The notes beneath the pieces were generated by a model. The model made no database searches and was not told where the DNA came from. It saw only the letters and a list, made by a program, of their open reading frames with translations. A stretch of 64,000 nucleotides of DNA from Catalinimonas alkaloidigena (lineage in GTDB: Bacteria; Bacteroidota; Bacteroidia; Cytophagales; Cyclobacteriaceae). The translations under genes were made by a program, and so were the position numbers. The DNA is taken from assembly GCF_029504655.1 (NCBI RefSeq), contig NZ_JAQFIL010000001.1:2485001-2549000 (forward strand), in the 5' to 3' direction. Of this stretch, positions 1-64,000 are shown one piece after another. Within the stretch, counting starts at the first letter, position 1. Each line of letters begins with the position of its first letter.

Positions 1-1
1 A

Positions 2-418
2 AAGAAATTGATTGAGGAAGACCCAAACCTCATTGAAAAAAAAGACAATAAAGGCTTTCCACCCCTGATTATGGCAAGCTATAGCGATCAGTATGAAATA
101 ACTCTTTTTTTGCTGAATGCGGGAGCAAAAGTTGATGCCCGAGATGCTGCGGGAAACACCGCATTGATGGGCGTATGTTTTAAAGGAAACCAGGATATAG
201 CAAAGCTACTGCTGGAGCGAGGAGCTGACGTTAATGCCAGAAATCTGAGTGGAGGTACCGCATTGATCTATGCAGCTACTTTTGGACAGGAGGGAATTGC
301 TGAGCTCCTACTGGAAAATGGGGCTGATAAAACGATCAAGGATTCTCAGGGACATACAGCTTATTCCTACGCCAATTCTAAAGGATTGTCACGTTTAGCT
401 GAAGTACTAAAGGTATAG
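2..418 (+). CDS. Ankyrin-repeat protein, 5' end outside window
   Basis: The frame is open from the first bases of the window (KKLIEEDPN), so the true start lies upstream and the TTG at 8 is not a convincing start. The visible 138 residues are about four ankyrin repeats, seen from the recurring pattern of G-T/P-A-L, a helix pair and LLL-x-x-GAD (for example LLLERGADVNAR and LLLENGADKTIK). Ankyrin repeats mediate protein-protein contacts, and the family name gives no specific partner. No signal peptide can be judged because the N-terminus is missing. It ends just before a strong inverted repeat shared with the convergent gene. Confidence 0.85.
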   Translation, partial: KKLIEEDPNLIEKKDNKGFPPLIMASYSDQYEITLFLLNAGAKVDARDAAGNTALMGVCFKGNQDIAKLLLERGADVNARNLSGGTALIYAATFGQEGIAELLLENGADKTIKDSQGHTAYSYANSKGLSRLAEVLKV

Positions 419-424
419 AATTAT

Positions 425-476
425 AAAATCAGGCTCATGCCTATTAAACCAAATTAATACTGATGAGCCTGATTTT
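425..476. terminator. Bidirectional terminator between convergent genes
   Basis: A perfect 14-bp inverted repeat (AAAATCAGGCTCAT at 425-438 and ATGAGCCTGATTTT at 463-476) with a 24-nt loop lies between the ends of the ankyrin gene and the convergent oxidoreductase gene. The A/T-rich outer edges give a U-tract in either direction. Confidence 0.75.
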
Positions 477-495
477 GCATGCTAAAATTTACTGA

Positions 496-1137
496 TTATA
501 AGTTGTTAAGTGCTTTTTCAACTTCCATCTTACCACCTCCGATAATTTCAAATGTCTTACGGTAGGTATTCGGGTTTTCAATAGATTCTACAATAGATAG
601 GGCGACATCAGAACGTGAGATCTGTCCTATTTTACCTTTCAGGCTTTCCTGAGCAATAATATGGTTAGTTTCCGGATCATTATTGAGCATGCCGGGGCGA
701 ACTATGGTATAGTTAAGATTGCTTTTTTCTAATCTCTCTTCCGATTCCGCCTTAGCTTTCAGATAATGTTGAAGCTTCTCAGGACCCTCTTCGGGATGAT
801 CTGTTCCCACGGAGCTTAAAAGAATAAATCTTTCAACACCATTTCTTTCGCATGATTCAATCATTTTGACTGCTCCATCTCTATCCACAGAGAGTGTTTT
901 ATCTTCACCGGTGTTGGGACCAGAACCAGCTGCAAATATGACTGCCTCAGCTCCTTCTACTGCAAACTCTATGTCTCCTTCCAGATTCGCAACAAATGGT
1001 GTAGCGCCTAGTTTCTCCATTTCGTCAGACTGAGCGTCATCTCTGATCATGGCTAACACATTATGTTCTCTTTCAGTTAATAACTTAACGATTTGTAGCC
1101 CGGTTTTACCGTGTGCTCCTGCTACTAAAATATTCAT
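496..1137 (-). CDS. NAD(P)-binding atypical SDR (NmrA/YwnB-like)
   Basis: This 213-residue protein opens with a Rossmann nucleotide-binding motif (GAHGKTG, residues 7-13) directly after the first beta strand. The sequence FILLSSVGTD and the later YTIVRPGMLNN are typical of atypical short-chain dehydrogenases of the NAD(P)H-binding PF13460 group. These proteins are single-domain cytosolic enzymes or redox sensors, and the substrate cannot be read from sequence. The classic YxxxK catalytic pair of SDRs is not evident, as is usual in this branch. It is a single gene convergent with the ankyrin gene, sharing the terminator between them. Confidence 0.85.
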   Translation of the reverse strand: MNILVAGAHGKTGLQIVKLLTEREHNVLAMIRDDAQSDEMEKLGATPFVANLEGDIEFAVEGAEAVIFAAGSGPNTGEDKTLSVDRDGAVKMIESCERNGVERFILLSSVGTDHPEEGPEKLQHYLKAKAESEERLEKSNLNYTIVRPGMLNNDPETNHIIAQESLKGKIGQISRSDVALSIVESIENPNTYRKTFEIIGGGKMEVEKALNNL

Positions 1138-1472
1138 AATACATTGGTTTAAATAAAAAAATAGCTATCTCAAAAAAATGTTTGTGAGATTTATGGTGTA
1201 ACACGAAGTTGCTTGTAATGTTAAAAGAAACTTCATAGATATTTATTTAGCCCGGAAGCTTAATGGAACATGCAAGGTCTTCTTTTTATTGTTACTGGTA
1301 AATAGAAGGAGATAACTCGTTTGTGGAGGGGGAATATAAAATATGAGATTGATTGGACTTTTTATCAAATTTGGGCACAAACAGATAATGTTCTTAAAAG
1401 ATTGCTCTTACTAAAAATATATCCTGTACAGGATCATCACTTATCAATACATATTACATTTTGTATATTATC
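1138..1472. other. Intergenic region with a 14-bp palindrome
   Basis: This gap lies between divergent genes and holds no open frame of note. The only structure seen is a perfect palindrome, ATCCTGTACAGGAT, at 1421-1434, about 38 bases before the ATG of the next gene. It could be an operator; nothing else supports this. Confidence 0.4.
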
Positions 1473-1946
1473 ATGAGAATTAGCAATAGAAAATTATCAA
1501 TACTTTTGGCATCTGTCACATATATATTATTTGTCTCCTCAGTAGTACAGGCACAAGAACAAGCTAACATAGAGAAACTTGGTGTTGAAAGGGTAAATCC
1601 GGCAGATGTAAAGGCAGCAGAAGACATTGCTGATCAGATACTCACTAAAATGGCTGAAGGAAGTTATTATGAATTTAAAGAGGGTGAGGCCATACCTGAA
1701 ATTGTACAGTTGTTTACCAAGGACACCCAAAAGCAGGCATATCAGCAAATCAAAGCTCAGGTGGGCGAATATCTCTCTTCATTAGAATTCCAGGAAGCCT
1801 ATTCTCTCTCCCAGGGTGGCATGGAAGCAACCATATTTCGCTTCAAAGGTGATTTCTCCAAATCTGAGCCTGAAGTAAGGGTAGTTTTAGATCGTGATGA
1901 TAAACTAGCAGGCTTAAGAGTGTTGCCCTGGACTGATCAGTTGTAG
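1473..1946 (+). CDS. Secreted DUF3887-like protein
   Basis: The start chosen is the ATG at 1473 rather than an upstream TTG because it gives a clean signal peptide (MRISNRKLSILLASVTYILFVSSVVQAQ, described here only in outline: basic start, hydrophobic core, cleavage after VQA). The mature part of about 130 residues resembles the DUF3887 type of small alpha/beta domain: a helix carrying ADQILTKMAEGSYYEF, then a strand-rich part ending in VRVVLDRDDKLAGLRVLPW. Such domains in Bacteroidota are exported or attached to hydrolases, with no known biochemical role. It stands alone upstream of a convergent helicase gene. Confidence 0.7.
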   Translation: MRISNRKLSILLASVTYILFVSSVVQAQEQANIEKLGVERVNPADVKAAEDIADQILTKMAEGSYYEFKEGEAIPEIVQLFTKDTQKQAYQQIKAQVGEYLSSLEFQEAYSLSQGGMEATIFRFKGDFSKSEPEVRVVLDRDDKLAGLRVLPWTDQL

Positions 1947-2028
1947 GAGTATAATTTTGCGCAAAAGATCTCTACATTTCGGGTCCAGTTTGTAAGCTTC
2001 GTACTTACCAACCGTTAAAGAGTACGGC

Positions 2029-4512
2029 TTATTCACCAAAAGCAGCGTAGGCTTCTAACTCAAGCTGCATCTTGCGTACCCGATCTTCTAAAGTCTCGGA
2101 ACTGATCTTCTCTCTTAATCGGTCTACCATGATGGGAAAAGCGAAAGGTGTTGGATAGGAGGGATGCTCAATAATAATACGCTGCTGCCTGATATTTTGC
2201 ATCACTTCTGCCAATGTAGACTGCTCAACCTGCTGGTACAAAGCTTCTTCCATGGCCTGGGCAATGAGTAGGTTTTCTGGATCATACTCAGTAAATACAT
2301 CATAGATAATCTGGGCGGTAGCCTGTAAATGTTTGTTGCCTATGGGTTTACCGGGAAAACCCTGAAAAACTAAGCCTGAAATAGCAGCAATTTCTCTAAA
2401 ACGACGCTTGGCCATCTCAGTACTGTTGACACTCTCCAATATATCTTCCATCAGCCTTTCTTGTGAAAAGAGGTCTAATTCCAGTGCTTCTTCCAGTGGA
2501 ATTTCTGTATCTGACAGCAATTCAAAGCCATAGTCATTCATGGCAATGGAAAATGAAATGGGTTGAATCTGACTGATCCTCCAGGCTACCAGCGTAGATA
2601 AAATTTCATGTACAGCCCTTCCGGCAAAAGGATACATATACACATGATAGCCTTCGCTGGATGTTAACTTCTCAATCAGGAAGTTATGCCGGTCAGGCAG
2701 GCATGACCATCTGTCCTGCAAGGCCAGTAGGGGTTGGATGGCCTTCAATTCAATGTCCTGATAAGCTCCTTCAAGAAATTCGTCCAGTTTAAAGCGAATC
2801 AGCTCCGAAAGTTGTGAAGAAAGCGGCATCCTTCCGCCAGACCAGGAAGGAATAAGACCACTGGTACCCCGGGCTTTATGCACCAGCACGGTAAGGTCTT
2901 TGATGCGCTCAAACCTGAGGTTACGACCGGCAAACCAAAAATTGTCGCCCTTCTTTAGCCGGGCAATAAAGCTTTCTTCAATGGTACCGATAAAGCCACC
3001 GCTGGCATACTTTACTTTGAGTACCGGATCACTCACGATGGTTCCCATTGACATACGGTGACGCATGGCAGTCTTCCGGCTCTCTACTTTATAGATGCCT
3101 TCCTTAAGGATGACTTTGGCAAACTCATCATATTGCCCTAAGCTATCCCCACCGGTAGTGATAAACTGCAATGCCCACTGCCATTCCTTTGGCGTAAGGT
3201 CTTTGAAGCTGTGTGTTCGTTTTACTTCCGGATATACTTCTTCTTCCAGAAATCCTTCACCTACTGCCAGCGTGACAAGGTACTGAACCAATACGTCAAA
3301 GGATTTTTCCAAAGGCCTGCGTGATTCATATATTTTTTGCCTGATAGCTTCCTTAATGGCAGCTCCTTCCAGCAGCTCTAATGAGTGGGTAGGTAAAAAA
3401 TAAATTCTGCTGACAGCTCCCGGCTGGTGTCCACTTCGTCCCGCTCGCTGAATAAAACGGGAAATCCCCTTGGGACTTCCCACCTGTATTACCGTTTCTA
3501 CGGGACGAAAATCAACGCCCAGATCAAGGCTTGAAGTACATACGACCAGCTTAAGGATGCCCTGATGTAACGCGTCTTCTACCCAGCTTCGTACTGAGCT
3601 ATCCAGTGAACCGTGGTGCATCGCCATCTGACCGGCAAGCTCAGGCACCTTTGACAACAGCTTTTGATACCAGATTTCAGTCTGGGCACGGGTGTTGGTA
3701 AAGAGCAGGGTAGTCTTACTTTGCTCTATAATGGGGATTACCTTATCCATCATCTTGATGCCGAGATGTCCTGCCCAGGGAAATTTCTCAATCTCATCGG
3801 GCAGAATGCTTTCTACCACAATTTTCTTTTCAATATTAGACCTGACAATTCGGTTAGGCCTTGGATGGTCGGGGCCAAGAAGAATATCTTTAGCTTGCTC
3901 CAGGTTACCAATTGTTGCTGAAACTCCCCATATTTTCAGCTCTTTTTGAATGACTTTGAGCCTGCTTAAACCCAATTCCAGTTGTACCCCTCTTTTGGTT
4001 CCAAGCAGCTCATGCCACTCATCCACAATGACACACTTCAGTTTTTTAAACAGTTGAGAGTGCTGCTTCTGACTGATCAGCAGATGCAGGCTTTCAGGGG
4101 TAGTGATCAGGCATTCAGGCATTGAGCGCATCTGCTTTTGCCTTTGACTGCTGCTCGTATCGCCGGAGCGGACTTCTACTTTCCAGGGTACCTGCAAAGC
4201 TTCGCAGGCCCTCTCCATGGCTTGCCGGATATCTTTGGCCAATGCTTTCAGCGGAGTGATCCAGAGAATTTGCAGGCCGTTACTTTTTTTCTCCTGGAAC
4301 CGTTCCGGGTTATCCTGAATAAATTCTAATAAAGCAGCCAGCCACAGCGCATAAGTTTTACCACTACCGGTAGGAGCATTTAACAAACCACTTTCTCCCC
4401 TCAGATAAGCCTCCCAAACTTCACGTTGAAAAGCAAAAGCTTCCCATCTCTGCTGCTTGAACCATCTAAGTGCCGGGGCTAGTGATTGAGGCTGATCTTT
4501 AGGAGTAGGCAT
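2029..4512 (-). CDS. Ligase-associated DEXH-box helicase (Lhr-like)
   Basis: This 827-residue protein is a superfamily 2 DNA helicase of the bacterial ligase-associated DNA damage response type. Walker A is APTGSGKT (residues 46-53), the DEXH box is DEWH (164-167), and the second RecA domain carries the HHGS...GVDF...QRAGRSG motifs. A long C-terminal region follows, as in Lhr-type helicases. In many bacteria this gene forms a cluster with an ATP-dependent DNA ligase, a beta-CASP exonuclease and a phosphoesterase (PdeM). None of those is next to it here, so its usual partners must lie elsewhere or be absent. It probably acts in repair of DNA ends. Confidence 0.9.
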   Translation of the reverse strand: MPTPKDQPQSLAPALRWFKQQRWEAFAFQREVWEAYLRGESGLLNAPTGSGKTYALWLAALLEFIQDNPERFQEKKSNGLQILWITPLKALAKDIRQAMERACEALQVPWKVEVRSGDTSSSQRQKQMRSMPECLITTPESLHLLISQKQHSQLFKKLKCVIVDEWHELLGTKRGVQLELGLSRLKVIQKELKIWGVSATIGNLEQAKDILLGPDHPRPNRIVRSNIEKKIVVESILPDEIEKFPWAGHLGIKMMDKVIPIIEQSKTTLLFTNTRAQTEIWYQKLLSKVPELAGQMAMHHGSLDSSVRSWVEDALHQGILKLVVCTSSLDLGVDFRPVETVIQVGSPKGISRFIQRAGRSGHQPGAVSRIYFLPTHSLELLEGAAIKEAIRQKIYESRRPLEKSFDVLVQYLVTLAVGEGFLEEEVYPEVKRTHSFKDLTPKEWQWALQFITTGGDSLGQYDEFAKVILKEGIYKVESRKTAMRHRMSMGTIVSDPVLKVKYASGGFIGTIEESFIARLKKGDNFWFAGRNLRFERIKDLTVLVHKARGTSGLIPSWSGGRMPLSSQLSELIRFKLDEFLEGAYQDIELKAIQPLLALQDRWSCLPDRHNFLIEKLTSSEGYHVYMYPFAGRAVHEILSTLVAWRISQIQPISFSIAMNDYGFELLSDTEIPLEEALELDLFSQERLMEDILESVNSTEMAKRRFREIAAISGLVFQGFPGKPIGNKHLQATAQIIYDVFTEYDPENLLIAQAMEEALYQQVEQSTLAEVMQNIRQQRIIIEHPSYPTPFAFPIMVDRLREKISSETLEDRVRKMQLELEAYAAFGE

Positions 4513-4565
4513 GGATATTTAAGGCAAAATAGAAAGGAATGGTTTAGGGCTTGCGGTAATATTAG

Positions 4566-6539
4566 TTAATTAAATTCCATATATTCCTTTCTGAGTGATC
4601 TCCGCATTAACTTGTTGGAAGCTGTACGGGGTAAGGTATCTTTTGCAATTACTTCTTTAATCCTGAAAAGCGGGTTAAGCTCACTGTTCAACATCATTTG
4701 CAGATCATTCTTCAACAGTTCTTTATCCATATTTTCATCCTGAGGGATGAAGAATATCAACAAAACTTCCGGCCCTCCACCTTTGGGAGCTACTGTGACA
4801 GCGGCACTTTCGTAAACTGCTTTATGTGTATTTATGATTTTCTCTATTTCTACTGCGCTCACTTTAATTCCGCCAAGGTTCATGCTATCATCCGCCCTGC
4901 CACGGCTTTTGTAAAAAGTAGTATCCTCTAATAGCTTATGGTATAGCTGGTAATTATCTCCGTGTTTTCTAAGTAGTGTACCATCTTTCAAGCTGGGAGA
5001 ATCTTTATAGTATTCTTCATGGTGATCACGGTTCAGTAAGTGTTGAGAAAGTCCGATTGAAGGCGGTACGATGAAGACCTCACCATCCCGTTTGGCGTCT
5101 ATTTTACCACTTTCTTCTTCCCTAAAGATAAGGTCCATGCCTAAAGCTGGGGTGGTGAATGTCGCAGGGGAGGCTGGCTGCACTACAGTTCCTGTGAGGT
5201 ATCCTCCACCAATCTCAGTACCCCCACAGTATTCAATAATGGGTGCTTTGAATTTTGCTAACCACATCAGGTATAGGTAGTCTTCAACTTGTGAAGGCTC
5301 GCCGGTGGAGCTGAGAACACGAACATTCCAATGATATTGCTCCATCATTTGGGTTTTGCGCCACACTTTTACCAGGGAAGGAATAGTTCCCAGTATGCTG
5401 ATACTCGCTTCTTGCATAAAACTTCCGAAAGCGGTACTGGCGGCTGAACCAGTAAAAAGTGCCAGTGTCGCTTTGTTCATCAGGGCAGCAAAGATTGTCC
5501 ATGGTCCCATCATCCAGCCCATGCCTGTTGTCCAGGTGAGCGTGTCGGTGGGCTGAATATCATGATGATAGTAAGCATCAGCAGCACACTTTATCGGAGT
5601 AAGCTGAGTCCAGGGAATGGCTTTAGGCTCACTGGTGGTTCCTGAAGAAAACAATATACTGATCAGCGTATTGGGTTCGCCGATTACAGGAGAAAAGCTG
5701 TCCTTTGCCAGAAAATCTTCCCATAACACATCCTGGGTACGCAAATCTGTTTTTTCCTTTCCAGGAATAATGATTGATGGAGGCACATCTGCCTTTTTAA
5801 GTTTAGGATATATTGAAAGATCTTTTCCACCGTAGGTATAACTATCAAAAGCAATTACTGATCGGGCTTCACTACTTTCTACTCTTCTTTTCAGCTCCTG
5901 TGGCGAAAAACTGTCAGCAACAAGTACCGCTATCATTCCTGCCTGTATTATTCCCAGATAAGCGGTGACTGCTTCTGTACAAAGAGGCAGGTAGAGTACC
6001 ACTTTATCACCCTGTTTAAGCCCCTGCTGTAAGAGGCCATTGGATACCCTGTTGCATAATTTCTTTAAATCTAGATAAGTGAGTGTTCGGGTTTCTTGAT
6101 TTTCATCAGAAGCAATGATAGCTGTCTTTTGCTCATTTGCTTGAAAGCAGCTGTTAATAATATTCAGACGTGCGCCTTCCAGCCATCTTGGGTCTTCAAC
6201 CCCACCTTGGGAAATATCCAGCACCTGATCATAATGCTGATCAAGTTTGATCTGCAGGGTTTGTATCGTATGATCCCAGAATTGTGCACGATTTTGTACT
6301 GACCAGTTATGAAAATCCTGATAACTACTCAGCTTTAATGAACTGATGGATTGATTAATATTGGCGTAGTTCAGCGTACGCTTATCAGGAAGCCATGCAA
6401 TTCCCAAGGGGTCATTGGCAAAAATACTGTAGTAAATATCTTTGAGCTGGTCAAAGCTTAATAATTCAATGGCTGAGCTACTTATTTGTTGCCAGAGCCT
6501 AGCTTTTTGAAGAAAGGTATTTTTAGTTTCATCCTGCAT
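4566..6539 (-). CDS. AMP-forming acyl-CoA ligase, AAE17/18-like
   Basis: This 657-residue ANL-superfamily enzyme has the AMP-binding P-loop SSGTTSEPKAIPWTQ at about residue 300, the YCGGTEIGGG adenylate-binding motif, and the GRADDSMNLGGIKVS hinge preceding a C-terminal domain that ends in TASNKLMRRSLR, with the acyl-adenylating lysine in that segment. The stretch AIPWTQLTPIKCAADAYYHHD followed by GMGWMMGPW resembles plant acyl-activating enzymes AAE17/AAE18 more than housekeeping acetyl-CoA synthetase. Automatic annotation would probably say acetoacetate-CoA ligase or acyl-CoA synthetase. It activates a carboxylic acid to its CoA ester; the acid is not predictable. It is a single gene, 53 bases upstream of the helicase in the same direction. 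Confidence 0.85.
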   Translation of the reverse strand: MQDETKNTFLQKARLWQQISSSAIELLSFDQLKDIYYSIFANDPLGIAWLPDKRTLNYANINQSISSLKLSSYQDFHNWSVQNRAQFWDHTIQTLQIKLDQHYDQVLDISQGGVEDPRWLEGARLNIINSCFQANEQKTAIIASDENQETRTLTYLDLKKLCNRVSNGLLQQGLKQGDKVVLYLPLCTEAVTAYLGIIQAGMIAVLVADSFSPQELKRRVESSEARSVIAFDSYTYGGKDLSIYPKLKKADVPPSIIIPGKEKTDLRTQDVLWEDFLAKDSFSPVIGEPNTLISILFSSGTTSEPKAIPWTQLTPIKCAADAYYHHDIQPTDTLTWTTGMGWMMGPWTIFAALMNKATLALFTGSAASTAFGSFMQEASISILGTIPSLVKVWRKTQMMEQYHWNVRVLSSTGEPSQVEDYLYLMWLAKFKAPIIEYCGGTEIGGGYLTGTVVQPASPATFTTPALGMDLIFREEESGKIDAKRDGEVFIVPPSIGLSQHLLNRDHHEEYYKDSPSLKDGTLLRKHGDNYQLYHKLLEDTTFYKSRGRADDSMNLGGIKVSAVEIEKIINTHKAVYESAAVTVAPKGGGPEVLLIFFIPQDENMDKELLKNDLQMMLNSELNPLFRIKEVIAKDTLPRTASNKLMRRSLRKEYMEFN

Positions 6540-6720
6540 ATTTATAGGGTAGTAGGTTGTGTTAGAATTAACTTAATGGAAAGTTATTATCCAAACGCTT
6601 AGTAAAGAACAGTAATATTTACTTTATGTATTAAGTTATTGTAGGCACGAAATATTTTATTTAGCTTGAGGTGTTCAATACTGTGATTTTTACAACGACC
6701 CAACACCTTTCAATTTCTCT

Positions 6721-7386
6721 ATGCATATCAAACTATTCCTATGTTCACTTATTATGCTTGTCTTGATGTCGTTTAATAAGAAAGATAAGAAGAAAGTAGT
6801 TTTTTTTGGCGATTCTATCACTGCAGCAGGTGAAAGTGATCCTTCCGGATATATCAATTTACTAAGAGAGCACATAGATACTGCGGAGTTTCAGCTTATT
6901 GGCAAAGGGATAGGGGGTAACAAAGTCACGGATCTGGAAAACAGAATTGAAAAGGATGTACTTTCGCTTGATCCCGACATTGTATTCGTATATATAGGAA
7001 TCAATGATGTGTGGCATTTTTATGAACCCGAAGGTGCTGTAGGTACTACTATTGAACGCTACGAAGAAGGATTATTTACTATCGCCAAGCGATTAGAGGA
7101 ACAGGGGAGCAGGATTATCTTCTGTACTCCCACTGTGATAGGGGAAAACCCTTCTTTTGATGGACAAATCAATCAGGAACTAGATCAATACGCTCAAGTA
7201 GTGAGAAAAGTCTCTATGGAGACAGGCGCAGAGCTATGTGACCTGAGAAATAAGTTTAAATCTTATTTGAAGAAAAATAATGCTGATGCCCGGAACAGTG
7301 GTGTACTCACTTCTGACAGAGTTCATTTGAATAGAAAGGGCAATGAATTTCTTGCAGAGCAAATGTTATTTTATTTGAACCAATGA
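6721..7386 (+). CDS. SGNH/GDSL-family hydrolase
   Basis: This 221-residue protein has a short hydrophobic N-terminal segment (membrane anchor or signal peptide) followed by an SGNH hydrolase fold. Block I is FFGDSITAAG with the nucleophile serine, block III is IGINDVWHF with the oxyanion asparagine, and block V is SDRVHLNRKG with the catalytic Asp and His. These enzymes hydrolyse esters: lipids, acyl groups on polysaccharide, or acetyl-xylan. The order and spacing of blocks are close to the bacterial G-D-S-L lipase/acylhydrolase group. It is a monocistronic gene and its natural ester is unknown. Confidence 0.88.
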   Translation: MHIKLFLCSLIMLVLMSFNKKDKKKVVFFGDSITAAGESDPSGYINLLREHIDTAEFQLIGKGIGGNKVTDLENRIEKDVLSLDPDIVFVYIGINDVWHFYEPEGAVGTTIERYEEGLFTIAKRLEEQGSRIIFCTPTVIGENPSFDGQINQELDQYAQVVRKVSMETGAELCDLRNKFKSYLKKNNADARNSGVLTSDRVHLNRKGNEFLAEQMLFYLNQ

Positions 7387-7534
7387 CAAGTAAATTTGCT
7401 TGTTTATATTTAATTTAACTAAAGCATTTCATTAAACAATTTTAAATTTCAGTTTAATTTTTTAACAATTTAATTGGATACTTAAAGCTGAATAACACTC
7501 GTTATTTTTATAAACAATTTTTTAAACTTGCATT

Positions 7535-7939
7535 ATGATAAAATTTAATAAAGTGCTGTTGGTGGATGACGATGAAGTTTCAAATTTTATCACTACCGAA
7601 ATCCTCAACACTATAAATCTAGCGGATACAATTCTTGTGGCTTCTAACGGGCAGGAAGCTTTAGATTTGATAGGTCAAGTCACTGATGATAAGGCTGGAC
7701 AAAATGATAAAGATTGCCCTGACCTAATATTTCTTGACCTTAACATGCCGGTGATGGACGGGTTTGAGTTTCTAGAGGCCTGTGAGCCCTGCAATAAAAA
7801 TAAACTCAATGTAGTTGTGTTGACATCATCTACCAACCCGAAAGACATTGAAGAAACAAGAAAATTTTCCCAGGTTAAGGGTTACCTAAGCAAGCCACTT
7901 ACTGCTGATAAGGTAGAAAAAGCAATTCAAAATATATAA
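7535..7939 (+). CDS. Single-domain response regulator
   Basis: A CheY-like receiver domain with no output domain (134 residues). The acidic pocket is DDDE (11-14), the phosphoacceptor is D68 in LIFLDLNMPVMDG, the conserved Thr/Ser is in VVLTSS, and the lysine is in LSKPL. The loop before D68 is longer than in CheY (KAGQNDKDCPD), a common feature of the Bacteroidota single-domain receivers that work with hybrid histidine kinases. No kinase is adjacent, so its partner is encoded elsewhere. The 148-base upstream region is very A/T rich. Confidence 0.9.
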   Translation: MIKFNKVLLVDDDEVSNFITTEILNTINLADTILVASNGQEALDLIGQVTDDKAGQNDKDCPDLIFLDLNMPVMDGFEFLEACEPCNKNKLNVVVLTSSTNPKDIEETRKFSQVKGYLSKPLTADKVEKAIQNI

Positions 7940-7957
7940 AACAGCTTTATCTGCGCA

Positions 7958-9892
7958 CTATTTTGTGTCCAGAATTTTTATGATTTCAATCTCGGTACGG
8001 CGGTTGAGTGCGCGTCCATTTTCTTCAAATTTGTTAGAAGCGATGGGTTTGCTTTCTCCAAAACCTCTGGCTGTGATGCGGTCGGCTGATAAACCATAAT
8101 TCAAAAGATAGTCAGCTACAGCCCTGGCTCTTTTTTCTGATAATTGCTGGTTATACGCATCATCCCCTATATCATCAGTATGCCCATTGATTTGTATTAC
8201 GATATTGGGTTGAGCTTTGAGTAGGGTATAAATCTGGTTTAGTTCAACCAGAGATTCTTTGCGTATATTAGTTTTGTTAGTGTCAAAAAAGATATTTTTC
8301 AAAATACCAATCGTACCTACCTTACTTTCCTGTAAGGCAATATCTATCGTATTATCTTTGTATGACTCCAAGGCTGACGATCTTATATTCTGTGAATAGA
8401 ACAGATAACCATCACTCTCTACAGTAAGTCCGAGGTTGGTGCCTTCCGGAATGGATATTCTGAATGTACCTGTTTCGGGATCTGAAAAGGTACGTGTCAT
8501 GACGATGTTCTTTTCATTATCAGAAAGTATAATTTCCGCTTCCAAAAAGTCACCCGTTTCAATATTACGTACTTTTCCTACCAGGAATGTCTCTTTGTCT
8601 TTTTTTCTTGACAGCGTCATCAAAGGCGCGTCTTTCTTTTCCTGAATAAAATCTCTTTTATCCATCAGAATAGCATAGATGTCATTTCCGCCCAAGCCAT
8701 CTTCGCGGGCGGTGGCGTAGTATCCATATTCATTATTTTTTGTGATCACAAAGTAATTATCGTCTTGCGCCGTGTTGATAGGAAAAGCCAAGTTGATAGG
8801 AGTGGTCCACTTTTCTCTGAGATATTTGCTCTTGAAAATATCAAATCCCCCCATTCCAAGATGGCCCGTAGAGCTAAAGTACAATGTCTCACCATCAGCA
8901 TGGATAAAAGGAGCATCTTCGTCCCCTGAAGTATTTATTTTTGGACCTAGGTTGATAGGTTTTCCCCATCTGCCAAAGTCATCTAAAGTAGAGACATAAA
9001 TATCAAAACCACCGTATCCTCCAGGGCGGTTGCTGGAGAAATACAGTTTATTGCCTTCACCGTTCATGGATATGGAAAGTTCCCGGTAGGGTGAGTTTAC
9101 TCCTCCTACTGCCTTAGGCTCCCCCCAGCTTTTACTGTTAAAGGTGGAAACGTAAAAATCACCATCTCCTTCATCCATATAGATGAAAAGCTGCTTACCA
9201 TCAGGTGAGATAGCTGCTCCACACTCATGAAAATTGGTATTTACGGCACCCTTTATTTTTTCAGGGGCAGCCCACTGATTATTTTTTTTGTGTGCGATGT
9301 AGATATCCTCATAATAGTTGTTGTCATAAGCCATATCTCCACCAGTAGAGCCTTCTCTTCTGGAAGTAAAAATTAACGAATTGCCATCCGCTGTTATCAG
9401 TGGTGCGTAATCCTGATTATCTGAATTAATACTTTTAAGGTTAGTTATTTTTACATCTTTAGGGTTATTGAAATACTCAATGCCAATAGCGCACTGCATA
9501 ATATGTTGATCAGCAGCAAAAGTATTATCTGTGATTTCACGGTAAGCAGTAAAATGATCTAGCGCTTCCATAAACTGATGGTTGTACTGGTAAGCCAATG
9601 CCAGATTGTATAATAGCTGACCTTTGGGGTTGGATATGTTTTCGTATACTTTTTTAAGATAAGGTAACGCTCTGTCTTTATACTTACTTTTCAGGTAAGC
9701 CTGACCAATCCTGTAAGCGAGTTCCAGATCACCGGGCTCTTTTTCATCTGCCAGAAGGTAGGTATTGACAGCTTCAGTATAAAAACCATCTTTATAGTAT
9801 TTGTCAGCCATTTTGATCAGTTTATTGAATGACTGAGCATGGCAATTTATTGAGATTACAGAAAGGAGAACTATGCCTATTAGGTGTTTCAT
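7958..9892 (-). CDS. PorE-like OmpA-family protein (TPR, PD40, CRD, OmpA)
   Basis: The protein is about 644 residues from the internal ATG at 9892, which gives a clean signal peptide (MKHLIGIVLLSVISINCHAQ); a longer start at 9919 is possible. Domains in order are TPR repeats (about 20-150), a PD40/WD40-like beta propeller built from SPDGKQLFIY-type blades (about 165-420), a carboxypeptidase-regulatory-like beta domain, and a C-terminal OmpA peptidoglycan-binding domain with IQINGHTDDIGDDAYNQQLSEKRA. This order is the one described for PorE of the type IX secretion system, which links the outer-membrane complex to peptidoglycan. Paralogues with the same order are common in Cytophagales, so the T9SS role is inferred. 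No other T9SS gene is nearby. Confidence 0.8.
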   Translation of the reverse strand: MKHLIGIVLLSVISINCHAQSFNKLIKMADKYYKDGFYTEAVNTYLLADEKEPGDLELAYRIGQAYLKSKYKDRALPYLKKVYENISNPKGQLLYNLALAYQYNHQFMEALDHFTAYREITDNTFAADQHIMQCAIGIEYFNNPKDVKITNLKSINSDNQDYAPLITADGNSLIFTSRREGSTGGDMAYDNNYYEDIYIAHKKNNQWAAPEKIKGAVNTNFHECGAAISPDGKQLFIYMDEGDGDFYVSTFNSKSWGEPKAVGGVNSPYRELSISMNGEGNKLYFSSNRPGGYGGFDIYVSTLDDFGRWGKPINLGPKINTSGDEDAPFIHADGETLYFSSTGHLGMGGFDIFKSKYLREKWTTPINLAFPINTAQDDNYFVITKNNEYGYYATAREDGLGGNDIYAILMDKRDFIQEKKDAPLMTLSRKKDKETFLVGKVRNIETGDFLEAEIILSDNEKNIVMTRTFSDPETGTFRISIPEGTNLGLTVESDGYLFYSQNIRSSALESYKDNTIDIALQESKVGTIGILKNIFFDTNKTNIRKESLVELNQIYTLLKAQPNIVIQINGHTDDIGDDAYNQQLSEKRARAVADYLLNYGLSADRITARGFGESKPIASNKFEENGRALNRRTEIEIIKILDTK

Positions 9893-10039
9893 AAACCGTA
9901 TGCTTTTAAAAAAACGCATACAGCAAGTAGATCGAGTGCTTATAGAATAAAAACTCAGATTTGTTTACAACCTATGGATGTACAATAAGCGATAGTTTTG
10001 TAGTACAATTGCTTTCAAAATGTATTCAGCAAAGGGTAA

Positions 10040-11359
10040 CTATTCGTTTCCTTTGAGCCACATTTTAATCAGTGAACGATAGTCAGTGTAATGAATATAA
10101 CGTTCGTTGGTTAAGAAAAATACCTGAAGCGGGTTTCCTTCTTCAGCATTCAATACCGCGTAAGGGCGTATGTTATCCAGTGTTGATGAAGAAGTGATTT
10201 GTTGTGCTTTCCACCTCCCTTTTTCTAATCTTTTCCACTGTTCAATTTCAAATATTCCGTTTTGCTCAGTGGATAAATAGACTATCTCAGGATTCTCATG
10301 ATCCAAAACCACTCCTCCTGAATAATTCATTTCTCTTTCTACGGTTCCGGCCAATGTTTGAGGAAACCACTTGCCGGCATGAGTGAGGAACTGGCGTTCC
10401 CATTGCTTTCCGTTCCATCGTGCATAGTGGTAATAGTGGGAGGAGTCATCAGGAAAAGAGGCATAGGTAAGTACAGGGTTTCCATCATCATCCGCAGCGA
10501 TATCCCAGATCCAGGCTTTGTTGGATGTAGAACCATCATGCACCATCTCTGCCTGTTGTGGACTGAAGGGCACCTCAGATAAAGATATTATTTTTTCTCC
10601 ACTGGCTTTATGAAAGTCACCATCCTCGTAATAGGCATAGTAGATACTGTTGGTAGTTTCATTTCTTGGGTGACCATCCGTAAAAGCGATATGAAGCCTT
10701 TCACCATCACTATAGACTTTTACATAAGGCCTCCGGTTTCGGTATATTCTTTCAGGCAGAATCAGGATTTTACCTTTCGTCCAAGTCTTTCCGCCATCCT
10801 TTGAGATAGAGTAGTTAGGTTTAAAGTCCATACCCCTCCATAATAAAAAGAGCTCATCCTTAACTTTCCATACATTTACATAAGTGTAAGTTTTGGAATA
10901 GCCAGCGTAGGTTGTGGTATCATTTAGTGTTAAAGAACGCCTTTCTTCCCAACTGTTTATATTTTCAGGCTCACGACTAACTAGCTGGTAGATAGGTGTT
11001 TCACGAGAGTGTTTAGCATAAAAAACCATGATACGTCCATCCTCAGTAAAGTGCAATGCGGGATTATCATGGTCGTCTATTTCCAGATTTTCGTGCAGTA
11101 CTTCGGTTTCAATTTGATCACTGTTATGATCATAATAGCCAATCAGGATATTGCCGGTTGAGTCTACCCAGGAGGCATAGGTCCTTTGGTGCTTACCTTC
11201 ATAGTAAACTGCCCTGGGGTCAGAAAACCAACACCAGGCACCATCATCACTAAAGGTCTTTACGGCTGATGGTTCATCAAGTGTTTGTGCTGAAACTTTA
11301 ATGCAGATAAGGCAATAAGCCCATAGCAGGAAAAGAGAAAATGCTGATAATTTTTTCAT
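10040..11359 (-). CDS. Secreted BNR_4 beta-propeller protein
   Basis: This 439-residue protein has a signal peptide (hydrophobic core SLFLLWAYCLICIK, cleavage after VSAQ). It is of the BNR_4 repeat group: DDGAWCWFSDPRAVYYEG opens the first blade, and further blades carry DHDNPALHFTEDGRIMVFY, YSISKDGGKTWTKGK and NPVLTYASFPDD. Members occur in polysaccharide-utilisation loci of marine Bacteroidota and include polysaccharide lyases and proteins of unknown activity. The invariant WCWFSDPRA string is characteristic of the family, but the catalytic residues are not settled. No PUL genes flank it. Confidence 0.8.
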   Translation of the reverse strand: MKKLSAFSLFLLWAYCLICIKVSAQTLDEPSAVKTFSDDGAWCWFSDPRAVYYEGKHQRTYASWVDSTGNILIGYYDHNSDQIETEVLHENLEIDDHDNPALHFTEDGRIMVFYAKHSRETPIYQLVSREPENINSWEERRSLTLNDTTTYAGYSKTYTYVNVWKVKDELFLLWRGMDFKPNYSISKDGGKTWTKGKILILPERIYRNRRPYVKVYSDGERLHIAFTDGHPRNETTNSIYYAYYEDGDFHKASGEKIISLSEVPFSPQQAEMVHDGSTSNKAWIWDIAADDDGNPVLTYASFPDDSSHYYHYARWNGKQWERQFLTHAGKWFPQTLAGTVEREMNYSGGVVLDHENPEIVYLSTEQNGIFEIEQWKRLEKGRWKAQQITSSSTLDNIRPYAVLNAEEGNPLQVFFLTNERYIHYTDYRSLIKMWLKGNE

Positions 11360-11518
11360 AGGTTGTTATAAAACAGTAGAGCACATGCCCGCTACCCTAC
11401 GTCTCAGTAAAATAGAAAGAGCATGATGCTCCCAAAAATATAAACATCTTCTTAATAGTGAAACCTATGATAATTTAAATGCCAGCTATGCTAATGTTTA
11501 GAGAAGTAGTTTTAGCTT

Positions 11519-12115
11519 CTAAGATGCTTTAGGTGCTCTGCGATAGCAGTAATAGCTGAGTACTTCAATGATTGCTAACCTGATCGCTTGATTGATAGGA
11601 TAAAACTTATCTGTAAGCCTGTGGTCAACATTGCACAAACGATAATAATAGTTGCGCATAACCGGACTTGCCTTTCCTTCTTTTACCCAATGTTCCGCTT
11701 TACTGTATATTTCTGGGAGCTCTGTTTTGATGACACTGCAAGTAGAAAGTCTTTTTACTCCGTATTTATCAAATGCTGCAGAAAATCCGAAAAGGCGACA
11801 GATGAGCCCTCTCTGTGGATAAGAGGTGCATTTTCCCTGTCGGCTGTCAACACTGAATGTCTGAAGGATCGCACAAACCTGATCTTCCTGATAGCTTCTT
11901 AATTTTTCTAACCACTGTTCAGCCTGATTATTCACAAATAAATGATAGGCAAGTGGTAAAAATTCAAGCACGGTTGCCTCTATATCTGACTTAAAACAAC
12001 ATTTACCACAACCTGCTATGCAGTGCATACCGGTATCTTGACGAAAGGCCTGCATCTCCTGATCCAGTTCCTTATAAAGCTTTTCAACTGCTTTTACTTT
12101 TTTCTTGATGGACAT
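11519..12115 (-). CDS. YkgJ-family cysteine-cluster protein
   Basis: This 198-residue cytosolic protein has the metal-chelating cysteine cluster of the YkgJ/CxxCxxCC family: CIAGCGKCCFKSDI at residues 32-45, then GKCTSYPQRGLICRLFG and a further Cys in STCSVIK. The family binds zinc or iron and has no defined reaction. The gene starts 74 bases after the stop of the type ISP-like gene in the same direction and may be cotranscribed with it. Confidence 0.85.
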   Translation of the reverse strand: MSIKKKVKAVEKLYKELDQEMQAFRQDTGMHCIAGCGKCCFKSDIEATVLEFLPLAYHLFVNNQAEQWLEKLRSYQEDQVCAILQTFSVDSRQGKCTSYPQRGLICRLFGFSAAFDKYGVKRLSTCSVIKTELPEIYSKAEHWVKEGKASPVMRNYYYRLCNVDHRLTDKFYPINQAIRLAIIEVLSYYCYRRAPKAS

Positions 12116-12188
12116 ATATAATTTTAAACTGAGATTAATACTGTAAATCAGGAAGAAGAGTTGCAGTTAGTATGAAAATAATTTTAGC

Positions 12189-13901
12189 CTACAAAGAAGG
12201 CTGGCGAGAAGCATCTTTCATCTCTTCAGCAATATAGACAAGCTGGACTGAAAGACTACATAAATGTTTAATTTGCTCAATGATTTCGGAAGGCTCATCA
12301 AGTATAGGCAGGTTGAATTGAGATTGATTTTTCTTCTTTTTACGCTGCCATTTAAGGAGGTACTCTAAATAGTGTGCAAAAGGGTAGCGCCCATCAAATT
12401 GATACTTCCAGACCTGATTCGGGATATTACTTAACGTAACTGATTTGTTCTGCTCTGTTAATATGATAAGCCCTCTTTCTACATCAAACTGATAACTAAA
12501 ATATTTGCTGATTTTCTTTTCGTGTATTTCTTCCTTCATTTGTATCGCTGAAGGTATGCTGCTTTTATTGTGTTCAGTAGTGTGGGCTACAAATATTAGT
12601 TTTCCCCATGCTACCCACTGCCTGAAACCGGGGTACAAGGGGACTCTGGGAAGCTCTTTCTCTAAAAATTCCTGATATTTATGAGGGTATTCAGGATCAT
12701 GTAAGACGGCAAAGGTATAGTAAAAAATGTTTTCTTTATTGACCGCTTCTGCATCTTTTTTGGCATCGTCATGCGCACGTGTGAGTATCGCAAGCTGATC
12801 TTTGAGCTCTTCTATGTAGGCTTTTACCTTTTGATAAATTACTTTTCTTTCAATCGCATCTCTTTCAAGGCGAAGCACTTTTCTCTTGAACTCATCAATT
12901 TTTTTGTAGGGTGGGGTAAGTAATTCTACATCAGAAGTAAAGTGGCGTGCTTCTTCTAACAAGTTATTGATTTGTGTTGGATATTTACTGATCACCGGGA
13001 GGTCACGGCTCACGCTTTCAATCTTATCAAGGGTTTGTGTAATACCTTCAGGCGGGAAAACAATGAAAGTCTGGTTGTGGGCTTTGGTTTTTTTTTGATA
13101 GTGTTCTTTGAAGTTTTTTAAAGTACTATCGCTAATATTTAGCGATGAGGGACCGCTCAGATGCTGACTGTTCAATGGAAAAACAAAAAACTTGTTCCAA
13201 AATTTGCTGCCCCACAGATTGACCAGCGGGTATACGTATTGATGTCGTTGACTATATGCTATTGCTGGAATACCTGTATTTTCCTCAGCAATCAGCTTTT
13301 CTTCCACATAAGCAAAAACTGAGACATAAGGTTCAAGCTCAATTTTTTTGATTTTTTGTTTGTCAAAAGTCAGCGTGACTCCTTCTTCAGCCATATTGAG
13401 TAAATGAGCAGGCCAGTTTATCAAAGGGTCGGAAACATCATTTTTTTTGTGGAGCTTCGCATATTGCCTGAGCACAAATTTAACCTTTTTTTCAAGCAGT
13501 TTAGGGTTGATATCAGTAAACCAGGCCTCCATCAGGCGTGCACTTCCCTTTTGGTAGCTGTCAAATATGGACGATTTCTGATCGTAAATAGCAAGATGTT
13601 GAAAAAAATCGCTTTCCGGTAAACCTAACCAATAATCCTGTTGATCGGTATAAACGTTTTGCCATTTTAGCTCTTCAAAATCTTTTGTTTCCTCCTGGTT
13701 AAATTTTAGGAGGGAAACATCAGTATGTTGAATGTTGGTAGTTTTTGTAGCTTTTGCCTTTTTGATGAGGTACAGCACAGCCAGTCCATCATCTTCATTT
13801 TTCAATTCAAGAATGTATATTTCCTGAAAAATATATTCCAGAAATCGTCTGAAATCACTGTGTTTTGAATCGCTCAAAAAATATCCGGGCAATAAACACA
13901 T
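12189..13901 (-). CDS. 3' part of a frameshifted, type ISP restriction-enzyme-like protein
   Basis: The first open start is the ATG at 13901, but the same frame runs open and homologous upstream to about 14000, so this is the 3' portion of a longer gene. From 13980 the frame reads ERLILWSANHLGEQGII, then MCLLPGYFLSDS and FRRFLEYIFQEIYILELK. That matches the end of the MTase domain of type ISP (LlaBIII/LlaGI-like) enzymes. The C-terminal half (IFYYTFAVLHDPEYPHKYQE, ELPRVPLYPGFRQW, SNIPNQVWKYQFDGR) matches their target-recognition domain. A lysine-rich helical segment (about 300-380) matches the spacer helices. It follows the 349-codon upstream frame with only an A7 tract between them. Expected product if joined: about 923 residues. 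Confidence 0.8.
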   Translation of the reverse strand: MCLLPGYFLSDSKHSDFRRFLEYIFQEIYILELKNEDDGLAVLYLIKKAKATKTTNIQHTDVSLLKFNQEETKDFEELKWQNVYTDQQDYWLGLPESDFFQHLAIYDQKSSIFDSYQKGSARLMEAWFTDINPKLLEKKVKFVLRQYAKLHKKNDVSDPLINWPAHLLNMAEEGVTLTFDKQKIKKIELEPYVSVFAYVEEKLIAEENTGIPAIAYSQRHQYVYPLVNLWGSKFWNKFFVFPLNSQHLSGPSSLNISDSTLKNFKEHYQKKTKAHNQTFIVFPPEGITQTLDKIESVSRDLPVISKYPTQINNLLEEARHFTSDVELLTPPYKKIDEFKRKVLRLERDAIERKVIYQKVKAYIEELKDQLAILTRAHDDAKKDAEAVNKENIFYYTFAVLHDPEYPHKYQEFLEKELPRVPLYPGFRQWVAWGKLIFVAHTTEHNKSSIPSAIQMKEEIHEKKISKYFSYQFDVERGLIILTEQNKSVTLSNIPNQVWKYQFDGRYPFAHYLEYLLKWQRKKKKNQSQFNLPILDEPSEIIEQIKHLCSLSVQLVYIAEEMKDASRQPSL

Positions 13902-13980
13902 TATGATTCCTTGCTCACCCAGGTGGTTTGCAGACCATAAAATTAGTCTTTCCTTTTCTCCTGAAACTTTAGTTTCCAGC

Positions 13981-14961
13981 TTAAGCTCTTTTTTTAGATT
14001 TTAAAATTTGCTGGTCCAGGATGGGAATAGCCTTTTTAATATAAGGGTAAGGATGAGGTAGCCTGAGGTCAAGACAGATAGCGGTAAAGTCATGATCATT
14101 TAGCTGTGTTGCGACTACTTGTTTACCCTCTTTTTCAGTAAATAAGTTCGTTTGATGCCCCAGGCCTTGTACATTCAACGGATCCTGCCATTGGGCAGGA
14201 AGATGAATTTCACTTTCAGTTTCATGAGCAGATTCGGAAAAACACTTTTGCAGGTAATCAAACAAATCAGTAAAACAGTAAAGACTTCTTTTTTGCTTTA
14301 CTTCTTCCTGTACATCCTCCTCTACAACCGATAGCAAACTTTTCTCCCAATAGCTTTCCTTAGTATTGATGAACAGAATTTCAATATCTTTATCGTTTAT
14401 GCTTTTGCCAAGCTTCCGTTTAAGCAGATAATTATTTAACTGATGAAGTTTTGAAATTGCTTCCTGAGAGAGGAGAGGGGGGAAAGTAGCGTATCTGAGG
14501 TAATGCCAAGTCGCCTGCTGTATTTCAAGCGGAAAAGCGGAGATCCCTTTATTGATAAAATTATCTCCCAAAGTATTGCGTTGAGAACTTTTTTTCAGAT
14601 GCTGAATGATATCCTTCAAACTATATAAGGCAGGGGCATTCCTAATCTTCTCCCATTTAGCTTCGTCCTCTAAAAATGAAAACAGGAAAGCGTCAGCAAG
14701 AATAATGTGTATGTCTTTTTCATCAAGTTTTGCCGACAAACAGGCTCTGACTTGATCTGTAAAATGTACAAGAAGGGATTGAAAAGGTCTGGACTGTGCT
14801 TTTTCCTTTTCAATGTACTTAGTGACTGAATGATTAAGTTGATTGTACTCATTTTTCCATCCGTCAAGCTTTTTTTGTAAGCCGTGTAATGATTCCTCGT
14901 CCAGTGCGTATGCAATCCGGAGTTGGTTAAGAAAAGCAATGTGTCTTTTATCTAAAGGCAT
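13981..14961 (-). CDS. 5' part of the same type ISP-like protein, MTase motifs lost
   Basis: The ATG at 14961 (MPLDKRHIAFLNQLRIAYAL) is preferred over a start at 15030 because the latter lies inside the terminator hairpin of the upstream YtxH gene. The frame ends at a TAA at 13981-13983 just after an A7 tract; reading six As instead continues directly into the 12189-13901 frame. The helical region LLVHFTDQVRACLSAKL resembles the segment before the MTase core of type ISP enzymes. No SAM-binding motif I is present, and the place of the catalytic NPPY motif holds CLDLRLPHPYPYIKKAI. Nuclease and helicase domains are also absent. So even a repaired protein should be unable to methylate or cleave by the known mechanism. 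Confidence 0.75.
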   Translation of the reverse strand: MPLDKRHIAFLNQLRIAYALDEESLHGLQKKLDGWKNEYNQLNHSVTKYIEKEKAQSRPFQSLLVHFTDQVRACLSAKLDEKDIHIILADAFLFSFLEDEAKWEKIRNAPALYSLKDIIQHLKKSSQRNTLGDNFINKGISAFPLEIQQATWHYLRYATFPPLLSQEAISKLHQLNNYLLKRKLGKSINDKDIEILFINTKESYWEKSLLSVVEEDVQEEVKQKRSLYCFTDLFDYLQKCFSESAHETESEIHLPAQWQDPLNVQGLGHQTNLFTEKEGKQVVATQLNDHDFTAICLDLRLPHPYPYIKKAIPILDQQILKSKKRA

Positions 14962-15012
14962 GTTGAGCAGAGACAAGCGTAGGAATAGCTCAAGAAAATG
15001 AGATAATAGGAA

Positions 15013-15041
15013 TAAAAAAAGTTCGGCCATTAAGCCGAACT
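15013..15041 (-). terminator. Terminator after the YtxH gene
   Basis: On the minus strand AGTTCGGC, a 6-base loop and GCCGAACT are followed by seven T residues. It lies 17 bases past the YtxH stop and rules out the longest start for the next gene. Confidence 0.8.
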
Positions 15042-15057
15042 GATCAATTAAATTATC

Positions 15058-15456
15058 TTAAGAGGGATTATTGCCATTCATGCCAAGTTTTTCTTCAGCA
15101 TGTTTGCGTGCTTCTTCCATCTCTGATTCTAAGTCAAAGTGTCCGTTTTCAGTCAAAAAAAAACTACTGATTCTATCTCTCAGCTTGTCGCCAGACTCCG
15201 GCGCCAGCAATAAGGCCATGATGCCCCCGGCAATTAAACCACCTGCCAGACCGGCAAAAATAGCAGTGTTGTCATCAGTCTGCTTTCTTTTTGGTTTCAG
15301 CAGTAAATGCTGTTGTTCTAAAAGTTTTTCTTTCAAGACTTTATTCATGGCCAGTGCTGAACCGGTCACGTAGCTTATTGTTTTAAGGGCTTCTAAAGAA
15401 GGAAACTTTTTTTTCTTCTTTTTGCCGAATGTAAAGTTACTGCTTCCAAATTTCAT
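15058..15456 (-). CDS. YtxH-domain protein
   Basis: This 132-residue protein has a lysine-rich N-terminal part (FGKKKKKKFPSLEALK), one glycine-rich membrane segment (AIFAGLAGGLIAGGIMALLLAP) and the family tail ESGDKLRDRISSFF followed by an acidic helix. This is the YtxH/gas-vesicle-like family, small single-pass proteins often linked to stress in Bacteroidota and Firmicutes, without a known reaction. It is longer at its N-terminus than the typical 90-110 residue members. It is a single transcription unit with its own terminator. Confidence 0.8.
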   Translation of the reverse strand: MKFGSSNFTFGKKKKKKFPSLEALKTISYVTGSALAMNKVLKEKLLEQQHLLLKPKRKQTDDNTAIFAGLAGGLIAGGIMALLLAPESGDKLRDRISSFFLTENGHFDLESEMEEARKHAEEKLGMNGNNPS

Positions 15457-15570
15457 AGATGAAAAAGTTTAATGGTTTAAAATGTATTCTTTAAATGTAA
15501 TTTACGATGATTATAAAGATATACAAACGATATCCGAAGGCTGATGTTATGCCTGTTTGAAATAACTGTG

Positions 15571-16233
15571 TCAATAAATGATCTCAGGCTCTGCATCACT
15601 TAGAGCCTGCTCATTAAGTTTCCAGAATTGCGCAGCTACAGCATCAGGATGATACTTTTCATCACTTTTTTGTACAATGCCGTTGACTGTGACAGTAGCC
15701 ACATGAATGTTAAGCGGCTTGAGCTGTTCATGAAGGCTATAAGCCAGGTTACGGAGACCAGCTTTACCAATTGCTAATGATCCGTAGCTTGGATTAGGAT
15801 GTATAGACAATCCTCCACCTGTAAAAAATATTTTGCCTTTGCCTGAGTTTTCCATCTCCTGGCTAACTGTACGGCTCGCGATAAGGGCGCCCAAGGTATT
15901 AACCCTGAAATCCATCATAAGGTCATCTTCATCCATGGTCATCAGATCCACTTCCCTAACGGCGGCAGCATTGTATACCAGCACTTCAGTGGGGCCTAAT
16001 GATTCACGAATATATGCAAGGCAGGAGATAAGTTGTTGACTGTCAGATACATCAGCGATGTAATAATAGGCTTCAACCTTGTCCCGCTGCAATTTTTTCT
16101 GGTATTGACTTAGTTTTTCATCAGATCTGGAAATCATAGCGATGGTAAAGCCCTGATGACCAAATTTACTTGCAATAGACATGCTGATGCCTTCTCCCAT
16201 GCCTACAATTGTAAGAATCTTGCTGCTAGCCAT
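15571..16233 (-). CDS. SDR-family oxidoreductase with altered active site
   Basis: This 220-residue Rossmann protein (ILTIVGMGEGISMSIASKFG) has the conserved strand AEVLVYNAAAVRE in place of NNAG and the segment SYGSLAIGKAGLRNLAYSL. When aligned on the lysine of GKAG, the residue four positions before it is leucine, not the catalytic tyrosine of YxxxK. A tyrosine does occur three residues further upstream. Related glycine-modified SDRs of unknown function are found in plants, cyanobacteria and Bacteroidota. It is likely cytosolic. No neighbour indicates a substrate. Confidence 0.8.
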   Translation of the reverse strand: MASSKILTIVGMGEGISMSIASKFGHQGFTIAMISRSDEKLSQYQKKLQRDKVEAYYYIADVSDSQQLISCLAYIRESLGPTEVLVYNAAAVREVDLMTMDEDDLMMDFRVNTLGALIASRTVSQEMENSGKGKIFFTGGGLSIHPNPSYGSLAIGKAGLRNLAYSLHEQLKPLNIHVATVTVNGIVQKSDEKYHPDAVAAQFWKLNEQALSDAEPEIIY

Positions 16234-16367
16234 ATAGTTAAGTATGCATTTTCCCTAAAATAACTTAAAAAGAGTGCTAAAGTTATAGGCCCAAGAGAAG
16301 GAATACTTTGCTTTATTGCTGGCAATAATAACAATATCCTGGTTCTACCACATTGATCAAAATCTGG

Positions 16368-17204
16368 CTATCCACTTGGCTTACTATTAAAAAAGTTACT
16401 GAAAAAAAGAAATTGGTACTGAACAGCATTGTCCCAGTAAGCCCAATTATGTTTTCCTGGCCTTTCTATATAATCATGGGGTATATCGTTTTCCAGGAGT
16501 TTATGATGGAGACGCCGATTAATTTCAAAAAAGAAATCATCAACCCCACAATCTATGATTATTTTCAACTGAGCTGACTTGATCAGGTCAATCATATTGA
16601 TCACGGATAGAGAATCCCATCGGGCCGGATATTTTGAATAAGGCCCAAGTTTCTCATCTATTTCCCAGCCGTTGATGTCATAAGTAAGATCAACGCCCCC
16701 GCTCATGCTTCCCGCGGCACCAAAGGTTTGCTGATGCCTGATGCCCAGAAACAAGCCTCCATGACCTCCCATACTTAATCCGGTAATTGCTCTGCTGTTT
16801 GCTTCCGGTATTGTGCGATAGGCGGAATCCACAAAGTGAACCACCTCATTTGCGATATGGGTTTCGTACTGACTCTGAGGGTCAATAGGGCTATCAATAT
16901 ACCAGCTATTATAACCTCCATCCGGCATCACAACGATGAGCTGGTACTGATCCGCCAGGGAAGGCACTACACTTGCTTTGGTAGTCCAGCCTGCGTAACT
17001 GTCACTATAGCCATGCAGAAGGTAAACAGTAGGGTAATGATCAGTAGATTCTGCATATCCCTCAGGGGTGATGACAATGGCTGGAATGTTTTTGTTCATC
17101 GCCTCACTATAAATCTCCACTGTATCAATCTGCGCAGCATGTAAAGTGCTAAGCTGGGTGAGTAGTATAAAACTTCCTAGCAGACAGCGAGTCATTTTGT
17201 GCAT
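16368..17204 (-). CDS. Secreted esterase (esterase D / FrmB-like family)
   Basis: This 278-residue alpha/beta hydrolase has a signal peptide (TRCLLGSFILLTQLSTLHAA) and an exported mature part. The nucleophile elbow is GLSMGGHGG (Ser at about 133); the acidic residue lies in IDCGVDDFFFE and the histidine in PGKHNWAYW near the C-terminus. This family includes feruloyl esterases, S-formylglutathione hydrolase-like proteins and mycolyltransferases; the signal peptide argues for a polymer- or ester-cleaving role outside the cytosol. It is the last complete core gene before the accessory island. A fragment of a close paralogue (AAQIDTVQM) lies at 31605-31660. Confidence 0.88.
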   Translation of the reverse strand: MHKMTRCLLGSFILLTQLSTLHAAQIDTVEIYSEAMNKNIPAIVITPEGYAESTDHYPTVYLLHGYSDSYAGWTTKASVVPSLADQYQLIVVMPDGGYNSWYIDSPIDPQSQYETHIANEVVHFVDSAYRTIPEANSRAITGLSMGGHGGLFLGIRHQQTFGAAGSMSGGVDLTYDINGWEIDEKLGPYSKYPARWDSLSVINMIDLIKSAQLKIIIDCGVDDFFFEINRRLHHKLLENDIPHDYIERPGKHNWAYWDNAVQYQFLFFSNFFNSKPSG

Positions 17205-17287
17205 ATCCTTTTTTTGCTGTCAATTTAAAGGCTTTTCATTCAATATGGTAGAAAAATGCAATATCTCTTATCCATTGCTTAGTACAC

Positions 17288-17535
17288 TGTAAACTAAATT
17301 ATACGATATTTTCCATTTGTGTTACATGGCAGTTGTCATTCAGTCGGACGGCCGATGCCGAGGAATCGCAGCGCTCCACGCCGGACGGCGAACCGCCTTT
17401 TTAAGACTTTCAAAGATATAGCTAAAGAACCTTCATGCGCTAAGTGCGATGGAGTAGCTTGAAATTTTTCTTCAAACTATTAACAAGATCCCTCCTGGAA
17501 GACAAAGCTAAAAATACTGTGTAATTTAGTTTACA
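17288..17535. mobile_element. MITE-like element with 17-bp terminal inverted repeats
   Basis: TGTAAACTAAATTATAC at 17288-17304 and its inverted partner at 17519-17535 (reverse complement TGTAAACTAAATTACAC) match at 16 of 17 positions and bound 248 bp with no open frame. The interior holds a G/C-rich patch around 17343-17400 ending in a short hairpin (GGCGAACCGCC and T-run). No target duplication was recognised at the edges. A decayed non-autonomous transposon is the simplest reading. Confidence 0.5.
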
Positions 17536-17620
17536 AACCACTTTGCCTTCAAACCTAAGCCTATGAGGGGAGAGAGTATAGCCCTATCTTGGTGCCTCAG
17601 GGCTAGGGATACTTTGGTGT

Positions 17621-18265
17621 TCACTTTCCCTTCACCGTCTTGCCCAGGGCTTCCAGGTACTGGGGACTGTCTTTGAGGGCCAGCTTTGCCACGTACATAA
17701 ATTCCCTCATCCACTGGTCTAGCTCGCGGCTATATTGATCACGTTTTTGCGTAGCCTCTTGTGCGCGTGAGCGGCTCAGTGACTGCTGCACCCGATAGTC
17801 CTCAATCGCCTCTATCATGGCGATGGTTTGGTCTACCTCCGACCGGCTGATGTTGTATTTCTTCAGGATGTCGGCCGCCCTATCGTAATGATAGTAGAAA
17901 GCCTTCACCTGTCCCAGCCATTCGGGCAGCGATAGTTTACGCGGGCCTTCTATTTTGAGCAGGTCCCAAAGATCGCTACGGCCTTCCAGGGCTATCCGGG
18001 CTACTTTCCGGTGCTTCAAATAGCGGGTATTCACCTCACGGCGGGCCTCTTTCATGTCCCGGGTTGCCTTTTTCTGACCGCCCAGATGTTCAAAGTAAAG
18101 TGAATCCCACTTTTCAACCTCTCCCAGCAGGTTATCTGCTATGCCCAGTTTGGCCTCATCGTAGCCAAAGCCCTGCATGGAGGATTGAATCTCCGCATGT
18201 TGGCGGGTAGCTTCCAGGGAAGTCTGTACCCAACCTTTTTTGTAGTCTTTCTTATTTCGTATCAT
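17621..18265 (-). CDS. Conserved helical protein of unknown function
   Basis: A 214-residue hydrophilic, mostly alpha-helical protein with many charged residues (MKEARREVNTRYLKHRKVAR, SRSRAQEATQKRDQYSREL). There is no signal peptide, membrane segment or recognised motif. A central WLGQVKAFYYHYDRAADILKKYNISRSEVD looks like a short helical bundle. I do not recognise the family. Composition is closer to G/C-rich than the surrounding intergenic DNA, and it lies between a MITE-like element and the 42-bp repeat array, so it may belong to the mobile segment. Confidence 0.6.
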   Translation of the reverse strand: MIRNKKDYKKGWVQTSLEATRQHAEIQSSMQGFGYDEAKLGIADNLLGEVEKWDSLYFEHLGGQKKATRDMKEARREVNTRYLKHRKVARIALEGRSDLWDLLKIEGPRKLSLPEWLGQVKAFYYHYDRAADILKKYNISRSEVDQTIAMIEAIEDYRVQQSLSRSRAQEATQKRDQYSRELDQWMREFMYVAKLALKDSPQYLEALGKTVKGK

Positions 18266-18522
18266 AGACTGTTGTATGAATTAATAAAGCTGTTGCGGCT
18301 CTTTAACACGGGTATAAAGGGGATAGAAGGGCACTCCTTCCTTTTTTTTCCACCAAGCCGGCACAGCATTGAACAACTGCTCAACAAGTCAAAGCTAATT
18401 AATAAAATATAATTATATTTTTAAAAAATATAAATAAAATAACTTAACGCTTTAATGAATTTACTTTCTTACATCAGGGCATTGGGGAGCGGAATCAAGG
18501 TTTAGTCTTTTGTACAAAAGAC
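18266..18522. other. Intergenic segment upstream of the repeat array
   Basis: This stretch is A/T rich apart from a short G/C patch near 18335. It ends in CTTTTGTACAAAAG (18507-18520), a perfect 14-bp palindrome that sits where a degenerate unit before the first repeat would lie. No gene is supported. Confidence 0.4.
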
Positions 18523-18774
18523 AGATCAGTACTGATCTATGACTTGTACGGCCAAAAAACTTGTAGATCAGCACTGATCTATTACATGCGCGGTGAAAAA
18601 ACTTACAGATCAGTATTGATCTATTACATAGACCGTGCGCCAATGGACAGATCAGACTTGATATATACGTTGGACGACAAAATAACTTATAGATCACTAC
18701 CGATCTATGCGTTGAACTACCAAATAAACCATAGATGAGTACCGATCTATATGTTGAACCAGCGGAATAAGTAT
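18523..18774. repeat. Six 42-bp tandem repeats with palindromic cores
   Basis: Units begin at 18523, 18565, 18607, 18649, 18691 and 18733, each exactly 42 bp. Unit 1 opens with AGATCAGTACTGATCT, a perfect 16-bp palindrome; unit 2 (AGATCAGCACTGATCT) and unit 3 (AGATCAGTATTGATCT) keep it with one change each, and units 4-6 are more diverged. A seventh, decayed unit can be traced to about 18816. Because 42 is a multiple of three, open frames on both strands show a 14-residue repeat (RSVLIY), which is a by-product of the palindrome. There are no variable spacers, so it is not a CRISPR array. Iteron-like or protein-binding array is the nearest description. Confidence 0.85.
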
Positions 18775-18816
18775 AGAAGGGAAAGTTTCTATAGGTCGGA
18801 GTATAGAAAAAAATAG

Positions 18817-19249
18817 GTATAGGCTTTATATCAGCTTTTGTCATGCTTTGAAAAGTCAACCCTCCTCAGAGTTCCTTACAGGTAACTGAGGGAGGAGGAA
18901 GCTGGTAATTCAGTGTCCTCTGCGACAGTTCCACTACGGGGTAACTCTAAGTGAGGCAGAGAAACCCTTTGTTATCGGAGTCATTCCGGAGCTTGTGAAA
19001 CTTGCAAAGGAATCTTTACCACCTTGTAAGAAGTACAGCCCTGCTGCATGGCCGCCACGGAGTGGTAAAGCCTTCCTGGCCGGACCCTCCAGGCCGGACC
19101 TTCCAGGCCGGAATCCCTACGGGGTGACTGAAAGGTTTGTTGCTTTATTTTGTTTCTTGTCCCTTAACTCCCGGCAAACCTCAAGAAAGAAAATTCAGGC
19201 ATGAACAAATGAGGAAGGTTAAGGCATCCCGGGCAGCTTCTGTTTAGGC
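18817..19249. other. Non-coding island DNA with hairpin and 14-bp G/C-rich repeats
   Basis: No gene is supported. A long imperfect hairpin lies at 18858-18895 (CCTCCTCAG ... CTGAGGGAGG arms). Three tandem 14-bp units sit at 19072-19113 (CTTCCTGGCCGGAC, CCTCCAGGCCGGAC, CTTCCAGGCCGGAA). The same 14-mer recurs once at 31008-31021 inside the IS91 transposase remnant, which links both sites to mobile-element debris. Confidence 0.5.
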
Positions 19250-19420
19250 CCCCTCTAGCGCGCATCTTCCTGCTGGGGTAACGCGCTTGCATGATGCGTG
19301 CTTCAAGTCAACGGGCGTAAAATCACAATTATTTTACATAAAAACCTATAAAAATTAAATATAAAGTCTTTACATTAGATGAGGTATTGCGGATAAAATG
19401 CACTGTGCACTTTATACAGA
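19250..19420. repeat. 171-bp direct repeat, copy A
   Basis: This copy matches 21709-21879 over the full 171 bp with only a handful of changes. It opens with CCCCTCTAGCGCGCATCTTC and ends in TTTATACAGA. Near its end it carries the palindrome seen intact in copy B, here with one arm mismatch (ATAAAATGCAC / GTGCACTTTAT). It stops 24 bases before the Crp/Fnr gene start and could supply that gene's promoter or operator. Confidence 0.85.
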
Positions 19421-19444
19421 TGTTGTAGCAAATAAAAGATAATC

Positions 19445-20035
19445 ATGAATTTCGAACAGATTAAAGAACGAACAAGACCCATAGTCAACAAAATGTCACC
19501 TGTATCGGAGGGGTCATTAGATCTGATGAGTGACTTGATTTTAGTTGAAGTTTATGAAAAAGGTGATGTGTTTATTGATAGAGGGAAAAAAAATAACAAG
19601 GAATACTTTGTTTATGAAGGCGTCTGCCGGAGCTTTTTGCTAAGCCCGGAAGGTGAGGAAATAACTATATCTTATTTTCTTGAAGGCAGTGTACTCTCTC
19701 CGAATAAAACGAGAACAGCTAATCAAATATCTCACCTCAATTTTCAAGCGCTTACAAAGCTAACCGTAGCTAGTTTAAACGCTGACAAGTTTGAGCAGCT
19801 AATGATAAATCACATTGACATACGCGAGTTTGGAAATATGGTTTTACAAAATGAACTCCTTGCAAAAGTTGAAAAAGAAATTGCCCTCGCCTCGCTGAAC
19901 GGGAGAGAAAGGCTCATTCTTTTTAGAGAAAAATATCACTTTCTGGAAAATCTAATCTCACATGTTGACATTGCCTCCTATCTGGGAATTACAAATATTT
20001 CCCTAAGCAGGCTCCGTAAAGGACTCTTGGAGTAA
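19445..20035 (+). CDS. Crp/Fnr-family transcription regulator
   Basis: The 196-residue protein has an N-terminal cyclic-nucleotide-binding-type beta roll (VYEKGDVFIDRGKKNNKEYFVYEGVCRSF) and a short C-terminal helix-turn-helix (HVDIASYLGITNISLSRLRKGL). The key cAMP-binding RxS motif of CRP is not evident, as in many Bacteroidota members whose effector is unknown. It is preceded by repeat copy A and followed after 79 bases by an Lnt-like gene. The intervening CATCCTTTAAC...TTAATGGATTCG resembles the segments found after the other Crp-type genes of the island and may be its operator. Confidence 0.88.
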   Translation: MNFEQIKERTRPIVNKMSPVSEGSLDLMSDLILVEVYEKGDVFIDRGKKNNKEYFVYEGVCRSFLLSPEGEEITISYFLEGSVLSPNKTRTANQISHLNFQALTKLTVASLNADKFEQLMINHIDIREFGNMVLQNELLAKVEKEIALASLNGRERLILFREKYHFLENLISHVDIASYLGITNISLSRLRKGLLE

Positions 20036-20114
20036 AAGATCATCCTTTAACAAATGTTAATGGATTCGAAATCCGCATCATCGATCTTTGTTGTCAACTT
20101 AAAAACAAAGAAGG

Positions 20115-21590
20115 ATGCAAGAATTATCAAGTACCCCCGCACAAGGATCTTATGTAGATAAAATTAATCCACTTTGGTATCTCGCAATTGGAGTAGTTAC
20201 CATGGCCCTAACTCACATGACCTTTAGTATTGAAGTCATGGCTTGGGTTTCAAGTGTTCCATTTTTAATTTATCTAAGTCTCACACTAGGTTGGAAGTCA
20301 AGATTAACCTTTTTTCTCGCTTTAGTTTTGGCTTGGTCCTTTGTAGTAACGAAGATTATCAGCGATCCAATTCCATTGGTGCTGGTCTTCCTCTACTCGA
20401 TCCCAATAAGTTTATTTCACCTGCCGGGATACTTGATCTGGAGTAAATTTAAAAATCAAAAATATGCACTGTTTCTATTTCCTGTCATCATGGTTATTAT
20501 GGAATGGATTCAATACACTTTTACACCTATTGCCAGTTGGGGAGTAGCAGCATATACCATGCACGATAATGTATCGCTTATTCAAACAGTATCCCTGTTT
20601 GGGATGGCCGGTCTAAGCTTTCTGATTTATTGGGTTAATGTCTCAATTGCCAATATCATAATCAAAAGAAAAATCTCTATTCCAACATTTCAGCTCCCGT
20701 TAATTGTGCTGTTCCTTTTAATTGTTTTTGGCTCCATCCGATACGACATGAGCAAAGCCAATGGTATTGACACTGTAATTGTTGCAGCAGCTGGAACAGA
20801 CTCGGAGGCAAGTGGTTTACCATTGCCAACTAAGGAAAGAACTGAACAGACTAAAACGGCATTATTTAAACGAACCAAAACTGCAGCGGACGGTGGTGCT
20901 AAAATAATATCATGGAACGAAGCCGCTATATTTATAATGCCTGAAGATGAGAAGGAATGGATTAACTCCATCAAGGAACTAGCTGCTGAACTCAATATCA
21001 CTTTGGTAGCTTCTTATGTGTCACCCATTTCACAATCTCCCTTGAGATATGAGAACAAGTACCAGTTTATCGATTCGTCAGGAAACATTACGCATACATA
21101 CCTCAAGCATCAACCCGTACCCGGAGAACCTGCAGTACAGGGAAAGTCACCTTTAAAAGTGGCTGATATAACAGGAACAAAAGTCGGAGCCGCAATTTGC
21201 TATGATTATGATTTTCCATATCTGGCAAAAGGGTATGGTGAATTAGGAGCAGATATGGTTATTCTTCCGTCAAGTGATTGGAGAGGCATTGACCCTGTTC
21301 ATACAGAAATGGCAGCCTTTAGAGCAGTTGAGCAAGGTCACTCGGTACTTCGTTCAACGCGTTTTGGGCTCTCCGCAGCAATTACACCATACGGTGAAAT
21401 GGTTTCACAAATGAGCAGTTTTGACAATAATGATAAAATCATGTATTCACAACTGCCTACCAAAGGTGTCACTACATTATACTCAGTTATTCAAGATAGT
21501 TTCGTCTACCTGTGTATTGGATTCTTGCTGTTATTTATTGTGCTTATGGTTCGATCAAATAAAAGTAAATCAACTATTCAGCCATATTAG
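20115..21590 (+). CDS. Lnt-like membrane carbon-nitrogen hydrolase
   Basis: The 491-residue protein has six or more N-terminal membrane helices (to about residue 210) and a C-terminal nitrilase-superfamily domain, the layout of apolipoprotein N-acyltransferase. Triad candidates are the Glu in ISWNEAA, the Lys in TYLKHQPVPGEP and the Cys in GAAICYDYDFP. The canonical VPFGE motif of Lnt is replaced by VPGEPAV and the usual periplasmic loop is reduced. It may be a paralogue with changed specificity and not the housekeeping Lnt. Its place next to a Crp regulator inside an island suggests an acquired, regulated function. Confidence 0.75.
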   Translation: MQELSSTPAQGSYVDKINPLWYLAIGVVTMALTHMTFSIEVMAWVSSVPFLIYLSLTLGWKSRLTFFLALVLAWSFVVTKIISDPIPLVLVFLYSIPISLFHLPGYLIWSKFKNQKYALFLFPVIMVIMEWIQYTFTPIASWGVAAYTMHDNVSLIQTVSLFGMAGLSFLIYWVNVSIANIIIKRKISIPTFQLPLIVLFLLIVFGSIRYDMSKANGIDTVIVAAAGTDSEASGLPLPTKERTEQTKTALFKRTKTAADGGAKIISWNEAAIFIMPEDEKEWINSIKELAAELNITLVASYVSPISQSPLRYENKYQFIDSSGNITHTYLKHQPVPGEPAVQGKSPLKVADITGTKVGAAICYDYDFPYLAKGYGELGADMVILPSSDWRGIDPVHTEMAAFRAVEQGHSVLRSTRFGLSAAITPYGEMVSQMSSFDNNDKIMYSQLPTKGVTTLYSVIQDSFVYLCIGFLLLFIVLMVRSNKSKSTIQPY

Positions 21591-21616
21591 CTAATTGAAT
21601 AAATATGTCGATTTAT

Positions 21617-21650
21617 AAAAACCTGTAATTCATTGCAGGTTTTTATGTTT
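21617..21650 (+). terminator. Rho-independent terminator after the Lnt-like gene
   Basis: AAAAACCTG (21617-21625) and CAGGTTTTT (21636-21644) form a perfect 9-bp stem with a 10-base loop and a trailing T-rich tract, 27 bases after the stop codon. Confidence 0.75.
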
Positions 21651-21708
21651 ATCATATTTCCCATACTGTTTTTGAGATGAATGCTTTATATTACTTGCTA
21701 CAACAACA

Positions 21709-21879
21709 CCCCTCTAGCGCGCATCTTCCTGCCGAGGTAGCGCGCTTGCATGATGCGTGCTTCAAGTCATCGGGCGTAAAATCACAATTATTTTACATAA
21801 AAACCTATAAAAATTAAATATAAAGTCTTTACATTAGATGAGGTATTGCAGATAAAGTGCACTGTGCACTTTATACAGA
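21709..21879. repeat. 171-bp direct repeat, copy B, with 23-bp palindrome
   Basis: Second full copy of the repeat at 19250-19420, in the same orientation and of the same length. The arms ATAAAGTGCAC (21852-21862) and GTGCACTTTAT (21864-21874) around a single T form a perfect 23-bp palindrome. Immediately after the copy comes GTTATGCACT (21881-21890), which is exactly inverted as AGTGCATAAC at 22439-22448 on the far side of the next gene. Confidence 0.85.
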
Positions 21880-21926
21880 AGTTATGCACTAGGTAAAATT
21901 TAAAACCATTTTATGATAAAAGCCAG

Positions 21927-22433
21927 ATGATAAAGCTAAGTATGACAATTCTACTTGTTTTGCTACTATCTGCTTCGCATTTGGCTTTTTCACAAAATTT
22001 AGAATTAGCAATTGATACATTAAGAATTTCTAGAGTTATTCAGGAGGGAACAGGTGAGATCACCTTTCATGAAGATGGTCCAGTTCTCGAGATGAAAGTG
22101 TCGATCTATAATGACGAAGATTCATCAATATCAATTTATCCTAGTGAAGCTAGATATTTGGTCACTTTCAATTATGCTGGAAAGCATTATCAGAAAGAAA
22201 TATTTCCGCTTGGATTTATGGATAACAAAAAAATTCAGTTGCCACCAAAAGAAAAGATTAAATTTAGAATAGCAGAAAGACTCTTTTATGGAACACCAGT
22301 ATTTTCGCCAAATAAAACAGATTACTCAACCGATTTATTGAAAGTTCTACCAACTTTAGAGTTTAAGTACATAGACATAAATTTTTCTTTGGTGGCTTCA
22401 AAAGCAGAAATTGTAGAATTAATTGAAAATTAA
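21927..22433 (+). CDS. Exported protein of unknown function in a cassette-like unit
   Basis: A 168-residue protein with a signal peptide (MIKLSMTILLVLLLSASHLAFSQ) and a beta-rich mature part containing VLEMKVSIYNDEDSSISIYPSEARYLVTF and a KIQLPPKEKIKFRIAE segment. I do not recognise a family; the pattern is that of a small immunoglobulin-like or DUF-type exported domain. The gene alone fills the space between GTTATGCACT (21881) and the inverted AGTGCATAAC (22439), the arrangement expected of a single-gene cassette. Codon use is A/T rich like the core. Confidence 0.65.
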   Translation: MIKLSMTILLVLLLSASHLAFSQNLELAIDTLRISRVIQEGTGEITFHEDGPVLEMKVSIYNDEDSSISIYPSEARYLVTFNYAGKHYQKEIFPLGFMDNKKIQLPPKEKIKFRIAERLFYGTPVFSPNKTDYSTDLLKVLPTLEFKYIDINFSLVASKAEIVELIEN

Positions 22434-22440
22434 AACCCAG

Positions 22441-22511
22441 TGCATAACATTCCATAGCCTCTATGCTTCGGCCGATGGCCTCGCCAGCGGCTATGGTAGC
22501 CGTTCTATGCC
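22441..22511 (+). repeat. attC-like imperfect palindrome
   Basis: TGCATAAC (22441-22448) pairs with GTTCTATGC (22502-22510) with two extra bases. Inside it CCATAGCC (22452-22459) pairs perfectly with GGCTATGG (22489-22496). Outer AAC/GTT arms, an inner AGCC/GGCT box, unpaired bases and about 70 bp overall length are the traits of integron attC sites, but the outer core does not fit GTTRRRY fully. It lies directly after the exported-protein gene and runs into the start of the truncated Crp gene. Confidence 0.4.
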
Positions 22512-22995
22512 ATTAGGAAAATCAAATGCTGTGAAAGAAGTAAAGATCAAAAAAGGACAAATAATTCAGAGAAAAGGAGACTTGAACAGTAAGGTATATC
22601 AAGTTGAATCTGGATTGCTACGCAGCTATACCATTGATACCAAAGGCAAGGAACACATCTTCATGTTCGCTCCGGAAGGTTGGATTATTGCCGATAATGT
22701 TCCGCCAGAACAGCCATGCGACCTATTCATTGATGCGTTGGAAGATACGATTGTTATTCAAAGAGTAAAAGACTTTGACTCAGAGCTTGAAGCAAAAAAA
22801 ATAATCAAACGTCTTGGAGTACTTCAGAAACGGGTGATCATGTTGATGAGTGCTCCAGCCATTGAGCGTTACGAACTTTTCATTCAAACCTATCCGGACA
22901 TTGTCCAAAGAGTACCTCAAAAAATGATCGCATCTTATCTTGGTATCACACCACAGGCACTGAGTACCCTTCGAGCGGAACTCGCTAGGAAATAA
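22507..22995 (+). CDS. Crp/Fnr-type regulator, N-terminally truncated
   Basis: From the ATG at 22507 the product is 162 residues; the frame stays open upstream to 22423 only through the attC-like sequence, which is not homologous to Crp. Family members have about 28 residues before the strand that here reads VKEVKIKKGQIIQRKGD, so the N-terminal helix has probably been lost at the recombination junction. The sensor roll and the HTH (PQKMIASYLGITPQALSTLRAEL) are intact. A second, shorter remnant of the same gene type lies at 26153-26329. It precedes a flavin oxidoreductase gene with an inverted-repeat operator candidate between them. Whether it is functional is unclear. Confidence 0.75.
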   Translation: MPLGKSNAVKEVKIKKGQIIQRKGDLNSKVYQVESGLLRSYTIDTKGKEHIFMFAPEGWIIADNVPPEQPCDLFIDALEDTIVIQRVKDFDSELEAKKIIKRLGVLQKRVIMLMSAPAIERYELFIQTYPDIVQRVPQKMIASYLGITPQALSTLRAELARK

Positions 22996-23013
22996 ACCAT
23001 CCTTAAGTCATTT

Positions 23014-23032
23014 ATTCATCTACATGAATGCA
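23014..23032. promoter_or_regulatory. Inverted-repeat operator candidate, site 1
   Basis: ATTCATCTACATGAAT (23014-23029) is a perfect 6-bp inverted repeat with spacer CTAC. The 15-mer ATCTACATGAATGCA is identical at 23018, 24147 and 26344, each time in front of a redox gene and twice directly after a Crp-type gene or its remnant. The regulator is inferred. Confidence 0.5.
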
Positions 23033-23079
23033 TTTCCACTTTGGATAGCGGAATTTGGTGCATCATAAAACTTGAAAAA

Positions 23080-24147
23080 ATGGAAATAGGAATTGACAGC
23101 TTTGCGGGGGCTCATATTGATCCTAAAACAGGAAAAGTTCTGAATCCAGAATTAGAAATTCAGCAACTTTTGGACAGAATGGTCTATGCTGATGAGATGG
23201 GGCTTGATTCGTTTGCTATTGGCGAACATTACAGAAAAGAGTTTTTGGACTCAGCCAATATTGTAATCCTTGCCGCAGCGGCCGCACGAACTAAAAGAAT
23301 AAAGCTAAGCAGCGCGGTGACTGTTTTGAGTTCTGCTGACCCGGTAAGGGTATTTCAAAATTTTGCAACACTCGATCTAATCTCTAATGGTCGGGCCGAA
23401 ATCGTGGTAGGCAGGGGTTCATTTACAGATTCATTCCCACTATTCGGTTACAACCTGAATGATTATCACGAGTTGTTCGAAGAAAAACTTGAATTACTCT
23501 TAAAGTTCCGGGAAGAAGAAGTACTTACCTGGAACGGAAAATTCAGGTCACCTCTTGTTAATCAAGCCGTTTATCCTCGCCCCTTGCAGCAGGAAATCCC
23601 AATTTATAGAGGTGTTGGAGGGAGTAGTGAGTCATTTCATAGAGCAGGAAAACTTGGGATGCCATTAATGGCGGCAGTCATCGGAGGACAGACAGAGAGA
23701 TTCCGGCCAATGATAGATCTCTATCGGCAATCCTATCTTGAGCATGGTCACCCAAAAGAAAAAATGAAAATTGGCCTTCATTCTTTAGGCTTTTTAGATG
23801 ATGACCATCAGAAGGCACTGGATATCTATTATCCAGGGTATGCAAAGATGTTTAATGATGTCAGCAAGGAAAGAGGGTGGCCACCAGTGACCCGCGAGGG
23901 GTACGATCATCAGACTGACAAACGAGGAGCATTAGTGGTTGGTGACCCGATAGAGGTAGCCGACAAAATCTTGCGACACAGTGAAGCATTAGGAGGAATT
24001 GACCGCTTTACTTTCAACATGGATAATACCTTCCTCAGTCATGAACAACTGATGCATGCTATCGAACTAATTGGAAAAGAAGTAATCCCAAGAGTAAATG
24101 AAGGCATTCAATCAAAAAAGGGAGCCCCAAGTCCTTCCATTTCTTAA
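23080..24147 (+). CDS. LLM-class flavin-dependent oxidoreductase
   Basis: The start at 23080 (MEIGIDSFAGAHID) fits the first beta strand of the family; an in-frame TTG at 23041 adds a non-homologous leader. The 355-residue protein is a luciferase-like monooxygenase (TIM-barrel): FAIGEHYRKEFLDSANIVILAAAAART, LDLISNGRAEIVVGRGSF and YRGVGGSSESFHRAGKLGMPLM mark the fold and flavin site. It uses reduced FMN or F420 to oxidise or reduce small organics; the substrate is not known. It follows the truncated Crp gene and an operator candidate, so regulation by Crp-type proteins is likely. Confidence 0.9.
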   Translation: MEIGIDSFAGAHIDPKTGKVLNPELEIQQLLDRMVYADEMGLDSFAIGEHYRKEFLDSANIVILAAAAARTKRIKLSSAVTVLSSADPVRVFQNFATLDLISNGRAEIVVGRGSFTDSFPLFGYNLNDYHELFEEKLELLLKFREEEVLTWNGKFRSPLVNQAVYPRPLQQEIPIYRGVGGSSESFHRAGKLGMPLMAAVIGGQTERFRPMIDLYRQSYLEHGHPKEKMKIGLHSLGFLDDDHQKALDIYYPGYAKMFNDVSKERGWPPVTREGYDHQTDKRGALVVGDPIEVADKILRHSEALGGIDRFTFNMDNTFLSHEQLMHAIELIGKEVIPRVNEGIQSKKGAPSPSIS

Positions 24148-24161
24148 TCTACATGAATGCA
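24144..24161. promoter_or_regulatory. Inverted-repeat operator candidate, site 2
   Basis: TTAATCTACATGAATGCA overlaps the stop codon of the flavin oxidoreductase gene and lies about 35-50 bases upstream of the peroxiredoxin pseudogene. It shares 15 identical bases with the sites at 23018 and 26344. Confidence 0.45.
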
Positions 24162-24854
24162 TAGGGGTTCATTATTGCTTTAGTTTGAACTAAATGAAAA
24201 AATTAAAAATGACGTTTTGCCAGTGCTTGTTTTTTGTGTTCTAATTATTTCGTGCACCAATGAAAAACAAGCAAAGCATAAGGGTAATACAATAAAATTG
24301 GATATGAAAAAGGAAAAGCAGACAGAACTTCATTCAAAATTGGAAAAGCTAAAAGCAAATTTTGCGCTAAAAGCTGATGACAACAGAAAAAGAGCCATCG
24401 AGGAACTGATAGAAACTGTTGAGAAAAGTGGAAGCACAACTATTGCAAAACAGGTAGGGGCCATAGCACCAGATTTTACGCTAAACAATGCCTTGGGAAA
24501 ACCGGTGAAATTGTCCGATTATTTAAAAAAAGGAAAAGTAATTTTAACCTGGTACCGTGGCAACTGGTGTCCATTTTGCAATTTGACACTTCATGCATTA
24601 CAAGAAGAATTATCAAACTTTAAAGCACATGGAGCTAACTTAATTGCATTGACTCCAGAATTGCCTGATGAATCAATTAGTACTTCAGAAAAGCATGGTT
24701 TACAATTTGAAGTTTTAAGTGATGTAGGAAATAAAGTTGCCAAAGAGTATGGAATCGTATTTGAACTTACAGATGAAGTGGCAGGAATGTACAATCAGTC
24801 ATTTGACTTAAATAACCATAACGGAGATGAGTCTAACGAACTTCCATTAGCTGC

Positions 24855-26029
24855 CAGGTTAAACGCATTAAAAGTACAAGAATAACATGTAAAGCGTAGC
24901 TTTGCCGGATGAATTGGCAAAAGTTTTTTGATAGTGTGCCTGATTTCAGGATAAATCGGCGTAAGAAGCACCAATTGGTGGATATTTTAGTGATAGCCTT
25001 ATGTGCTATTGTAAGCGGGGCTGACGATTTTGAAGAGATTGAGGCTTATGGGAAACGTAAGGAGTCATTCTTAAAGGGGTTTTTAGATTTACCCAATGGT
25101 ATTCCATCTCATGACACTTTTAATCGGGTGTTCAAATACATGGACAAAAATGCCTTTGGTGAATGTTTGTATAGTTGGTCTAAAGAATTGTTGAGGTTTA
25201 TTTACAGTCATATCACCCAAATAAATGTGGATGGTAAAGTGCTCCGAGGTACGGCCAAGGCAGGGTTCAAGAAAAGTGGCATCTGTATTATTAGTGCTTG
25301 GGTGGCTGAACAGCATCTGGTTCTAGGACAAGAGAAGGTAGATACTAAAAGTAATGAAAAAATGGCTATTCCCGAACTGTTGAAGTCCTTAGCTCTGGAA
25401 GGCTGTTTAGTGAGTAGTGATGCGGCAGGCTGTCAAGTAAAGAATGCCGACCTGATTGTTGAAAAGGGTGGAGATTATTTGATAGCCATCAAAAAAGATC
25501 ATAAGCATATTTATGAGCAGATCACAGATTGGATGGATAGAAGAAAGATATATTTGCCAGTGGATGAGTGGGTAGATTTTGGCAGTGGCAGGATAGAGCG
25601 CAGAAACTGCTATGTTGAATCTAACCTTAAATTACTTGATGACTTGTCAGCATGGAAGCACCTAAAGTCAATCGTAATGATAGAAGCCCACAGAGAAAAA
25701 AATGGCAAAACGACCTTAGAGAAACGTTTCTATTTGAGTAGCCTGAAAGCCTCTACTAAAGAGTTTAACCAATTAGTCAGAAATCACTGGAGTATCGAAA
25801 ACCAGCTTCATTGGAAGTTAGATGTTATCTTCCGAGAGGACAGTAGCAGAACTAAATCGGGGAATGCGGCCGAAAATTTGACTACCGCCCGTAAGCTAGC
25901 CTTGCAACTTCTCCATCAGATCAAAGATAAAGAAAGTATTAAGAACAGAAGGAAAATAGCAGGGTGGGATGACCATTACCTAATTCGAATCCTCCAGAGA
26001 TTAAATCAAAATTAAATGCGTTTAACCTG
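24855..26029 (+). mobile_element. ISAs1-family insertion sequence, complete
   Basis: The element is 1175 bp. Its ends are the inverted repeat CAGGTTAAACGCATTAAA (left) and CAGGTTAAACGCATTTAA (right, reverse complement), identical over the first 15 bases. It is flanked by a 9-bp target duplication, ATTAGCTGC, at 24846-24854 and 26030-26038. It lies inside the peroxiredoxin gene. Perfect ends and duplication point to a recent insertion. Confidence 0.93.
24909..26015 (+). CDS. ISAs1-family DDE transposase
   Basis: This 368-residue protein is an intact transposase of the ISAs1 (H-repeat associated) group. The N-terminal DDE_Tnp_1-associated domain carries FFDSVPDFRINRRKKHQL and ALCAIVSGADDFEEIEAYG; the catalytic part has INVDGKVLRGT (first Asp), VSSDAAGCQ (second Asp) and the RNHWSIENQLHWKLDVIFREDSSR segment holding the glutamate. 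There are no internal stops and the terminal repeats are intact, so the element may still be able to transpose. Confidence 0.93.
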   Translation: MNWQKFFDSVPDFRINRRKKHQLVDILVIALCAIVSGADDFEEIEAYGKRKESFLKGFLDLPNGIPSHDTFNRVFKYMDKNAFGECLYSWSKELLRFIYSHITQINVDGKVLRGTAKAGFKKSGICIISAWVAEQHLVLGQEKVDTKSNEKMAIPELLKSLALEGCLVSSDAAGCQVKNADLIVEKGGDYLIAIKKDHKHIYEQITDWMDRRKIYLPVDEWVDFGSGRIERRNCYVESNLKLLDDLSAWKHLKSIVMIEAHREKNGKTTLEKRFYLSSLKASTKEFNQLVRNHWSIENQLHWKLDVIFREDSSRTKSGNAAENLTTARKLALQLLHQIKDKESIKNRRKIAGWDDHYLIRILQRLNQN

Positions 26030-26152
26030 ATTAGCTGCTACTTATATAATTAATGAAGAAGGTGAGATTATCTACGCATTCTTGGATGCAGATTACAGGA
26101 ACAGAGCTGAACCTTCTGAGATTACTAAATTTTTGAAAGAAAATTAACGATT

Positions 26153-26329
26153 CAGAAGCGAGTGATCATGTTAATGAGTGCGCCTGCTATTGAGCGTAAC
26201 GAACACTTCATTCAATCCTATCCCGACATTTTCCAGCGAATACCTCAAAGAATGATCGTTTCTTATCTGGGCATAACACCTCAAGCATTAAGTATGCTGA
26301 GAGCTGAGATCGCTGGAAACAGTCCTTGA
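26153..26329 (+). pseudogene. Crp/Fnr regulator C-terminal remnant
   Basis: The frame encodes QKRVIMLMSAPAIER, then FIQSYPDIFQRIPQRM and SYLGITPQALSMLRAE, clearly a second copy of the last 55-60 residues of the regulator at 22507-22995. It starts abruptly six bases after the peroxiredoxin stop and lacks the whole sensor domain. The HTH is preserved but no start codon is placed to express it. It is a leftover of a duplicated regulator-target unit. Confidence 0.85.
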
Positions 26330-26340
26330 TCTTGCATTTG

Positions 26341-26358
26341 TTAATCTACATGAATGCA
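26341..26358. promoter_or_regulatory. Inverted-repeat operator candidate, site 3
   Basis: TTAATCTACATGAATGCA follows the Crp remnant and lies 50 bases before the DoxX gene. It is the third occurrence of the 15-mer ATCTACATGAATGCA in the island. Confidence 0.45.
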
Positions 26359-26408
26359 CAGGGATTGAGAGCGCCCAATCTTTGCATCAAAAATCAAATT
26401 TTAGAATT

Positions 26409-26783
26409 ATGAAAACAAAGAACGTTATAGGCTGGGTAATAGCCGTTTTACTATTTGCTGCCTTCTTAATGGCAGGAATTTCCAAAATTAGCGGACAAGA
26501 GGAAATGGTCCAGAATTTTCAAAAATGGGGGTTCCCTTTGGCCTTCATGTATTTTGTAGGTGCGTCTGAGATAGTTGGGGCGATTGGGCTACTTATCAAG
26601 AAATTTAGGGGATTGGCGGCTATTGGCCTTGTGCTTCTCATGATTGGTGCCATAGGTACACATATCCTCAATAGTGAAGCATTTGTACCTTCCTTGGTAT
26701 TGCTGCTATTAACCGGCACTCTTCTGTGGGTAAGAAAAAATAAACTGTCCGGACTTATCCCAAAAGCTCAGACTGCAGATTGA
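26409..26783 (+). CDS. DoxX-family membrane protein
   Basis: A 124-residue protein with four membrane helices, starting at ATG 26409. The family signature appears as FLMAGISKISGQEEMVQNFQKWGFP and YFVGASEIVGAIGLLI. DoxX proteins are small inner-membrane proteins associated with oxidoreductase or thiol stress systems; the reaction is unknown. It is followed by a short segment repeated before the second DoxX gene. It probably responds to the Crp-type regulator whose operator candidate lies directly upstream. Confidence 0.85.
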   Translation: MKTKNVIGWVIAVLLFAAFLMAGISKISGQEEMVQNFQKWGFPLAFMYFVGASEIVGAIGLLIKKFRGLAAIGLVLLMIGAIGTHILNSEAFVPSLVLLLLTGTLLWVRKNKLSGLIPKAQTAD

Positions 26784-26799
26784 AGGGGCTCCATAAAAT

Positions 26800-26825
26800 G
26801 AATTAACAACAAAATTTGAAAAACA
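26800..26825. repeat. 26-bp direct repeat flanking the SDR segment, left copy
   Basis: The sequence from 26800 (GAATTAACAACAAAATTTGA and then AAAACA) is identical at 27806-27831. The two copies bound the segment that carries the SDR gene. Both overlap or abut a start codon ATG AAT A. Confidence 0.85.
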
Positions 26826-27577
26826 TGAATAGGTTATAACTCAACAACAAAATAGCAGTGATCACTGGTGGAACCACAGGAATCGGTTTCGCCACAGCCA
26901 AAAGGTTTGCGGACGAAGGAGCTAAGGTCATTCTCACAGGAACCAATCCCAAGACTCTCGAAGCCGCCAGATCCGAACTGGGGAGTAAGGCGGAAGTCAT
27001 CGCTTCGGATGCGGCAAACGAGGGCGACATAAAGAGGCTGTTCGAACAAGTGGTCAGCAAGCACGGAAAGATCGATGTTCTGTTCCTCAACGCCGGTATC
27101 GCGTGGTTTTCCCCTTGGGAGGAGCACAGTGTAGAGAACTATGACAGGCAATTTGCTATCAACGTGAAGGGACCGTGGCTGTCCATCAAGCACGGTATCT
27201 CAGCTCTCAAGGAAGAAGCTTCAATCATCGTTACTACCGCTGTCGCGAATCAGATGGCAATGCCCGGCTCGAGCGTGTATTCAGCGGGCAAAGCTGCGGT
27301 TAAGCAGATGGTTCGAGTAGCAGCAGCAGAGCTATCGCCTCGAGGCATCCGCGTCAACGCAGTGAGCCCCGGCCTAATCGAGACGCCCATCTATGAAAAG
27401 TTGGGGTCGTCGGATGCTGAAACGGAGCAAAGGCGTGAAGGTGTTCTGACTCAAATCGCCCTTGGGCGGGTTGGTCGAGCCGAAGAGGTTGCCAATGTCG
27501 CTCTGTTTCTCGCGAGCGATGAGTCGTCATATATTCAGGGGCAGGAGCTTGTTGTCGATGGTGGTATGACAATCTAA
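26825..27577 (+). pseudogene. SDR oxidoreductase with in-frame stop at codon 5
   Basis: The natural start ATG 26825 reads MNRL and then TAA (26837-26839), followed in the same frame by LNNKIAVITGGTTGIGFATA. Translation could only begin again at GTG 26858, which would remove the first beta strand. The rest is an intact classical SDR: NAG in LFLNAGIAWF, YSAGKAAVKQM as YxxxK, and a C-terminal ELVVDGGMTI. G+C content is clearly higher than that of its neighbours, with codons such as CTC, GCC and CGC, so it was probably acquired. Either it is a recent pseudogene or it survives with a short start. Residual activity is uncertain. Confidence 0.7.
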
Positions 27578-27805
27578 TCCGCATCGCAAGATGCGAAGGA
27601 GTGTAATGTAGCTAGTGAACTTGTAGGAGTCTCTCAGCTTAAAAATTGCATGGGAATCACCGGTTCACGTGGCTTTGAAGGAAGCCCTTGAAGGTGTGTG
27701 TTGTTGTGGCTGGCGGCCAATTAGACCGCAATAGCATGAATCCTTGACACCGAAAAACCGAGGGTTGAGAGTTAGTCGCGGCTTGGCGAGATAAAGCAAT
27801 AAAAA
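27578..27805. other. G/C-rich non-coding segment after the SDR
   Basis: About 228 bases of higher G+C with no open frame. It opens with a short hairpin (CGCATCGCAAGATGCG). The texture recalls structured RNA or intron debris, but no domain V or other diagnostic group II motif was found, so it is left unassigned. Confidence 0.35.
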
Positions 27806-27831
27806 GAATTAACAACAAAATTTGAAAAACA
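27806..27831. repeat. 26-bp direct repeat flanking the SDR segment, right copy
   Basis: Identical to 26800-26825. Here it forms the leader of the second DoxX gene, whose ATG at 27832 follows directly. Confidence 0.85.
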
Positions 27832-28209
27832 ATGAATACAGCACTTTGGATTGTTCAAGGACTATTGGCCGCCATGTTTCTCATGGCTGGCCTGATGAAA
27901 CTGGCTAAATCGAAAGAAGAACTCAAGCCCAAAATGGGTGACTGGGTAGATGCCGTTTCGACACCTGGATTCAAAATCATTGGGTTATTAGAATTTTTAG
28001 GTGCAGTTGGTGTCGTATTGCCTATGGCGATTGATGTGCTACCGATACTAACACCTGTTGCAGCCATCGGTCTTGTCATGACTATGCTAGGCGCAATGGG
28101 TTTGCATATCCAGCGAAAGGAATATGATGCCATCAAGAAAAACATACCACTCTTGTTGTTTGCACTTTTTGTAGCAATCGGAAGGTTGATACTGCTTCCA
28201 GTCAATTAA
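27832..28209 (+). CDS. DoxX-like membrane protein
   Basis: A 125-residue four-helix membrane protein beginning MNTALWIVQGLLAAMFLMAGLMKL. The segment PGFKIIGLLEFLGAVGVVLPM matches the DoxX_2-type family. It shares fold but little identity with the DoxX gene at 26409. It is followed after 40 bases by an SDR gene, which suggests an operon of DoxX, SDR, flavin reductase, membrane protein and methyltransferase reaching 30657. Confidence 0.85.
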   Translation: MNTALWIVQGLLAAMFLMAGLMKLAKSKEELKPKMGDWVDAVSTPGFKIIGLLEFLGAVGVVLPMAIDVLPILTPVAAIGLVMTMLGAMGLHIQRKEYDAIKKNIPLLLFALFVAIGRLILLPVN

Positions 28210-28249
28210 GAGAAGATAAAGTCAATACAAAAGTTTAAAAAATTAACGC

Positions 28250-29041
28250 ATGAATATCATTATCACAGGCGGACACTCAGGAATGGGATTTGATCTGACC
28301 AAAAAACTACTAGCAGAAGGTCATCTAATCGGTCTTATTGTAAGAAGCGAAACTAGAAAACAGGAAACAAAAAAGCTATTCCCCAATGATAGCCAAATAG
28401 AAATATTTGTAGCTGACCTTAGTAACCGAAACGAAATTAAAGAAGTAGCCAAAGCCATTAATTCTAAATGGAATCATTTGGATGGGCTATTCAATAATAC
28501 AGGGGTTTTATTAGATAAACTTTACACTTCAGATTACGGTAACGAACTTCAGTTGGAAATCAATGCCATCAGTCCTTACTTATTGACATTGGAGTTATTG
28601 CCTCTTCTAGAAAAATCAGATAATCCATTTGTTGTTAATACGGCTACCGGAAGTTTGGAAAGGAAAAAGTCATTAAACATTCCTTCATTCAAAAAACCAA
28701 AAAAGTTCGTGAAGTTAATGGGGTCTTATATGGATTCGAAAATAACTATGGTTACCCTTATGAATCACCTAAGCGAGCAACACCCTAAAGTTCATTTTGT
28801 AAGCGTAAACCCAGGATTAATAAAAACAAAAATGTCATCTGGAAGTGGTATGCCTTTCTTCCTTAAACCTATCCGTAATCTTTTGTTCAAATCACCTGAA
28901 TTTGGAGCGAATAACTTATACAATGGTGCCTTCAACAATCAGTACAAAGACAATGGGTTATTTGTTTCTGATAAAAAGATAAGACCTATTCAAGTAAAAA
29001 TTACTCAACCCGAAATCGACCTTCTACTTCAAACTTCATAA
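28250..29041 (+). CDS. SDR-family NAD(P) oxidoreductase
   Basis: A 263-residue Rossmann protein with TGGHSGMGFDL as the nucleotide-binding motif, LDGLFNNTGVL at the NNAG position and YMDSKITMVTLMNHLSEQ supplying YxxxK. It resembles the WW-domain oxidoreductase/retinol dehydrogenase-like branch of SDRs. G+C is low, unlike the SDR at 26825, so the two have different histories. The next gene starts two bases after its stop, so it is translated within one operon. Confidence 0.85.
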   Translation: MNIIITGGHSGMGFDLTKKLLAEGHLIGLIVRSETRKQETKKLFPNDSQIEIFVADLSNRNEIKEVAKAINSKWNHLDGLFNNTGVLLDKLYTSDYGNELQLEINAISPYLLTLELLPLLEKSDNPFVVNTATGSLERKKSLNIPSFKKPKKFVKLMGSYMDSKITMVTLMNHLSEQHPKVHFVSVNPGLIKTKMSSGSGMPFFLKPIRNLLFKSPEFGANNLYNGAFNNQYKDNGLFVSDKKIRPIQVKITQPEIDLLLQTS

Positions 29042-29043
29042 TT

Positions 29044-29592
29044 ATGAAGAAGATATTGGTTTTCGGTGCTTCTAATAGCAAGAATTCTATAAACAAGCAA
29101 TTAGCGCAAATGGCAGCAGATCGATTGTCGAACACCGACAACTTGCTTGTTGATCTCAACGATTATGAATTACCGGTTTATTCTCTCGACCTGGAGAGAG
29201 AACATGGCGTACATGAAAATGCGCTGAAGTTTTATCAATTGATCAAGGATAGCGGTGCGATTGTAATTTCAGTTGCCGAATATAATGGTTTGCATACTTC
29301 AGCATTTAAGAACCTATGGGATTGGCTATCGAGAATTCCAATGGAAAAACCCATGAATATTTGGGACAGCAAACCGATGCTTCTATTGTCTGCCAGTCCA
29401 AGTAGACGGCCGATGAATAATGTGCTGAAAGTGTCAAAAGAGCTATTCCCTTATTTTGGTGCGGACATTATTGCAGATTTCTATATGCCTTCATTTAACC
29501 ACTATGTACAGGATAATGAAATCGCTGATCCTCAGTACAAGGAGAAGCTCGATAAGGCCGTTGAACAATTTCAATCCTACATAAACAATTAA
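29044..29592 (+). CDS. NADPH-dependent FMN reductase family protein
   Basis: A 182-residue flavodoxin-like protein with the family start KKILVFGASNSKNSINKQLAQMAA (phosphate-binding loop) and AIVISVAEYNGLHTSAFKNLWDWLSR, the NAD(P)H:FMN/azoreductase motif. It may provide reduced flavin to the LLM-class oxidoreductase of the same island, or reduce quinones and azo compounds itself. It sits between the SDR (2 bases away) and a membrane protein gene (4 bases away). Confidence 0.88.
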   Translation: MKKILVFGASNSKNSINKQLAQMAADRLSNTDNLLVDLNDYELPVYSLDLEREHGVHENALKFYQLIKDSGAIVISVAEYNGLHTSAFKNLWDWLSRIPMEKPMNIWDSKPMLLLSASPSRRPMNNVLKVSKELFPYFGADIIADFYMPSFNHYVQDNEIADPQYKEKLDKAVEQFQSYINN

Positions 29593-29596
29593 CTAA

Positions 29597-30049
29597 ATGA
29601 TTCTGAAAAGTTTTAACCTTATCTTCAAAGTATCAGCTGTCCTATGGTTCATCTGGGGTGCAGTACACATGTTCGCTGGAATAATGACGGATAATTTCAT
29701 TCTGAGTGGAGACATAGCTGGCGCTGTTAGTGGCGTAGCAGATGCGATCGATCCAGAAACCCTCCAAGCAGATTATCCGGATGCTGCTGGCGCGCTAATT
29801 GGCCAGCACGGATTTAACCTTCTTTGGGTCGGACTAGTAACCTTGATCTGTTCATTCTTCATATGGAAAGGAAATAAAAATGCCATTTTCCTGGCAGCTA
29901 TCGCTGGAGGTTTAACCGACCTGGGATATTTTCTATTTATGGATCTAGGAGGATATGTAAACTTCATGCCTGGTACGGTAATGACAATAGTTTCTTCTTT
30001 AGCGATAATTACAAGTTTTTACGCTCACTTTAAAATGAGAAAACAATGA
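29597..30049 (+). CDS. Four-helix membrane protein, function unknown
   Basis: This 150-residue protein has four predicted membrane helices (for example FKVSAVLWFIWGAVHMFAGI and NAIFLAAIAGGLTDLGYFLFM) and an aspartate/alanine-rich periplasmic loop. No family is recognised with confidence; small membrane proteins of this size often follow FMN reductases in redox operons. Its stop overlaps the next start as ATGA (30046-30049), so expression is coupled. Confidence 0.7.
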   Translation: MILKSFNLIFKVSAVLWFIWGAVHMFAGIMTDNFILSGDIAGAVSGVADAIDPETLQADYPDAAGALIGQHGFNLLWVGLVTLICSFFIWKGNKNAIFLAAIAGGLTDLGYFLFMDLGGYVNFMPGTVMTIVSSLAIITSFYAHFKMRKQ

Positions 30050-30657
30050 AAGAAATGTGGAACGAACGGTACCGTTCAGCATCCTTTGCTTATGGGAAAG
30101 AACCAAATGATTTTTTCAAAGAAGCATTAAATAAATACAATTTATCCGGCAAAGTATTGTTTCCAGCAGAGGGAGAAGGAAGAAATGCGGTTTATGCAGT
30201 AAAACAAGGATTAGATGTTACAGCATTTGACATTAGTCAAGAAGGTAAGAATAAAGCTCTTAAACTTGCTGCGTTAGAAAATGTAACTATTGACTATAGA
30301 GTAGGCGACTTTTTAACCATGGATTTTGCCGAACATAGTTTTGACGCTTCAGTCTTGATTTTTGCACATTTTCCTCCAAATATCTTGTCTGATTACCATA
30401 AAAAGATAGCGAGTTTAATAAAACCTGAGGGCTTGGTTATACTTGAAGGGTTTAGTAAAAACAACTTAACTCTCCGAGAGAAAAACCCAGAAATCGGTGG
30501 CCCAAATAAGTTAGATATGCTCTTTTCAAAAGAAAGTATTGCACATGATTTTTCAGACTTTGAAATAATAAAACTAGAAGAGGTAGAAATTGAATTACAT
30601 GAAGGTTCTTTCCACAACGGAACAGCAAAAGTGATTAGGTTCATTGGAAGAAATTAA
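30046..30657 (+). CDS. Class I SAM-dependent methyltransferase
   Basis: A 203-residue methyltransferase: VLFPAEGEGRNAVYAVKQGLDVTAFDIS carries motif I with the acidic ribose-binding residue, and VGDFLTMDFAEHSFDASVLIFAHFP carries motifs II-III. It belongs to the tellurite-resistance TehB/thiol-methyltransferase-like group by the GxGEGRN string. Substrate may be a toxic small molecule. It is the last gene of the operon and is followed by an attC-like hairpin. Confidence 0.85.
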   Translation: MKEMWNERYRSASFAYGKEPNDFFKEALNKYNLSGKVLFPAEGEGRNAVYAVKQGLDVTAFDISQEGKNKALKLAALENVTIDYRVGDFLTMDFAEHSFDASVLIFAHFPPNILSDYHKKIASLIKPEGLVILEGFSKNNLTLREKNPEIGGPNKLDMLFSKESIAHDFSDFEIIKLEEVEIELHEGSFHNGTAKVIRFIGRN

Positions 30658-30667
30658 AAAAATAAAC

Positions 30668-30731
30668 GGCATACAACAATTAAGGAATCGTGTGGCCGGC
30701 ACGGCCCAACATGAATCCTGTGTTGACTGCC
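30668..30731 (+). repeat. attC-like imperfect palindrome after the methyltransferase gene
   Basis: GGCATACAAC (30668-30677) pairs with GTTGACTGCC (30722-30731) at 8 of 10 positions. Inside, AAGGAATCG pairs imperfectly with CATGAATCCT, and GGCC boxes sit at the apex. Length (64 bp), AAC/GTT ends and unpaired bases recall an attC site. It starts 10 bases past the stop of the gene. Confidence 0.4.
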
Positions 30732-30800
30732 GCAGTGGAACTGAACCTGCTCGAGGATGTTTGTATGGGGATTAGGTATGATTTAGAGAGGATGCATTGT

Positions 30801-30825
30801 AGAAGGTAATAAGCCTTCTTTTTTT
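30801..30825 (+). terminator. Terminator at the end of the redox operon
   Basis: AGAAGG (30801-30806), a 7-base loop and CCTTCT (30814-30819) are followed by a run of T. It closes the plus-strand operon that ends at 30657. Confidence 0.65.
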
Positions 30826-30907
30826 GTGTTTGGGGTATTAGCGTGTCATTTTACTGGAGCCACCAGATCAGGCCTCAATAGAGCAAGGAAAAAAGTAATG
30901 TTTTCCA

Positions 30908-31447
30908 CTAGATAAGACATAGCTTTCCTGTTACGCTCAATAATGCCGTTTTTTCACTGATTGTTCTGTTGTTTTGCGATGCATTCCAGCCTGACTTTCG
31001 GCGGAGCCTTCCAGGCCGGACCCGACCATAAAACATACTCATTGTTTGCAGTGTACCAGAACCACAGGCGCAGCACTTACGGTGAGATACCGGTTCTTCC
31101 TGATCATCAGAAGAGGGAAGGAGGCCAAGCATTTGCTGGAGACTAGGTAGCTTTTCAGGCTTCCAAAAACTAGAAAGGAAGCCGTAGTGTCTCATCCTGA
31201 CAAATCCCCTGGGTAGGATATGTTGGCTGAAGCGTCTGATAAACTCTTTATCAGAGAGACTCATCTGTAGCTTCTGTGCTCCCTTACGATAATCCTTGTA
31301 GCTGAAAGTAACCTGCCCATTATCCAGGTTAAGTATCCGGTGATTACTGTCGGATCGCCGAGCGATAGCAATTTTGTGGGTGTAACGCCCCAGATACTCA
31401 ACAACCGATTTAGGATGCTGAAAGGGACGCTTAGCATAAACCACCCA
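30908..31447 (-). pseudogene. IS91-family transposase remnant
   Basis: The conserved core of an IS91-type (Y2, rolling-circle) transposase is visible: VEYLGRYTHKIAIARR, then FSYKDYRKGAQKLQMSL and FIRRFSQHILPRGFVRMRHYGFL. The N-terminal zinc-finger half is missing; the open frame continues to 31504 only through repeat copy C, which is unrelated. The C-terminus is also disturbed: after CCACGSGTLQ it runs into the 14-bp CTTCCAGGCCGGAC motif. So the gene is truncated on the 5' side and probably altered on the 3' side. Confidence 0.85.
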
Positions 31448-31512
31448 CCCCTCTAGCGCGCATCTTCCTGCCGGGGTAGGGCGCTTGCATGATGCGTGCT
31501 TCAAGTCATCGG
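31448..31512. repeat. 171-bp repeat, partial copy C (first 65 bp)
   Basis: From CCCCTCTAGCGCGCATCTTC to TTCAAGTCATCGG this copy matches the beginning of copies A and B closely, then stops. It is fused directly to the truncated 5' side of the IS91 transposase remnant, marking a recombination junction. Confidence 0.8.
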
Positions 31513-31604
31513 TCTATGGAAATGGCAAGTACATCCTCACCCACTTAGCTGCATTTACAAACCTAAGGTCCACTGGGGGCAAGGCTGAGGAGGTATAACT
31601 ATTC

Positions 31605-31660
31605 ATCTGCACCGTATCAATCTGAGCGGCATGCAGTGCAGGAAGGCTAAGGAAAGAAAA
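31605..31660 (-). pseudogene. Fragment of an esterase paralogue
   Basis: Minus-strand translation gives a signal-peptide tail and LPALHAAQIDTVQM, close to LSTLHAAQIDTVEI of the esterase at 16368-17204. The DNA itself aligns (ACCGTATCAATCTGAGCGGC against ACTGTATCAATCTGCGCAGC). Nothing else of the gene remains. It abuts the terminator of the Gfo/Idh/MocA gene. Confidence 0.6.
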
Positions 31661-31681
31661 AAGCTGGCGATTAGCCAGCTT
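31653..31681 (-). terminator. Terminator of the Gfo/Idh/MocA gene
   Basis: On the minus strand AAGCTGGC, a 5-base loop and GCCAGCTT form a perfect 8-bp stem followed by TTTT, 10 bases past the stop codon. Confidence 0.8.
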
Positions 31682-31691
31682 AGTATTGTTA

Positions 31692-33038
31692 TTATAGCCT
31701 TGTAGCTCTAGGTTTTAGATCTGTTAAAGTACCAATTTTTACAGGCTCACCGCTTTCTACGCTGTTACGGGCAGCCACACCCAGTAACACTGACATCGCA
31801 CCATCTCTTGAGCCGGCAGACTGACGGTAGGGGTCAGCCATATCAGGATTTTTGAAGATTTTGTCTTTCAGGCGCGTATCTCCACCTCCGTGCCCACCTC
31901 CTGCGTGAGGAATCTGGATCAGCTCAGTATCACCAAAGTTTTTGGTGAGGCGTAGCTCATCATAATCTTTCATTTCCCAGGGTTGAGATTCCTGAATCCA
32001 GGCTTCCAGGCGGCCTCCTGTACCATTGAATGCTATGCGGTAGCCTTCATAGGGCGAATAGGTGGTAAGTGAGTAGCTAACCTGTACGTCATTGGCATAA
32101 CGAATGGATGCTGCCATCTTATCGTAGATGTTTACATCTTTGCGGAAGAGACAATTGTCGCGTATGTAGCCATCATATTCTTCATTGGCTACATAAAGGT
32201 TCATGTAATGCTCGTTTTTAGTGATGTCCCAATAAAAGTTACAATCGTCTTTATGTTCACAGGTTCTACACTTTGGACCACGGAATTCGTTGTTTAATCC
32301 ATAATGCTCAAGTTTTCCGTACGCAAATACTTCTTCAGGTTCGGACTCCAGCCACCAGTTTAACAGATCAAAGTGGTGTGTAGCTTTATGAACGAGTAGG
32401 GTACCACTATGCTCTCTTTCACCGTGCCAACGGCGGAAATATGAAGCGCCATGGTCAGTATTGAGGTACCAGTGAAAATCTACAGATGTAACATCACCAA
32501 TTTCACCCTTCCGAATGAGTTCATACATTCGCTGGCGGTGGGGAGAATAGCGATAATTGAAAGTAACCGTGACATTTTTGCCGGTACTTCTTTCAGCATC
32601 CAGAATTGCCTGTACCTTGCGCTCATCTGTTGTCATGGGCTTTTCAGTGATGATATCCGCGCCCATTTCCATTCCTTTAATAATAAATTCGTGGTGCGTG
32701 GCATCTACGGTAGTAACGATGAGCGCTTCGGGTTTTTGCTCCGTCATCATTTGTTCAAAATCAGTGTAGGTTTTACAATCCACACCAATGTATTTTTTAC
32801 CGTAGGCCAGGCGGCCGGGATTAGTATCACATAAACCAACGAACTCTACATTGTCTTTGTACTCCTCTGCAACGCTCTTACCCCACATACTGATACCTCT
32901 TACGCCAGTACCTACCAGCGCTATTCTCATTTTAGCTTTAGGTCTGCCGAAAGCAGAAAAACTTGGAGCCATCATAGTACCTGCCATCGCAGCGCCGGTG
33001 GTGGCCAGAAACTGCCTTCTATTCGTATTCTTTTCCAT
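31692..33038 (-). CDS. Tat-exported Gfo/Idh/MocA-family oxidoreductase
   Basis: The start at 33038 gives a Tat signal (NRRQFLATTGAAMAGTMMA) on a 448-residue protein. The Rossmann domain has IALVGTGVRGISMWG, and the family motif EKPMTTDERKVQAI supplies the catalytic lysine. A GPKCRTCEHKDDCNFYWD cysteine segment in the C-terminal half is typical of the Tat-exported members. These enzymes act on sugars or sugar acids with a tightly bound NAD(P). Divergent sulfatase and nearby TonB receptor genes suggest glycan use. The longer start at 33059 is less likely. Confidence 0.9.
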   Translation of the reverse strand: MEKNTNRRQFLATTGAAMAGTMMAPSFSAFGRPKAKMRIALVGTGVRGISMWGKSVAEEYKDNVEFVGLCDTNPGRLAYGKKYIGVDCKTYTDFEQMMTEQKPEALIVTTVDATHHEFIIKGMEMGADIITEKPMTTDERKVQAILDAERSTGKNVTVTFNYRYSPHRQRMYELIRKGEIGDVTSVDFHWYLNTDHGASYFRRWHGEREHSGTLLVHKATHHFDLLNWWLESEPEEVFAYGKLEHYGLNNEFRGPKCRTCEHKDDCNFYWDITKNEHYMNLYVANEEYDGYIRDNCLFRKDVNIYDKMAASIRYANDVQVSYSLTTYSPYEGYRIAFNGTGGRLEAWIQESQPWEMKDYDELRLTKNFGDTELIQIPHAGGGHGGGDTRLKDKIFKNPDMADPYRQSAGSRDGAMSVLLGVAARNSVESGEPVKIGTLTDLKPRATRL

Positions 33039-33238
33039 ACTTAGGTTGTCGTTAAACATATAAAATTTTTAAGGTCAAATGAAGTTGCAATCTTTATACT
33101 TACTCAACTGAGACAAGCTAGAAAACTTAAATTTTCATCAAAAAAATAGATTGAAACATTGATTTTGCTGTTAATTTAATGGTTTTTAACTAAAATGCTG
33201 AAGATTCAGCAAATAAGTTAAGCACCAAAACTTAAAAA

Positions 33239-34702
33239 ATGAAACCGATTACATTAAAAGCTATTTTTATTGAAAAATTTATTTTAGTCAGGCTGCTTTT
33301 TAGTTGTACGCTCATGTTGCTCACAGCCTGTGACACCAGAGAAGGTGAGCAGCTTCCGCCAAATGTAATCGTGTTCTTGGTAGATGACCTGGGCTGGTCT
33401 GATTTAGGGTGTTATGGAAGTGATCTGCATGAGACGCCAAATATCGACAGACTTGCGAACATGGGTGTAAAGTTCACAAATGCCTATTCGGCATGCACTG
33501 TATGTTCACCTACCCGGGCTGCGATTATGACCGCAAAGTATCCGGCCCGCCTCAATATTACGGACTGGATTGCAGGAAGCATTAATGAATATGGGAAAGT
33601 TAAAGTCCCGGATTGGCAAAAGTTTTTACCGCTAGAGGAAGAGACAATTGCTGAATATCTTAAGAATAAAGGTTATCAAACCGCACATGTAGGTAAATGG
33701 CATCTTGGTGAAGACTCAATTTACTATCCTCAGTACCAGGGTTTTGATGTAAATATCGCTGGCTATAGCAAAGGCTCACCCCCTTCCTATTTTTACCCCT
33801 ATGTCAGACCCGGCAGAGAACCCATCCCATACCTGGAAGGGGGTGAAGCAGGTGAATATTTAACTGATAGATTAACCGAAGAAGCGCTGACTTTCATCAA
33901 ACAAAATCAGAAGGAACCCTTTTTCCTTAATTTTGATCATTATTCCGTCCATACCCCCATACAGGGTAAAGATAGTTTGACAGCATATTATGAAGAAAAG
34001 GTGCAGCAAGATTTTATACATAACAATCCTGAATATGCCGCGATGGTGAGTAGCACCGATCAAAGTCTGGGACGAATTGTAGATGCATTAGATAGTATGG
34101 ATATTCTTGATAATACCATCATCTTTTTTACCAGTGATAATGGTGGTTTGATTCTCTGGGACATCACCTCAAATGCTCCCTTACGTTCCGGAAAAGGTTC
34201 TCCTTACGAAGGGGGGACCAGGGTGCCCATGATTGTTAAACCTGCTGGAACATTTGAAGGGGGAACAGAAGTAGATGAGCCGGTAATTTCTATGGATATA
34301 TTTGCTACGGTCAGAGACCTGTTTAAAGACAATGAAGTTGAAGAGGGATATCATGACGGACAAAGTATACTACCGCTTTTAGAGCAGAGAGAGGAGTCGT
34401 TATCCAGAGATGCCCTCTACTGGCATTATCCTCATCATCATGAGGGAGGCTCGCACCCGCATAGTTCTATTAGAGAAGGAGATTATAAGCTAATAGAGTT
34501 TCATGAAGACGGTCATCTTGCGCTTTATCATCTCACTGACGACATAGGAGAAACGAATGACCTGAGCAGCGAAATGCCGGAGCGTACTCAGGCAATGTAT
34601 CAAAAGCTTCAAAAATGGAAAGAAGAAGTGCAGGCCCAGATGCCATTACCCAATCCGGACTATGATTCAATCAGGGCCAAAGAATATTATCCGACCTGGT
34701 AA
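33239..34702 (+). CDS. Type I sulfatase, lipoprotein
   Basis: This 487-residue protein has a lipoprotein signal with lipobox LTAC near residue 31 and a sulfatase domain: NVIVFLVDDLGWSDLGCYG holds metal-binding aspartates, and CSPTRAAIMTAKYPAR is the CxPxR motif in which the cysteine becomes formylglycine. Later FFTSDNGGLILWD and GGTRVPMIVKPAG complete the site. It removes sulfate from a sulfated glycan at the cell surface or periplasm. No sulfatase-maturing enzyme is in the window. It diverges from the Gfo/Idh/MocA gene by about 200 bp. Confidence 0.92.
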   Translation: MKPITLKAIFIEKFILVRLLFSCTLMLLTACDTREGEQLPPNVIVFLVDDLGWSDLGCYGSDLHETPNIDRLANMGVKFTNAYSACTVCSPTRAAIMTAKYPARLNITDWIAGSINEYGKVKVPDWQKFLPLEEETIAEYLKNKGYQTAHVGKWHLGEDSIYYPQYQGFDVNIAGYSKGSPPSYFYPYVRPGREPIPYLEGGEAGEYLTDRLTEEALTFIKQNQKEPFFLNFDHYSVHTPIQGKDSLTAYYEEKVQQDFIHNNPEYAAMVSSTDQSLGRIVDALDSMDILDNTIIFFTSDNGGLILWDITSNAPLRSGKGSPYEGGTRVPMIVKPAGTFEGGTEVDEPVISMDIFATVRDLFKDNEVEEGYHDGQSILPLLEQREESLSRDALYWHYPHHHEGGSHPHSSIREGDYKLIEFHEDGHLALYHLTDDIGETNDLSSEMPERTQAMYQKLQKWKEEVQAQMPLPNPDYDSIRAKEYYPTW

Positions 34703-34705
34703 GAG

Positions 34706-37066
34706 TTAGAAATCAACGATAATCCCTAGTGTGGGTAAAGCTGAACTGTTATCAGTACCTGCTACCTGAATCAGACGCTCAGGAACCAAAATTTGTCCTT
34801 CGTCAGATCGCTCCAGCGTGTAAGTGGGTGCATTAGGTAAATTACTACCCAACACATTGGTTACTTCAAGGAATAGATTAAATGTCCAGTTACTAAAGTT
34901 CCACTTTTTGTCCACTCTGATATCTGCCTGCTTGTAAGCACTCAGTCTTACTTCACCTAGCTGATCATACTCAAAGATGAAAGTAGGATATGTATCTAGT
35001 GAATTATCCAAATCTACCGGAGGGTAGGGGGTAGGGCCCAGGTAACGCACTCTGAGACCAATCTCCCAGTTATTAGGGAGTTTGTATCCTCCGGTAAAGG
35101 TGAGCAGATGCCGGTTGTCCCAGATTGAGGGTGAATATTCGTCACTGTTCAAACCTGTAAACTCGCTCCAGTATAGTGTATAAGCGAGTATACCATAGAA
35201 GTTACTGGTAAGTTTTTGTTGTAATAGAAATTCCATACCATAACTTCTTCCCAGACCCACACTAGCAATATCTTCATTGCCCAGCACTTCAAAATCACCC
35301 CCTAAATTGGCTAATGAAACACCATTACGCATAGACACCGGATAGTTTTCATACTTTTTATAAAATCCTTCCAGGGTAAGGCGCGTGGATTTTCTGGGTA
35401 AAAATTCCAGCCCGGTAACCAGATGATCACTTTGAATATATTCGCTGTCCTTATTGGCATAATTTCCGTCATTATCCTTATAGCCAAGAATAGTGTAGGG
35501 GGGGATTTTGAAATAACGCCCTACTGACGCATTAAGTGTCCAGCGGGGTGCTACGCTATAAGCCAGAGACATTCTGGGTGAAAGTGTATTGATGAAGTTC
35601 ATGCCCTCATCCAGAAATGTGTTTCCGTCAACCCTAAATCCAAATGATGGAGTCAGCCTTTCTCCAAAAAAAGGTTTAGATACCTGTCCAAAAATACCGA
35701 AGCGATAAAACGATGTGTTTGTCTCATAGTTGAGCTCATTGACAGCATCAGTTGTATTATTAGTATATCGAGAATATTGTGCCAATACACCACTGCTGAT
35801 CGTCCAGTCACCAGTGAAGTTGGTCATCTCAAACCGGAATTTATTTTCATCTTCTTCAGATTCATTGCTGAAGAGAATTCCCTGCTGATTGACATTATCT
35901 TCGTATTGGGTAAAAGTATTATTGAGGATGTTTCCACTTAAGGTAGCTCTGAAGAATCCATTGCCTCCTCTCAGGCGATGCCGCCAGCTCAGCCCGATAG
36001 TGCTGGTCCATTGCTGAATTACCGGTACCTGATCCAGCGTTGCTTGTTGTTCCAAGCTATAGTCTTCCGGAGAGTTGATCTGAAAATCATCTATGGAGCC
36101 TACGCCAATGAGGTTCAGCTCATTTCTGTCATCTATCTTATGGTTTACTTTGTATTGATAATCCCAGTAATCCGGCAGAAAGGGCAGGCCGATAACTTTA
36201 AACAAAAATTGTAAATATGATCGCCTTACTGAGGTGATAAAGGTAGTCCTGGCCAGTTCCCCTTCATCAGGTTTGACCAAAGGCCCTTCAAACGTAAAAG
36301 CTGCCTCACTGGCACTGACCCTGATGTTTGCTCTTCTTTCTTTTGCGTTGCCGTTTCTCTGATCAAACTGTAAAACTCCGGAAAGCACATTATCATATTG
36401 TGCAGCAAAAGAACTGGTACTTAGGGTAACGCCTTCTATAAATGAAACATTTAACAAACCTACCGGACCACCCGCACTTCCCTGGGTGGCAAAGTGATTG
36501 ATATTTGGGATTTCCACTCCATCCAGATAATATACATTTTCGTTGGGTGCCCCTCCTCGTATGATCACATCATTTCTAAAGCCTACTGAGCCGGAAACCC
36601 CCGGTAGAGATTGCACTACTTTTGCAATATCATTATTACCTCCCGGATAAGTAGCGATTTCTTCCTGCGATAAGCGTTGAATGGAATTGGGTGTCTCAGT
36701 AAGCTTTTCAAAAGGACTGGCCTCTACGATTACTTCGCTCAGCTCATCCACCGTTTCGTTCAGTTCAAAGTTAAGTTCAGGATTGCCCCCTGAACGAACA
36801 ATTATATTGTAGCGGGTAAGGGATTGATAGCCCACATAAGAAGCGGATACATTATAGCTTTGGGTAGGTATGTTATTGATTGTATAGTAGCCATTTACGT
36901 CGGTAGTTCCTCCCAGATCTGTGTTTTCAAGTTTGATAGTTACCCCGATCAGTGGTTCTTCTGTTTTAGCATCTATTACAAATCCGCTCAATTGCCCGCT
37001 GCTTTGTGCCATTAGATGGTATGAAATGAAAAAAGGCGCAAGCAGAATTGGTATAAATATCTTCAT
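34706..37066 (-). CDS. TonB-dependent receptor with regulatory-like domain
   Basis: This 786-residue outer-membrane protein has a signal peptide, an N-terminal carboxypeptidase-regulatory-like domain (SGFVIDAKTEEPLIGVTIKLENTDLGG), a plug domain (NSIQRLSQEEIATYPGGNNDIAKVVQSLPGV and IIRGGAPNENVYYLDGVEIPNINHF) and a long beta barrel ending in LPTLGIIVDF. It lacks the SusC hallmark and has no SusD neighbour. It imports a siderophore, vitamin, peptide or oligosaccharide using TonB energy. It is convergent with the sulfatase gene (4 bases between stops) and divergent from a MarR gene. Confidence 0.9.
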   Translation of the reverse strand: MKIFIPILLAPFFISYHLMAQSSGQLSGFVIDAKTEEPLIGVTIKLENTDLGGTTDVNGYYTINNIPTQSYNVSASYVGYQSLTRYNIIVRSGGNPELNFELNETVDELSEVIVEASPFEKLTETPNSIQRLSQEEIATYPGGNNDIAKVVQSLPGVSGSVGFRNDVIIRGGAPNENVYYLDGVEIPNINHFATQGSAGGPVGLLNVSFIEGVTLSTSSFAAQYDNVLSGVLQFDQRNGNAKERRANIRVSASEAAFTFEGPLVKPDEGELARTTFITSVRRSYLQFLFKVIGLPFLPDYWDYQYKVNHKIDDRNELNLIGVGSIDDFQINSPEDYSLEQQATLDQVPVIQQWTSTIGLSWRHRLRGGNGFFRATLSGNILNNTFTQYEDNVNQQGILFSNESEEDENKFRFEMTNFTGDWTISSGVLAQYSRYTNNTTDAVNELNYETNTSFYRFGIFGQVSKPFFGERLTPSFGFRVDGNTFLDEGMNFINTLSPRMSLAYSVAPRWTLNASVGRYFKIPPYTILGYKDNDGNYANKDSEYIQSDHLVTGLEFLPRKSTRLTLEGFYKKYENYPVSMRNGVSLANLGGDFEVLGNEDIASVGLGRSYGMEFLLQQKLTSNFYGILAYTLYWSEFTGLNSDEYSPSIWDNRHLLTFTGGYKLPNNWEIGLRVRYLGPTPYPPVDLDNSLDTYPTFIFEYDQLGEVRLSAYKQADIRVDKKWNFSNWTFNLFLEVTNVLGSNLPNAPTYTLERSDEGQILVPERLIQVAGTDNSSALPTLGIIVDF

Positions 37067-37146
37067 CGCAAAGAATTTGCTACAAATACGTATTAATTTT
37101 ATTACAATATTGTTATACCTTTTTCTATCCTATTTGTTCAGTAATT

Positions 37147-37812
37147 ATGGGAAAAGAAACAGAAAAAATATTGCAACTACTGAATTACTGGCAAGCGTTC
37201 ACACGGCAGAATGAGGGGGATATATTTTCATTTGCTAAGTGGCTTACTAAAATAGCAGAAGAGCAGGAGCAAAAAGTTGAAAATGATAGTTCAAGAGATT
37301 CTCCTTCGCAGAAATATATACATCATACCTACTCTATTGATGATCAGCTCACATTACTATGGGGCCGTCTGATCAGGTATACACATTTATGGTCACGGAA
37401 AGCACTTCAAAATTTGCATATCAATTCAGTAGAAGAATATGGCTTATTGAAGTCAGTTCAATTATTGAAAAAAGCCAGGAAATCTGAATTGATAAAATTC
37501 AGCTTACTTGAGAGTACTACATGCTTTGAAATGATCAAAAGGCTTGAAAAGGCCGGCTACCTTAGAGAAACTGTTGATACGCTAGATAAACGATCCCGAC
37601 TCGTCTCACTAACAGCAAAAGGGAAAAAAACTATTGTTGATGCGGATTTACAAATGAAAAAACTATCCAATCTTTTGATGGGCGATTTAGACGAAGTGCA
37701 AAAACACGAGCTATTGGAGATGCTCAGGCAGCTCAATGTATTTCACGAAAACCTTTATCAGGCTGATAAAAACGCATCATTGGATGATATGCTTAATCAA
37801 AAGCAACGCTAA
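37147..37812 (+). CDS. MarR-family transcription regulator
   Basis: A 221-residue protein with a 70-residue N-terminal extension and a winged-helix MarR domain: INSVEEYGLLKSVQLLKKARKSELIKFSLLESTTCFEMIKRLEKAGYLRETVDTLDKRSRLVSLTAKGKK, whose DKRSRLVSLT wing is typical. The extension is unlike most MarR proteins, which start close to the first helix. It diverges from the TonB receptor with 80 bp between starts, so it may regulate that gene. Confidence 0.85.
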   Translation: MGKETEKILQLLNYWQAFTRQNEGDIFSFAKWLTKIAEEQEQKVENDSSRDSPSQKYIHHTYSIDDQLTLLWGRLIRYTHLWSRKALQNLHINSVEEYGLLKSVQLLKKARKSELIKFSLLESTTCFEMIKRLEKAGYLRETVDTLDKRSRLVSLTAKGKKTIVDADLQMKKLSNLLMGDLDEVQKHELLEMLRQLNVFHENLYQADKNASLDDMLNQKQR

Positions 37813-37888
37813 GCGGAAGTATCTTGAGGTATACCAAACTCTGTGCTGTTTCTACTGTTAAGATTATATAATCAAACTTTTTAATCTT

Positions 37889-38110
37889 ATGAAAATTACA
37901 GGAATTGTTTTTTTGGTAATCGGTTTTTTGGCACTGGCCTACTTAGTTTTTGACTTGTTTGATCCCAACGGAAGAAATGAAGTTTTGCCGTTTTTAAGTC
38001 AAACCTGGTCGGCTATTCTCGCTAGCTTTCTGCTAGGAGCAGGCGCAGCATTGCTCGTTGCATCTCAGCCAAAATATAGAAGTAAAAACAAAGAAAAGAT
38101 TAACTCTTAA
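37889..38110 (+). CDS. Small two-helix membrane protein
   Basis: A 73-residue protein with two membrane helices (ITGIVFLVIGFLALAYLVF and SAILASFLLGAGAALLVA) and a lysine-rich cytosolic tail. No family is assigned. It ends inside the last codons of the convergent crtW gene (11-bp overlap). Confidence 0.65.
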   Translation: MKITGIVFLVIGFLALAYLVFDLFDPNGRNEVLPFLSQTWSAILASFLLGAGAALLVASQPKYRSKNKEKINS

Positions 38111-38789
38111 TCATTTTTTCTTTCTCTTTATACAATCGCCACCAGGGCACGCCCGGGGCATTGTGGTGTTCATAATGGTATCCGAAAAAATAGCAGCTCA
38201 CAAAAGCCCATACATGGTTTTTTGCCTGAGTAGATGAGTGGTGTTTATTGTTTTTTATGCCTCTATGGGGTAAATACGTGCCAAAATAGAAGAGTTGCAG
38301 AGTAGCTAAGATTGAAGGTAATATATAAAAAAGGATTACATTGGGTTTTGGGAAAGCAAGCAGTAAAAGCTCATAAGTAGCTGCCATCAAAAGTATTTGC
38401 CAGAGACTTACATATTCCAGCGCAAACTTGATGTACCAGCTAAGGAAATTTCCCTTGTGATAGTCGGGATCCTTTTCAGTAGCTACGAAACGATGGTGCA
38501 AATGATGTTTGGGAAATAATTTACGGTATGAGTTAAACGCAAACATACCTGCTGCTATTTTCCCCAGGGTATCATTTACTTTTTTGTGCTTTGAGACCGC
38601 TCCGTGCATAGCATCATGAGCGGTGATGAATAATCCAGTGTAGAGATGAGCCTGGATCAGCATAAAAAGGTAAGTGAACGGATTTTTCCAGCTTACTTCA
38701 AAAAAGTGAAGAAGACAGAATAAGCTTATAAACCACATAAAAATGATAGACAAACTTATGAATACACCTTTTTCACGATACCAAACCAT
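38100..38789 (-). CDS. crtW: Beta-carotene ketolase CrtW
   Basis: This 229-residue membrane di-iron enzyme has three histidine boxes: HDAMH (58-62), HHLHH (95-99) and HYEHH near residue 205 in FFGYHYEHHNAPGVPWWRL, the CrtW signature. It adds a 4-keto group to a beta-ionone ring. It is the last gene of the minus-strand carotenoid operon, six bases after ispH. With CrtZ it would produce 3-hydroxy-4-keto rings. Confidence 0.88.
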   Translation of the reverse strand: MVWYREKGVFISLSIIFMWFISLFCLLHFFEVSWKNPFTYLFMLIQAHLYTGLFITAHDAMHGAVSKHKKVNDTLGKIAAGMFAFNSYRKLFPKHHLHHRFVATEKDPDYHKGNFLSWYIKFALEYVSLWQILLMAATYELLLLAFPKPNVILFYILPSILATLQLFYFGTYLPHRGIKNNKHHSSTQAKNHVWAFVSCYFFGYHYEHHNAPGVPWWRLYKEKEKMIKS

Positions 38790-38796
38790 ACCTGTT

Positions 38797-39642
38797 TTAT
38801 AGACTTAACAATTTTACTTTCACTTCTTCCATGAGCCACATTGGTGTTGAAGTAGCGCCACAGATGCCTACTGAGTTGGTGGTGGTAAACCAATCAGGGT
38901 CAATCTCCTGTTTGCTGGAAATAAAATAAGTGTTAGGGTTTCTATCTTTGCACACACCATATAATACTTTCCCATTGGAAGATTTTGTCCCTGATACAAA
39001 TAAAATGACATCATAGTTGCCAGCAAAATCTCTTAGTTCTTTATCCCGATTAGATACTTGCCGACATATGGTATCATTTGCATTTACTTCAATTCCAGCA
39101 TCACGAAGTGTACTGGTGATTTCGTAAAATTTATCTGTACTTTTAGTAGTTTGGCTGTATAAGGTAAGGTTCCTCGGCAGGTCAGCTATGTTCAACTCAT
39201 TGATATCCTGAAAAACGATAGCTTCCTGTTCGGTTTGCCCCAATAAGCCTTCCACTTCAGCATGTCCGTGTTTTCCGTATATATAAATTTTTTCATGCTT
39301 ATCGTAACTGTTTCGGATACGGTTTTGAAGTTTTAGCACAACTGGGCAGGATGCATCAATTAACTCCAGCTTATTCTCCAGTGCGATCCGGTAAGTAGAT
39401 GGAGGTTCACCATGCGCCCTGATCAGAACTTTTTCATTATGTAAATTTCTAAGTGCATCATGGTTAATTATCTTAAGCCCTTTTTTTTCCAGGCGACGAA
39501 CCTCTTCATCATTGTGAACGATATCTCCTAAACAGTACAAATGCTGATACTCATTTAGAATGTCTTCAGCCATTTCAATAGCGTAAACGACGCCAAAGCA
39601 AAAGCCTGAATTCTGATCAATATCTACTTTGAGATGTAACAT
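38797..39642 (-). CDS. ispH: 4-hydroxy-3-methylbut-2-enyl diphosphate reductase
   Basis: A 281-residue IspH (LytB) that converts HMBPP to IPP and DMAPP in the MEP pathway. The three cluster cysteines lie in SGFCFGV, IDASCPVV and GICGAT; the HxGHAEV motif (GKHGHAEVEG) and the SSN motif (GTKSSNG) are present. Placement between crtB and crtW suggests that isoprenoid supply is co-regulated with pigment synthesis. It is shorter than E. coli IspH (316), as is usual in this phylum. Confidence 0.93.
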   Translation of the reverse strand: MLHLKVDIDQNSGFCFGVVYAIEMAEDILNEYQHLYCLGDIVHNDEEVRRLEKKGLKIINHDALRNLHNEKVLIRAHGEPPSTYRIALENKLELIDASCPVVLKLQNRIRNSYDKHEKIYIYGKHGHAEVEGLLGQTEQEAIVFQDINELNIADLPRNLTLYSQTTKSTDKFYEITSTLRDAGIEVNANDTICRQVSNRDKELRDFAGNYDVILFVSGTKSSNGKVLYGVCKDRNPNTYFISSKQEIDPDWFTTTNSVGICGATSTPMWLMEEVKVKLLSL

Positions 39643-39691
39643 GACTTATTACTGTTTACTTGAGAACAACAAAAAAATCTTACTTTTAGGT

Positions 39692-40525
39692 CTAATAATA
39701 GTTGAAACGAGCTCTGAAATAAGTGCTTACCAGCAGTGCAAACTTCTGATTGTCTGGTATCCTTATTCTTTGCTCAGCAATTTTATCAGCGGAACAGTTC
39801 TTTATTTTCTTGAACAAATTCAGATAATAGATATATGCCAGATAGACACCAAGTTTAGCACCATTGGGCAGCTTCAGGATTCCTCTATAGGCTGCATCAA
39901 AATCATCTTGTATATCTTTTTCAATATCACATTTGGCATTTGTAGAAAATGTACTGAAATCCACTCCCGGAAAATAGACTCTGCCTCTCTCAACATAATC
40001 AGATTTGATATCCCTTAGGAAGTTTACTTTCTGAAAAGCTGAACCTAATCTTCTGGCAGGATCTTTTAGCTGTTCATAAAGTGCTTTATTGCCTTCACAA
40101 AAAACACGGAGACACATCAGGCCAACGACCTCAGCTGACCCATAAATGTATTCTTCATATTTATGATCATTGTAATTCTGCATGTATAGATCCATCTCCA
40201 TACTCCTCAGGAAAGCTTCAATCAGCTCATTCTCTATCAAATACTCATTCACAACATTTTGAAAAGCATGGATTACCGGGTTCAGACTTATGCCTTCTTC
40301 TATAGCCTGAAAAGTTTCATGACTGAACCTATCTAAAAGCGTCTTTTTATCATGAGCATGAAAAGTGTCAACAATTTCATCAGCATACCTTACAAATCCA
40401 TAGATGGCATAAATTGGATAATGGAAGCGCTTATGTAGAGTTTTTATACCGAGGGTAAAAGAAGTACTGTAATGTTCGGTAATAACTTTACTACATTTAA
40501 ATGTTGTCAAGTCAAAGAGGGTCAT
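39692..40525 (-). CDS. crtB: Phytoene synthase CrtB
   Basis: A 277-residue head-to-head prenyl synthase. The first aspartate-rich motif is YGFVRYADEIVDTF, the second is NFLRDIKSDYVERGRVYFP, both binding the diphosphate through magnesium. It condenses two GGPP molecules to phytoene. The gene follows crtI with 33 bases between them. Confidence 0.93.
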   Translation of the reverse strand: MTLFDLTTFKCSKVITEHYSTSFTLGIKTLHKRFHYPIYAIYGFVRYADEIVDTFHAHDKKTLLDRFSHETFQAIEEGISLNPVIHAFQNVVNEYLIENELIEAFLRSMEMDLYMQNYNDHKYEEYIYGSAEVVGLMCLRVFCEGNKALYEQLKDPARRLGSAFQKVNFLRDIKSDYVERGRVYFPGVDFSTFSTNAKCDIEKDIQDDFDAAYRGILKLPNGAKLGVYLAYIYYLNLFKKIKNCSADKIAEQRIRIPDNQKFALLVSTYFRARFNYY

Positions 40526-40558
40526 AAATATTGGGCATATTGTTTACTTAAATATAGT

Positions 40559-42034
40559 CTAACTATAATCTTTGGCAATTTCCTCCGCTACCACTTTACC
40601 CGAGATTAGTGATGGAGGGACTCCCGGTCCGGGAACTGTTAACTGTCCTGTATAATACAGATTTTTCACCTTTTTACTCTTTAGATTAGGCTTTAAAATG
40701 GCGGTTTGCATCAATGTATTTGCCAAGCCGTAGGCATTGCCTTTAAAGGCATTATAGTCTTTTACAAAATCATTGTGTGCGTATGATTTTTTGAAAACAA
40801 CCGCGCTTTTCACTTCCTGTCCAATCAGATGTTCCAGTCTGTCCATCACAATATGGTAGTATTTTTCCCTTATTGTTTCACTATCCTTTAGTCCCGGTGC
40901 TACTGGAATAAGAAAAAATAAATTCTCATGTCCTTCCGGAGCTACACTAGAGTCTGTCTGAGAAGTTACAGAAAGATAAAATAATGGTTTCTCTGGCCAT
41001 TTCCTGTTTTGGTAAATATCTTTCGCATGAGGGGTGAAATCTTCGTCAAAGAAGAGATTATGATGTTTGAGCTTATCCAGCTTTTTGTTGAGACCTACAT
41101 AAAATAATAGGGAAGAAGGAGCCATTTTTCTACTTTCCCAATACGAGTCGCTATAACTGCGGTAATTTTCAGGAAGTAAAGAACTTTCAACGTGATGATA
41201 GTCAGCCCCAGCCACAACGACATCTGCAACAAACTCATCACGCTCAGTAATTACCTTATTAATTCTACCCGCAGCAATATCAAATTTTATTACATTTTGA
41301 TTTAATGCCAGTTTAACTCCTTTATCAAAAGCAACCTCAAGCATACCTTCTATGATTTTGTGCATACCTCCCATTGGGTACCAGGTTCCCAGCTTGATAT
41401 CTGCGTAATTCATGAGACTGTAGAGTGCAGGGGTATTCTGGGGCAAGGCTCCTAATAGTAATATAGGAAATTCCATGATACGTATGATCCTGTCATCATG
41501 AAAAAAAGATCTGATATGCTTATGGAATGACTTAAAAACATCCATCCGGAGTATGTCATAAAGCAGCCGTAAACTTAAAAATTCGTAAACGGATCTACTT
41601 GGCTTATACACCAGGTTGTTGATACCCACCTCATATTTATAAGCAGCCTGCTTTAAGAATTTGGCAAGCATGGTGCTGCTTCCTTTTTCAAGGGTCTCAA
41701 ATAAATCTGCCAACTTATCCAGAGAAGCTGGCAGATCTAAATAGTCTTCCTTACCAAATATTACTTTATAAGAAGGGTCTAACCTTATGAGATCATAAAA
41801 CTGAGAAGTCGAGTAGCCAAAACTTTCAAAGTATTTGTCAAATACATCGGGCATCCAGTACCAACTGGGCCCCATATCAAAAGTGAAACCTTTTTCTGAG
41901 AAAGAACGAGCCCTCCCACCGGCGGATTCGTTCTTTTCAAGAATTGTGACTTCGTGACCTTTCTGTGCTAGATTGGTGGCAGCAGAGATGCCAGAAAATC
42001 CTGAACCTATAACTACTACCTTACCTTTTTTCAT
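40559..42034 (-). CDS. crtI: Phytoene desaturase CrtI
   Basis: A 491-residue FAD amine-oxidase-fold enzyme: VVIGSGFSGISAATNLAQKG is the dinucleotide-binding motif, followed by LEKNESAGGRARSF, and the C-terminal YYTGQLTVPGPGVPPSLISGKVVAEEI is the bacterial-type carotene desaturase signature. It converts phytoene to lycopene. A hydroxyneurosporene-type desaturase (CrtD) would be similar, but the position next to crtB favours CrtI. Confidence 0.93.
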   Translation of the reverse strand: MKKGKVVVIGSGFSGISAATNLAQKGHEVTILEKNESAGGRARSFSEKGFTFDMGPSWYWMPDVFDKYFESFGYSTSQFYDLIRLDPSYKVIFGKEDYLDLPASLDKLADLFETLEKGSSTMLAKFLKQAAYKYEVGINNLVYKPSRSVYEFLSLRLLYDILRMDVFKSFHKHIRSFFHDDRIIRIMEFPILLLGALPQNTPALYSLMNYADIKLGTWYPMGGMHKIIEGMLEVAFDKGVKLALNQNVIKFDIAAGRINKVITERDEFVADVVVAGADYHHVESSLLPENYRSYSDSYWESRKMAPSSLLFYVGLNKKLDKLKHHNLFFDEDFTPHAKDIYQNRKWPEKPLFYLSVTSQTDSSVAPEGHENLFFLIPVAPGLKDSETIREKYYHIVMDRLEHLIGQEVKSAVVFKKSYAHNDFVKDYNAFKGNAYGLANTLMQTAILKPNLKSKKVKNLYYTGQLTVPGPGVPPSLISGKVVAEEIAKDYS

Positions 42035-42055
42035 TCATTTACTAACGCTTCCGTA

Positions 42056-42565
42056 TTATTTAACAGCGTAGTTTTTTAATGTGGATTTAAGTTCTTTCCT
42101 GGCTATGTGGATTCTGTTTTTTACAGTACCAATTGGGATGCTCAAGCGATCAGCAATTTCATGGTATTTAAATCCACGATAATGCATCATAAAAGGAGTT
42201 TTGTAAGCATCATCCAATTTCGTAATGGCACTTTTAATATCCTTCATTGCGAAACTGGAATAAGCCATATTTTCTGTAATACTACTGGTACTGTTTATAT
42301 AATGTAAATTATCAGTAGTATCAATGAAAGTATTCCGGCGAACCATTCTCTGGTAATTGGTGATAAATGTGTTCTTCATAATGGTATATAACCAGGCTTT
42401 GAGATTGGTACCATCTGTGAATTTATCACGATTAGTAAAAGCTTTAAGAATAGTCTCCTGAAGAAGGTCATTTGCTTCTTCCATATCTTTGGTAAGCTTC
42501 AGTGCGAAGGGCTTCAAAGACTTAGACATTTTGTCGAGCGAGTAACTAAATTCAAGTGCTGTCAT
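42056..42565 (-). CDS. ECF RNA polymerase sigma factor heading the carotenoid operon
   Basis: A 169-residue extracytoplasmic-function sigma factor: region 2 includes DLLQETILKAFTNRDKFTDGTNLKAWLYTIMKNTFI, and region 4 is MHYRGFKYHEIADRLSIPIGTVKNRIHIARKEL. It begins the run sigma, crtI, crtB, ispH, crtW with short gaps (21-49 bases). No anti-sigma gene is adjacent. A palindrome lies 33 bases upstream. By analogy with the LitR-LitS pairs of other bacteria, a light signal through the CarH-like regulator could drive it. Confidence 0.9.
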   Translation of the reverse strand: MTALEFSYSLDKMSKSLKPFALKLTKDMEEANDLLQETILKAFTNRDKFTDGTNLKAWLYTIMKNTFITNYQRMVRRNTFIDTTDNLHYINSTSSITENMAYSSFAMKDIKSAITKLDDAYKTPFMMHYRGFKYHEIADRLSIPIGTVKNRIHIARKELKSTLKNYAVK

Positions 42566-42598
42566 GGTTAAAAAATTTGCTTGGTTTTGTTTAAGGAA

Positions 42599-42662
42599 AC
42601 GTTTAATATATTAAACGTAATTAGAAAAAAATGTTTAATTAAATATATAAAAAAATTAAACA
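42599..42662. promoter_or_regulatory. Operator candidates: GTTTAAT palindrome cluster
   Basis: ACGTTTAATATATTAAACGT (42599-42618) is a perfect 20-bp palindrome. A second inverted pair follows: TGTTTAATT (42632-42640) and AATTAAACA (42654-42662). The arm GTTTAATAT recurs at 45137-45145, upstream of the first carotenoid gene, and ATTAAAC at 44366-44372, upstream of crtZ. Binding by the CarH-like protein encoded next to it is inferred. Confidence 0.6.
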
Positions 42663-42965
42663 GAATAAAAAAATTAACAAAAAAATTTCAAAACATGCCT
42701 TTGCAGGTAGTTGAAAGCGATTTTGTAAAGCTAAAAAATTTGTTTTTTGAATATTATGGAAGTCAAAAAAACAAATGTTTAGGATTAACAATAATTAAGA
42801 TAAACAAAATAAAATTAAAATGCCAATGAATTCAAAAAATGCATCAATCAGAAATTGAAGTTTAAAAAATAAACAATGCTGTTTACCTGTTATACGAAGA
42901 AAATCCACATGTGTTTTCTATGAGCTTGCATATCTTAAAAAAGGTAAAAATTGAATCGTTAATTT
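42663..42965. other. A/T-rich intergenic region between merR-like and sigma genes
   Basis: Strongly A/T rich, with several poly-A and poly-T tracts and no supported gene. A plus-strand open frame at 42581-42829 is low in complexity and overlaps the operator cluster, so it is not called. Confidence 0.5.
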
Positions 42966-43871
42966 TTATTGATGTGAAAGATTTTGCACGCTGTTTTCTT
43001 CAACAAATTTAATGATGTGATCAATACGCGTAAACATTTTTACGTTCTGAAAACTTTGATAATTTTTGCCAATGACTTGGTATCCGCTAAGCAGTATTTC
43101 AGTCGTTGAGAATGTTTTTGCTAGTTTTTCTACGTATTCATCTACTTGATTTTCAGGAGGTTTGGTTGTAAAAATAGTAAGGATATAATCTGGTTTATGA
43201 TGTTTATATATTGATTTTAAGTCTTCAAAAGGAAGATTCTGACCAAAATACAGTACTTTGTTCTTCCTTGCTTTTATGATGTAGCAAAGGAATAACAGTG
43301 TTAGCTCATGTAACTCCCCTTCAGGCAAAAATAAAAGGTACTTATCTTGGCTTTCAGAGTTTGATACAAATTGACCATCAATAGCTACGATAAGTTTTTG
43401 GCGGATTAAGTTAGCGATGAAATGTTCTTGGGAGGGACTAATCGCACCCGTTTGCCAAAGCACGCCTATTTTGGATAGGAACGGATATATAATATTGATC
43501 ATAGTACTCTCAAATCCAAGTTTGAGAATATTAGTAGCCATTATTTTTTCAAAGCGGTCTTCGTCCAGATCAATCATAGCCAGCGTTAATGCATGAATTT
43601 GATCAGGATAACGTAAATTTTTTTCAGTAAGCCTGAACACCTCCTTCAACATTTCATCCTCAGTCATGCCAGCTATTTTGGATATTTTAAATCCATTGTC
43701 TTTTAGCAAGGCAATATTAAGGATGAGTTTGAGATCATTGTCATCATAAAAGCGAATATTGGTTTCGGTACGTTTAGGTTCAATAAAATGATATCGCTGT
43801 TCCCAAATTCTGAGGGTATGTGCCTTTATCCCGGATAGCTGTTCTAGATCTCTGATTGAATAGTTACTCAC
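42966..43871 (-). CDS. CarH/LitR-like MerR regulator with B12-binding domain
   Basis: A 301-residue protein: MerR DNA-binding domain (YSIRDLEQLSGIKAHTLRIWEQRY, residues 4-27), a four-helix linker domain with W139-x9-E149-H150 as in CarH, and a cobalamin-binding domain with E186-L-H188, the ExH of the axial histidine ligand. CarH tetramers bind adenosylcobalamin in the dark, repress carotenoid genes and fall apart in light. Here the residue after W139 is glutamine, where Thermus CarH has the His132 that ligates cobalt after light, and the ExHxxG glycine is threonine. Sensing may therefore differ. The genes on both sides are carotenoid genes. Confidence 0.85.
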   Translation of the reverse strand: MSNYSIRDLEQLSGIKAHTLRIWEQRYHFIEPKRTETNIRFYDDNDLKLILNIALLKDNGFKISKIAGMTEDEMLKEVFRLTEKNLRYPDQIHALTLAMIDLDEDRFEKIMATNILKLGFESTMINIIYPFLSKIGVLWQTGAISPSQEHFIANLIRQKLIVAIDGQFVSNSESQDKYLLFLPEGELHELTLLFLCYIIKARKNKVLYFGQNLPFEDLKSIYKHHKPDYILTIFTTKPPENQVDEYVEKLAKTFSTTEILLSGYQVIGKNYQSFQNVKMFTRIDHIIKFVEENSVQNLSHQ

Positions 43872-43906
43872 TTTTATGGACGTTTATGTATATAAAGGTT
43901 TTGTTT

Positions 43907-44350
43907 TCATTTCTTAAAGAATCTGAATGGTACAATAAACAAACCGAAGGAGACCGCCTTGTCTTTTTGATTCGATTTATGGTGAGCCCTGTGTGCTCTG
44001 CTTATTCCATTCAGGTATTTTCCTTTAGGTTTCTTTTTTACCTTAACTCTTCTGTGAATAAGAATGTCATGTAATACAAAGTATGATATACCATAAAGTG
44101 ATATACCACAACCTAGCCAAAATCTATAATCTAAACTTTGAACGCCTGAGAATATTAAAATAATTGCTATACTTCCAAAGAGAATTGAGAAAAGGTCATT
44201 CAGTTCAAAAAAACCTTTTGTATGGACATGATGTGTCTTATGTATATTCCACAAAGGGCCATGCATGATATACTTATGGATAAACCATGAAAAAAATTCC
44301 ATTCCAGCAAAGCCTACCATCAAAAATGAAATATTACTTATTATATTCAT
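43907..44350 (-). CDS. crtZ: Beta-carotene hydroxylase CrtZ
   Basis: The start is set at ATG 44350 (MNIISNISFLMVGFAGME); a TTG at 44374 would add eight residues. The 147-residue membrane protein has the histidine boxes of the fatty-acid-hydroxylase-like CrtZ: HKYIMHG, HKTHHVH, HDILIHRR and HRAHH. It hydroxylates C-3 of beta rings. It is followed by the CarH-like gene 35 bases on, and an ATTAAAC half-site lies just upstream. Confidence 0.88.
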   Translation of the reverse strand: MNIISNISFLMVGFAGMEFFSWFIHKYIMHGPLWNIHKTHHVHTKGFFELNDLFSILFGSIAIILIFSGVQSLDYRFWLGCGISLYGISYFVLHDILIHRRVKVKKKPKGKYLNGISRAHRAHHKSNQKDKAVSFGLFIVPFRFFKK

Positions 44351-44392
44351 CCTTATTGAACAATCATTAAACAAATATGTTGAAGAAAATTG

Positions 44393-45070
44393 TTATTTAA
44401 TAATTTGTAAAATGATAAAAAATATTGCTTGAACAAAAATTACATATTTTGCAAGTACGTTATTTTTATCAAACCTGAGTGAATGAAATAATATCTGTAG
44501 CACAAAGGAGATAATAAACCAACCCACATAGTTCTTCAGAGGAATCAAACCTCCGGACCAATTCCAGAAATCCAGGGCAATTGCTACGGGTTCTATCAAG
44601 ATATCTAAGCCAACCATCAATACACTACCTACCAAGCTAGCGATGAATAGTGATTGGGAAAGAGACCTGGAGATCACTCCACAAGCGTAGGTAAGTATGA
44701 GCCAATTAAGCCCGATGATGACGGGTACCTCCATCACTTGAAACCCCAAAGCTTCTCCGTAATTGTATGAACCAAAAATCAACGCTGTTTTTACGCCAAT
44801 CACTTCAATGCTATATCCCACCAAAAAGGTAGTACATGCAAAAAATACGAAGGGTATGTTCCATTCCCTATGAAAGAAAAATAGTATTAATGAAGTTGTG
44901 ATTAGGCTGAAAGGGGTAGCTGAAACGAAAAAAGGGTTGGTAGGAGGATAGGCAATACCAAGAATCCCAAAAAAATGCACAGTGGCCAAAGTATATACAG
45001 CAATTTTTTTTTGTGCAGCCTCATCTATATTTATTGTTTTCTTATTAAATGGTTGATGCCGAATTTTCAT
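44393..45070 (-). CDS. Carotenoid biosynthesis membrane protein (CruF-like, PF04240)
   Basis: A 225-residue membrane protein with seven or so helices. The string GYSIEVIGVKTALIFGSYNYGEALGFQVMEVPVIIGLNWLI matches the Caroten_synth family, whose best-studied member is the lycopene 1',2'-hydratase CruF. It lacks motifs of CrtY or the CrtYcd cyclases. In Cytophagales this enzyme acts on the psi end of monocyclic carotenoids such as saproxanthin and flexixanthin. It is the first gene of the minus-strand run and has a GTTTAATAT half-site 67 bases upstream. Confidence 0.8.
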   Translation of the reverse strand: MKIRHQPFNKKTINIDEAAQKKIAVYTLATVHFFGILGIAYPPTNPFFVSATPFSLITTSLILFFFHREWNIPFVFFACTTFLVGYSIEVIGVKTALIFGSYNYGEALGFQVMEVPVIIGLNWLILTYACGVISRSLSQSLFIASLVGSVLMVGLDILIEPVAIALDFWNWSGGLIPLKNYVGWFIISFVLQILFHSLRFDKNNVLAKYVIFVQAIFFIILQIIK

Positions 45071-45136
45071 GGTTTATGTCAGAACTATGCTATAAATGGA
45101 ATATTAACCAATTTTGCCAAGCTTATTATTTTAAAA

Positions 45137-45145
45137 GTTTAATAT
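45137..45145. promoter_or_regulatory. GTTTAATAT half-site upstream of the first carotenoid gene
   Basis: The 9-mer is identical to one arm of the palindrome at 42599-42618. It lies 67 bases before the CruF-like start. A single half-site could arise by chance in A/T-rich DNA. Confidence 0.35.
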
Positions 45146-45194
45146 CAGGCATGAATCTTTTTTCAGCCAAAAGTCTTTTTTAAGGTATAAGAAA

Positions 45195-45235
45195 ATAAAA
45201 AAGCTGCACTTAAATATAGGTGCAGCTCAAAAAAA
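45195..45235 (-). terminator. Terminator after lipA
   Basis: AGCTGCAC (45202-45209) and GTGCAGCT (45220-45227) form an 8-bp stem with a 10-base loop; on the minus strand it is followed by TTTTTT. It lies 28 bases past the lipA stop and separates it from the carotenoid locus. Confidence 0.78.
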
Positions 45236-45255
45236 TATTTTATAATAACAGACTG

Positions 45256-46137
45256 TCAAACATTTACATGTTTTTCTGCATGGTAAGACGAGCGTACCAG
45301 GGGACCGGATTCTACATATTTTAATCCTCTCCTGAGACCTTCTTCTCTGAAGTGATCAAACTTATCAGGATGAATAAATTCCGCTACCTCAATATGCATT
45401 TTGGTAGGTTGCAGATATTGTCCCAATGTGAGTATGTCAAGCTGGTTTTCTACCAAATCATCCATTGCTTTATATACCTCATCATCAGTTTCTCCCAGCC
45501 CAAGCATAATACCCGACTTGCTTCGCATGCCATATTCTTTGATTCTTTTCAGTTGTTCAAGGCTTCTGTTGTATTTAGCCTGAGGCCTAACTCTACGGTA
45601 GAGGCGTTCAACCGTTTCTACATTGTGAGAAACAACTTCCTGTCCCCCTTCCATCATGCGATACAGGGCATCCCAGTTGCCTTTAACATCAGGAATAAGG
45701 GTTTCAATCGTAGTATCGGGGCTAAGCTTTTTGACTTCTTTTACTGTCTCAAACCAGATTTCCGCACCTCGGTCTTTTAGTTCATCTCTGTTGACTGAAG
45801 TAATTACCGCATGCTTGACCCCCATTAGCTTAATTGCTTCTGCAACTCTTTTGGGCTCTTCATCATCATATTCCGGTGGGCGTCCGGTAGCAACCGCACA
45901 GAAAGTACAACTGCGGGTACATACATTTCCTAATATCATAAAAGTTGCGGTCCCTCTACCCCAACACTCACCCATATTTGGGCAATTACCACTTTCACAA
46001 ATTGTATGAAGTTTATATTTATCTACCAGCTTGCGAACATTTGCGTATTCTTTACCAACCGGTAGTTTCACTCTCAGCCAGTCAGGTTTACGCGATTTTT
46101 TAGTAGATTCTTCAGGTATTACAGGTAATTCAATCAT
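45256..46137 (-). CDS. lipA: Lipoyl synthase LipA
   Basis: A 293-residue radical SAM enzyme that inserts sulfur into octanoyl groups to make lipoate. The auxiliary cluster cysteines are in [12 protein letters not shown], and the radical SAM motif is [10 protein letters not shown]. The C-terminal [14 protein letters not shown] carries the conserved RSSYHA serine ligand. It is an ordinary core gene, transcribed alone. Confidence 0.96.
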
Positions 46138-46239
46138 ACTAAATTCTCTATCTTAATACTGTGTAATCATTTCTTTGTCAAAAACAAAGTAAGGCTATTA
46201 AAGATTCGGCTGCAAGGATTATGTAAGTAAAACCTAAGA

Positions 46240-46983
46240 TTACTTACGATTACCGTAGAATAACATAATAAAAGCGGAAGGGAAAATTCTTCTGGGGTTG
46301 GAGACAGGTACAATATCAACATCGCTGGTAAAGGCTTCTAACTGAAAACCAGCTTCAAATCCGGTCACATCATTTTTAAATGTTCCGAATTCAAAAGACA
46401 GCGAAGCTTTTATGTTAGCGCCTACCGCTATACTTGACTCACTGAATCCTTTCAAAAAGGGGCCAGAGCCAATGATCCTGCCGGGATCTAAATCATCACG
46501 GTAAGGACGGGTAGTGGTACGGTTATTCGTTTCGGCATATTGTACATAATAGGGCATAACAATACCAAATGAAGGGCCACCGGCAAGTATGGCATTAACC
46601 TGCACACCTTGTTGAGGAGCTTTCTTGAAGACTATCCACTCACGTCCATACTCAGGACGAATTGAAAAAAGGTGATTGGTTTTACCTAGAATAAATGTGT
46701 TTCCACTGGTACGAGATACTCTTCTTAGTTCTTTTGGGTGCTTCACATTTACGATTTCCAGGCCAAAAGTTTGAAAACGATTGTCATCTATTAAACGGCT
46801 AAATTTAATAGCTCCTCCGGCGATTAAACCTGAATTTGTATTTTTGCTGATTCCCCAGGTGAATTCTCTGCTATATGCATAGGTGTCATTTTGTTGCTGA
46901 GCCATAAGCGTATTACTTATAGCCAAGAAACAAAGTAATGAGAGTATGATACCTTTATTTTTTTTGTAATTTTCCGCAGCCAT
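46240..46983 (-). CDS. Exported beta-barrel-like protein, unknown function
   Basis: The start at 46983 (MAAENYKKNKG) gives a signal peptide ending SNTLMAQQ. The mature protein of about 220 residues alternates short strands with aromatic ends (FSIRPEYGREWIVFKK, VNAILAGGPSFGIVMPYYVQYAE, FEAGFQLEAFTSDVDIV), as in small outer-membrane beta barrels, and ends in FIMLFYGNRK. I do not assign a family. It diverges from an OsmC gene by 49 bases between starts. Confidence 0.7.
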   Translation of the reverse strand: MAAENYKKNKGIILSLLCFLAISNTLMAQQQNDTYAYSREFTWGISKNTNSGLIAGGAIKFSRLIDDNRFQTFGLEIVNVKHPKELRRVSRTSGNTFILGKTNHLFSIRPEYGREWIVFKKAPQQGVQVNAILAGGPSFGIVMPYYVQYAETNNRTTTRPYRDDLDPGRIIGSGPFLKGFSESSIAVGANIKASLSFEFGTFKNDVTGFEAGFQLEAFTSDVDIVPVSNPRRIFPSAFIMLFYGNRK

Positions 46984-47032
46984 ATAAATAAATGTAATCA
47001 AATTCAATTAAATCACAAATATACTAACGAAG

Positions 47033-47437
47033 ATGCATAGCATAAAGTCTACATATCTTGGAGAATTACGTTGCGAGAATATTCATATCAAATCTCAGAA
47101 CAAAATTCACACCGACGCACCTACTGATAATAATGGCAAAGGTGAAGCATTTTCACCCACTGACCTTGTCTGTGCATCACTATGTAGTTGTATGATGACG
47201 ATTATGGGGATCAGAGCACAAAAGAACGACATTGTTCTTGAAGATCTTGAAGCCGATGTTACGAAAGTGATGGCTTCAAACCCAAGAAAGATATCTAAAA
47301 TCAAAATTGATTTTCGCTTAGGAAAAACCAATGCAACTGAAGAGCAGATTCAAATGCTAAAAGAAGCTGCACTTACATGCCCGGTGGCCTTGAGTTTAAA
47401 CCCTGAAATTAAACAAGATGTTTCTTTTGCTTTCTGA
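47033..47437 (+). CDS. OsmC-family peroxidase
   Basis: A 134-residue OsmC/Ohr-fold protein with the two catalytic cysteines in LVCASLCSCMMTIMG and ALTCPVALSL. Members reduce organic peroxides with lipoylated or other dithiols. Its stop codon directly abuts the stop of the convergent ytxJ, another redox gene. Confidence 0.9.
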   Translation: MHSIKSTYLGELRCENIHIKSQNKIHTDAPTDNNGKGEAFSPTDLVCASLCSCMMTIMGIRAQKNDIVLEDLEADVTKVMASNPRKISKIKIDFRLGKTNATEEQIQMLKEAALTCPVALSLNPEIKQDVSFAF

Positions 47438-47785
47438 TCAGGCCACGCTGGCTAGTTGCTGACTGATCTCCTGAAAAGAAATACCCATATGTGAATTATG
47501 GTAAACACACTTACCGTCTTTGATGACTAATACCTGAGGCGACTGATGGGCTACATCAAAAGTGCTGGCCACGGCATTGGAAATTTCCCTGTTCTTAATC
47601 AGATCCAGTAAGTAGGCCTCTGAGCTTTCTGAAAGTTCGGCTTTCCAGGCTCTCTCCAAGCGGTTAAGCGCCATACTACTAATACTACAGCGTGTGCTGT
47701 GTTTAAAAATCAGGATTGGGTATTCGGCTGATTTAGTTTTAATTTCTTCTACGATGTTCAGTTTATCTAATTGCTTCCAGTTCAT
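47438..47785 (-). CDS. ytxJ: Bacillithiol-system redox protein YtxJ
   Basis: A 115-residue thioredoxin-fold protein with FKHSTRCSISSMALNRLERAW, the single-cysteine active site of YtxJ, and SPQVLVIKDGKCVYHNSH with the cis-proline. YtxJ is a putative monothiol bacilliredoxin that removes bacillithiol from proteins. It suggests that this organism makes bacillithiol, as many Cytophagales do. It lies 6 bases downstream of the lysine-rich protein gene in the same direction. Confidence 0.88.
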   Translation of the reverse strand: MNWKQLDKLNIVEEIKTKSAEYPILIFKHSTRCSISSMALNRLERAWKAELSESSEAYLLDLIKNREISNAVASTFDVAHQSPQVLVIKDGKCVYHNSHMGISFQEISQQLASVA

Positions 47786-47791
47786 ATTTCT

Positions 47792-48856
47792 CTAATAATA
47801 CCAAATTTCACTCTCTTTTTTATCATATCTGGGCTTACGATCTTTTTCCTTGATATTTTTAGGTAGATCATTTTGCTTAAAGATATGAGAAATTATTAAC
47901 CTCCAACGTCTGTATTTCTCTTTTTGTTCATAAGAGGATTTAGTTTTTCCTTTTAGATGAAATACACTGGGGTGCATATCTTTACCCGGCTTGCGATAAC
48001 GGATATCGCCATCAAATTGGTGCACTTTTTCGGATAGCTTTTTATAATGGCTGGTTCTCACCTTAAGGGTAGGTACTTTGATCTGCCCCTGGTATGATGT
48101 GTAGCCAGCGGCTTTATTTTTTTCTTTTTTTACTTTGTACATACCGATAGTTTGCACATAATCAGCATGTTGTTTGGATTTTTTTTCTTGCCTTTTAGGT
48201 CTGTATACCTTTTTAGCACCCGTGTATAAGAACATGTATTCAGCTTTATACTGAAATTGTCTTTTTACCATCTTATGGGGAGCTCTCTTTATTTTACCTT
48301 GAAAAAGGTGCTGATCTTTGGCAATCTGCTCATAGTCTGTTTTATGCTGTTTGACTTTTAGCGCATACTCAGTACCTACTGCGCCTTCTTTTTTCTTTCT
48401 CTTCAGCTTACCTTCAAATTCTGATTCTGCATTAGGGCGAAAAAGTCGTTGCCATAGCGAGCGTTTTGGTAAATGCTGTCCATCTTTAGCCGGAGACCTG
48501 GGATATTGATTTGCAGTATGACCGGAGTTGTCAAACTTTGCAGGTTTACTTGCGGGACGTTGATATTTAACTTTTCTCTTAGCTTTTTTTAAAGAAGCGG
48601 GACGCCTGTAGTTGTCCCTAGGCTTTGCGTTACTATCTGATGTTTTGGGCCGAGAGTAAGTGTCTTTAATTTTTTTAGGTTTTCTGACAGGCTTTACCTT
48701 TACAGGCTCTTTTTTATGCTTTGAAATTTTGACAGTAGGCAGTTTATCTTTTTTGGATTGAGCCATCGCATGCCCGGATAGCAGTAATATCAGCAAGAGA
48801 CTGAATAGTACAGCTAATAAATGAATAGAATGTAATAATGATGTGGTAATTCTCAT
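47792..48856 (-). CDS. Exported lysine-rich repeat protein, unknown function
   Basis: A 354-residue protein with a signal peptide (LLAVLFSLLLILLLSGHAMAQ) and a very basic mature part, rich in K, R, Y and H. Imperfect repeats of roughly 30-40 residues centre on the pattern aromatic-x-G-K/Q-I-K (FEGKLKRKK, FQGKIKRAP, YQGQIKVPT, FDGDIRYRK). I do not recognise a family; the texture resembles short beta-hairpin repeats. High positive charge suggests binding to an anionic polymer at the cell surface. A small lipoprotein gene precedes it by 36 bases. Confidence 0.7.
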   Translation of the reverse strand: MRITTSLLHSIHLLAVLFSLLLILLLSGHAMAQSKKDKLPTVKISKHKKEPVKVKPVRKPKKIKDTYSRPKTSDSNAKPRDNYRRPASLKKAKRKVKYQRPASKPAKFDNSGHTANQYPRSPAKDGQHLPKRSLWQRLFRPNAESEFEGKLKRKKKEGAVGTEYALKVKQHKTDYEQIAKDQHLFQGKIKRAPHKMVKRQFQYKAEYMFLYTGAKKVYRPKRQEKKSKQHADYVQTIGMYKVKKEKNKAAGYTSYQGQIKVPTLKVRTSHYKKLSEKVHQFDGDIRYRKPGKDMHPSVFHLKGKTKSSYEQKEKYRRWRLIISHIFKQNDLPKNIKEKDRKPRYDKKESEIWYY

Positions 48857-48892
48857 TTTCAGAGGTGGTAGCCATTTTTATAGCTCAAAAAA

Positions 48893-49108
48893 TCAGTTTT
48901 TTACCCTGCCATTTTTATCAAGCTTTAATTTTTCACCACCTCCTAATTGTCCGCTTTCTTTTTTGATGAGGTGTGAAAAAGAGGGGCACGGCATTACGTG
49001 ACTTCGGCAGGAACTCAAACAGGTAAAGAATAAAAGCAGTATAATGAGTATTTTAGTGTTGTTTCTGAAGATGGCTGAAGCTTCTTTAGCAAGATGATAA
49101 TAGCTCAT
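48893..49108 (-). CDS. Small lipoprotein
   Basis: A 71-residue protein with a hydrophobic segment ending in the lipobox LSSC (residues 31-34), so the mature lipoprotein has about 38 residues. It is Ser/Gly/Lys-rich and has no known domain. It is transcribed with the lysine-rich protein downstream (36-base gap), which may be its partner. Confidence 0.65.
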   Translation of the reverse strand: MSYYHLAKEASAIFRNNTKILIILLLFFTCLSSCRSHVMPCPSFSHLIKKESGQLGGGEKLKLDKNGRVKN

Positions 49109-49291
49109 TTTGATATAATTACATATTAAAATAATTATTTAAATATATGGTGATTATACCATTTTGTTTTTGTGAATTGCATGTATTAGTACATCCATAG
49201 ACTATTCCTGGAAAATGTCTTTTTTATATATCTCTTAAAAATATTTCTCTGACTGTAATGATTTCATTTTTAGCTCGTCTATAAGATTGAA

Positions 49292-49810
49292 ATGAATATT
49301 CAAAGTTTTAAAAGCGCGGTCTTTCCGATACAGGGAAAATTGTATCGCCTTGCTAAAATGATGCTTGGCAATGATGAAGAGGCTGAAGATGCCGTTCAGG
49401 AGGTCTTGCTGAAACTATGGCTCAATCGTCAGAATCTGAAGAACTACAGAAGTATTGAGGCCTTGGCCATGATCATCACTAAAAATCAATGCTTGGACAA
49501 GCTTAAATCAGCGCACTGGAGAAAATCAGAAGTCGGAGAACCACCGGATACAACGCACAGCTGGGACTCCCCCTATAAAACCACTGAACTTAATGATAGT
49601 AAGGAAATTTTGATAAAGTTGATGCATGAACTTCCCGAACAACAAAAACTCATCATGCATTTGCGTGACATAGAGGAGTATTCATACGAAGAAATTGAAA
49701 AAATTACTGGTTTATGTATCAATAACATCAGAGTAAGCCTATCAAGAGCCAGGAAAAGTATCCGCGAACAGTTTACTAAAGTTAATGCTTATGGAAGCGC
49801 AGGAAATTAA
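49292..49810 (+). CDS. ECF RNA polymerase sigma factor
   Basis: A 172-residue ECF sigma: region 2 contains LGNDEEAEDAVQEVLLKLWLNRQNLKNYRSIEALAMIITKNQCLD, and region 4 is LRDIEEYSYEEIEKITGLCINNIRVSLSRARKSI. It overlaps the next gene by 26 bases, which suggests translational coupling. The next two genes encode a membrane HEAT-repeat protein and a DUF4097 protein, a combination common in Bacteroidota. Confidence 0.92.
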   Translation: MNIQSFKSAVFPIQGKLYRLAKMMLGNDEEAEDAVQEVLLKLWLNRQNLKNYRSIEALAMIITKNQCLDKLKSAHWRKSEVGEPPDTTHSWDSPYKTTELNDSKEILIKLMHELPEQQKLIMHLRDIEEYSYEEIEKITGLCINNIRVSLSRARKSIREQFTKVNAYGSAGN

Positions 49811-50561
49811 ATTATTACTGGAAAAATTTTATGAAGGAGAAACCAGCCTGAGTGAAGAGGCTCAATTGAAAAGCTTGTTTGAATCAGATGAGGGTATGGA
49901 GGAATTCAAAAAAGATCAGTCTTTTTTTTCAGGGATTAACAGTCTAAAAGAAGAAAAAGAAGGTGATTTTTTTATGCCGGATCGCTTTCTACAAAAAATT
50001 GACCAGGAAGAAGAAAAAGTTACAAAGCAAAAAAGTTTGCCCCGCCAAAGGTTGATAGGCATTGCTGCTAGCATTGCCATTCTATTAATTGGTTTTGCCG
50101 GTGGAGTATTGTACGAAAAGGAATCTACACCTACTTCAGAAGTTACCGCTTTAAAAGAAGAGGTAGGGGAGATGAAACGTATGCTGATGTTCAACCAACT
50201 CAATCAGGTTTCAGCAAGTGACCGTATTATGGCTGTAAATGCTGCCAAATCAATGGATGAGGTAGATACCCAGATTTTAGAAGCTCTTATCTATACCGTA
50301 AACGCTGATCCCAATGCGAACGTACGATTAGCAGCGGTAGAGGCGCTAGCGCACTTTGCTGCGGATTCTACTGCGAGTGATGCACTCAAAAGGTCACTCA
50401 ATACACAATCAGACCCTCTGGTTCAGATTGCAATTATAGACGTATTGGTAGCACGTCAGGAAAAAGATGCTATACCCCAGATCCAACAATTTTTACAACA
50501 AAATAACCTTAACCAACTGGTAAGAGAGCAGGCTGAATACGGTTTGAGTCAGCTATTATAG
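49785..50561 (+). CDS. Membrane HEAT-repeat protein, possible anti-sigma factor
   Basis: A 258-residue protein. The N-terminal 85 residues are acidic and helical, in the place of an anti-sigma domain (LLLEKFYEGETSLSEEAQLKSLF resembles the start of many Bacteroidota anti-sigma-like proteins). One membrane helix follows (LIGIAASIAILLIGFAGGVLY, about 87-107). The C-terminal part carries HEAT-like repeats (ILEALIYTVNADPNANVRLAAVEALAHFA, then DPLVQIAIIDVLVARQ). The overlap with the sigma gene supports an anti-sigma role. The start could be ATG 49785 or 49791. Confidence 0.8.
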   Translation: MLMEAQEIKLLLEKFYEGETSLSEEAQLKSLFESDEGMEEFKKDQSFFSGINSLKEEKEGDFFMPDRFLQKIDQEEEKVTKQKSLPRQRLIGIAASIAILLIGFAGGVLYEKESTPTSEVTALKEEVGEMKRMLMFNQLNQVSASDRIMAVNAAKSMDEVDTQILEALIYTVNADPNANVRLAAVEALAHFAADSTASDALKRSLNTQSDPLVQIAIIDVLVARQEKDAIPQIQQFLQQNNLNQLVREQAEYGLSQLL

Positions 50562-50593
50562 TTAACATTAACCCTAGTTTTTAAGCGTTCATT

Positions 50594-51373
50594 ATGAAAG
50601 TACTACCTATATTATTGATGACTTACTTTGTATTTCACTCCGCTATTGCTCAGCAGTACACTGCATCTTTTGATAGCAATACAAATAGTAACATTCTTCA
50701 TCTCATGATTGAAGGTGGAGAAATCATTGTAGAAGGATATGCCGGTAAGGATGTAGTGATTGTTGCGGATGGATACGAAGCTCCTCCTGAAAAAGCCCGG
50801 GGCTTGACCGCACTATATGCTAACGGTAGGCAGGATAATTCCGGACTAGGATTGAGTGTGACCCGAGAAGGGAGCAAGATGCAGCTCATCAGCGTGGGGC
50901 ATCAGGATATTGACTACACCATAAAAATTCCGGATCAAACTTCTATACTACTTCAGGCAGGACCTCAAAATGATGATATTATTATTCGTAATCTCAAAGG
51001 TGAAATTGAGCTAAAAGCTCATTCTGATGATGTTGAACTTGAGGGGATAAGTGGGCCTGTTGTTGCCAATAGTATTAGTGGAAATATCAAACTCAGTTTT
51101 GATGAGGTCAATACACATAAGCCAACCGCCATCAGTGTAGTGAGTGGAGATGTAGATATTTTTTTACCTTCTCAGACCAAAGCTGACTTCAAATTAAGTT
51201 CTGTCAGTGGAGAAGTATATACAGATTTTGACCTCAGCATGAATTCTGAAAGAGATGAAAACCGTAAACGTAATGGCATGAGAAAACCAATTCATGGTTC
51301 AATCAATGGGGGAGGAGTTCCCATTCAAATCAGTACGGTTAGTGGTAATATTTATCTCAGAAAACAAGAATGA
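50594..51373 (+). CDS. Exported DUF4097-family beta-helix-like protein
   Basis: A 259-residue protein with a signal peptide (ILLMTYFVFHSAIAQ) and beta-strand repeats of the DUF4097/putative adhesin type: LHLMIEGGEIIVEGY, VELEGISGPVVANSISGNIKLSF and ISVVSGDVDIFLP. A terminal SINGGGVPIQISTVSGNIYLRK matches the C-terminus of the related protein encoded at 51485-52438. It follows the sigma/HEAT pair by 32 bases and is likely its output or sensor partner. Confidence 0.8.
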   Translation: MKVLPILLMTYFVFHSAIAQQYTASFDSNTNSNILHLMIEGGEIIVEGYAGKDVVIVADGYEAPPEKARGLTALYANGRQDNSGLGLSVTREGSKMQLISVGHQDIDYTIKIPDQTSILLQAGPQNDDIIIRNLKGEIELKAHSDDVELEGISGPVVANSISGNIKLSFDEVNTHKPTAISVVSGDVDIFLPSQTKADFKLSSVSGEVYTDFDLSMNSERDENRKRNGMRKPIHGSINGGGVPIQISTVSGNIYLRKQE

Positions 51374-51411
51374 GCATTTGTAAGAGAGTAAAACCACAGA
51401 AATGATAAAGC

Positions 51412-51445
51412 AAAAAAAATCCCACGCAATTGCTGGGAATTTTTG
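51412..51445. terminator. Terminator between convergent DUF4097 genes
   Basis: TCCCA (51420-51424) and TGGGA (51434-51438), flanked by A-rich and T-rich tracts, form a short hairpin suited to both directions. Confidence 0.55.
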
Positions 51446-51484
51446 TACTTGAATTATTACTACACGACAGATTACTAAGCATTT

Positions 51485-52438
51485 TCAGTTATATGCAGAA
51501 GTACGATGATAATCAAGGTTTACTGAACCTCCTGAAGTTTTCATTGTCACAGGTATTCCTCCACCGTTCATACTCCCTTCGATGTTATTTTTTTCTGCTT
51601 CACCAGTAAAGTTGCTCAGCTTGGTATTTACCCGGTTACCGCTTAGATCCAGATCAACTCCTATGTCATGAGGAATAACAGCGTTAATGCTGCCTCCGCT
51701 TGTTTTAAGTGTCAGGTAATTATCCAATTCATTAACGTAGGCTTTGATACTTCCTCCGCTCGTACGGGCGTCTATACTACCACTTACGTCTTCTAGTACA
51801 ATACTTCCTCCTGAAGTATTGAGCCTAAGCTCACCTTTAGCATTATTTGCCCGTATGGATCCTCCGCTGGTTTTGCCATCCATAACACCATCATATTGAT
51901 TAATATTGATACTTCCTCCTGAAGTGTGAGCCTCGGTATAGCCAGTAATTTCATCAAAATTCAGGCTGCCTCCACTGGTTTTCACATTGTGTTCTCCCTC
52001 TATACGAGCCATGCGAATTGAACCCCCACTGGTATTAAGTTTGGCTGATACCTCGTAAGGGACATCCAGCTCAAAAGAAATGCTAAGGTTGTTATTTCCC
52101 CAACCACTACCTTTTCTTTCGGATTCAGCGATTATGGTATTTCCTTCCTTACGAATTGATATATTGTAATCTTCCAAAGCTTCTTCCAGATTATCATCAT
52201 TGCCAAACCAACTAGTTGCTCCGTTCTTCTTTACGTACATCCTAACTTCGACTTCGTTGCCACTGTGTCCGGAAACGGATATGCTCCCTCCAGAAGTGCG
52301 AACCATCACTTTAGCAGGAGTATTAATAGAAAAAGTTTTAACCATATACGGGTCTTCTCCTAAAACTTCAGCCTGAGATGAAACAGTCAGACACAACAAG
52401 AAAAGCAATGTTATTGCATAAGTACGGTAAGCTTTCAT
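51485..52438 (-). CDS. Exported DUF4097-family protein with TSGGS ladder
   Basis: A 317-residue protein with a signal peptide (ITLLFLLCLTVSSQA). The TSGGS motif occurs nine times (RTSGGSISVSG, NTSGGSIRMAR, KTSGGSININQ and so on), mostly about 20 residues apart, which predicts a regular right-handed beta solenoid with a Ser/Gly ladder on one face. The C-terminal SMNGGGIPVTMKTSGGSVNLDY mirrors that of the protein at 50594-51373, so the two are paralogues. It is convergent with the latter. Function unknown; surface adhesin or envelope sensor are possibilities. Confidence 0.8.
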   Translation of the reverse strand: MKAYRTYAITLLFLLCLTVSSQAEVLGEDPYMVKTFSINTPAKVMVRTSGGSISVSGHSGNEVEVRMYVKKNGATSWFGNDDNLEEALEDYNISIRKEGNTIIAESERKGSGWGNNNLSISFELDVPYEVSAKLNTSGGSIRMARIEGEHNVKTSGGSLNFDEITGYTEAHTSGGSININQYDGVMDGKTSGGSIRANNAKGELRLNTSGGSIVLEDVSGSIDARTSGGSIKAYVNELDNYLTLKTSGGSINAVIPHDIGVDLDLSGNRVNTKLSNFTGEAEKNNIEGSMNGGGIPVTMKTSGGSVNLDYHRTSAYN

Positions 52439-52565
52439 TTTTCTATTTGGTTAAGTTTGAGTTTTAGGTTTCATAATACATGCCATCCTATTAATAGTCT
52501 GTATGTCAATGACTTATAATAAAAAAGTAATGTTTTTTTTGTTCATATATGAACATACACGTTCA

Positions 52566-52964
52566 TTAGCGGACAGTAGGTGTTGTGTGTATTTCGGCTT
52601 TTGAGGCAGCCTGGCTTTCTCTATTGGAGAAAAAAACCACTAATCCATAAATTCCTATGGCCGTGCCCAGGGGAAAAAAAAGTAAGTAAAAACAACCTAG
52701 TGGAAGGATTAAGTCGTTTGCCCATTGCTTCTTCCTGGCCAGACCAATCCCTATTATTAATGAAGGTAAAGCCAATAATAAAAACATCATGACACTTCCA
52801 GCCAGAGATATGAGCTTGAACAAGCCGGGCACGTCAAAATACGAGGATGTAAATGGCGCTACAGGTATCGCAAAAAGTACAGCACTGATGAAAGTAAGGA
52901 AAACGATCAGTAAAGCTCCGGCAATGATAAATATGATGCCAAGTATTTTTTTTTGGTAGTCCAT
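52566..52964 (-). CDS. Small membrane protein, unknown function
   Basis: A 132-residue protein with three to four hydrophobic helices (ILGIIFIIAGALLIVFLTFISAV, LISLAGSVMMFLLLALPSLIIGIGL, DLILPLGCFYLLFFPLGTAIGIYG) and a short charged C-terminus. No family recognised. A single transcription unit. Confidence 0.65.
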   Translation of the reverse strand: MDYQKKILGIIFIIAGALLIVFLTFISAVLFAIPVAPFTSSYFDVPGLFKLISLAGSVMMFLLLALPSLIIGIGLARKKQWANDLILPLGCFYLLFFPLGTAIGIYGLVVFFSNRESQAASKAEIHTTPTVR

Positions 52965-53162
52965 AATTATAAGCTTTTGACAAATATATGCTAAAGTACT
53001 ATGCTTTGCAAGGTACTATATATTTTGAACGGTGTAATTTCATTCAAGTTAACATTTGGTACAAAATTTTTTTCAGTATTTATTGCTTGTCTAAAAGTTT
53101 ATGAAAGTGATGGTCTTTTCATTTACTTCGCCAACAGGAATACATTGATTATTGATTTTGAT

Positions 53163-53498
53163 ATGAATGATAAGAATGAAATAGAAAAAGGCGCATCAGA
53201 GCGTCTGATTCGTTATTTTGATTTGGTAGAGATAAGAAGTGAGACAAATAGTCCTTTTGAGTACATACAGGAAAAGCTTACAAAAGCGATTGAGTATTTT
53301 TTGGCGCATGATATTGAGAAGCTACTCAATATATTATATAGAATAGATGTAGCAGAGAAGGAGGTTAGAGAAGCAATGCTGGACAAAAAACCGGCGGAGC
53401 GTCTTTCAAAGTTAGTGATATTAAGAGAACTGCAGAAGGCAGAAACCAGAATAAAGTACCGTAACAATAATCAGCATGGAAGAAATAAGCTGGGATGA
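53163..53498 (+). CDS. Small conserved protein preceding csaA
   Basis: The start is set at ATG 53163 (MNDKNEIEKGASERLI); the frame is open to 53001 but the extra residues look non-coding. The 111-residue product is helical (YIQEKLTKAIEYFLAHDIEKLLNILYRIDVAEKEVREAM) with a C-terminal RELQKAETRIKYR. It resembles short hypothetical proteins common in Bacteroidota. It overlaps the csaA start by 23 bases, so the two are translationally coupled. Confidence 0.7.
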   Translation: MNDKNEIEKGASERLIRYFDLVEIRSETNSPFEYIQEKLTKAIEYFLAHDIEKLLNILYRIDVAEKEVREAMLDKKPAERLSKLVILRELQKAETRIKYRNNNQHGRNKLG

Positions 53499-53811
53499 TT
53501 TCAGAAAAGTAGACATCCGGATAGGAACCATAGTAGAAGCAAAGGAATTTCCTGAAGCCAAAAAGCCGGCCTATCAGCTATGGATTGACTTAGGAGAACT
53601 AGGCATCAAAAAGTCCAGTGCACAGATAACAGATCATTATCAACTAAATGCCCTGCCTGGTAAACAGGTCATCTGCATCTGTAACTTTCCACCCAAGCAG
53701 ATTGGTCCATTTATGTCAGAAGTACTGGTGACCGGCTTTGAAGATTCAAAAGGGGCAATCATCTTAGCTACTGGAGATGAAAAAATTCCTAACGGAAAAA
53801 AATTACATTAA
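53476..53811 (+). CDS. csaA: tRNA-binding protein CsaA
   Basis: A 111-residue OB-fold protein: DFRKVDIRIGTIVEAKEFPEAKKPAYQLWIDLGELGIKKSSAQI is the EMAP-II-like tRNA-binding domain of CsaA, and FPPKQIGPFMSEVLVTG completes it. Known members form dimers that bind tRNA and were first described as export-related chaperones. It ends 3 bases before the MurF-Alr gene. Confidence 0.92.
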   Translation: MEEISWDDFRKVDIRIGTIVEAKEFPEAKKPAYQLWIDLGELGIKKSSAQITDHYQLNALPGKQVICICNFPPKQIGPFMSEVLVTGFEDSKGAIILATGDEKIPNGKKLH

Positions 53812-53814
53812 TCC

Positions 53815-56289
53815 ATGACATTTCATGAGCTTTGCGAGCAGGTAAATGGTGCCGTTTTACAGACATACGATCCAGCGCTTAATATATACTATCTGTTGAC
53901 TGACAGCAGACAGGCTATCATTCAGCGTGAATCTGTTTTTTTTGCGATAAAAGGGAAGAGGCACGATGGACATCATTTTATCAAAGAACTCTATGATAAA
54001 GGCTGTCGTCAGTTCGTGCTTGAAAAAGAGCCTGAATCTGAGTTATCCGAAGCAAATATTATTAAAGTCGGGAATAGTGTTGAAGCCCTACAGCAAGTAG
54101 TAGCATTCCACAGAAAATTATTTTCCATACCTGTCATAGGGATTAGCGGGAGTAATGGTAAAACCATTGTTAAAGAATGGTTGAGTCAGATTCTGACGCA
54201 TAAGCATAATGTAGTCAAAAACCCTAAAAGTTATAACTCTCAGATTGGTGTACCCCTATCAGTTTGGCAACTTAATCAAGTGCATGAAATAGGTGTGTTT
54301 GAAGCAGGAATTTCAATGTCCGGAGAGATGGAAAAATTACAGAAAGTAATTTGTCCAAGTCTCGGAATTTTCACCAATCTGGGGCCAGCGCATGACAAAG
54401 GCTTTACAAACAGGCGTCAAAAAGCTGTAGAAAAAGCAAAACTCTTCTCAGACTGTGAGTACATCATTTATCGGGAAGAGTATGCCTTAATAGCTGATGT
54501 CCTAAAGTCTCAACATAGCCCGGATCATTTATACAGCTGGTCCACACAAAATACAGAAGCTGATTTGTGGGTAGCTTTTTCAATGGATAGTAATAAGCCC
54601 ACGATTATTGAAGTAAAAGACAATGGCAGGGAACAAGGCTTTCGGTTTACCTTTGATTTAAAAGATGCTGCTTCACTTGAAAATGTCATGCATTGTATTG
54701 CAGTACTGATCAAATATGGGTGGGCTGAGAATGAAATTCAAGCCGGGATAGATCAGTTGCGGCAGGTAAATATGAGGATGGAGTTGAAAGAGGGGATCAA
54801 TCAATGTTTCATTCTGGATGATAGTTATAGCAATGATCTGGCTGGCCTCAAAATAGCTTTGGATTATTTGGAACGCCAGACACAGAATCAAAAAAATACG
54901 GTTATCATTTCTGACTTGCTCCAAAGTGGATATTATGACAGAGACCTATATGCTGAAGTCGTAAAATTGTTAGAAAATCACTCCATACAAAAAGTAGAAC
55001 TCATTGGTCCGGGGTTAAAATCTTATCTATCCCATTTTAGAAGTAGTGCCTGGGTATTTGAGCATTACAATACTACTGAAGAGTTTCTGAGTAGTTTTCA
55101 ACCAAAATCCTTTCAGGGCGAAAATATTTTGGTCAAAGGGGCAAGAGCCTTTGGTTTTGAGCGCATCGTGAAAAAGCTTCAAAAGAAAATTACTGGCACC
55201 ACTTTAGAAATCAATCTTGACAACATCATACATAATTTAAATTACCACAGGTCACTGCTCCGACCTGAGACCAGGATGATGGTGATGGTAAAAGCTTTTT
55301 CATATGGAGGGGCGTCTTTTGAGATTGCTAACCTCTTACAATACCATCGGGTAGCTTATTTGGCAGTTGCGTATGTGGATGAAGGTGTAATGTTGCGAGA
55401 GCATGGCATCAATACGCCAATATTGGTGCTTAATCCTTCAGCGGATGCTTTTCCGCTCATGCAAGAGTTTCAACTAGAAGCTGAGATTTATAGCTTCAGG
55501 TTGCTAAATGCCTATTCATTGTACTGCAAAAATAATCAGGCCGCTATTCCAATACACTTAAAAATAGATACCGGAATGCATAGGCTTGGGTTTGTACAGG
55601 AAGAAACCGAAGCGCTTAAAACCTTTTTCAATGCAAACCCGGAAATCATTGTCAAAAGTATTTTCAGTCATTTGGTAGCTTCCGAAGATGACCAAGAAGA
55701 TGCCTTTACCCAACAACAAGTACATGAATTTGGGCAGGTATATGATCAATTAATAAGTGTTTTAGGCTATGCACCCATCAAACATATCTTGAATAGTGGT
55801 GGTATACAGCGTTTTCCTGAATATCAATTTGATATGGTACGACTGGGCATAGGGCTGTATGGTGTGGATGTAAGCAGTAAAGCACAAGATCAACTAAGAC
55901 CAATCAGTACACTTAAGACCATTATTTCTCAAATTAAAAGCCTTAAGGTAGGGGAAACGGTAGGCTATAATCGTAAAGGAAAAATAGAAAATCCAAAGCG
56001 AATAGCAACGATTGCGATTGGATACGCAGATGGCTTAGACCGAAGGTTAGGAAATGGAAATTTGAGGGTATTTGTAAATGGCTTTCAGGCTCCAACAATT
56101 GGTAATATTTGCATGGATATGACAATGATTGATATCACCGGAATTGAAGCTGAAGAAGGAGATGTTGTAACCATATTTGGACAAGAACAATCCGTTTCGG
56201 TGCTTGCAGAGGCTATGCATACTATACCTTACGAAGTGTTAACCAGCATTAGTGCACGTGTCAAGCGCATTTTTTACTCAGAATTATAG
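53815..56289 (+). CDS. MurF / alanine racemase fusion
   Basis: An 824-residue bifunctional protein typical of Bacteroidota. Residues 1 to about 455 are a UDP-MurNAc-tripeptide:D-Ala-D-Ala ligase with the Mur ATP loop GISGSNGKTIVKEW. Residues from about 460 are alanine racemase: VMVKAFSYGGASFEIANLL with the PLP lysine, ILNSGGIQRFPEYQFDMVRLGIGLYG, and VGYNRKGKI and GNICMDMTMIDIT at the C-terminal barrel. The fusion couples D-alanine production to its use in peptidoglycan synthesis. MurF part: the Mg-binding and ligase motifs seem somewhat diverged, and in this phylum a separate MurF usually exists, so its ligase activity is uncertain. Confidence 0.92.
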   Translation: MTFHELCEQVNGAVLQTYDPALNIYYLLTDSRQAIIQRESVFFAIKGKRHDGHHFIKELYDKGCRQFVLEKEPESELSEANIIKVGNSVEALQQVVAFHRKLFSIPVIGISGSNGKTIVKEWLSQILTHKHNVVKNPKSYNSQIGVPLSVWQLNQVHEIGVFEAGISMSGEMEKLQKVICPSLGIFTNLGPAHDKGFTNRRQKAVEKAKLFSDCEYIIYREEYALIADVLKSQHSPDHLYSWSTQNTEADLWVAFSMDSNKPTIIEVKDNGREQGFRFTFDLKDAASLENVMHCIAVLIKYGWAENEIQAGIDQLRQVNMRMELKEGINQCFILDDSYSNDLAGLKIALDYLERQTQNQKNTVIISDLLQSGYYDRDLYAEVVKLLENHSIQKVELIGPGLKSYLSHFRSSAWVFEHYNTTEEFLSSFQPKSFQGENILVKGARAFGFERIVKKLQKKITGTTLEINLDNIIHNLNYHRSLLRPETRMMVMVKAFSYGGASFEIANLLQYHRVAYLAVAYVDEGVMLREHGINTPILVLNPSADAFPLMQEFQLEAEIYSFRLLNAYSLYCKNNQAAIPIHLKIDTGMHRLGFVQEETEALKTFFNANPEIIVKSIFSHLVASEDDQEDAFTQQQVHEFGQVYDQLISVLGYAPIKHILNSGGIQRFPEYQFDMVRLGIGLYGVDVSSKAQDQLRPISTLKTIISQIKSLKVGETVGYNRKGKIENPKRIATIAIGYADGLDRRLGNGNLRVFVNGFQAPTIGNICMDMTMIDITGIEAEEGDVVTIFGQEQSVSVLAEAMHTIPYEVLTSISARVKRIFYSEL

Positions 56290-56781
56290 CATCTCTTCCA
56301 GATTGGAAGCGAATGATTCAGACGGTGATCACTCCCATTAACAGCATCAAAAGCTATTTACAGTGCTATACAAAATATAATATTTTATTATATATATGGC
56401 TTATAAATAAAATGCTTATTAAATATTCCGCATAAAATATTTTAAACAAAATTAAATATTTATTTAGCAGGCTAATTATTTAATAATATTTTAATAAATC
56501 ATCATTTCATTTGCAACTATTTAAAACCAAACAGAAAATTTCAGCTAATTATTTTTCAAGCCATATAAGCATGATGTAATAAATTGTGAAAAAACTTTAA
56601 ATTACAATATTATATTTTGAAAATTAGTTTAGTTTGTTTTAGATTTGATTAATTAATTCTAAAAAGTCAGTATAAAATAAGGTTTTTAGCTTTTATTTAT
56701 TTACCTCTCATTCATCACGGGCTACAAAATGCTTAGGCTTTTAGAAACTGTTCAATTGATTTAACTATAACTGGTAAACGT
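56290..56781. other. A/T-rich intergenic region with the SusC promoter
   Basis: This 492-base region is strongly A/T rich and has no gene. It ends in a long 5' leader (about 130 bases) for the SusC gene downstream of the promoter at 56616-56647. Confidence 0.6.
56616..56647 (+). promoter_or_regulatory. Bacteroidota-type promoter of the SusC/SusD operon
   Basis: TTTG at 56616-56619 (-33) and TAGATTTG at 56640-56647 (-7) are spaced by 20 bases, matching the TTTG-N19/20-TAnnTTTG consensus of the phylum. Start of transcription would be near 56654. Confidence 0.6.
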
Positions 56782-59700
56782 ATGAGGAACAACTCTACCA
56801 CTCAATGTTGGGGTGGCATTATCCGGCTTAAACACTACGGGCTGTTGATCGTCACTCTTCTCATGACGAATTTACTCTTCGCACAGGACCGGAAAATTAC
56901 CGGAACAGTAACATCTGTGGAAGACAAAACTCCATTACCAGGCGTAAACGTCGTTGTGAAAGGAACCAGTGTTGGTACAATTACCGACATTGAAGGAAAT
57001 TTTACTTTAAATGTTTCGCCTGAAGCCCAGACACTAGTTTTTTCTTTTATAGGATTGTCTATGGAAGAAATTGTTATTGGCAATCAAACTCAGTTCAATA
57101 TTGCAATGAAGCAGGATGTACAATCTTTATCTGAGGTTGTAGTCACTGCTTTTGGACTTGAAAGAGAGAAAAAAGCACTTGGGTACTCCGTTCAGGGCAT
57201 CAGCGGAGAAGAGGTTGCTCAGGTACCTACCCAAAGTGTCGTCAACAATCTTTCAGGAAGAGTTGCCGGCCTGCAAGTATCAGGTAATAGTACTCCCGGA
57301 GGTAGCCCTGAGTTTGTAATTCGCGGATTTTCTTCAGTGGCTGGTAATAATCAGCCTCTTGTAGTAATTGATGGGGTGCCTATGCAGCAGACTGTCAACA
57401 GTACTTCGGGAGAAAGATCCGATAATCAGCAATATGGAGGAGGTATCTCAGAGATAGATCCTAATAACATTGCTGAAATGAGTATATTAAAAGGACCTAA
57501 CGCTGCTGCACTTTATGGCTCTCGTGCTGCAAATGGTGTAATTCTAATCACTACCAAAACGGGCAAGGGTACTGAAGGAATTGGGGTTGACGTAAATTTC
57601 AGTACAACATTTGAGCGTCCGCTGGTCAAGCCTCAGTTTCAGAATATTTATGGCGGTGGGTCAGGCTCTACCTGGTATGCAGATGGCTGGAGTGGAACAG
57701 TTGACGGCTATAAAGGTACCGCAGGTACTGATGAAAGCTGGGGGGCACCTATGGATGGGCGTATGGTACGTCAGTGGTGGACCGGTACAGAAGAAGCTCC
57801 TTTAGTGCCTGAACCTGACAACTGGGAACAATGGTGGGAAACCGGCCAGACCCTTAATGGAAGTGTGGCAATAAGTTCTGCCAATGAAAATGGTTCTTTC
57901 CGTCTTGCTATCGGTAGAATAGAACAAAAGGGGATTGCTTACAATAATGACTACTATCGTAACAATTTCCGCCTGAACACTAATTATCAGTTTACTGATA
58001 AACTGACAGTTACTGCATTAGGTGAATACATAAAGTCAGGCTCCGACAACAGAGGTTTTCAAAGCGGATCTCAGTTTATCTGGCATCAGCGTCACGTGAA
58101 TTTTGACCAGCTGGAAAACTACCGTGACTATGAAGATGTACATATCCAGCCCCCTGGAAACGACGAGCCACCCAACTGGCAACATACTTACTTTACCAAT
58201 CCTTATTTCTCGGAAGAAACCATGGTGAACCCTAACGAGAAAGACAGATTCCTGGGAAATATTTCCTTGAACTATGAATTTGCCGACTGGTTAAGTCTGA
58301 TGGTGCGTAGTGGTACAGATATATGGACTGATACACGTATTAATGTAACAGGCTACGCACGTACTCGCTTCTCATTTGACTATGGCAGTTACAATGAAGA
58401 AGTACTACGCAGACAAGAAAATAATTCTGACTTTATCTTCTCACTGGATAAAACTTTCGGCGACTTTTCAGTCGTAGGTCAGTTTGGTGGGATTCATCGT
58501 ACCAATTTCTACAAGCGTAATTATTCTGACGTTAACGATCTTACAGTGGATGGCGTTTATGCGCTGGACAACAACGCGAGCCCTAATACCGATGAGAGTG
58601 CTATTGAGGAGTCTGTAGTCAATAGTGTATTTGGTTCCGCTCAGTTTGGATTTAGAAATTATCTCTTCCTAGATGTTACCGGTAGAAACGACTGGTCAAG
58701 TACCCTGCCTACCGGATATAATTCTTACTTCTATCCTTCTGTATCACTGAGTGCAGTAGTGACCGATATGCTGGATATCCAAAGTGATGTATTCTCATTC
58801 GCTAAGTTACGTGCTAGCTGGGCACAGGTTGGTAATGATGCTGATCCTTACCTACTCCAGCAGGTCTATGATCCTCAGGGCCTATGGGATGGAAGCGTTC
58901 CCAAGTTTTCTGTCAGTGATCAGATTGCCAACTCAAACTTAAAACCTGAAAGAACAACAGGTATAGAAGTAGGTGCAGATTTACGTTTTCTTAACGGAAG
59001 AATAGGTTTAGATGTAACATACTATGATCAAACCACTGAAGATCAAATTCTTGCAGTAGATATTTCCAGAGCATCGGGCTATGAAAGCCGTGTATTAAAT
59101 GCTGGTAAAATCACTAACAAAGGGGTAGAACTCATGTTGAGTGGTACCATTTTACAACTTCCCGGTGGATTAAGCTGGGATGCTAGTGTCAACTTTGCTA
59201 AAAACGAAAATGAAGTGGTTGAGCTTGCTGATGGGCTAACCTCACTCACACTTTGGAGTATCCGGGGAGCATCGCTTGAAGCAAGGGTAGGAGAGGCTTA
59301 TGGTAATCTGTATGGTAATAAGTTGGCACGGACTGAAGCAGGTGAAGTGATTTTCCGTAACGGATATCCTTATAATATCCCGGGACAAAGTGTGATAGGA
59401 AATATCACGCCCGACTGGATTGGTGGAATCTCCAATACAGTTACCTACAAAGGACTTTCTGTTAGCGCGTTGATTGACATCAAGAAAGGTGGAGATATAT
59501 ATGATATGGGAAGTAGCATTGCTCGTATCACAGGGGTACTGGAAGAAAGTGCGGTAGGTAGAGAAGAAGGAGTGATTGGTCAGGGTGTAATGAACATCGG
59601 TACTGAAGAAGCTCCTGAATATATTACCAATGATGTTGTTGCCTCTGCACGTACTTTCTACGGATACTACAGTGGTCGTCAGTACCATGAAGCAGCGGTA

Positions 59701-59940
59701 TTTGATGGCAGCTATGTTAAACTTCGTGAGGCAAGAGTAAGCTATCAGCTTCCGAGTTCATTGTTTAACAACATTTTCTTGAAATCAGCAAGGATATCAG
59801 TAATCGGAAGAAACCTGGCTATTTTCCATAGTAATAATCCTCACATTGATCCTGAAATAAGTGCTGCATCTCTTGGATATAATTATGGTCAGTTGCCAAG
59901 CACAAGAAGTGTTGGATTTGACATAAATCTGAAATTCTAA
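56782..59940 (+). CDS. SusC/RagA-type TonB-linked outer-membrane protein
   Basis: A 1052-residue protein with a signal peptide (LKHYGLLIVTLLMTNLLFAQ), a carboxypeptidase-regulatory-like domain (ITGTVTSVEDKTPLPGVNVVVKGTSVGT), a plug with PEFVIRGFSSVAGNNQPLVVIDGVPM, then NIAEMSILKGPNAAALYGSRAANGVILITTKTGK, the SusC hallmark, and a long barrel ending in STRSVGFDINLKF. It forms the transport channel for a glycan or peptide with the SusD lipoprotein encoded 14 bases downstream. There is no adjacent hydrolase, so the nutrient class is unknown. Confidence 0.96.
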   Translation: MRNNSTTQCWGGIIRLKHYGLLIVTLLMTNLLFAQDRKITGTVTSVEDKTPLPGVNVVVKGTSVGTITDIEGNFTLNVSPEAQTLVFSFIGLSMEEIVIGNQTQFNIAMKQDVQSLSEVVVTAFGLEREKKALGYSVQGISGEEVAQVPTQSVVNNLSGRVAGLQVSGNSTPGGSPEFVIRGFSSVAGNNQPLVVIDGVPMQQTVNSTSGERSDNQQYGGGISEIDPNNIAEMSILKGPNAAALYGSRAANGVILITTKTGKGTEGIGVDVNFSTTFERPLVKPQFQNIYGGGSGSTWYADGWSGTVDGYKGTAGTDESWGAPMDGRMVRQWWTGTEEAPLVPEPDNWEQWWETGQTLNGSVAISSANENGSFRLAIGRIEQKGIAYNNDYYRNNFRLNTNYQFTDKLTVTALGEYIKSGSDNRGFQSGSQFIWHQRHVNFDQLENYRDYEDVHIQPPGNDEPPNWQHTYFTNPYFSEETMVNPNEKDRFLGNISLNYEFADWLSLMVRSGTDIWTDTRINVTGYARTRFSFDYGSYNEEVLRRQENNSDFIFSLDKTFGDFSVVGQFGGIHRTNFYKRNYSDVNDLTVDGVYALDNNASPNTDESAIEESVVNSVFGSAQFGFRNYLFLDVTGRNDWSSTLPTGYNSYFYPSVSLSAVVTDMLDIQSDVFSFAKLRASWAQVGNDADPYLLQQVYDPQGLWDGSVPKFSVSDQIANSNLKPERTTGIEVGADLRFLNGRIGLDVTYYDQTTEDQILAVDISRASGYESRVLNAGKITNKGVELMLSGTILQLPGGLSWDASVNFAKNENEVVELADGLTSLTLWSIRGASLEARVGEAYGNLYGNKLARTEAGEVIFRNGYPYNIPGQSVIGNITPDWIGGISNTVTYKGLSVSALIDIKKGGDIYDMGSSIARITGVLEESAVGREEGVIGQGVMNIGTEEAPEYITNDVVASARTFYGYYSGRQYHEAAVFDGSYVKLREARVSYQLPSSLFNNIFLKSARISVIGRNLAIFHSNNPHIDPEISAASLGYNYGQLPSTRSVGFDINLKF

Positions 59941-59954
59941 AACAGCAGAGAACA

Positions 59955-61430
59955 ATGAAATTGACTATATATACAAAAATAACAAGCCTGGCAATTGCAT
60001 TTATACTATTGCTAGGTGCTTGTACCGACGATTTTGAGGAAATCAATACCAATCCCAATAAGCCGGTAGAGGTGGATGCTCAGTACCTGCTTCCCTACGG
60101 TATTCAGGAAGCAGTGGATAACTACTGGGGTAACAAATCTCGAAACCAGCGGCTCAACTTTGACCATGCCATGTCATGGGTACAGTATCTTACCAGAAAT
60201 ATCTATGAAAATGAAGGTGACAACTATAATGTACAGCCTTCGGTGAATAGTACAAACTGGGAAGTGTTTTATTCTGATGCGCTGGTTACATTTCAAACAA
60301 TGGAGGAGCTTTCAATAGCTGAAGGTGAAAGCCCCCATACTAACTATGAAGCAGTGGGCATCGGTATGCAGGCATGGATTTTCTCTCTCTTGACAGATGT
60401 TTGGGGTGCCATTCCCTATACGCAGGCACTGTCCGGCACTGCGGATGAAGCAATCTATTCACCAGAATATGACTCTCAGGAAGCTATTTACGCAGGTATC
60501 ATTGAAGACTTGAAAACCGCTAATGAAAAGTTAGATGTTGAGGGGCCTGCCATCCGAGGAGATATCATGTTTGGAGGCGACGTATTGATGTGGAAGAAGT
60601 TTTTCAACGCGCTTCGTTTCAAGCTTTTAAACCGTCAGGCTCATCTAGTAAGCTCATCTGCTGCTGAAATGCAAGCAATGCTCGCTGATCCGGCTACTTA
60701 CCCTATGATTGAGAGTAATGATGAAATAGCCGCATTGAACTATGGTGCTGTGCCTACTAACAACCCCTGGCATGATATCCTTGTGAATCAGGGACGTACT
60801 GACTGGAATATCAACAGTACGCTGGTAGATAAGCTAAAAGAACTACAAGATCCTCGACTTGAAGTTTACGCGACCCCCGGCAGTCAGGCTGAAGGAGAAT
60901 ATTCCGGACACCCCAGTGGATTACCAGGAGAAATTGCGACGACTTACAATGGCTACAGTGCAACCATCAACCTGGATGTATTTGCCCAAACTACATCTCC
61001 TGCGGTATTGGTAAGCTACGCAGAATTACTTTTCACACAGGCGGAGGCTGCTTTGGAAGGCGATATTAGCGGTGACGCACAAGCTTTTTACGAAGCCGGC
61101 ATTGAAGCCGCATTCAGCCAGTACGGACTAGAGATGCCAGCCGGATATCTTGACCTGGCTGGTCCTGCTAGCAAAGAGAATATTATGACGCAGAAGTGGA
61201 TTGCACTTTTTGGACAGGGTATTGAAGCCTGGACAGAATTAAGAAGAACTGGGTATCCGGTATTGCCTGCGGCAGATCCTAGAGCTCAGTTTCAGAATGA
61301 TGGAGTTCTTCCGACAAGGATTGTTTACCCCTCAACTGAATATTCTTTAAACCAGGCTAGAGTAGAGGCAGGTGTGTCAATGCTCGGAGGAGCAGATGAC
61401 ATGAAAACTTCACTTTGGTGGGTAGAATAA
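59955..61430 (+). CDS. SusD/RagB-family lipoprotein
   Basis: A 491-residue lipoprotein (lipobox LLGAC at about residue 23) of the SusD_2-like group: DFEEINTNPNKPVEVDAQYLLPYGI at the N-terminus, PYTQALSGTADEAIYSPEYDSQEAIYAGIIEDL in the middle, and TQKWIALFGQGIEAWTELRRTGYPVL near the end, the usual family marks. It is the lid of the SusC channel and binds the nutrient. It is cotranscribed with SusC (14-base gap). Confidence 0.95.
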   Translation: MKLTIYTKITSLAIAFILLLGACTDDFEEINTNPNKPVEVDAQYLLPYGIQEAVDNYWGNKSRNQRLNFDHAMSWVQYLTRNIYENEGDNYNVQPSVNSTNWEVFYSDALVTFQTMEELSIAEGESPHTNYEAVGIGMQAWIFSLLTDVWGAIPYTQALSGTADEAIYSPEYDSQEAIYAGIIEDLKTANEKLDVEGPAIRGDIMFGGDVLMWKKFFNALRFKLLNRQAHLVSSSAAEMQAMLADPATYPMIESNDEIAALNYGAVPTNNPWHDILVNQGRTDWNINSTLVDKLKELQDPRLEVYATPGSQAEGEYSGHPSGLPGEIATTYNGYSATINLDVFAQTTSPAVLVSYAELLFTQAEAALEGDISGDAQAFYEAGIEAAFSQYGLEMPAGYLDLAGPASKENIMTQKWIALFGQGIEAWTELRRTGYPVLPAADPRAQFQNDGVLPTRIVYPSTEYSLNQARVEAGVSMLGGADDMKTSLWWVE

Positions 61431-61490
61431 AAACGATAGAAAAAAATATTTTACTATCGTTTGATGTACAAAACTTCAAATAGATAAAAA

Positions 61491-61871
61491 ATGAATAAAA
61501 TATTTCATATATGTATCGCACTAAGCCTGACAGTACTATTACTCTCAGCTTGCGAAGAAGAATCTGATATGGCATTTGACAGGGTAGCCGCTCCTGTGGT
61601 ATTACAGTACGATAGTATTGCTCCTGACCAGGCTCAAGCTACTTTTTTTGAACTGGATAAGTCAGGAATCCTTGATCAAAATGTAGGTATTATATACAAT
61701 CCTGTCTCTAACTTAGAAGTTGAAGTCAGCCAGGCTGGAACAGTGCTGGGAACTTTCACTACGGGTAGCGATGGTACAGTTGTAATTCCTTTCTCCGGTG
61801 TACTGCCCAATGAATTTGCTGGCAAGTATGATGGCGTTGCCTTCAGGATTTTCAAGAACGATTTTGATTGA
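61491..61871 (+). CDS. Small exported lipoprotein of the SusCD operon
   Basis: A 126-residue lipoprotein with lipobox LLSAC (about residue 21) and a beta-rich mature domain. It ends the operon: the SusD stop is 60 bases upstream and a strong terminator follows. Its DQNVGIIYNPVSNLEVEVSQAGTVLGTFTTGSDGTVVIPF looks like a small immunoglobulin-like surface domain. Small lipoproteins in this position often bind the same nutrient, but no family is assigned. Confidence 0.7.
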   Translation: MNKIFHICIALSLTVLLLSACEEESDMAFDRVAAPVVLQYDSIAPDQAQATFFELDKSGILDQNVGIIYNPVSNLEVEVSQAGTVLGTFTTGSDGTVVIPFSGVLPNEFAGKYDGVAFRIFKNDFD

Positions 61872-61902
61872 TTTTTGTAAGTAATAGGTTGTTTGCATGG
61901 AA

Positions 61903-61931
61903 AAGAGAGGCGTATTTGCGCCTCTTTTTTT
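61903..61931 (+). terminator. Terminator of the SusC/SusD operon
   Basis: AGAGGCG (61906-61912) and CGCCTCT (61919-61925) form a 7-bp stem with a 6-base loop followed by seven T residues. Confidence 0.85.
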
Positions 61932-61983
61932 ATGTCAATTTTGGTAGCCATCAGGAATAAATTAAACGTTTATTGGATAAGCA

Positions 61984-62015
61984 TTTGGGAATGAAATCTA
62001 TTCATTATACCTTTG
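61984..62015 (+). promoter_or_regulatory. Promoter of ffs
   Basis: TTTG at 61984-61987 and TACCTTTG at 62008-62015 with a 20-base spacer match the Bacteroidota -33/-7 consensus. Transcription would begin at about 62020, close to the RNA start. Confidence 0.7.
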
Positions 62016-62021
62016 CGTCAG

Positions 62022-62102
62022 ACGGGTACAACCAGCTCCTGCTGAACTCCCCCAGGACAGGAATGTAGCAAGGGTAGGCGGTCGTAGCGGTGTGATACCC
62101 GT
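62022..62102 (+). ncRNA. ffs: Signal recognition particle RNA (bacterial small type)
   Basis: The conserved SRP apical region is seen as GAACTCCCCCAGGACAGGAA and then GTAGCAAGGGTA, with asymmetric loops that bind Ffh. The outer ends ACGGGTA (62022-62028) and TACCCGT (62096-62102) pair and run into a T-tract that ends transcription. Its promoter lies directly upstream. Size, about 81 nt, suits the short bacterial SRP RNA. Confidence 0.9.
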
Positions 62103-62196
62103 TTTTTTATTTCCATCCCCTAATTTCTCTAAGAAATTTTTTCGTTTTATAAACTCCTGTATCTTTAAGCCATCTTTAGCGCTAAACAAAAACACT

Positions 62197-62853
62197 ATGG
62201 AATTTTTTATTGACACTGCAAATCTTGACGAAATCCGTGAAGCCTATGATCTGGGCGTATTGGATGGAGTGACTACAAACCCTTCTTTGATGGCAAAAGA
62301 GGGAGTAACTGGACATGAAAATATCATTCAACGCTACAAAGACATCTGTAATATTGTTGATGATAATGTAAGTGCAGAAGTTGTTGCTACAACTTTTGAC
62401 GAAATAGTAAGTGAAGGCATGGCTCTGGCCAAAATTGACGACAAAATTGTGGTTAAAGTACCTATGATTAAAGACGGTGTGAAGGCTATCAAGAAGCTTA
62501 CCTCAGAAGGAATTCGTACCAACTGCACCCTGGTTTTTTCACCGGGACAAGCCCTTTTGGCTGCTAAAGCAGGTGCTTCTTATGTTTCACCTTTTATTGG
62601 CCGCCTTGATGATATCTCTACTGATGGCGTAGAGTTGATAGAGCAAATCGTGAATATATATCAAAACTACGGCTATGAAACCAACGTTCTTGCGGCTTCA
62701 ATCAGGCATACAATGCACTTGATTCAGTGTGCTGAAGTGGGTGCGGATGTAGCAACCTGCCCATTAAGCGTTATCACAGGCTTACTTAAACATCCACTTA
62801 CTGATAGCGGCCTTGAAAAGTTTTTGAGTGATTATCGTAAAGGTAATGCTTAA
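62197..62853 (+). CDS. Transaldolase / fructose-6-phosphate aldolase family
   Basis: The start is ATG 62197 (MEFFIDTANLDEIREAY); an in-frame upstream start at 62092 overlaps ffs and is rejected. The 218-residue TIM-barrel has VTTNPSLMAKEG and the Schiff-base lysine in KIVVKVPMIKDG. Length and TNCTLVFSPGQALLAAKAGASYVSPFIGRLDD fit the small transaldolase/FSA subfamily (TalC/MipB). It may serve the pentose phosphate pathway. Confidence 0.93.
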   Translation: MEFFIDTANLDEIREAYDLGVLDGVTTNPSLMAKEGVTGHENIIQRYKDICNIVDDNVSAEVVATTFDEIVSEGMALAKIDDKIVVKVPMIKDGVKAIKKLTSEGIRTNCTLVFSPGQALLAAKAGASYVSPFIGRLDDISTDGVELIEQIVNIYQNYGYETNVLAASIRHTMHLIQCAEVGADVATCPLSVITGLLKHPLTDSGLEKFLSDYRKGNA

Positions 62854-62880
62854 GACCTAAATTTTTGACGGGTGAATTCA

Positions 62881-63084
62881 ATGTATATCATAAAGGTTAA
62901 AGGCAAAGCTAAAATCCCCGATTATATTCAGTTGCGTGACGATAATTTCGTGCTGGTTGCATATTTCAGAGCTGATCGTGAGTTAAAAAAACTTGAGAAA
63001 TACGGCCTTGAAGGTAAGGATGAAGCACTTAAAGAAGTTATTGAGCGTTTACCTTATGGAAAGCTGCAAAAGCTAGAAATCTAG
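62881..63084 (+). CDS. Small conserved protein upstream of ftsE
   Basis: A 67-residue protein starting at ATG 62881 (MYIIKVKGKAKIPDYIQLRDD); a GTG at 62872 would add three residues. It is a compact alpha/beta fold seen as a short hypothetical protein directly before ftsE in Bacteroidota. Function unknown; it lies 8 bases before ftsE and is likely cotranslated with it. Confidence 0.75.
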   Translation: MYIIKVKGKAKIPDYIQLRDDNFVLVAYFRADRELKKLEKYGLEGKDEALKEVIERLPYGKLQKLEI

Positions 63085-63092
63085 ATGTAATT

Positions 63093-63815
63093 ATGTCTGA
63101 AGATTCTCAATTCTTTGATAGTACACCAGTCGTGACAGTAAATAATGCGTGCATCTTCCAGGAGCATAAAGTGGTACTGGAAGATGTGCATTTTAAAGTA
63201 GACAAAGGGGAGTTTGTATATCTGGTAGGTAGGACTGGCAGTGGTAAAAGCTCTCTCTTAAGGACACTTTATGCTGACCTCCCTCTTCAACTTGGTGAGA
63301 TGGAAGTTGCTGGATATTCCATCAAAAATATTAAATCCGGTGAGGTACCTTTCCTCAGGAGAAGGTTGGGTATCATTTTTCAGGATTTTCAGCTTTTTTC
63401 CGACAGAACAGTGGATGAAAACCTGTTATTTGTAATGAAAGCAACAGGCTGGAAAGAGCGTTCAAAAATGAAACAACGCCTCAGTGCAGTTCTGATGAAA
63501 GTTGGTTTGGGTTCTTCCGGAAACAAAATGCCTCACCAGCTATCAGGAGGGGAGCAACAGCGAGTAGTGATTGCCCGTGCACTGATCAATGAACCTATAT
63601 TACTTATCGCGGATGAGCCCACGGGAAACCTTGACCCTGAAGTATCATCTGGTATATTGGACCTTTTTCGTGAGATTAATCGCAGTGGAACTACAGTAAT
63701 GATGGCGACTCACAACTACCAGTTTATCAAGCAGTTTCCAAGTAGAGTGTTAAAATGTGAAAATAACAGCTTATTAGATTCTCAAAAAGAAAACTTTGAA
63801 CTGATCAACTACTAA
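63093..63815 (+). CDS. ftsE: Cell-division ATP-binding protein FtsE
   Basis: A 240-residue ABC ATPase: Walker [10 protein letters not shown], signature [17 protein letters not shown], Walker [14 protein letters not shown], and the H-loop MMATHN. It matches FtsE by the [16 protein letters not shown] string. FtsEX links divisome activity to peptidoglycan hydrolases. FtsX is not next to it here; in this phylum the two genes are often separate. Confidence 0.9.
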
Positions 63816-63953
63816 CGTTACTGTAATAACAGGCTTATAGCATAAACTTGTTGTAAGATTTTTGATCATTTTGCACTTTCTTCTTTACCATGAATGTGAT
63901 TAAAATTTATCATATTGTTGGTGTTTAAGCAGTGAATTCAAAGACTTTAGAGG

Positions 63954-64000
63954 ATGAAAAAGCGTACAGCACGCAAATGGATTTGGAGTATTTTGGGTAC
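63954..64000 (+). CDS. Start of a further gene, cut by the window edge
   Basis: ATG 63954 reads MKKRTARKWIWSILG before the sequence ends. The basic start followed by a hydrophobic run suggests a membrane or exported protein. No family can be named from 15 codons. Another frame from a GTG at 63932 is also open to the edge. Confidence 0.4.
   Translation, partial: MKKRTARKWIWSILG

Follow-up and report, generated by a model that had tools for sequence, protein, structure and literature searches.

A Broken Gene of Catalinimonas alkaloidigena and a Probable Cytophagales Family of Pseudoenzymes Related to DrdV-like Restriction-Methylation Enzymes

Organization of the Locus

In the window (the whole stretch of 64,000 nucleotides analysed here), one gene on the minus strand is divided between two open frames. 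The N-terminal piece (13981..14961, minus strand; 326 codons plus a stop) aligns with residues 1-320 of intact relatives and comprises a helical coupler-like region and the first half of a methyltransferase (MTase)-like fold. The C-terminal piece (12189..14000, minus strand), whose open frame of 603 codons spans 12192-14000 and ends in a stop at 12189-12191, comprises the remainder of the MTase-like fold, a recognition domain, an insert, and the guide; its first ATG, at 13901, opens a product of 570 aa. As an earlier note on this DNA had described, the two frames overlap in 20 bp, between the upstream stop of the C-terminal frame (14001-14003) and the TAA stop of the N-terminal frame (13981-13983), and a run of seven A residues (A7; 13989..13995, minus strand, T7 on the plus strand) lies inside this overlap. 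Similarity to intact relatives reaches the run from either side. The window contains 75 runs of at least 7, nine of which start within 12189-14961, and an A7 run is not rare; what is beyond chance is a break inside a homologous protein that occupies one frame in all intact relatives seen.

The natural start of the broken gene is probably the ATG at 14961 (MPLDKRH..., 326 aa to the stop), judging from the alignment, in which 9 of the 10 intact relatives have MP at this place. The start of the longer ORF, an ATG at 15030, falls within a terminator-like hairpin (15020..15041, minus strand; 9 pairs followed by a T-run) between the broken gene and a YtxH-like gene (15058..15456, minus strand; E 6.3e-08 and 33.4 bits, under the Pfam cut-off of 37.5). 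A counterpart of this hairpin was found by scan in G002 and a similar one by eye in G001, the two other genomes of the genus, the terminator scans being consensus matches only. Because of the hairpin, the broken gene probably starts its own transcript and does not follow the YtxH-like gene. On its other side lies a gene for a CxxCxxCC (YkgJ-like) protein (11519..12115, minus strand), and the order esterase, SDR, YtxH-like, broken gene, CxxCxxCC, BNR, and OmpA/PD40 is identical in all three genomes of the genus. Given the shared strand and this constant order, cotranscription of the broken gene with the YkgJ-like gene, as raised in the earlier note, is possible; a weak terminator-like site of 5 pairs between the two (12186-12202) speaks against simple cotranscription, and none was listed at the matching place in the G002 scan. 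No neighbourhood shared more widely was found: in the five genomes outside the genus that match the CxxCxxCC protein, inspection by eye revealed no YtxH-like gene or relative of the broken gene alongside it.

Two further features of the window may be recorded. A 214-aa protein encoded at 17621-18265 has no Pfam match at E 1e-5 and is 87% identical to its G002 orthologue, the highest value among the neighbours compared. Two 42-bp tandem arrays of 2.4-2.6 copies lie at 18521-18759 within a 132-codon ORF of repeated motif.

Intact Relatives and the Origin of the Break

A search with the C-terminal piece returned 13 proteins, one of which is encoded in the window itself. Ten others (P0002-P0011), each a single chain of 882-929 aa, can be aligned over their whole length, and two of these (P0002 and P0004) are Catalinimonas proteins by name; P0012 and P0013, short recognition-domain proteins, were left aside. 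The gene occupies a single open frame in G001 (940 codons) and in G002 (929 codons). Intact single-frame homologues without the NPPY motif, which the earlier note had proposed to look for, are present in related genomes; neither G001 nor G002 has two separate genes at this position, and no orthologue with both NPPY and a nuclease was found. Among 196 sampled genomes of the taxonomic family, 11 matched at E 1e-10, and full-length matches were confined to the three genomes of this genus.

Since both pieces are open and alignable right up to the break, the break is one event, most likely either a very recent inactivation of this copy or an assembly indel. A real frameshift, which would make the two frames a pseudogene in a species on the way to losing it, is a serious possibility, in that the broken gene carries a single lesion while other genes of the genome look sound. 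The soundness of the genome was sampled by comparing genes from 400 kb of G002 and from two stretches of 19.5 kb, one in G002 and one in G001, with 464 kb of this genome, which yielded 38 matching pairs at ≥50% identity at 28 places. At 24 of these places the gene was covered to ≥85% in one frame, two were partial, and two were split, namely the broken gene and one gene with at least two frame changes; the window accounts for 15 of the 28 places, 14 of them whole. With so few splits the assembly, whose completeness is 99.71%, does not look indel-rich, although in so small a sample one error is still possible. Against a real frameshift, about 920 codons show no second lesion, and the branch of the C-terminal piece in our first tree is not lengthened (0.43 vs about 0.51 for the path to the sister pair), so that any inactivation would have to be very recent. 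The other split gene, a Uma2-like gene at locus L118 (about 12499-13066) of the same genome, is likely a true pseudogene.

The same lack of a rate increase in the C-terminal piece also fits an indel error of the assembly in a gene that is in fact intact, as do the homopolymer at the site and the homology and open frames that go on at both sides without further damage. On the other hand, homopolymers of 7-9 elsewhere in this gene hold the frame, and splits were few in the genome sample. A third reading, in which phase variation or slippage at the A7 run acts as a switch that gives both short and full-length proteins, has in its favour that the run sits exactly in the 20-bp overlap of the frames, yet the orthologous sites in G001 and G002 have no A-run, P0002 and P0003 read LNIYKEL at this place, which no A7 could encode, and A9 and A8 runs in the mRNA elsewhere in the gene stay in frame. 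The earlier note's proposal of a phase-variable or slippage-expressed gene is therefore not supported; for conserved slippage in particular, the missing run at the orthologous sites was the reason for rejection. Considering the few splits in a small sample, the C-piece branch that is no longer, and the A-run that is not conserved, we hold recent inactivation and assembly error to be equally likely and a switch to be unlikely. As for the suggestion of a decaying gene, decay of this copy and an assembly error would look alike in the assembled sequence.

Searches within the same genome gave only the broken gene, with no further copy at the thresholds used; regulation of an active paralogue in that genome is for this reason unsupported. 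A pattern scan of genome contigs with A2 produced 53 pattern matches, none of which was confirmed as a relative, and A3, run as a profile against the protein collection, found only 4 proteins at E 1e-10, this search being limited by a word pre-filter.

Domain Identity and Loss of Catalytic Motifs

The C-terminal piece matches PF18135 (Type_ISP_C) at E 1.1e-30, which bears out the resemblance of this part to the type ISP target-recognition domain, whereas the N-terminal piece has no convincing family match and no PF18135 match; this piece is the one exception among the 12 rows of alignment A1, the other 11 of which match PF18135. Although the profile similarity to type ISP enzymes is clear, the label "type ISP" needed refinement, as in both fold and sequence the family is closest to DrdV (PDB 7lo5 and 7lvv), a single-chain restriction-methylation enzyme of 1029 aa. 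A sequence-profile search ranks DrdV first in the PDB (E 4.4e-53), and the family shares its coupler/MTase/recognition fold over DrdV residues 143-1029, all in one chain as expected of a DrdV-like/type IIG enzyme. The family differs from DrdV in lacking the nuclease domain, SAM motif I, and NPPY and in having an extra helical insert of ~110 aa. Compared to the type ISP enzymes LlaGI (5ffj) and LlaBIII (4xqk), it lacks the nuclease, the helicase, and the MTase motifs and carries its insert near the core-guide junction.

When aligned to active relatives via the intact relatives, the SAM motif I position of the broken gene (14347..14379, minus strand) reads ILFINTKESYW, and the motif IV position (14041..14073, minus strand), which is NPPY in active relatives, reads LDLRLPHPYPY; no DPxxGxG motif was found in either piece. 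Both observations agree with the earlier note, as does the absence of nuclease and SF2 helicase/ATPase domains, for which no Pfam match is listed in the window pieces or in the intact relatives of 882-929 aa. Beyond this gene, none of 18 family proteins and none of 21 insert-bearing loci has SAM motif I or NPPY (one of these loci, L079, is the window's own, represented by its C-terminal piece, the N-terminal piece having been checked separately). The N-terminal PD-ExK nuclease is absent in the window's clade, where the structure alignment begins at DrdV residue 143, and appears degenerate in L051, less clearly in its like, as judged by eye. The window's clade has also lost the loop that follows NPPY. 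In contrast, the active DrdV-like Bacteroidota enzymes L043, L045, L049, and P0014, which are among the nearest tree relatives and share the domain order, carry DPATGTG/DPCTGTG and NPPY; the first three also carry a nuclease-like motif (e.g., PDG...GYWEAKD) and have no insert. A phylum search with A3 matched 52 of 395 genomes at E 1e-20, with at most two candidates scored per genome. NPPY is found in eight of its nine best loci (L070-L078), the exception being L077, a 530-codon frame, and none of the nine contains the insert pattern.

It is very improbable that the family represents a restriction-modification enzyme of the ordinary kind, with motifs that are only divergent. The names given by NCBI to many members ("type ISP restriction/modification enzyme"), a match of the PADLOC type IIG model to the C-terminal piece (E 7.7e-19), and the overall fold would suit such an enzyme, but motif I and NPPY are absent in all members examined, the N-terminal nuclease is absent or degenerate where looked at, and the post-NPPY loop is deleted in the window's clade. 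These residues make it unlikely that the proteins still catalyse by the ancestral route.

Nor do the gene neighbourhoods place the family among defence genes over the 20 neighbours sampled. At E 1e-5, PADLOC gave no model for nine of ten neighbours in the window, while the tenth hit ZorB models via its OmpA domain; it gave none for eight of ten neighbours sampled elsewhere, the other two being a DNA polymerase I and a HIRAN protein (candidate PDC-M03B models). In three Flammeovirga genomes (L060, L061, and L067), the dead gene is next to a small HIRAN protein, and DNA polymerase I lies on the other side; HIRAN was assigned by Pfam in L060 (9259-9624), and the proteins in L061 and L067 look alike. 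These neighbours give a hint of DNA transactions, and no more. In L053, L062, L054, and L055 of the Flammeovirga family, an LPG-synthase-TM-like gene (by Pfam in L062 only) and an amidohydrolase-like gene (by reading) come after the dead gene, the former preceded in L055 by a response-regulator-like gene, and in L053 and L062 the dead gene is also near carA and rplQ (by reading).

The Helical Insert

The most conserved part of the window's clade is a helical insert of about 115 residues (12732..13076, minus strand) located between the recognition-domain halves, followed by the C-terminal recognition-domain part (12192..12731, minus strand), which comprises the "guide" in type ISP terms plus the end of the core. 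Across family members the insert measures ~110 residues and sits between a helix NIxDxALxxF and a segment ENIFYYxYAVL; in the alignment it is absent from the five active relatives. Subdomains of the type ISP recognition domain, including core and guide, are described in PMC4872093, and by our own mapping from the profile alignment to the subdomains as given there the insert lies near the core-guide junction. In the window's clade the mean identity is 79% in the insert and 28-39% in the other parts; in active enzymes conservation is highest in the MTase domain (61.5%). Four-fold sites of the insert are only 25% (G002) and 33% (G001) identical, compared to 86% and 55% of residues, respectively, indicating that the constraint acts on the protein; a DNA-level cause of the conservation is ruled out by the same sites. 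No Rfam family reached its threshold in window positions 7000-20000.

The insert has no convincing Pfam match, the hits to NET2A, GAS, and spectrin reaching E 0.00027 at best, with the first and last of these below the cut-off. Both models of relatives contain several helices in the insert region, with low confidence in the first; in the Flammeovirga model, which is poor overall (pLDDT 52.4), the insert helices at about 552-651 are mostly confident (69-88 per block). The net charge of the insert per 100 residues is -3.0 in the window's clade vs +5.4 in six other-family members counted, and this difference between an acidic and a basic insert speaks against one shared partner.

Distribution, Phylogeny, and Selection

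Full-length matches to A4, a profile built from the insert together with its flanks, occur in 21 of the 390 genomes sampled from the order, a patchy distribution; 44 further genomes of the order match at E 0.001, mostly by the flank only, with a few weak matches spanning part of the insert. Within the Flammeovirga family (f19), 16 of 18 genomes match A4, the two misses being small genomes of 2.8 and 3.0 Mb. In a phylum-wide sample of 296 genomes, which holds few genomes of the order and gave no Flammeovirga-family match, the window's own genome was the sole match at E 1e-10.

A second group of conserved dead relatives of ~900 aa, in this case insert-less, was observed in genus g55 (L056-L058, L063, L064, and L066). 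Like the family, these proteins lack NPPY and motif I, and unlike it they have no large insert and read GNSFKTSQ at the motif IV place. In our second tree (36 rows with a type ISP outgroup, the insert columns and N-terminal 160 residues dropped), 21 dead rows, including three of g55, which falls here despite having no insert, formed one clade nested among active enzymes with a moderate support of 81; of the five outgroup rows, one fell inside. Within the dead clade, L098 and L051 are early branches. This tree omits L053, L059, L062, and L065 (long branches) as well as L061, L070, the window C piece, and P0011. In the first tree (36 rows, four long branches, no outgroup), L051 stands beside active rows and the other-family group requires three changes; both trees omit L058, L063, and L066 as near-copies.

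The dN/dS test on relatives suggested in the earlier note gave values of about 0.07-0.23 in dead relatives outside the window's clade: 0.07 for the sole Flammeovirga pair with dS <1 (the other two pairs being lower but saturated, with dS ≥2), 0.07-0.12 over 15 pairs in g55, and 0.23 for L054/L055. By this sequence-based measure, these dead relatives are under purifying selection. The lineage is an old bacterial one that seems no longer to have its residues for cutting and marking DNA and to be maintained by selection all the same, in most cases with a helical insert as a new feature. The part most strongly constrained in Flammeovirga is the former MTase domain and not the insert, so that the two clades may use the scaffold differently.

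Possible Function and Significance

In every member examined the MTase motifs are gone, the nuclease is missing or degenerate where looked at, and one member that was modelled still has the fold of MTase plus recognition domain. Of the possibilities in the earlier note, a repurposed relative without catalysis is well supported for the family by intact single-frame homologues that lack NPPY, motif I, and the nuclease and by purifying selection where measurable. We consider it probable that the gene belongs to a Cytophagales pseudoenzyme family derived from a DrdV-like single-chain ancestor and encodes a non-catalytic binding protein with the insert as a docking module; confidence in any particular partner is lower. 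Such a protein would act through binding and not catalysis, with the old MTase/recognition clamp as scaffold, the guide perhaps still in contact with DNA, and the insert docking a conserved partner. Per 100 residues, the net charge is -3.2 in the family vs -0.1 in active enzymes for the MTase-like part and -0.5 vs +2.5 for the first recognition part, which speaks against the old DNA clamp; the guide, at +2.4 vs -0.6, is the sole part that is more basic. Also counting against this reading are the patchy occurrence in the order, the moderate tree support, the place of insert-less g55 in the dead clade, the constraint outside the insert in Flammeovirga, the poor Flammeovirga model, and the broken state of the window's own copy.

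It is unlikely that the former MTase domain has been rebuilt as a new active or ligand site, making the family a new enzyme and not a binding protein. In favour of such a site, the motif I place (YLYPSFTLPPF) and the motif IV place (FGTIQQMSLGNRT) are themselves highly conserved in Flammeovirga (0.87-0.93 per 20-residue block), but these motifs differ from clade to clade and the window's clade has no such peak there (0.45-0.55). For the binding protein that we prefer, a broader history can be proposed tentatively: in an ancestral member of Cytophagales a selfish restriction-methylation enzyme may have become a host protein without catalytic activity, which the Flammeovirgaceae would have retained nearly as a core gene with a rebuilt former SAM pocket, whereas in the Catalinimonas clade the strongest constraint would have come to lie on the newly inserted helical docking module.

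Restriction-modification genes are usually seen as mobile and expendable. A dead restriction-modification gene kept under selection in 16 of the 18 sampled genomes of a family would be a clear case of exaptation, and the two subfamilies, with constraint on different parts, would offer a natural experiment on the use of one fold. Our search of the open-access literature gave no publication describing such a family. Several of these genes are entered in databases as restriction-modification enzymes, by which surveys of defence systems and methylomes can be misled. DNMT3L is a catalytically dead methyltransferase that acts as a regulator or adaptor; if the history proposed here is true, the Cytophagales family would be a bacterial counterpart of such proteins.
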